The position numbers were made by a program, and so were the translations under genes. A stretch of 22,969 nucleotides of DNA, taken from NCBI GenBank assembly GCA_021792615.1, contig JAJYUJ010000037.1:1-22969 (forward strand). Reading direction: 5' to 3'. Origin of the DNA: a bacterium (GTDB taxonomy: Bacteria; JAMCPX01). Positions 1-22,969 of the stretch are shown here, piece after piece. The notes under the pieces were generated by a model. It had not been told where the DNA came from. It saw only the letters and a program-made list of their open reading frames with translations, and made no database searches. The stretch's first letter is position 1. The number at the start of each line of letters is the position of its first letter.

Positions 1-6
1 CGATCT
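1..6. other. probable residual Illumina adapter at left contig end
   Basis: The first six bases, CGATCT, equal the 3' end of the Illumina read-1 adapter (GCTCTTCCGATCT). Read outward on the minus strand they are AGATCG, matching the outward-reading start at the other end of the window. They also create the in-frame stop that ends yidD. They are best treated as not genomic. Confidence 0.75.
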
Positions 7-172
7 ATAAACCACCTTTAAAAATGCCATATCTTTGTATCGCGGTGATAGAGTATTCGGAACACGTCGGGGTATACCTGCAGGTAGCTCCGAAGAACGG
101 TGATATGAAGAGTCTGTACGTCTTTATAAGATATATGGTTATCCAATCAAAAAACAATCTTATTTTATGCAT
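7..172 (-). CDS. yidD: membrane protein insertion efficiency factor YidD, partial (C-terminus off the window)
   Basis: YidD is a small membrane-associated protein that assists YidC-dependent insertion of inner-membrane proteins. The visible part begins with an ATG at 172-170 and has the family core: [20 protein letters not shown], followed by [11 protein letters not shown] and KGG, which align with the usual RLISPLLGxxCRFxPTCSxY...G..KGS pattern. The start overlaps the end of rnpA by 13 bases, the normal rnpA-yidD arrangement. A TAG stop appears at 7-5, but it is formed by one genomic T plus the AG of the adapter-like end. The true reading frame therefore probably runs on, into the missing KRILxCHP region. 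The window shows about 54 codons of an expected 70 or more. Confidence 0.85.
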
Positions 173-456
173 AGTTTAGTGCTCAATTCTTTTTTTACTT
201 GTTTATAGGTAAGAGTATCAATACCCTTCTTGGCTATAAAAATATGATCAGCCTTTTGTAAATTATTTTTGTTTAGTCTGAAAAAGACCCGTACCAGTCT
301 TTTTATTCTATTCCTCTTTACGGCATTGCCTGCTTTTTTGCTAACTATAATCCCTAATCTTGGTATGTTCAATCTATTGGAGCTTTTCAGGATGAAGAAG
401 TGAGCTGTCTCTGATTTATAGTTTTTCCGTTTTATTGCTTCAAAATCACCGGACAA
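160..456 (-). CDS. rnpA: ribonuclease P protein component RnpA (start uncertain)
   Basis: This is the protein subunit of RNase P, which helps the catalytic RNA remove 5' leaders from pre-tRNAs. The basic signature [18 protein letters not shown] is clear, as is the hydrophobic strand GIIVSKKA before it. It lies between rpmH and yidD, the conserved order. The coordinates given use a TTG at 456, the only standard start in frame, which gives 98 residues and a short N-terminus. The frame stays open upstream and encodes LTRKEKIV immediately before that TTG, which resembles the usual RnpA N-terminal segment (LxKxxxF). An ATT at 498-496, overlapping the rpmH stop, would give 112 residues, close to the family norm. 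The identity is secure; the start is not. Confidence 0.93.
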
Positions 457-491
457 TACAATCTTTTCTTTTCTGGTTAAGCCCTGAGCCT

Positions 492-647
492 TTAAAATGG
501 TTTTCCGCCGATATCTACGGTCAATCTCCGTCTGCCTTTGGCCCTTCTTCTGCTTAATACTGCTCTGCCGGACCGGCTTTCCATTCTTGCCATAAACCCA
601 TGTGTCCTTACTCTTTTCGAATTATGAGGTTGGTATGTTCTTTTCAT
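492..647 (-). CDS. rpmH: 50S ribosomal protein L34
   Basis: The 51-residue product begins [18 protein letters not shown] and continues with [19 protein letters not shown], the near-invariant L34 sequence. L34 is a basic protein of the large ribosomal subunit. The ATG at 647 is preceded on the minus strand by GGAG at a good distance. The gene is followed directly by rnpA and yidD, the conserved chromosomal order. No dnaA lies upstream; a divergent regulator gene occupies that side instead. The family usually ends near RLTV, so the extra tail DIGGKPF is a small extension. A longer plus-strand reading frame overlaps this gene from 602, but it has no support there. Confidence 0.97.
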
Positions 648-676
648 TTTTCTCTCCAGTGGTAATCAGTACCTAT

Positions 677-706
677 CTGGTAAACACAGAGAAAGAGTAT
701 TGTCAA
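677..706 (-). promoter_or_regulatory. candidate promoter for rpmH-rnpA-yidD
   Basis: On the minus strand there is a perfect TTGACA (706-701), followed after 18 bases by TACCAG (682-677), a weak -10 match. Transcription would start about 25 bases before the rpmH ATG. The -35 is convincing and the -10 is not. Confidence 0.4.
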
Positions 707-742
707 GTAAGAGCGGAGAATAGTGAACAATGTCTTCTGCTC

Positions 743-771
743 TTGACCAAATCAAAAAAATCTTATATTAT
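743..771 (+). promoter_or_regulatory. candidate sigma70-type promoter for the nine-gene operon
   Basis: TTGACC (743-748) and TATTAT (766-771) are separated by 17 bases, in an AT-rich stretch just upstream of the ATG at 800. Transcription would begin near 778. This supports the start at 800 rather than the upstream in-frame ATG at 602, which overlaps rpmH. Confidence 0.5.
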
Positions 772-799
772 ATTAAAATTATATAAAAATAGACAGAAT

Positions 800-2479
800 A
801 TGAGAGCCCATCAATTATTAATAGTTACATGGTTACCCGATGTTAAAAGCAGCGTGGAACAGTTACTGCAGGATAACAATTATATGTTTGACAGCGTGTC
901 TTCTCCCATAGAAGCTATCGACGCCATAGGGAAGTATGCTTATAAGATCGTCGTCCTTGACAGCCTGTTGCCGGGATTAAACGGATATCAGCTTGTGAAG
1001 CGGCTCAAAGGGACTCCGCATGGAGGGTATGCAAAGTTTATCGTATTTATGAATAACATACCGGTGAACAAAGCGACAGATGTACATAAAAGATGGGGTA
1101 TCCATGTTTTGTTAAGGAAGCCTGTCAACGGGGAAGAATTGTTGTCGTCCCTGAAGGAAGCTGAGGCTTACGATCTTCCGAGCGAGAAAACCGAAATGAA
1201 TACATCCGGATGTGTTGAGGAGATGTTCTCGGAACTGGCGCATCTCTTGTGGACGGGCAAATTGACCTGTTACGGGGACCATGATGTCGTAAAAGAGATC
1301 TACTGGGACGGCGGTAATCCGGTGTTTGCAATGAGCAATGACGAGAAAGAGCGGCTCGATAAATGGCTGCTTGATAAGGGTCTCGTGTCGGAAGGTGTTT
1401 TGAAGTCGGCGTACGATGTCATGAATAAAAGGGGCAAACGGCTTGGAGATGCTCTAATCATGCTTGGAGCTATAGGAGAAGACAGTCTGGAACGTGCCGT
1501 TTCGGACAATATGAAGGAAATAATACTGGATATGTTTTCTTGGGATAATGTCCAGTATACAAAAGAGGAAAAGATAAGCGGCATACGGGAATTAGCATCG
1601 ATACAGGAATCATTTCCAACCATTTTATTTGAAGGCATAAGCAGGAAGACGAATGCGGATTACATAAAAAATAAAGTGCAGGAAAAGGGCGAGTTGATAA
1701 GTTTTAGTCCCGACAATATCTTCAATATCGAGGATTTCAAGTTTCCCCATTCTTTCAACAGATTGATGAGTCTCATCAACGGCAAGAGAACAATCTACGA
1801 ACTGATTGCAAAGAGCGGGTTATCCCATGAAGACGCATACAGTTTTATTTATACGCTTTTTCTGTTAAAGCTCATAAGACTGAGTGTTTCAAACGGAGAT
1901 GAAAAAAATATAGCAATAAGTATACCCAATCTGAATACTGATGCAAACAGGAAAACCCGTTTCATGGGGAATTTGCACGACATATCGATAGTAGAACTTA
2001 TACAGATGCTGGAACTGAACAGAAAGTCCGGGACATTGCAGATAAATGACTCCAACGAGATCGGGTGGTTTCTTTTTGATAAGGGCAGCATTATTGATGC
2101 TTATTATGGAGATTTGACACGGGAAAATGCCGTGCATCGGATGCTTTTTCTTGACGAGGGAGAATTCGACATACGGTTTAAAGCCATAGTCGGTGAGCCG
2201 AGGATATTCGTGGATACGCAGACATTACTCATGGAGGGATTACGGATGCTGGATGAGGTTAAAAGGATCGAGCATTTGTTTGGAAGTTTCAAAAAAAAAT
2301 TGGTTGTTAATCCATCTCATGAACCGAGCACGAACGAAGAAAAAGAAGAACTCATGAGAATATTCAATGGAAAGAACGACCTGTTAACATCGTCTTTTTT
2401 GTTGAATCCGGATCCGCAGACCGGACTCGATATCATAAGTACCCTGTTAAAAAATAATGTTATAAAGGAAGAAGAATGA
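800..2479 (+). CDS. regulator with degenerate receiver domain and DUF4388 (PATAN) domains
   Basis: The 559-residue protein starts with a CheY-like receiver fold (about 1-120). The phospho-acceptor Asp is kept (D54 in VVLDSLLPGLNG), as is the conserved Lys (K107 in RKP). The acidic pair after the first strand is replaced by Thr-Trp, and the switch Thr/Ser position holds Met-Asn. Residues about 140-260 resemble a first DUF4388/PATAN unit and about 300-362 a small helical module. Residues 388-465 (GNLHDISIVELIQMLELNRK) are a clear DUF4388 domain. No DNA-binding output domain was recognised, so it probably acts through protein contacts. The start at 800 is chosen because the upstream in-frame part overlaps rpmH and a promoter and does not resemble the family. 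The gene overlaps the next one by 4 bases. Confidence 0.85.
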   Translation: MRAHQLLIVTWLPDVKSSVEQLLQDNNYMFDSVSSPIEAIDAIGKYAYKIVVLDSLLPGLNGYQLVKRLKGTPHGGYAKFIVFMNNIPVNKATDVHKRWGIHVLLRKPVNGEELLSSLKEAEAYDLPSEKTEMNTSGCVEEMFSELAHLLWTGKLTCYGDHDVVKEIYWDGGNPVFAMSNDEKERLDKWLLDKGLVSEGVLKSAYDVMNKRGKRLGDALIMLGAIGEDSLERAVSDNMKEIILDMFSWDNVQYTKEEKISGIRELASIQESFPTILFEGISRKTNADYIKNKVQEKGELISFSPDNIFNIEDFKFPHSFNRLMSLINGKRTIYELIAKSGLSHEDAYSFIYTLFLLKLIRLSVSNGDEKNIAISIPNLNTDANRKTRFMGNLHDISIVELIQMLELNRKSGTLQINDSNEIGWFLFDKGSIIDAYYGDLTRENAVHRMLFLDEGEFDIRFKAIVGEPRIFVDTQTLLMEGLRMLDEVKRIEHLFGSFKKKLVVNPSHEPSTNEEKEELMRIFNGKNDLLTSSFLLNPDPQTGLDIISTLLKNNVIKEEE

Positions 2480-3066
2480 AGATAATATGCGAAAAGTGTA
2501 ACAGTGAGTTTTTATTCAATGGGGACGCCTCCAGAAAAAATATTTCTATGGTACGGTGTCCGGTGTGTAAGACTCCAATAACGGTAAGGGATGATGCATA
2601 TCACGCTGCTAAAAAAAGAAGCGAGCACGACGGTCAGGTCTTTAAAAATAAGAACATTTCCCATGATGCTTTCCGGATTGATACGGAAGGCGTAAAAAGC
2701 CGGTTACAGGAGAATAAAGGTGCCGGAGTGGACATAAGCATTCAGCAAGACATGATCAGCCAGATAGAAAACGGTTCAGACATCGTAACAGATGCATCCG
2801 ACGAGTTTTATGACGGTGTGCGGGTAAACGATGTCCATCCGGAAGCGGAGACGGGTGTCATGCAGAATTTAGAGAAATTCCTCAAAAATATAGATCCCTA
2901 TTTCATCATGGACATGTACGCTCCCTATCTCTATTATACTTTTATGATATTTTTTGTGTTTACATCGTTATTCTTGTTTTCGGATTTTATAAAACTGGAT
3001 AACATGAGCACTCATATCGATTTCTGGTTCCATTCCCTGCTGTTCGCTTTTAAACATTATGTGTAA
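2476..3066 (+). CDS. zinc-ribbon (MJ0042-like) single-pass membrane protein
   Basis: The 196-residue protein opens with a CxxC...CxxC zinc ribbon (C5, C8, C28, C31; CEKC and CPVC) like the MJ0042/zinc-ribbon family. That family is common at the N-terminus of deltaproteobacterial membrane and regulatory proteins. A polar linker (about 40-145) leads to one hydrophobic segment at about 151-172 and a short C-terminal tail. The zinc ribbon is probably cytoplasmic. It overlaps the preceding DUF4388 gene through ATGA and the following birA through TAATG, so translation is likely coupled. The function is unknown; a partnership with the upstream regulator is inferred from the overlap only. Confidence 0.75.
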   Translation: MKIICEKCNSEFLFNGDASRKNISMVRCPVCKTPITVRDDAYHAAKKRSEHDGQVFKNKNISHDAFRIDTEGVKSRLQENKGAGVDISIQQDMISQIENGSDIVTDASDEFYDGVRVNDVHPEAETGVMQNLEKFLKNIDPYFIMDMYAPYLYYTFMIFFVFTSLFLFSDFIKLDNMSTHIDFWFHSLLFAFKHYV

Positions 3067-3866
3067 TGTCTACCTACCGTTATGATATAGAACATGAACT
3101 CGCCTCTCTTCAATTTATAAAAAATATAGTTTACTATCCTTCTGTGGAATCCACGAACACCGCAACAGAAAAACTTGCGCATAATGGCTGCGGAGAATGG
3201 ACCGTCGTCGTTGCAGACTCTCAGAATAATGGCAGAGGCAGGCAGGGTAGGTTATGGCATTCTCCCCCGGGCGTCAACATTTACACGTCATTTCTCTTGA
3301 AACCCGCACTATCGTTCGAGCATTTTCCCGCAATCAGCCTCCTTGCCGGTATGGTTATAGCAATCGTCGTTGAGCATTATACCGGATGTGATGCTGAATT
3401 GAAATGGCCTAATGATGTCCTGGTCGGAGGGAAAAAAATAAGCGGTATATTGCTCGAACTCGTTCATGATTCCCGGAATAAACCCTCTATTGTTGTCGGA
3501 ATAGGCATAAATATAAATTCGGCTATAGAAGATTATCCGGAGGGACTGTCTATCTCTGCAACTTCGATGAAAGGTTTGACGGATACAACATTTGATAGAG
3601 CCTCAATACTGACCTTTCTTTACAGGGTATTTCATGAATGGTATACTATTTATTGTACCCGGGGCGGGTTTAACAGCATAAGGGAAAACTATATGCAGAG
3701 GTTTATGATGCTTGGCAAACATGTTCACATAGATAACGGCGTAGAAAGAGTAACCGGTTTTGTGAAAGATATTGATGCATACGGAGGATTGGTGCTAAAA
3801 AGTACTCATGATGAAACTATACATATCAAATCCGGGGATGTCCATATAATCCCCGGGAGGGAATAG
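3066..3866 (+). CDS. birA: biotin--[acetyl-CoA-carboxylase] ligase, monofunctional
   Basis: It attaches biotin to the biotin carboxyl carrier domain of biotin enzymes using ATP, via biotinyl-5'-AMP. The 266 residues contain the biotin/AMP loop GRGRQGRLW (56-64) and KWPNDVLVGGKKISGILLE (from 113), both diagnostic. The C-terminal small domain is present. There is no N-terminal winged helix, so this is a class I enzyme and not a biotin-operon repressor. The usual Gln-Thr before GRGR is Gln-Asn here. It starts at an ATG overlapping the previous stop and is followed one base later by coaX, a birA-coaX pairing seen in many bacteria. Confidence 0.95.
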   Translation: MSTYRYDIEHELASLQFIKNIVYYPSVESTNTATEKLAHNGCGEWTVVVADSQNNGRGRQGRLWHSPPGVNIYTSFLLKPALSFEHFPAISLLAGMVIAIVVEHYTGCDAELKWPNDVLVGGKKISGILLELVHDSRNKPSIVVGIGININSAIEDYPEGLSISATSMKGLTDTTFDRASILTFLYRVFHEWYTIYCTRGGFNSIRENYMQRFMMLGKHVHIDNGVERVTGFVKDIDAYGGLVLKSTHDETIHIKSGDVHIIPGRE

Positions 3867-3867
3867 T

Positions 3868-4644
3868 ATGCTCTTAGCAGTGGATGTCGGCAATACGAAT
3901 ATAGTTTTGGGGGTATTTGAGAAAGATGAATTAATTAAGCACTGGAGGGTTGTAACGGCGAGAGACAGGACCGTCGATGAATATAAATTGCTGCTGAAGG
4001 AGCTTTTTTCGCTTGAGAAGATATCGGTTTCCGATGTCGACGGGATAGCAGTATCCTGTGTTGTTCCTCCGGTTATTACAGCACTTGAAAAGGCGTGCGG
4101 AGAATTATTCAATGTAAAGCCGTTTATTATAGGACCCGGCATCAAGACCGGTATCAGTATCCTGTATGATAATCCCAAAGAAGTAGGGGCTGACAGGATT
4201 GTGAACGCCGTTGCAGGTTATGAAAAATACAAGAAAAGCCTTATCATCGTCGATTTTGGAACAGCGACAACATTTGATTGCGTCAGCAAAAAGGGTGAAT
4301 ATCTCGGAGGCGTAATATCTCCCGGCATCGGTATATCCCTTGAGGCTTTATTTACCCATGCCTCTAAGCTGCCGAGGGTAGAGATAACAGCCCCGCCGTC
4401 AGTCATAGGTACCAATACCGTCCAGAGCATGCAGTCCGGTATATTTTATGGGTATCTATCGCTTGTAGAGGGTATCATAAAGCTTATTTCAAAAGAAATG
4501 AAAGAGGAAAAACCCTTAGTGATTGCAACCGGTGGGTTTGCAGAACTGATAGGAAGCGCATCCGGCAGTATCACCGAGGTTGATGAATTCTTGACATTAA
4601 AGGGCCTAAAGATAATATATAGTAAGAATAGTGCTAAAAAGTGA
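3868..4644 (+). CDS. coaX: type III pantothenate kinase CoaX
   Basis: It phosphorylates pantothenate, the first step of coenzyme A synthesis, in the cytoplasm. The 258 residues have the ASKHA-fold landmarks of the type III family: an N-terminal phosphate loop DVGNTN (6-11), GADR (107-110), DFGTATTFD (129-137), GGVISPGI (148-155) and ATGGFA near the C-terminus. The length is normal. The ATG follows the birA stop by one base and has GGGAGG upstream. CoA supply may matter to the CoA-disulfide reductase and acyl-CoA ligase elsewhere in the window, but that link is only inference. Confidence 0.96.
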   Translation: MLLAVDVGNTNIVLGVFEKDELIKHWRVVTARDRTVDEYKLLLKELFSLEKISVSDVDGIAVSCVVPPVITALEKACGELFNVKPFIIGPGIKTGISILYDNPKEVGADRIVNAVAGYEKYKKSLIIVDFGTATTFDCVSKKGEYLGGVISPGIGISLEALFTHASKLPRVEITAPPSVIGTNTVQSMQSGIFYGYLSLVEGIIKLISKEMKEEKPLVIATGGFAELIGSASGSITEVDEFLTLKGLKIIYSKNSAKK

Positions 4645-4657
4645 ATTGGGGGGCTTA

Positions 4658-5146
4658 ATGGCTTCTGAACATGAAGAATTGTTTAACAAATCTCTTGAAT
4701 TCCTGAAACGGGGAAAGAGTCTCGAAGCCTTTCAGGTAATGAAGCAACTTATCGACGATACGCAGTCTTCCATCTACGAGGTAGAGCCCAGGTATCTCTC
4801 TTATTACGGATATTTAACGGGTATCGTGGGTCACGATTATCGCCGTGCTATAGAACTGTGTAATGAGGCAATAAAAAAAGAGTTTTTCCATCCTGATTTC
4901 TATTTAAATCTCGGCAGGTTATATCTTCTCATCAGCAACAGGCATTTGGCAGTGAAAGCCTTTTACAAGGGTTTAAGAATCGATAGAACGAACAAGGAGC
5001 TTATCGAAGAAATACAAAAACTTGGAGTAAGGAAGGAACCCGTTTTCTCATTTTTTAAAAGAGAAAACCCTATGAACAGGTTTGCGGGAAGGATCAGGGC
5101 ATCAATCCGTAGATTGTTAAGGGGGCGAAATGACAGAAAACGATGA
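4658..5146 (+). CDS. small TPR-like protein
   Basis: The 162-residue protein has about two and a half helical hairpins with TPR spacing. The clearest are around DYRRAIELCNEAIKK and FYLNLGRLYLLISNRHLAVK, and the latter has the typical Gly, Tyr and Ala positions. The C-terminal 35 residues are strongly basic (RFAGRIRASIRRLLRGR), suggesting membrane or nucleic-acid contact. An upstream GTG (4631) lies inside coaX; the ATG at 4658 is preferred because a run of six G lies just before it. The end overlaps the EF-G-like gene by 17 bases. The function is unknown; TPR proteins usually act as scaffolds. Confidence 0.75.
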   Translation: MASEHEELFNKSLEFLKRGKSLEAFQVMKQLIDDTQSSIYEVEPRYLSYYGYLTGIVGHDYRRAIELCNEAIKKEFFHPDFYLNLGRLYLLISNRHLAVKAFYKGLRIDRTNKELIEEIQKLGVRKEPVFSFFKRENPMNRFAGRIRASIRRLLRGRNDRKR

Positions 5147-7214
5147 AAGGACAAGGAACATAGCAATTATAGGATTTGGAGCAAGCGGTAAAACCCAGGT
5201 GGCAGATACGATTCTCTATAATGCAAAAGTCGTGCAAAGCATAGGAAAGGTTATAGATAAAACATCCAATATAGTGCTGGAACAGGAGGAATTCGAACAT
5301 CTGACCACCATAACGGCTTCACTTGCTTCCGTAGAAAGCAACGGCATCAGGTTTAATATCATAGATACACCGAGCCAGGACGGTTTTATCGGGGACACGG
5401 TCCATGTACTCCAGTCCGTTGATGGCGTTATATTCGTCATGAGTGCGCAGATAGATATAAAACAGGAAATGGAAATGCTTCTGAAACAGATCCGGATGTT
5501 TAACCTGCCTGTTCTGTTTTTCATAAACAAGATGGACGCGGAAAATGCAGATTTTTACAAATCACTTCAAGTATACAGCGCCGCTTTAAATATAAAGATA
5601 ACACCGGTTGCCCTGCCCTTAGGCAGTGGAGATAAATTCGATGGTGTGTATAGTCTTATTGATAAAAACACGTATCTGTATCCAAAGGACGCATCCGGAC
5701 ACCCAAAACAAAGTGCGGGTAATGCACCTCCTGAAGCGGAAGGGATGGAAAAGGGATTGATAGAATCCGTCGCAGAGAGTGACGATGCCCTCCTTGAGAA
5801 ATACTTGAACAACGTAAAGCTGGAGATAGGTGATTTATCCAATTCGATCAGAAGGGCAGTCTTATCAAGGGCTCTCTTCCCTGGAATTCCCGGTTCAGCG
5901 CATCTGAATATCGGTATCGATAAGCTTATGGAATATTGTTCTCTCTGGCTGCCGTCTCCGCATTTAATCCATGATAAGGTTATTTTGCAATCCGCCGATG
6001 GTGGTCCTGCAGCGGAAGTAAGAAGATCCGATTCGGAAAAACCCGTGCTGTTTGTTTTTAAGACATCCATGGATCCGTATGCAGGGAAAATGAGCTACGC
6101 GAGAATATTTTCCGGCAAGATAGCACAGGATAGCGTATTGTATAATGCCCAAACCGGGGGGGAGGAAAAAACAAACCACATCTATACGATGATCGGCAAG
6201 AAGAGCAAAACCATTGACTCTGCCGGGGCCGGGGATATTATAGCTCTTGCCAAACTTCAAACAACGAAAACCGGTGATACCCTGAAAGGGACAAAGGATG
6301 CTCTTCTCATCCCGCCTGTCTATAAAGCGAAAAAACTTGTTGCGTATGCGGTGAAGCCGAAAGGCAAGAGTGATGAAGATAAGATCACGCAGACGTTAAA
6401 CAAAATACTGGAAGAAGACACTTCTTTATCCATCCGGAGGGATACGCAGGTAAAAGAACTCATTATAGAGGGTGTTTCGAAAGAACAGCTTGAAATCGTT
6501 ATGCATAAAGCAAGAAGGAAGTATGGCATAGATTTAGAACTGGTTTTACCCGATATACCGTATAAAGAAACGATAAAAGGCAAAGCAGACGCCCAGGGCA
6601 AGTACAAGAAACAATCGGGCGGCAGGGGGCAGTATGGTGATGTATGGCTGAAGCTCGAACCATTGCCGCGGGGCAAGGGTGTGGAATTTATTGATAGTAT
6701 TGTCGGAGGGGCAATCCCTAGGCAGTATGTCCCTGCTGTCGAAAAGGGGGTACGCGACGCTGCGTTAGAAGGGTTCCTTGCAGGGTTTCCCATTGTGGAT
6801 TTTGCCGCGACCGTGTATGATGGTTCGTACCATGTCGTCGATTCATCTGAACTTGCATTCAAGATTGCTGGCTCATTCGCCTTTAAAAAGTGTATGGAAA
6901 GTGCTATACCAATAATACTTGAGCCGATTATGCTGATCATGGTCATAGTGCCGGAATCTTTTACCGGAGAAGTCATAGGGATATTGAACGCCAAAAGAGC
7001 AAAGATACTTGGCATGGAATCCGATGACAGTAAGAAGCAGGTGATAAAGGCGCATGTGCCTTTATCGGAGGTTCAGTTGTATGGAGACGAATTGAGGTCC
7101 ATAACAAAAGGAATGGGGACGTTTGATATCCAATTTTTTGGTTACGAGGAGGTACCTGCACACATTGCGGAAAAGATCATAAGCAGTAAAAACAAAAAAG
7201 AGGTAAAAGTATAA
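5130..7214 (+). CDS. elongation factor G-like GTPase (EF-G paralogue with altered G3 motif)
   Basis: The 694 residues cover all EF-G domains: a GTPase domain with P-loop GFGASGKT (15-22) and NKMD (133-136), a beta-barrel domain II, and domains III-V with GGRGQYGDVW (about 497) and the domain IV tip segment GSYHVVDSSELAF (H568). It belongs with the EF-G-like/EF-G2 paralogues rather than the housekeeping fusA. Two features stand out: G3 is DTPSQ (79-83) instead of DTPGH, so the catalytic His is lost, and switch I reads LTTIT rather than RGITI. GTP binding looks intact, but hydrolysis may be slow. The gene sits far from rpsL/rpsG/tuf and among signalling genes. The start has GGGGGCG upstream and overlaps the TPR gene. 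Confidence 0.9.
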   Translation: MTENDERTRNIAIIGFGASGKTQVADTILYNAKVVQSIGKVIDKTSNIVLEQEEFEHLTTITASLASVESNGIRFNIIDTPSQDGFIGDTVHVLQSVDGVIFVMSAQIDIKQEMEMLLKQIRMFNLPVLFFINKMDAENADFYKSLQVYSAALNIKITPVALPLGSGDKFDGVYSLIDKNTYLYPKDASGHPKQSAGNAPPEAEGMEKGLIESVAESDDALLEKYLNNVKLEIGDLSNSIRRAVLSRALFPGIPGSAHLNIGIDKLMEYCSLWLPSPHLIHDKVILQSADGGPAAEVRRSDSEKPVLFVFKTSMDPYAGKMSYARIFSGKIAQDSVLYNAQTGGEEKTNHIYTMIGKKSKTIDSAGAGDIIALAKLQTTKTGDTLKGTKDALLIPPVYKAKKLVAYAVKPKGKSDEDKITQTLNKILEEDTSLSIRRDTQVKELIIEGVSKEQLEIVMHKARRKYGIDLELVLPDIPYKETIKGKADAQGKYKKQSGGRGQYGDVWLKLEPLPRGKGVEFIDSIVGGAIPRQYVPAVEKGVRDAALEGFLAGFPIVDFAATVYDGSYHVVDSSELAFKIAGSFAFKKCMESAIPIILEPIMLIMVIVPESFTGEVIGILNAKRAKILGMESDDSKKQVIKAHVPLSEVQLYGDELRSITKGMGTFDIQFFGYEEVPAHIAEKIISSKNKKEVKV

Positions 7215-7215
7215 T

Positions 7216-8340
7216 ATGGATGACAAAAGCAAAGGAACAAAAAAAACAATAGCAGACGAGTTGTTGGAAGATAATTTTTTTAAGCCCCCCATAGATGATA
7301 TCATTGAGGAGGCACCCCCGGAGAAGACCGGCCTTAAAAAGGACGCAAAAGGATCGAAAGAAGAAACAGAAAAGGACGGTTCGCTCTTATTCGATGATTT
7401 TTTAAAATCACCTTCCGAAGCATTGCCGGATGAGGTATCCGCGCTGACAGCAAAGTCAGCGACGACGCTCGGTTCCGCCGTGGGTCCGGAAGCAAAAACC
7501 GCCGGTACTGCGGGGCCTCGTGTTCTCGTTTCCCGGGATACGGAACGTACGGGCAGTAAGTTGAAGACGGTTATTGCTTCTTTGAGCGCTGTTATTGTCG
7601 TCTTGATTATAGGATTTGTCTACCTGTATATACACCATTCCAGGACTGCACCGTTACAGAACGTTTCCTCACCGGAATCCCGGACTGCAGCACTACATCG
7701 GGTGGAGCCGCGCCCGGTCATTGTAAAGCCGGCTGCAACCGGGTCTGAACGAAAGACGCAGAACGCTGCTCAGTCTGTTGCTGCTACCGGACTGAAAGGC
7801 AATCAATCCCCGAACACGCAGGTAGCAGAGGCTGTTCCTCCTGCGGCAATTCCCCAGCCACAGAAAGAGGCTGCAAAACAGTTTGAAGTTGTTCTTGAAA
7901 ATATCAGGTCGAAGGTTGCCCTCAACAATGCAAAGCGCATAGGGAAAACGATGGATACCGCATTGAGCTTCGATGTCACTGAAAATAAAAAGGAAAATAC
8001 CGTCTATAATCTTTTTGTTAACAAGGTCTATGCCTCTGAAGGTGAAGCAACGGCTGACAATCTTAAGCTCATGGTAGCCAACATTTCGAATGCCGCTGTC
8101 ATAAAGGCCGATGGCGGATACAGAATACTCGTCGGTAAGTATACTGCAAAGGCACGCGCCATGACGGATATAAAGAATATCGAGGCGGCAGGATTAAAAG
8201 GACTTATTAAAGATACCAGGAACATTACGCTAACCTATAATGTGAAAGTTTATCCCTTTCAATCAGCGAAAGAAGCGGACACCTATAAAGAAAAGGTAAA
8301 GAAACTGGCAGCCCGAATAACGACCATGGAAAAGAAATAA
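7216..8340 (+). CDS. single-pass membrane protein with SPOR-like C-terminal domain
   Basis: The 374-residue protein has an acidic cytoplasmic N-terminus (1-115), one transmembrane segment at about 117-139 flanked by basic residues, an Ala/Pro/Gln-rich linker (about 145-215) and a C-terminal folded part (about 220-374). Within the latter, a strand-helix pattern ending in YRILVGKYTAKARAM and a following Gly-containing helix resemble SPOR domains. SPOR domains bind denuded peptidoglycan at division sites. The topology (cytoplasmic tail, periplasmic SPOR) fits an envelope or polar protein. The SPOR match is by eye. The gene begins one base after the EF-G-like stop and ends one base before the next start. 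Confidence 0.65.
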   Translation: MDDKSKGTKKTIADELLEDNFFKPPIDDIIEEAPPEKTGLKKDAKGSKEETEKDGSLLFDDFLKSPSEALPDEVSALTAKSATTLGSAVGPEAKTAGTAGPRVLVSRDTERTGSKLKTVIASLSAVIVVLIIGFVYLYIHHSRTAPLQNVSSPESRTAALHRVEPRPVIVKPAATGSERKTQNAAQSVAATGLKGNQSPNTQVAEAVPPAAIPQPQKEAAKQFEVVLENIRSKVALNNAKRIGKTMDTALSFDVTENKKENTVYNLFVNKVYASEGEATADNLKLMVANISNAAVIKADGGYRILVGKYTAKARAMTDIKNIEAAGLKGLIKDTRNITLTYNVKVYPFQSAKEADTYKEKVKKLAARITTMEKK

Positions 8341-8341
8341 T

Positions 8342-9544
8342 ATGTTTGAAAATCTATCGGAAAGTGCACGACTCTATCTCAAAGAATCTATTCCCAAACA
8401 ACTGGTATCTGCCGTTGTCAAGGGATTGGTTCCACTTGAACCAAAAGAGCTGCTCATTGTCATAGCATACCATTATAATAACGGAGACGAACAGGTCAAG
8501 GCCGATGCATTGAATACGGTAAAATCATTGCCGGCACATGCAATAGATACGATAGTTTCCGGGGATGTCCCGGATTTCGTTCTCAGTTTTGTTTATAAAA
8601 ATTGCAGTTTATCCCAGGGTGCTGTCGATTCCCTGGTAACAAATAAAAATCTTTCCGACGAAATGTTTGCCGAACTTGCTAAAACGGACAATGAATCCAT
8701 ACTCGAATTGATTTCAAAGAATCAAATGAGGATTTTAAAGGATGACAGGATATTTGATGCTCTGATTACCAATCCTCACCTTTCAAAGGTTTCGAAAGAT
8801 CAGTTAATGGAATTTTTTTCCCTGGTGGCAAGCAAGGAACTCAGGAAGTTGAATATCAAGATCGAGAAAAAGGATGCAGTATCTGCGAGTAAGGCATCCG
8901 ATCTGCCATCTTCCGTTTCTCAACGTGCGGACCTGCCCGCAAATCTGCAGAAAACCGGTTTGCCTTCGGATGCGGCAATGCTGCCAAGCACCGTAGCATC
9001 CCAATTACCATCCGATGCCGGGTCCGGATTGCCGGACAACCTCATGGACAATCTGCCGACAAACCTGATCCTGCAAGGCCTGCCGTCCGAATTGATAGAT
9101 GAACAGGATGAAGGTGAAAACATCAATGATGGTGTACGGTTAACGCTGTATCAACGGATACAAAAGATGACCGTATCACAGAAGATAAAGCTCGCCCTTC
9201 TGGGAAACAAAGAAGCAAGAACCATTCTCTTGAGGGATTCGAACCGGGTTGTCATAGAATCCGTTATAAAAAGCCCGCGTATAACCGATGGTGAAGTGGT
9301 CGGCATCACCAACTCCCGCAGTGTCAGTGAGGATATCATACGGATGATCGCAGCGAACAGGGAATGGCAAAAAAACTACAGGGTGAGGCAGGCGCTTGCC
9401 GCAAACCCAAAGACCCCGGTGCCAATCGCTATCAGATTACTTGAAACTATGTCAAAACAGGATTTAAAGAACCTGAGTAACAGTAAAAATATTTCATCTG
9501 TAGTCGCTACTACAGCAAAAAGAATGATGGGGGACACAAAGTAA
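8342..9544 (+). CDS. HEAT-like helical repeat protein with central Leu-Pro repeats
   Basis: The 400-residue cytoplasmic protein has an all-helical N-terminal half (1-175), a low-complexity centre (187-252) with eight Leu-Pro motifs every 7-10 residues, and a C-terminal helical domain (about 265-400). Short motifs such as LAANPKTPVPIAIRLL and ITNPHLSK resemble the degenerate HEAT/DUF2336-like repeats (xANPxTP) found beside MglA-type GTPases in deltaproteobacteria. There is no catalytic motif. It starts one base after the SPOR-like gene and its stop overlaps the mglA start (TAATG). A role as partner or scaffold for the GTPase is inferred from this coupling. Confidence 0.7.
   Translation: MFENLSESARLYLKESIPKQLVSAVVKGLVPLEPKELLIVIAYHYNNGDEQVKADALNTVKSLPAHAIDTIVSGDVPDFVLSFVYKNCSLSQGAVDSLVTNKNLSDEMFAELAKTDNESILELISKNQMRILKDDRIFDALITNPHLSKVSKDQLMEFFSLVASKELRKLNIKIEKKDAVSASKASDLPSSVSQRADLPANLQKTGLPSDAAMLPSTVASQLPSDAGSGLPDNLMDNLPTNLILQGLPSELIDEQDEGENINDGVRLTLYQRIQKMTVSQKIKLALLGNKEARTILLRDSNRVVIESVIKSPRITDGEVVGITNSRSVSEDIIRMIAANREWQKNYRVRQALAANPKTPVPIAIRLLETMSKQDLKNLSNSKNISSVVATTAKRMMGDTK
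8900..9097 (+). repeat. eight-copy Leu-Pro peptide repeat within the HEAT-like protein
   Basis: Residues 187-252 hold LP pairs at 188, 198, 207, 214, 222, 230, 238 and 247, most followed by Ser, Ala, Asp or Thr and then Asn, Asp or Glu (DLPAN, GLPSD, QLPSD, GLPDN, NLPTN, GLPSE). The DNA is related but not identical between copies, so the repeat is old or selected at protein level. Confidence 0.75.
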
Positions 9545-10437
9545 TGGCTCTATTAAACTCTAATAAGAAGGAAATCAACGCAAAGATAGTATACTACGGA
9601 CCGGGCTTGTCGGGAAAAACGACGAACATCCAGTATATTTACAAGAAATTGAAGCCGGAACATAAAGGCAAACTCATGACCCTTGCAACTCAGACTGACA
9701 GGACGTTATTCTTTGATTTTTTGCCGGTTGAGCTTGGTGAGATAAAAGGCATGAAAGTCCGGTTTCAGCTCTACACCGTTCCGGGACAGGTTTTTTATAA
9801 TGCGACGCGCAGGTTGGTATTGAAAAACGTGGATGGAGTGGTTTTTGTTGCAACTGCAGAGAAAGACAAAATGTACGACAATCTGGAAAGTTTCAAAAAT
9901 CTCGAGGAGAATATTCAGCATTATGGCAGGTCATTGGGCGATATCCCGCTCGTAATCCAGTACAATAAAATGGACCTGCCGGATGTCAACACCGTTGAGG
10001 AGATGCAAAAAGAGTTGAATAAATTCAAGGTACCTTATTTTGAAGGGTCCGCGAGCACGGGTGGCGGAGTATTACAGACTCTCACCGGTATTACAAAATT
10101 GGTCGTTCATAGATTGAAAAGCCAAACAGCCATAGCTGATTCCGATAGGGCAGAGAGTAAAGAGCTCAAAGAGATACAGTTGGAACGTGCGCAGGAGGCG
10201 GATGATAGGCAGCAACAAATTACCGAACAAAAGAAAGAGGTGGAAGTGCAGAAAAAGGAACAACCCCGGGTTCAGCCTCAGGTGAAAGCTACAGCACAGG
10301 TCCAGGCAAAGAAGCTTCTGAATGTGCTTGAAGTGGGCAAGCCCGAGGTTTTAAGCAACAATATGGTTATAATACCTGTCGTAGCTGTGGATGACGATAA
10401 ATTGCAGTACGAACTGAAAATAACGGTTAAGTTCTGA
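9544..10437 (+). CDS. mglA: MglA-type small Ras-like GTPase with C-terminal extension
   Basis: MglA GTPases set the leading cell pole and polar protein location in bacteria. The GTPase domain (1-193) is typical: P-loop GPGLSGKT (19-26), switch II TVPGQVFYNATRRLVLK (from 78) and NKMD (141-144). MglA is normally about 195 residues; this protein has another 104. The extension consists of a charged, Gln-rich stretch likely to be coiled coil (about 204-240), a Pro/Gln/Val linker, and a compact strand-rich end (258-297) finishing in ITVKF. No MglB (roadblock) activator gene lies in the window. It is the last gene of the operon, with its start overlapping the HEAT-like stop. Confidence 0.93.
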   Translation: MALLNSNKKEINAKIVYYGPGLSGKTTNIQYIYKKLKPEHKGKLMTLATQTDRTLFFDFLPVELGEIKGMKVRFQLYTVPGQVFYNATRRLVLKNVDGVVFVATAEKDKMYDNLESFKNLEENIQHYGRSLGDIPLVIQYNKMDLPDVNTVEEMQKELNKFKVPYFEGSASTGGGVLQTLTGITKLVVHRLKSQTAIADSDRAESKELKEIQLERAQEADDRQQQITEQKKEVEVQKKEQPRVQPQVKATAQVQAKKLLNVLEVGKPEVLSNNMVIIPVVAVDDDKLQYELKITVKF

Positions 10438-10442
10438 AACAC

Positions 10443-10457
10443 GGCAGTCTATCTGCC
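10443..10457. terminator. weak hairpin between convergent mglA and outer-membrane protein genes
   Basis: GGCAG (443-447 of 10 kb) and CTGCC (453-457) form a 5-bp stem with a 5-base loop in the 23-base gap between the two convergent genes. No T-run follows on either strand, so termination here is only a guess from location. Confidence 0.3.
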
Positions 10458-10460
10458 CGG

Positions 10461-11321
10461 CTAAAACGGATATAAGGTAAATGATACAAGCTGAGTGTTG
10501 TTTTTCTGGTTTTGAACATCACCGACGTAAGTATATGCAAGAGTGAACCTCGGCGCTTTCCATGCAATACCTCCGGAAAAGGTCTTCGTGTTTTCCGCTT
10601 CTTCCCATGCATAACCGCCGCGGAATGCTATTTGATTGACGATTACCAGTTCTCCGCCTGCGTGATAATCTATGTTCTTCGTCGTATTTACATCGAGATT
10701 TTTTACAGCATCAAACGCAATAGTCAGTATCCCGTGTAAAAACATGGAAATACCGGTATCGATCAACCTCGGAGAAAGTTGCTGTCTTGTTCCCCGTATT
10801 CTGGTAAGGTTCAGCCCTGCGATCGAAAGATTCAAGAAGGAAACGCCCGGCGAGAAGATCAGGCCGTATCCGAGGGATTCCGATTGACCGGATAACCCTT
10901 GAGAAAAAAGATCCATCCTTCCCGTAATACCGGCACTGAGAAGCCCGGGTTCACCCATAGATAATGCAAATGCATACGTATTCCTCTGCACAGTCTGAGA
11001 GGCTACTTTGTAGGTGTCTCGATAATAACCGAATCCTGCGCCAACCTGTGATGTCGTACTGTCTACGGTCGAGAAGTCCAATCTGCTTCCATTGTAAGGA
11101 TTTGTGTAGAGGTACCCAACCTCGGCCCCGTACCTTTTGGTGGCACTAATTCCGGCAGGGTTTATGATGATTGCGGCATTATCGTTCGCTAAAGAACCGA
11201 AAGCTCCGCCCATGGCTGCAGAGGCAGGGGTGGAATATAAAAATAAAGAGTCGGCAAGGGAAGAATAGGGCAGGGAAAAAATCAGAAGTATACTTGCCGC
11301 TGCAATATATGTCCACCTCAA
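10461..11321 (-). CDS. outer-membrane beta-barrel protein (PorV/FadL-like)
   Basis: The 286-residue product has a signal peptide (about 1-23, ending SLAD) and then STPASAAMGGAFGSLANDNAA...NPAG. That pattern, an N-terminal segment with a GGA...NDxxAxxxNPAG motif, is typical of PorV/FadL-related outer-membrane proteins. Alternating strands follow, and the chain ends in Phe, as outer-membrane barrels do. It starts with TTG, sharing four bases (TTGA) with the osmC stop. It is the last gene of the redox operon. The substrate is unknown; the FadL link suggests hydrophobic molecules, but the protein is shorter than FadL. Confidence 0.75.
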   Translation of the reverse strand: MRWTYIAAASILLIFSLPYSSLADSLFLYSTPASAAMGGAFGSLANDNAAIIINPAGISATKRYGAEVGYLYTNPYNGSRLDFSTVDSTTSQVGAGFGYYRDTYKVASQTVQRNTYAFALSMGEPGLLSAGITGRMDLFSQGLSGQSESLGYGLIFSPGVSFLNLSIAGLNLTRIRGTRQQLSPRLIDTGISMFLHGILTIAFDAVKNLDVNTTKNIDYHAGGELVIVNQIAFRGGYAWEEAENTKTFSGGIAWKAPRFTLAYTYVGDVQNQKNNTQLVSFTLYPF

Positions 11322-11749
11322 GGTGTCTTTGCTCCGGTTTTGAGGAGTTTATACGTGTACGTGATGCGCGCCGCTTTACCGAGCATTGCCGAGGCTGAGC
11401 AGAATTTCTGTTGGGAGAGATCTATTGCTCTTTCGACGTCTTTCTCGTCCATGTCACCTTCAAGTATATATTCCAGTGCAATAGTAGTATAGACTTTTGG
11501 ATGTTCGGCAGCCCTCTCGGCAGATATTGTCAACCGGAAGTTCTTTATATATTTTCGCATCTTTTTCAGGATAGATACAACATCCATGCCGGTACATCCC
11601 CCAAGCCCTACGAGGAGAAGCTCCATGGGTCTTGCACCCAGGTCGGTGCCGTCATGAGCTTTGTCCGAATCCATAGTTATTGTATGACCGGAGTCGGGTA
11701 CTCCATCGAACCGCATTCCATCTTTCCATGTGAGATCTACCTTCGGCAT
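11318..11749 (-). CDS. OsmC family protein (thiol peroxidase-like)
   Basis: The 143 residues match the OsmC/Ohr fold and keep both redox cysteines: C52 in GLGGCTGMDV and C117 in KFCSASAML. These cysteines reduce peroxides, typically organic hydroperoxides. The sequence is closer to the YhfA/OsmC branch than to Ohr. The start lies one base beyond the CoA-disulfide reductase stop and its own stop overlaps the outer-membrane protein start. A reductant from the neighbouring thioredoxin and PDO system would make sense but is not shown by sequence. Confidence 0.9.
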   Translation of the reverse strand: MPKVDLTWKDGMRFDGVPDSGHTITMDSDKAHDGTDLGARPMELLLVGLGGCTGMDVVSILKKMRKYIKNFRLTISAERAAEHPKVYTTIALEYILEGDMDEKDVERAIDLSQQKFCSASAMLGKAARITYTYKLLKTGAKTP

Positions 11750-11750
11750 A

Positions 11751-13103
11751 TCAGACCTTTTTTAACGCATCGTTTGCCGCTACCAGAAGCGGATCCCAAA
11801 CGGGTGCGAATGGTGGCGCATAACTCAAATCGAGTCTTGAAAGCTCATCGATCGTCATGCCCTTGTAGAGTCCTGCTACAACGATATCTATTCTTTTTGA
11901 AACGCCTTCACCTCCGACCATCTGTGCACCAAGTAATTTGCCGTTCTTTTTTTCCATGATCAACTTGATGGTGATCGGCTTTCCACCCGGATAGTAGTGC
12001 GCCCTGGTTTTGGACGTTATAACGCTCGATACGGCGTTAAATTTATTTTCCAGAGCCTCTTTCTCTGTTAGTCCGGTCCTGGCAACCTCAAGATCGAATA
12101 TCTTTACCACAGAAGTTCCTGCAACGCCCTTGAAGGTTTCGGTTGCGCCCGCGATATTTGCCCCGGCTATCTTACCCTGTTTGTTTGCCGTGGTACCCAG
12201 CGGTATATAAACGTCCTTCTTGAGAATGATATGTTTTGCGGTTGCGCAGTCACCCGCAGCGTAGATGTGGGGGATGTTGGTTTCCATCTTCTCGTTGACC
12301 AGTATAGCATCATGTGTACCTGTTGCTATACCGGCATTTTTTGCAATCGCCGAATTGGGCTTAACACCGATTGATAAAATCACCAGATCGACATCAAAGC
12401 TTCCGATTGATGTTTCAATCCTGATGAGGTCGTTGTCCTTTTTATCGAACGATTTGACCTCTGTTGATTTTAATAGCTTTACCCCGTTACCATCGAGTGT
12501 TTTCTCTACGATCGTCGTAATTTCATCATCCATGGTACCGAGTATGTTGGGGAGTTTTTCTATCACAATAACTTCCAATCCAAGCCATTTTAATGCTTCC
12601 GCCATTTCCATTCCGATATAACCCGCTCCGATAATAGCCGCCCTTTTCAGTGAACGCGATTTAATGTAGCCCTTGATGGCAATACCGTCATCCATGGTCC
12701 TCAACGGTAATATTGCAGGGTTATCAATACCGGGGATGGGAGGTTTTATTGCTGAAGCGCCTGTTGTTATTGCAAGATAATCATAGGGGAATACGATATC
12801 CTTTTTATCATTGTGATCTATTGCATGGACCTTTCCTGTCTTGGGATCGATGGCGACGACTTCTATCTTAGTCAGCACCTCGATATTCCTTTCCGATTTA
12901 AACCGTTCTTTGGAAATAGCTATAAGATCGGTATGCTTTTTGGTAATATCCATGATGTAATACGGTAAACCGCATGATCCATAGGATATGAATTCGCTTT
13001 TTTCGAGAGCGATAACATTGAACGAAGAATTTCTCCTTTTCGCCTGGCTTGCTGCACTCATCCCCGCTGCGACACCGCCTACAACAACAACATTTTCCTG
13101 CAT
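11751..13103 (-). CDS. CoA-disulfide reductase / NADH oxidase family flavoprotein
   Basis: This FAD- and NAD(P)H-dependent enzyme (450 residues) has an N-terminal FAD motif VVVGGVAAGMSAASQAKRR, the single active cysteine C44 in SYGSCGLPYY, a second dinucleotide fold (AAIIGAGYIGMEMAEALK) and the FAD motif IYAAGDCA. The C-terminal YAPPFAPVWDP (Tyr 428) matches the tyrosine that marks CoA-disulfide reductases. Members reduce CoA disulfide, polysulfide or O2, and sequence alone does not choose. There is no rhodanese domain, unlike the polysulfide reductases that carry one. A good GGAG precedes the ATG. It sits between the PDO and osmC genes in a thiol-redox operon. Confidence 0.92.
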   Translation of the reverse strand: MQENVVVVGGVAAGMSAASQAKRRNSSFNVIALEKSEFISYGSCGLPYYIMDITKKHTDLIAISKERFKSERNIEVLTKIEVVAIDPKTGKVHAIDHNDKKDIVFPYDYLAITTGASAIKPPIPGIDNPAILPLRTMDDGIAIKGYIKSRSLKRAAIIGAGYIGMEMAEALKWLGLEVIVIEKLPNILGTMDDEITTIVEKTLDGNGVKLLKSTEVKSFDKKDNDLIRIETSIGSFDVDLVILSIGVKPNSAIAKNAGIATGTHDAILVNEKMETNIPHIYAAGDCATAKHIILKKDVYIPLGTTANKQGKIAGANIAGATETFKGVAGTSVVKIFDLEVARTGLTEKEALENKFNAVSSVITSKTRAHYYPGGKPITIKLIMEKKNGKLLGAQMVGGEGVSKRIDIVVAGLYKGMTIDELSRLDLSYAPPFAPVWDPLLVAANDALKKV

Positions 13104-13149
13104 CGGAAGGATCTCCTTTAATTAATTTTTTCTATCGGAGCAGGTTGCA

Positions 13150-13800
13150 TTATCTGTTTTGTTCGAGTGCAGAAATTACACCATCGACGAATTGGTCTTC
13201 CGGCAGTGCACCGACGAATTCGACACCGTCATTGACAACGGTCTTGGGTACGGACTGAACACCATACTTATTGCTGATCTCCGGGAATTCCGTCGCTTCC
13301 ACCATATCTGCGGTTACGAAGTCGTTTTCTATCGCTATCTTGTGTGCTGTTCTGACGGCCTTCGGACAGTAGGGACAGCTCGGTGTTACAAATACCTGTA
13401 TTCTGACCGGTTTATCGATGGCGTGTAACTTCTTTTTGGATTCCTCGGCAAGATGGCTGCTACCCTCGGATACATCCATAATATCTTCAATTACGGAAGC
13501 GAATTCATAGCCGGCGGGTATACCGTAGTAGCGGATACCGTAATCTTTTGCGCCTTCTATAATAAGGGCAGGATACTTATCGATCTTATACTGTTCCTTC
13601 TTATCGTTCTGTGTGGCATAATCATAATGCTCGACTTTGATCTTGTCGGAGAGCGAACCCAACTCATCGATAAGCATTTTTTCATCGTTGCAATAGGTAC
13701 AATTCTCTTCCTGTGTAAAAAGAACCAGCTTTACGTCGTTCTTGAGCTTTGAAAACTCTGTTTTTAAATACTCTTTATCTTTTTCCTGCAGTAAACCCAT
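13150..13800 (-). CDS. two-domain glutaredoxin-like protein disulfide oxidoreductase (PDO)
   Basis: The 216-residue cytoplasmic protein has two thioredoxin folds, each with a CxxC: CTYC (34-37) and CPYC (142-145). Each fold has a matching cis-Pro (KYPAL near 77 and SVPKTV near 185). This is the PDO architecture common in thermophiles and anaerobes. PDO can be reduced by thioredoxin reductase and act on protein disulfides. It lies 11 bases downstream of trxB, supporting it as a TrxB partner. Both active sites look intact. Confidence 0.92.
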   Translation of the reverse strand: MGLLQEKDKEYLKTEFSKLKNDVKLVLFTQEENCTYCNDEKMLIDELGSLSDKIKVEHYDYATQNDKKEQYKIDKYPALIIEGAKDYGIRYYGIPAGYEFASVIEDIMDVSEGSSHLAEESKKKLHAIDKPVRIQVFVTPSCPYCPKAVRTAHKIAIENDFVTADMVEATEFPEISNKYGVQSVPKTVVNDGVEFVGALPEDQFVDGVISALEQNR

Positions 13801-13811
13801 GTTACCTCCGT

Positions 13812-14795
13812 TTATTTTTTAACTGTTTCTAATCTTTCTATATATCTTTGAACCGATGAACCTGCCAGGGCTCCATCTCCTACGGCTGTTGCAACCTGCC
13901 GTACTGTTTTTGATCGTATGTCTCCTGCTGCAAATATACCCGGCTGATTCGTTCCCATGTCCTCATCTGTTATTATATATCCGTTTTCATCGAGAGTTAC
14001 AATATCTTTTACAAAACCTGTATTGGGGTTGTTGCCGATAAAGATGAAAACTCCGTTTATCTTTTTTTCATACAGGGTGCCTGTTTTCAGGTTCTTGACC
14101 GAGACTGCTTCCACGGTCTTTTTTCCTCTTATTTCGGTGATCACGGAATCCCATATGAATTCTATAGAAGGTATGCTGAAGGCGCGTTCCTGCAGAATTT
14201 TTTCCGCTCGCAGTTTATCTCTCCTATGTACGACATAAACCTTTTTTGCAAATCGCGTAAGGAATATGGCGTCACCGATGGCAGTATCTCCCCCGCCGAC
14301 AACGATTATTTCCTTATCTTTGAAAAATGCACCGTCGCATTGAGCGCAATACGATACGCCCCTACCGGTAAAAAGTTTTTCTCCGGGAACATCTAACTTA
14401 ATGTTCTGGGTTCCGGCTGCAATAATGACTGACTTTGTGGAAATTATCCGGCCGTCAGTGGTATGGACAATCCTGTTGTCGCCATCGAAATCTATGCGCA
14501 GGGCGCCGATCTCACAGATTTCAACGCCGAACGACCGTGCCTGCTCTTCTATCGAAGAGGTGAGATCAGAACCGGAAATACCTTTTGGAAAACCGGGATA
14601 ATTCTCTACGATGTCAGCCACGACGATCTCTCCGCCTATGGCCTTTTCTTCAAGAAGAAGAGTTTTTAATTTAGCCCGCCCCGTATAAATACCGGCAGTC
14701 ATTCCTGCCGGACCGCCGCCTACGATTATGCAATCATAAGTATCGCATGACGGTATCTTTTCTGCCTTATCAATTGTTAAGTCTGATAATAGCAT
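13812..14795 (-). CDS. trxB: thioredoxin reductase
   Basis: This low-molecular-weight thioredoxin reductase (327 residues) has an FAD motif CIIVGGGPAGMTAG (from 22), the redox site CAQC (150-153), an NAD(P)-binding fold (VVGGGDTAIGDA, HRRDKLRA) and the C-terminal FAD motif GIFAAGDIR. HRR suggests NADPH as donor. The usual active site is CATC; here the second residue is Gln. The start overlaps the upstream thioredoxin gene by 26 bases. Neighbours include two thioredoxins and a PDO, all possible substrates. Confidence 0.95.
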   Translation of the reverse strand: MLLSDLTIDKAEKIPSCDTYDCIIVGGGPAGMTAGIYTGRAKLKTLLLEEKAIGGEIVVADIVENYPGFPKGISGSDLTSSIEEQARSFGVEICEIGALRIDFDGDNRIVHTTDGRIISTKSVIIAAGTQNIKLDVPGEKLFTGRGVSYCAQCDGAFFKDKEIIVVGGGDTAIGDAIFLTRFAKKVYVVHRRDKLRAEKILQERAFSIPSIEFIWDSVITEIRGKKTVEAVSVKNLKTGTLYEKKINGVFIFIGNNPNTGFVKDIVTLDENGYIITDEDMGTNQPGIFAAGDIRSKTVRQVATAVGDGALAGSSVQRYIERLETVKK

Positions 14796-15153
14796 TTTCT
14801 ATAAACCTCTCATACTCGGATATTTTCGTGGCTCCTACAAGCCGTTCTACGGAATTGCTTTGATAATAGATAACCAGTGTCGGAAGGCTCGATATCTGGT
14901 AGGTCGATGCTATGTTCGGACACACATCGGCATTTACCCGGTAAAAGGCTATCTTGTTCTTATATTTCTCTGCAATCTTTTCGAGTATCGGTTTGCTCGT
15001 ATGACAGGATGCACACCAGTCTGCCCAAAAATCCACAATAACTATCTTGTCGGATTTCAATACGAGGCTGTAAAAATCTTCACAGTTGATATTTACCAGA
15101 AAGGGAGAGTCGATTCCTGCCTTTTTGTCATGTATCGTTTCCGTTTTTACCAT
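14770..15153 (-). CDS. thioredoxin-like protein with WCASC site
   Basis: The 127-residue thioredoxin fold has the active site WADWCASC (C47, C50) and cis-Pro in SSLPTLV. The canonical Gly-Pro between the cysteines is Ala-Ser here, which should shift its redox potential or partner. An N-terminal extension of about 20 residues precedes the fold and is not a signal peptide. It lies between trxA and trxB and overlaps trxB by 26 bases. Confidence 0.9.
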   Translation of the reverse strand: MVKTETIHDKKAGIDSPFLVNINCEDFYSLVLKSDKIVIVDFWADWCASCHTSKPILEKIAEKYKNKIAFYRVNADVCPNIASTYQISSLPTLVIYYQSNSVERLVGATKISEYERFIENAIIRLNN

Positions 15154-15164
15154 CCTCGCCCCTG

Positions 15165-15497
15165 TTACGGTTGTAAAACTTTGGCGAACATCTTTTCTAT
15201 GTTTGATTTCGGTACCGCACCGACTATCTGATCTACGACTTTTCCGTTCTTGAATAATATTATGGTCGGTATTCCCATGATATTATACTGGGTCGGAGTT
15301 CGCGGGTTCTCATCCGTGTTCATCCGGCTGAATTTGATTTTCATGCCGTACTGTTCCGATAATGCCCGGAATGCAGGTTCTACCATTTTGCAGGGTACGC
15401 ACCACTCTGCCCAGAAGTCCACCAAAACGGGTTTATCGGATGTTAAAACCTCTTTTTCAAAATTGTCGTCTGTAACAACAGACATCGTTTCACTCAT
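15165..15497 (-). CDS. trxA: thioredoxin
   Basis: The protein has 110 residues, standard thioredoxin length, with the active site WAEWCVPCK (C33, C36) and the cis-Pro motif MGIPTIILF. The usual Gly of WCGPC is Val. It is a cytoplasmic electron donor for reductases and peroxidases and is reduced by TrxB encoded two genes downstream. The ATG has AGGAGG at good distance and lies after a 61-base gap, so the redox block could start with its own promoter. Confidence 0.94.
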   Translation of the reverse strand: MSETMSVVTDDNFEKEVLTSDKPVLVDFWAEWCVPCKMVEPAFRALSEQYGMKIKFSRMNTDENPRTPTQYNIMGIPTIILFKNGKVVDQIVGAVPKSNIEKMFAKVLQP

Positions 15498-15558
15498 GTC
15501 TCATTCCTCCTGCCACACTGGCGGTTAATATTTCCTTTATTTCAAAATATAGAATGGT

Positions 15559-16458
15559 TTATACTTGTTTCTGCGAAAACCACTCGTACGTTTTTTTTGC
15601 CCCTTCCTCGATGTCTGTCACAGGCTTCCATCCGAGGGATAAAGCTTTTTTGTTCGATAATATATCAATTTGATCATTGTGCTTCATTATTTCAAGGGCA
15701 ATCTCCGGCTTGCCCGAAATACCTTTCATGATATCAAAAAGCTCCGAGATCCTTACACCGGTACCGGAACTTATATTGACGATCTCATTATCCCAGTCTT
15801 TTTGTAATGATGCAACAAGCGAGCTGACGGCATCATCGACAAACAGAAAATCGTACTGAGATCCAGGGCTGTCGTACAATTTCACACTGTTGTTGTGTAC
15901 GATCCCGTACGCTATATCAAATACAGGGTTGCGCTCCATAAAAGGTCCGTACAGACGCGAGAACCGCAGTATCGTGGAGGATATCCCGAATTTATTTTTA
16001 TAGAGATCGATCATTTTTTCCGCGTTCCACTTCGTAAAGCCGTAATACCCGTTTGATGGGGCGGGATCGGTTTCCTGCGCATGGTCGTTATTCTTGTAAA
16101 TCGCGGCGGATGACGAGAAAATAATCTTTTTCAGCTTTGCACGCCGCGTCATTTCGAGCACGTTCACTGTACCAAGAACATTGACCTTAAAGCACCCCAG
16201 CGGTTCTTCGGTCGCCTTTCGCTCCGAGGATATGCTTGCAAGATGAAAAACATAGTCAACGTCCTTCAAAGGATGTTCCAGATCTTCGAATTTCGTTACA
16301 TCGCCGGGAAAAAACTTAAATAAATTGTTGTGCAGCAAAGGTGCGATGGACGGCCTTTTTGACCGGGCAATGCCGTGGACTTCGTATCCGCTTTCCGTTA
16401 AGCACTTGGCAAGGTGACAACCCAGCAGGCTTGTTACGCCGGTTATTCCTATCTTCAT
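15559..16458 (-). CDS. NAD-dependent epimerase/dehydratase (extended SDR)
   Basis: The 299 residues form an extended short-chain dehydrogenase of the sugar-nucleotide epimerase type. They show N-terminal GITGVTSLLG (cofactor loop), the catalytic Ser region FSSSAAIY (114-121) and YGFTK (Y139, K143), followed by LRFSRLYGP. The last Gly-x-x-Gly is slightly altered (TSLLG). Substrates are probably NDP-sugars for surface polysaccharide, but which one cannot be told. The ATG follows the upstream stop with no gap, so it is cotranscribed with the unrecognised gene at 16459-17412. Confidence 0.9.
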   Translation of the reverse strand: MKIGITGVTSLLGCHLAKCLTESGYEVHGIARSKRPSIAPLLHNNLFKFFPGDVTKFEDLEHPLKDVDYVFHLASISSERKATEEPLGCFKVNVLGTVNVLEMTRRAKLKKIIFSSSAAIYKNNDHAQETDPAPSNGYYGFTKWNAEKMIDLYKNKFGISSTILRFSRLYGPFMERNPVFDIAYGIVHNNSVKLYDSPGSQYDFLFVDDAVSSLVASLQKDWDNEIVNISSGTGVRISELFDIMKGISGKPEIALEIMKHNDQIDILSNKKALSLGWKPVTDIEEGAKKTYEWFSQKQV

Positions 16459-17412
16459 CTATGCCTCGAGCAATTCCATAATAAACGCCGTCAGTAACGG
16501 GAACATGATTTCGTGGTGCCCCGTGATCGCAAATCCCTGTCCTCCTGTTTTTGTCGGTCTCTTTACAACATTCTCAAGGGGCCTGTAATGCTGGATCATA
16601 TCCATATTTATAGCGGTGAAATTATTTGCATCGTATCCGATATTCCTTGCTATCGACAGGGCCTTCAAAAACACCTCCGGAAGAATTACGGCCGAACCTA
16701 TATTTATAATAACACCGTTCTCAAGCATAGACACGATGGCCGCGAATTTCCTGAAGTCTATCTCCGTCCCTTTCCCTATTGCAGCGCCATCGGCTTTCGG
16801 ATGCATGTGTATGATGTCGGTGCCGTACGCAACGTGTACGGTAAGGGGTATACCGAGCTTGTAGGCGTTGTACGTTATGCTCTTGTCCCTGTAGGGGGCT
16901 TCGGTCGATGGAAGGGCTGCAAGTGCTTTGCCGGCCGCCTCGCCGATGCCGATACCTGCGCCGGCGCCGGACTTGATCGCATCATTTAACAGTGCGCCTG
17001 TTTCTTCAGCCATACCGAAACTACCGTCCTTTATCGTTACGGCCACATCTTCCGAGGTCTCGCCTATGAGGGCTATCTCCGTATCGTGTATAACACCAGC
17101 TCCCTGCATTGCCAGTGCAGTTATGATATTCTTTTCCATCAATTGGATGACGAGTGGTGAAAGCCCAACCTTAATGACGCTGTCCCCCATTGCAAGGATG
17201 ACTTGTTTGTTGTTCTTTTTCGCGGCTACGATCGCATTTGCCGATGCTATAAGCTCTCCCGCTTTCAGTATCCTGGGAAGACTGCCCATGAATTGCTTTA
17301 CCGTTGAGCCCTCCGTATAAGGGGCGGCAAAGTCCTGTATTTTAACCTTGTTTTTCCGTGTTTTTATTGAACTGGTTTTTACTCTCTTCAAATCGATTGG
17401 TTCTATTTTCAT
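16459..17412 (-). CDS. conserved protein, possibly deoxyhypusine synthase-like fold
   Basis: I do not recognise this 317-residue protein with certainty. It is cytoplasmic, with a Gly-rich alternating strand-helix pattern. Motifs that look conserved are AMGDSVIKVGLSPLVIQL (76 onward), MQGAGVIHDTEIALIGETSE, DGSFGMAEETGALLN, GIGIGEAAGKA, VAYGTDIIHMHPK and GHHEIMFPLL. The GAGVIHDxE-type segment and overall length recall deoxyhypusine synthase-like (NAD-dependent) proteins. Bacteria lack eIF5A, so a hypusine role is unlikely; homologous bacterial enzymes act on polyamines. It has AGGAGG before the ATG and touches the epimerase gene. Confidence 0.6.
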   Translation of the reverse strand: MKIEPIDLKRVKTSSIKTRKNKVKIQDFAAPYTEGSTVKQFMGSLPRILKAGELIASANAIVAAKKNNKQVILAMGDSVIKVGLSPLVIQLMEKNIITALAMQGAGVIHDTEIALIGETSEDVAVTIKDGSFGMAEETGALLNDAIKSGAGAGIGIGEAAGKALAALPSTEAPYRDKSITYNAYKLGIPLTVHVAYGTDIIHMHPKADGAAIGKGTEIDFRKFAAIVSMLENGVIINIGSAVILPEVFLKALSIARNIGYDANNFTAINMDMIQHYRPLENVVKRPTKTGGQGFAITGHHEIMFPLLTAFIMELLEA

Positions 17413-17421
17413 ATATCCTCC

Positions 17422-17979
17422 TCAGGATTTAAAGGTAAATCGCAATTCGGTTATAGGATCTTCGTAGCACTGGCATTTTACGATTTCCGATTTTATTTCT
17501 TTAAATTTACACATACCCAGAAATTGTTCAAGCCATCCCTGAACATTTTTCACATGTGCTATATCGATATCGGGAAAATCTTTTATCGTCACGGTGGCTT
17601 CGTTCTTTGATGCAATGTTAACGTTGGCTACCCCTGTATCATAGTAACTGCTCCATACGCTCATGGCCCTTGTGATGAGCGTTTTGGGATCAATAAACGT
17701 CAGAAAGATCTTGTAGATCGTTTTCAGATCATGCTCTGCTGAAAGCCTGCCCTGCTGTATGCAGTAGGATAAATCACCTTTGCCCGCGGTCTTATCAAGC
17801 GTTTTTAACAGGTCCGTGTAAAGTTTATAGGGATACCATGCTGTAAGCAGAATGTGTTCATCCATATATTTTTTCGTCTCCGGCGGCAGTGCATTTATAA
17901 TCTTCGGCAAAATGTCTTTCTGGTTCTTTTTTATGAATTTTATCAAGCCGAGAATTGCAACACCTTTCACCTGTGCCAT
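17422..17979 (-). CDS. DUF2378-like (TIGR02265-like) protein
   Basis: The 185-residue soluble protein begins MAQVKGVAILGLIKFIKK. It has AWYPYKLYTDLLKTLD at about 47-62, and a Gly-containing segment with SVWSSYYDTG later, a pattern like the DUF2378/TIGR02265 family known mainly from Myxococcota and relatives. It has five cysteines or fewer, with a C-terminal CQC that might bind metal. GGAG precedes the ATG. It is the first gene of the minus-strand run. The assignment is by eye and the function is unknown. Confidence 0.6.
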   Translation of the reverse strand: MAQVKGVAILGLIKFIKKNQKDILPKIINALPPETKKYMDEHILLTAWYPYKLYTDLLKTLDKTAGKGDLSYCIQQGRLSAEHDLKTIYKIFLTFIDPKTLITRAMSVWSSYYDTGVANVNIASKNEATVTIKDFPDIDIAHVKNVQGWLEQFLGMCKFKEIKSEIVKCQCYEDPITELRFTFKS

Positions 17980-18064
17980 TATTTCTCCTTCTCCAAGGGC
18001 TTTATTTATGCATAGGTTACTCTATAATTTCATTTCAAGTCAACAAGTTGATCCTTTTAAACTT

Positions 18065-18092
18065 TTGTAATCTATGATCCGGCTCATATACA
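18065..18092 (+). promoter_or_regulatory. candidate promoter for the YwiC-like gene
   Basis: TTGTAA (18065-18070) and TATACA (18087-18092) are 16 bases apart and would start transcription about 20 bases before the ATG at 18121. A small inverted repeat TCAAC-AA-GTTGA lies just upstream (about 18040-18051). The downstream gene has no clear ribosome site. Confidence 0.3.
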
Positions 18093-18120
18093 TATTCAAT
18101 ATCGGTATTACATTGTATGT

Positions 18121-18885
18121 ATGAAATTGAAAGATGTTCCATTCCCCAGAGAATACGGCTCATGGGGTATACTGATCACCTCATGTATCATCGGTGTGTT
18201 TTTACAGCAGCACCCGTCATGGATGGATCTTGTTTCCATTGCGGGCATCAGCTTGTTATTTATGACAAAGGCATCCATTGCTGCCTTTATAAGGAGGCGT
18301 ACCCCGTTAGCTTTTATTTTGACCCTTGGTTATGCCGCTGCAGGATTATTTCTGCTTGCTCCGGTTCTTTTGCACATGCGTATCGAAAATATCCTAATCC
18401 TGTCGGTCGTTCCCTTGCTCACCGTTACGGTGTATGCATTATCAGCGTATCTTCACAGGGAGCGGGCGTCTCTTGTCGAGTTTTTTGCAATGGCTGCGCT
18501 GACCCTTCCAGTCCTGTTTTTCTCTACCGCGTCCCATAATGCCATGAACGCAGGGAAAGCGGCTCTTTGGTTTCTTACGTTTCTCTATTTCTCTGCGAGT
18601 ATTTTCAAAGTAAAGATGCTCATAGTCAAAAAACGTTTTTTCAGGATTGCCAACATGGTTTATCTGTTCCTCGTTTTTATAGTTCTCTCGATACTCATCT
18701 ATGGAGATATCGTGCCATTGCTGGCCGGTGCGGCATTCTTGCCGTTGCTTGACAACGTGTATAGCACGTTCCCGGCACACGACGGCAAAAGAAATCTGAA
18801 GCGCATCGGAATATTCGAACTTGTCAAAGGGACTGCGTTTGCTTGTATTCTTATTGTTGCTGCAAAAACAACTCTGAAAAATTAA
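18121..18885 (+). CDS. YwiC-like multi-pass membrane protein
   Basis: The 254-residue protein begins with PREYGSWG (9-16), matching the P(R/K)xHGAW start of YwiC-like proteins. About seven or eight hydrophobic helices follow, with a conserved basic loop (RRRTPLAF, then YLHRERASLVEFFAMA). It acts in the inner membrane; the family's function is unknown, and a distant similarity to UbiA prenyltransferases has been noted. There is no obvious Shine-Dalgarno sequence before the ATG at 18121. The gene is divergent from the DUF2378-like gene, and no hairpin terminator is visible after its stop. Confidence 0.75.
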   Translation: MKLKDVPFPREYGSWGILITSCIIGVFLQQHPSWMDLVSIAGISLLFMTKASIAAFIRRRTPLAFILTLGYAAAGLFLLAPVLLHMRIENILILSVVPLLTVTVYALSAYLHRERASLVEFFAMAALTLPVLFFSTASHNAMNAGKAALWFLTFLYFSASIFKVKMLIVKKRFFRIANMVYLFLVFIVLSILIYGDIVPLLAGAAFLPLLDNVYSTFPAHDGKRNLKRIGIFELVKGTAFACILIVAAKTTLKN

Positions 18886-18920
18886 AATTGATAATCTCAA
18901 AAAAAATATTCTTTTACATC

Positions 18921-18949
18921 TTGACAAAACGATTCATATCATGTTATTT
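18921..18949 (+). promoter_or_regulatory. candidate upstream promoter of the Lys-rich micro-ORF transcript
   Basis: A perfect TTGACA (18921-18926) is followed after 15-17 bases by TGTTAT/TTATTT (18942-18949). The -35 is strong and the -10 poor. A hairpin with 7-bp arms (18966-18985) would form near the 5' end of this transcript. Confidence 0.4.
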
Positions 18950-18965
18950 TCTTGAGCATGAAGCA

Positions 18966-18985
18966 CTTTAATCGTGAAATTAAAG
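18966..18985 (+). repeat. 7-bp inverted repeat touching an AAGGAG motif in the leader
   Basis: CTTTAAT (18966-18972) and ATTAAAG (18979-18985) are perfect arms around a 6-base loop. The second arm runs into AAGGAG (18983-18988), so folding would cover a ribosome site that has no proper ORF at good spacing. Confidence 0.55.
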
Positions 18986-18992
18986 GAGAATG

Positions 18993-19021
18993 TTATCATA
19001 ACTGCACGGTATAGGTATAAT
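18993..19021 (+). promoter_or_regulatory. candidate second promoter of the Lys-rich micro-ORF
   Basis: TTATCA (18993-18998), 17 bases, then a perfect TATAAT (19016-19021). Transcription would start near 19028, about 135 bases before the micro-ORF at 19164. A perfect 12-base palindrome AAGAGTACTCTT (19057-19068) lies in this leader and could be an operator. Confidence 0.45.
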
Positions 19022-19163
19022 GATGTTTTTGAAAACGTGTCAGCATTTACTTCTTCAAGAGTACTCTTCTCATTTCTTACATTTTCATATCCTTTTCAAA
19101 AAAATTACAGTCTAAAAATTATTCGCACTCTTTATAGAGAAAAAACCGGGAGGTGAAAAAATA

Positions 19164-19211
19164 ATGGCTACAAAGAAAAAAGCAAAAAAAGCAACTAAGA
19201 AGAAGAAATAA
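19164..19211 (+). CDS. 15-residue Lys-rich micro-protein
   Basis: ATG at 19164 is preceded by GGGAGGTG (19148-19155), an excellent ribosome site, and encodes MATKKKAKKATKKKK before TAA. Ten of fifteen residues are Lys, the rest Ala and Thr, like the tails of histone H1-like bacterial proteins. It has promoters upstream and a strong terminator starting 33 bases after the stop, so it forms a self-contained transcription unit. It is not a fragment of a longer frame. Possible roles are a nucleic-acid-binding peptide, a leader peptide or a chance ORF in a small RNA; sequence cannot decide. Confidence 0.5.
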   Translation: MATKKKAKKATKKKK

Positions 19212-19243
19212 ATGAACCAGGTCTGAATTTGACTTACTGCATA

Positions 19244-19281
19244 GGGCTGAACTTGCTTCAACAAGTTCAGCCCCCTTTTTT
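19244..19281 (+). terminator. strong intrinsic terminator after the Lys-rich micro-ORF
   Basis: Twelve perfect base pairs: GGGCTGAACTTG (19244-19255) and CAAGTTCAGCCC (19262-19273), with a 6-base loop, two C, then six T (19276-19281). It is among the clearest terminators in the window and lies in a region where no long gene ends. Confidence 0.9.
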
Positions 19282-19600
19282 AGAAAAGAACACATTGGAT
19301 ACTAATTATGTTACACTATAATAGAGAAATAAACCAGCTGTCAACGGTTTTTATCTAAACATTAAAACAATTGAATATCAATATGTTAGTAATTATTACT
19401 CCATAAAATATATCTATTTTGTATTACTTCTTGTAAAACAAGATGTTTATAGGAATAGATGAAGTGGCAATTTATTGAAAAACCATGCGGAATGTTGTAA
19501 AATAAATGATTAAATTCAATTAGTTGTGCCTTTAAACCCTATAAAATCTATATATAGCGTTGTTTTTTTGAGTAAAAATATCGTGTTATTATCTCAGAAG
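19282..19600. other. AT-rich noncoding stretch with a TATAAT box and small palindromes
   Basis: No supported gene is present over this stretch. It holds TTGGAT-16 bases-TATAAT (19295-19322), a possible plus-strand promoter. It also contains a perfect 13-base palindrome AGTAAT-T-ATTACT (19388-19400) and a hairpin TCTTG-5-CAAGA (19429-19443). Base composition is much more AT-rich than the surrounding genes. It would form a leader of about 310 bases for the micro-ORF at 19643. Confidence 0.5.
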
Positions 19601-19640
19601 CTTAACCTGAAAAAGAGGATTTGACAATAAGGAGGTTAAG
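19601..19640 (+). promoter_or_regulatory. inverted repeat sequestering the ribosome site of the 14-residue micro-ORF
   Basis: CTTAACCT (19601-19608) and AGGTTAAG (19633-19640) are perfect 8-bp arms separated by 24 bases. The second arm contains the end of AAGGAGG (19629-19635), the Shine-Dalgarno sequence of the ATG at 19643. Folding would hide part of the ribosome site, a layout typical of translational control. Confidence 0.5.
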
Positions 19641-19642
19641 AA

Positions 19643-19687
19643 ATGCACGCAGCAGCAGAAAACTCTATAAATAAAAGATTAGATTAA
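19643..19687 (+). CDS. 14-residue micro-ORF with a strong ribosome site
   Basis: ATG at 19643 follows AAGGAGGTTAAGAA and encodes MHAAAENSINKRLD, then TAA. The Shine-Dalgarno sequence is near-perfect with ideal spacing, which is unlikely by chance in such AT-rich DNA. The last 23 bases overlap the 3' end of the convergent outer-membrane protein gene. It could be a leader or regulatory peptide, or the surviving start of a lost gene. After the stop the frame continues for only about ten codons with no recognisable protein. Confidence 0.4.
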   Translation: MHAAAENSINKRLD

Positions 19688-20384
19688 ATCCCATGCTTAG
19701 ACTATCAAGCGGTGCAATAGCTTTTCCGTTCTTTTGATATAAGTTTATGTGTCTGTACCTCAACTCCAAGCCCAGGGAAGTATAAGATGTGAGGTATGTT
19801 TCCATGCCTATCATGCCCTGTCCTCCGGCACCGAAGCCTGAACCCGAACTCTGTGCTCCGTTTATTTTTTCGTTCAGGGAAAGGGACGCGAGATAAACAG
19901 GACCTACGCCCGCATAAATGCCGAAGCTGTTCATGGGTACGTAGAGCAGGATGTTCAGGGATACCGGAAAACCGGAGTAGGAATTTTCTATTGTTGTTCC
20001 TGAAATGGTATTCGATGATAAGCCATAGAGATAATCAAATTCTCCGGTGAGCATGAGATCCTCGGTTATCCCGTAGCGTGCGGTAACCCCGACATAACCT
20101 ATGGATCCTGTTTGATTGGTCAGGGTACCGGTCGAATCGGGATTTATATTGTAGGATGAATAAGCGAAATCTGCGTTTACCGACCATCTGTTTTTTATGG
20201 ACCTCCCTCCTGTTTCCGGCGAAACTGGAACAGCACCGGGTACCGTAATAGTGCATGCAGCGGTAGACGAAAAATCAGTTGAGGTGACATCTTGCGCTTC
20301 ACCGGCATACACCGGTGTACCGGACACTCCTGACAAGAAGATGAACAATGAAAGTACTGCGGACATGACTAATAGTTTTTTCAT
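19665..20384 (-). CDS. outer-membrane beta-barrel protein
   Basis: The 239 residues start with a signal peptide (1-27, ending PVYAG). An unordered stretch follows, then alternating strands beginning WSVNADFAYSSYNI and ending SLSMGFNLIFYL. It resembles small eight-stranded OmpA/OmpW-like barrels; no lipid or peptidoglycan-binding domain is seen. Its ATG overlaps the stop of the upstream HxH membrane gene (TAATG), so the two are translated together. AAGGAGA lies before the start. Substrate unknown. Confidence 0.75.
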   Translation of the reverse strand: MKKLLVMSAVLSLFIFLSGVSGTPVYAGEAQDVTSTDFSSTAACTITVPGAVPVSPETGGRSIKNRWSVNADFAYSSYNINPDSTGTLTNQTGSIGYVGVTARYGITEDLMLTGEFDYLYGLSSNTISGTTIENSYSGFPVSLNILLYVPMNSFGIYAGVGPVYLASLSLNEKINGAQSSGSGFGAGGQGMIGMETYLTSYTSLGLELRYRHINLYQKNGKAIAPLDSLSMGFNLIFYL

Positions 20385-20836
20385 TAGAATTTTTCTCCTT
20401 TTGCCTCTCGAATGTGACTACCTATAGGTTTTATCCTGTTCCATATATTGATAAAGAAAAGCACGATACCGGCTATCTCACCGAAAGAGCCTGCCACAAT
20501 GGTCCACGCTATCCAGCGGGAAAGTATGAACCCATTGAGAATTTCACCGGTAGAACGCACCGCGATTGCTGCAAACATCAGGTAAAAAGTAATCTCTGCA
20601 ATCAAGGGACTGTAAAAAACCTTTTCTCTCGGTCTCGGGAAAAGCCAAAGCGCAATCCCCATGATAAGCATGATGACGAATCCTACCAGAATTAAATGGG
20701 TGTGCGCTGCGATCATGGATTGGGGGACACCGGAGCCGGATATATTGATCCTGTATGTCATATATCCGCCCAGAACCAAACCGAGTACCAGAAATAAAAT
20801 GGCCGATTTTATATAATATCGTGCAAGTGTAAACAT
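20384..20836 (-). CDS. small four-helix membrane protein resembling a cytochrome oxidase subunit I fragment
   Basis: The 150 residues form four hydrophobic helices (about 9-27, 43-67, 78-97, 107-133). Helix 2 contains AHTHLILVGFVIMLIMGIAL followed by WLFPRP. This H-x-H (H45, H47), Gly and Pro pattern recalls the heme-binding helix of CcoN/NorB-type heme-copper oxidase subunit I. Full subunits have 12 helices, so this is either a short family of its own or a degenerate relative. It starts after GGAGCG and overlaps the outer-membrane gene. Confidence 0.65.
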   Translation of the reverse strand: MFTLARYYIKSAILFLVLGLVLGGYMTYRINISGSGVPQSMIAAHTHLILVGFVIMLIMGIALWLFPRPREKVFYSPLIAEITFYLMFAAIAVRSTGEILNGFILSRWIAWTIVAGSFGEIAGIVLFFINIWNRIKPIGSHIREAKGEKF

Positions 20837-21041
20837 ATTCGCTCCAAAACAGTCGCGTTCAGCAGAGTATCGTTACCCGGAATACTCCTTTTTTTTTATC
20901 ACTCTCAGTTGATCATACTATTATTTTTAATGCAAGGGAAAAATACATTTTCCGTAAAATGCAGATAGAACGTATCGTATAGTTTGTGTTGAGATTATGG
21001 TGCGGATATGATACACGCTGAACCATAGAACGGGGGGTGTT

Positions 21042-22826
21042 ATGGAAGAAAATATCGCACAGAGCCTTTATAACAGGGCACAGAGTCATCCAGACGAACC
21101 GGCATTGATGTTTAAAGAAGAGGGAAAATACGTAACGAAGTCCGTGTCATGGTTCTGGAACAGGGTAGAAAAAATTGCTTCGGGTCTCCTCTATCTCGGT
21201 ATCCAGGAAACGGATAAAGTAGCCATAATGAGTGATACACGGGTTGAATGGACATTCGCGGATCTTGCCGTCATCTCCTTGCGCTGCGTCACCTCAACCA
21301 TTTATCCTTCATTACTCGAAAAGGACATCAAGTTCATCCTGGACAACTCGGACTCAAGGTTCGTGTTCGTAGAAAACGCATCGCTCTTAAAACATGTGCT
21401 TGCCGTGAGCAAAGACGTGCCGAAGCTCGTAAAGATCATCGTGTTCGAGAACACCGTGTCCGATCACGACAACGTCCTGACCCTGGACCAATTGGAGAAA
21501 TTGGGTGCGGAACATGTAAATCGGGATGAGATAAAGCGGCGTATGGATGCCATAACCATGGATGACGTTGCAACGATCATCTATACGTCCGGAACAACGG
21601 GTCCTCCGAAAGGTGCAGAGATCATTCATAGGAATATTATTACGAACCTTAAAGACCTCCTTTCCTTAAGTTTCAATCTTCCCGAAGATATAACACTCGG
21701 ATATTTACCCCTTGCGCACGCCTATGAAAGGATAAACCAGTTTGGAGCGATATATACACACATGATCTATGCGTACGCGGAGAACCTCGACTCGGTAGCG
21801 AAAAACATCGGAGAGGTAAGGCCTACGATACTCCCCGGGGTGCCGAGGGTTTATGAAAAGATATATGCGCGCATAATAAATCAGATAGAGAATGGTCCGA
21901 AAATAAAGAAAATATTGTTTCAATGGGCGTTGAAGACCGGCAAGGCATCTCTTCCCTACAGGCTTGAGCAAAAACCGATGCCGTTGGGGATCCGGTTAAA
22001 ATATACTCTTGCCAAGGTTCTGGTCTTTCATAAGATCAGCGGAAAGCTCGGGGGCAGGCTGAGGATAGGTATTACTGCTGCAGCACCGCTCTCGCCTGCT
22101 ATTATAGAATTCTTCAATGCACTCGGCATTCCCATCTATGAGGGATACGGCATGACGGAGACCTTTGCCCCGGCTGTAGTCAGTTATGGAAAAAACTTTA
22201 AGATAGGCTATGTCGGCAAACCCCTTCCGAGTATGCAGGTAAAAATAGCAGACGACGGCGAGATTTTAATGAAGGGGCCTGCAGTATTTAAAGGTTACTA
22301 TAAAAAGCCCGAAGGCACACCGGCAATGATAGACGAGGAGGGATGGCTCCACTCCGGCGACCTTGGAGATATCGATAAAGACGGGTTTGTACGCGTCACC
22401 GGCAGAAAGAAGGACCTCATTATAACTGCGGGAGGAAAGAACATAACTCCCCAAAACATAGAGAACATCTTTACCTCGGATCCGTATATTTCCCAGTGTG
22501 TTCCTTATGGTGACAACAGGAAATATCTCACGGCCGTTCTCGTCGTGAACGAGCAGGAAATAACGGCATGGGCGAAACAAAACAATATCGCCTTTCAGGG
22601 TTATAAAGATTTAACCGGAAATGCCCGGGTGTATGCGTTTATTAAACAAAAGGCCGGTAAATTGAATGAGCGTCTCGCATCGTTTGAGACCATAAAGAAG
22701 TTTATCATTTCGGATCATGATTTCACCCTTGAATCCGGTGAGCTGACCCCGACCATGAAGGTAAAGAAAAACAAGGTAATCGAAAAATTCAAAAGCCAGC
22801 TGGACGCTTTATACGAAAAGGATTGA
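21042..22826 (+). CDS. long-chain fatty acid--CoA ligase (AMP-forming)
   Basis: The 594-residue ANL-superfamily enzyme activates fatty acids through an acyl-AMP to acyl-CoA. Motifs: YTSGTTGPPKG (181-191, ATP loop), YGMTE (369-373), WLHSGDLG (435-442, ribose Asp), GRKKDLIITAGGKNI (from 454, hinge) and the catalytic Lys in LTPTMKVKK (K573). The length and the FadD15-like C-terminus fit long-chain ligases. GGGGGGTG precedes the ATG. The upstream 205-base gap (20837-21041) holds no clear promoter beyond TTGAGA near 20989. The ligase stands alone in its strand, so its pathway cannot be told here. Confidence 0.95.
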   Translation: MEENIAQSLYNRAQSHPDEPALMFKEEGKYVTKSVSWFWNRVEKIASGLLYLGIQETDKVAIMSDTRVEWTFADLAVISLRCVTSTIYPSLLEKDIKFILDNSDSRFVFVENASLLKHVLAVSKDVPKLVKIIVFENTVSDHDNVLTLDQLEKLGAEHVNRDEIKRRMDAITMDDVATIIYTSGTTGPPKGAEIIHRNIITNLKDLLSLSFNLPEDITLGYLPLAHAYERINQFGAIYTHMIYAYAENLDSVAKNIGEVRPTILPGVPRVYEKIYARIINQIENGPKIKKILFQWALKTGKASLPYRLEQKPMPLGIRLKYTLAKVLVFHKISGKLGGRLRIGITAAAPLSPAIIEFFNALGIPIYEGYGMTETFAPAVVSYGKNFKIGYVGKPLPSMQVKIADDGEILMKGPAVFKGYYKKPEGTPAMIDEEGWLHSGDLGDIDKDGFVRVTGRKKDLIITAGGKNITPQNIENIFTSDPYISQCVPYGDNRKYLTAVLVVNEQEITAWAKQNNIAFQGYKDLTGNARVYAFIKQKAGKLNERLASFETIKKFIISDHDFTLESGELTPTMKVKKNKVIEKFKSQLDALYEKD

Positions 22827-22920
22827 GACGGATGCCTCCGTGTGTATGTAATCTTGATGCTGTTTCCGCGGTTAATGCGGGATAAATTTCAACGGGAAAC
22901 CGGATATGTTCAGCACGTAG

Positions 22921-22940
22921 GGGCGGTTCACGAACCGCCC
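22921..22940. repeat. GC-rich perfect palindrome, REP-like
   Basis: GGGCGGTTCACGAACCGCCC is a perfect 20-base palindrome preceded by GTAG. It resembles dispersed palindromic repeats of the GTAGGGGC...GCCC type seen in many environmental bacteria. No T-run follows, so it is not a classic terminator. A smaller hairpin ACGGA-TGCC-TCCGT (22828-22841) lies just after the ligase stop. Confidence 0.6.
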
Positions 22941-22961
22941 GAAAACAGGGAAATTCATGAA

Positions 22962-22969
22962 AGATCGGA
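22962..22969. other. probable residual Illumina adapter at right contig end
   Basis: The last eight bases AGATCGGA equal the first eight of the Illumina adapter AGATCGGAAGAGC. Together with the left end this supports adapter read-through. The ATG at 22957 in front of it should therefore not be called as a gene. Confidence 0.8.

Follow-up and report, generated by a model that had tools for sequence, protein, structure and literature searches.

The window analysed here, a stretch of 22,969 nucleotides from a genome of 2.54 Mb in 77 contigs, carries at positions 18921-19281 of its plus strand what holds up, judged by its sequence, as a single-gene unit made up of a promoter, a 5' hairpin, a Shine-Dalgarno sequence, a 15-codon open reading frame and a terminator. 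The promoter (18921-18950) joins a -35 hexamer TTGACA (18921-18926) through an 18-nt spacer to an extended -10 element, TGtTATTTT (TG at 18942-18943, hexamer at 18945-18950), with 10 of 12 consensus matches and the TG preceding the -10. From the predicted start site a leader of about 207 nt (18957-19163) begins, and close to its 5' end lies the hairpin CTTTAAT-cgtgaa-ATTAAAG (18966-18985), which overlaps AAAGGAGA (18983-18990). The Shine-Dalgarno sequence GGGAGGTGA (19148-19156) is placed 7 nt from the ATG at 19164, the frame (19164-19211) encodes MATKKKAKKATKKKK and closes with TAA at 19209-19211, and the intrinsic terminator (19244-19281) consists of a 12-bp stem, GGGCTGAACTTG/CAAGTTCAGCCC (19244-19273, 7 of the 12 pairs being GC), followed by CCTTTTTT. 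The initial annotation had described a complete unit of ribosome site, tiny frame and terminator, the ribosome site near-perfect and the 12-bp terminator trailed by a T-run, and every one of these parts is present in its place; the ribosome site and the start are kept in relatives, the frame is conserved, and the terminator folds well beyond shuffled sequences (z = -7.5). Its conservation places the unit, taken as a whole, far outside what chance would give.

Nine genomes form the home-phylum sample, in which the window's order and phylum amount to one family. The unit is single-copy, with Shine-Dalgarno sequence and terminator, in 6 of the 9. In G004 and G005 the locus lies at a contig end, and G008, an 84%-complete genome, yielded no orthologue of the neighbouring AMP-ligase, so that these cases look like missing data and not losses. 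The peptide is MATKKKAKKATKKKK in the window and in G003, MATKKKAKKATKKKKK in G002, MATKKKAKKTTKKKKK in G001, MATKKKAKKAAKKKKK in G006 and MAAKKKAKKAAKKKK in G007, and the ribosome site ahead of the ATG is GGAGGTGA or GGGGTGA in all relatives. Between species the peptides differ only by Thr/Ala exchanges and by one Lys, and over codons 2-14 the minimum numbers of changes at positions 1, 2 and 3 are 3, 0 and 12, placing 12 of 15 at the third position (P 3e-4, a value that ignores relatedness and transition bias). All three first-position changes are Thr/Ala exchanges, and the six third-position changes in Lys codons are all between A and G. Changes so restricted show that selection acts on the peptide. 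The locus had been proposed to encode either a peptide or a small RNA, with conservation of the frame in close relatives as the suggested check; this check, once run, found the encoded amino acids conserved and most changes synonymous, in the home phylum and, as far as resemblance goes, in Acidobacteriota too. The result sustains the Lys-rich peptide unit and disfavours RNA as its sole function. The possibility that the peptide is the tail of a longer protein was rejected, as the frame upstream of the ATG closes within 2-16 codons in the home phylum and is not conserved. Weak DNA matches in other phyla (L008-L012, E ~1e-4) showed no corresponding tiny unit.

Taken by themselves, matches to the promoter consensus are about as numerous as chance predicts for so A+T-rich a sequence (7 found, 6.2 expected), and the promoter claims therefore rest on conservation. 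In the alignment the -35 hexamer and TGnTA(A/T)TTT are retained in G003 and G002, and TTGACA and TGATAGTTT are present in G004 (L005). Two promoters and two leader inverted repeats had been proposed initially, and one of each is borne out: the promoter at 18921 is supported by its conservation and the repeat at 18966-18985 is conserved, whereas the second promoter, TTATCA/TATAAT at 18993-19021, is lacking in G002 and the other repeat is not conserved. Within the genus, the first ~35 nt and the last ~25 nt of the leader are conserved and its middle diverges; there is hardly any change from the -35 hexamer through the hairpin CTTTAAT/ATTAAAG and AAAGGAGA, and the hairpin arms are identical in G003, G002 and G004. 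Read by eye, G007 has a hairpin of other sequence (TTACAT/ATGTAA) in the corresponding place, and in G006 a short leader replaces the long one while the frame is retained. The hairpin may shield the 5' end of the transcript. Folding of the whole transcript is no better than that of shuffles (z -1.2). The outer terminator stem GGGCTGAA/TTCAGCCC is invariant in five members of the phylum, with GGCTGAA/TTCAGCC read by eye in G007; this core, GGCTGAA/TTCAGCC, is invariant across the unit-bearing genomes of the phylum, and the inner pairs appear by eye to change together. A 60-codon leader frame (GTG, 18974-19156), open also in G003 and G002, was considered and is not supported: its GTG has no ribosome site, the middle of the leader diverges, and in-frame differences are, by eye, mostly amino-acid-changing.

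Similar units are found in Acidobacteriota. A scan of one genome per species, seeking the peptide closely followed by a stop, returned the home phylum and several Acidobacteriota; Alphaproteobacteria, Omnitrophota and Aenigmatarchaeota contributed a small number of longer Lys-rich frames. A strict peptide pattern with at most 2 mismatches matched 73 of 250 family genomes around Acidobacteriota G063, some of these matches lying inside other Lys-rich frames. The start-site pattern AGGGAGAAT-N3..10-ATG-NCN-NNN-AAR-AAR matched 180 of these 250 genomes, which belong to a family of soil bacteria distant from the home phylum, a count of which only part was read and in which a few of the listed matches differ in start context and are possibly other genes; all 30 loci fetched from this search (30/30) encode 13-24 amino acids, with hairpins of the GGGGACGC/GCGTCCCC kind following. 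Collected together, 77 distinct Acidobacteriota units encode 13-24 amino acids, and in one case 30; their peptides are mostly MATKKKAKKxxKKKH or MATKKAAKKPAKKAAKKAAKKK, and the units also have GGGAGAATAG and a terminator. Measured against single-base shuffles, a TTGAC...TATAC promoter, close to invariant, is present in 71 of the 77 (0.25 expected), a terminator-like site in 74 (2.8 expected), and the 5' segment folds with a z of -3.3. Differences in peptide length are whole codons (13-24 and 30 amino acids), fixed Lys columns have A or G at position 3 and never AAY, and changes by codon position within the length classes are 7/5/18, 14/7/33 and 5/3/15 (P 2e-3 to 3e-5, again ignoring relatedness and transition bias). 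Two tiny Lys-rich units occur in Acidobacteriota G060 (L025, L162), with the differing ribosome sites AAGGAGGTATTC and AGGGAGAATAG, and likewise two in G078 (L180, L184). Free-standing Lys-rich frames of 20-53 amino acids in other genomes (L141, L142, L143, L030, L182) may be extended forms of such genes, and those at L030 and L141 have TTGACA promoter-like sites.

That the frame is a chance or non-functional one can be considered only a most improbable reading. A-rich DNA readily yields Lys codons, and the consensus promoter matches are no more frequent than expected, but the peptide is conserved across genera, near-identical units stand in Acidobacteriota, and reversed control patterns gave 0 matches in every genome scanned; on this evidence from sequence comparison, the frame is a real unannotated gene. 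Its distribution seems limited. The narrow ORF pattern is rare in the wider Acidobacteriota (9 of 119), and outside the home phylum a narrow N-terminal pattern matched 3 of 377 genomes, in frames of 20, 27 and 53 amino acids, so that the peptide is not a universal chromatin factor, although a pattern this narrow would miss divergent forms; because the patterns were built from known members, distant forms are undercounted. The genes of the two phyla may share common ancestry or may have converged, the latter being possible because shared descent cannot be proved from low-complexity peptides and the untranslated regions differ.

Dual-function small RNAs that encode small proteins, such as SgrS/SgrT and RNAIII, provide a natural comparison, since these and the unit are alike compact stand-alone transcripts with hairpins, a terminator and a small frame. 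If the transcript were chiefly a regulatory RNA and the frame its minor second function, its own promoter and strongly conserved terminator would fit, as would the covariation of the 5' hairpin in Acidobacteriota, where RNAalifold on 60 leaders recovered a hairpin whose pairs include three with 15-18 two-sided changes apiece, pairing being kept, counts in which related sequences enter several times. This reading is nevertheless unlikely, as third-position variation and whole-codon length changes show selection on the peptide, the home leader is mostly unconserved, and G006 keeps the frame despite its short leader. Unlike SgrS/SgrT and RNAIII, the unit has the frame and its start site as its most constant part across lineages, and no base-pairing region was identified in it. 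Against Rfam 15 the window gave no match at gathering score; sub-threshold matches at 18900-19300 (E 0.04-0.85; best 18.8 bits against a cut-off of 97) were dismissed. In one Acidobacteriota genome the strand opposite the tiny unit carries an Acido-Lenti-1 RNA (RF01687; L066:1185-1231), ~260 bases downstream.

The order of genes around the unit indicates that it stands alone. In the genus a YwiC-like gene is followed by the tiny gene, then, on the other strand, by an outer-membrane protein gene and a short COX1-like one, and then by the AMP-ligase gene, which in G006 is directly convergent with the tiny gene. In Acidobacteriota, with neighbours named by eye from their translations, the upstream flank is often a divergent thiolase gene, and downstream lies, according to lineage, a convergent UvrD-like or RmuC-like gene or a same-strand RsmE-like gene. 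Amino-acid attenuators, familiar from the leader peptides of the his, leu and thr operons, share with the unit a short frame rich in one amino acid and a terminator just downstream, and in an attenuator leader at this locus ribosomes would sense charged tRNA-Lys and so set whether the terminator forms. Gene order leads to the rejection of this reading, which is very improbable, because there is no fixed same-strand gene directly downstream: the next plus-strand coding gene in the window is 1.76 kb away, past two minus-strand genes, the next gene is convergent in G002, G001 and G006, and the Acidobacteriota neighbours vary as described, so that, unlike attenuator leaders, the unit has no fixed downstream operon. 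The Ala/Thr positions, which lysine sensing would not involve, likewise show a large degree of conservation, and predicted folds show no competing antiterminator pairing. Several further features of the neighbourhood were recorded. A 14-codon frame, MHAAAENSINKRLD, with an AAGGAGG site (19643-19687) overlaps the 3' end of the minus-strand outer-membrane gene; it is found with changes in G003, and its first codons are unalignable in G004, G002 and G001. At L019:2543-2850, compared with 19614-19634 of the window, the close relative G003 has ~290 bases more, an insertion there or a deletion in the window. A 150-amino-acid gene (20384-20836) with a weak partial match to cytochrome oxidase subunit I (PF00115, below cut-off) is conserved next to the outer-membrane gene in several relatives.

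The peptide contains 10 Lys among its 15 residues, the rest being Met, Ala and Thr, and this Lys/Ala-rich, low-complexity composition is like that of histone H1-like bacterial proteins, in keeping with the histone-tail-like peptide proposed initially. The tails of AlgP, PhaF and chlamydial Hc1/Hc2 have the same composition of Lys with Ala, Pro and Thr, a KKAAKKPAKK-like rhythm and extreme positive charge. AlgP of Pseudomonas has a repeat region of 154 residues behind an N-terminal domain (PMC9239181), and Hc2 is 165-237 residues long (PMC2848022). Whereas AlgP and Hc2 are long, the window's protein consists entirely of a single 15-residue unit, served by its own promoter and terminator, and the likeness to AlgP and H1 is taken as one of composition rather than family membership. 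We give roughly even odds (about 0.5) that a dedicated single-gene unit produces a 15-residue microprotein acting as an isolated tail of the histone-H1/AlgP type. The promoter, 5' hairpin and ribosome site would yield an abundant, stable mRNA, and the product, from its composition, would be an unstructured cytoplasmic polycation, in effect a free histone tail or a polyamine encoded by a gene. Sequence specificity would play no part in its binding to the phosphates of DNA, RNA or polyphosphate, as H1-type tails suggest, and the bound peptide would compact, shield or space the nucleic acid or polyphosphate, with Ala/Thr/Pro spacers holding the charges in the KKxxKK rhythm of H1/AlgP-type tails. 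Against this, a peptide of 15 residues may be too weak a binder or may be degraded.

Many ribosome-associated factors are tiny and very basic, and a less probable reading is that the peptide acts on ribosomes or mRNA, and not on DNA or polyphosphate, in the manner of a small basic factor associated with ribosomes or RNA. The same-strand RsmE-like gene downstream in one Acidobacteriota subgroup (named by eye) would fit with it, but that neighbour is lineage-specific, and the 22-amino-acid form found no match in a PDB sequence search, in which low-complexity queries score poorly. Neither Pfam nor NCBIfam gave a match for related members of 20-53 amino acids, low-complexity sequences again scoring poorly and the 15-residue peptide of the window falling below the length limit, and literature searches, both with the peptide strings and on small Lys-rich proteins, found no report of the gene in the papers covered.

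Returning to the isolated histone-H1/AlgP-type tail, it is a tentative extension that such units belong to a widespread, unlisted family of 12-30-residue microproteins, free histone tails made from their own strongly expressed units and serving as a gene-encoded polyamine that condenses nucleoid, RNA or polyphosphate in acid-dwelling lineages such as Acidobacteriaceae and the window's small candidate phylum, the putative link to acid habitats being drawn from the name Acidobacteriaceae and from isolate names that resemble mine sites. Frames below ~30 codons escape annotation pipelines and family libraries, and it is apparently for this reason that the tiny gene was missed. It would count as one of the shortest genes conserved in bacteria, and, the Acidobacteriaceae being culturable, it would offer a minimal system for asking what a bare tail of the histone-H1 type does in a cell.
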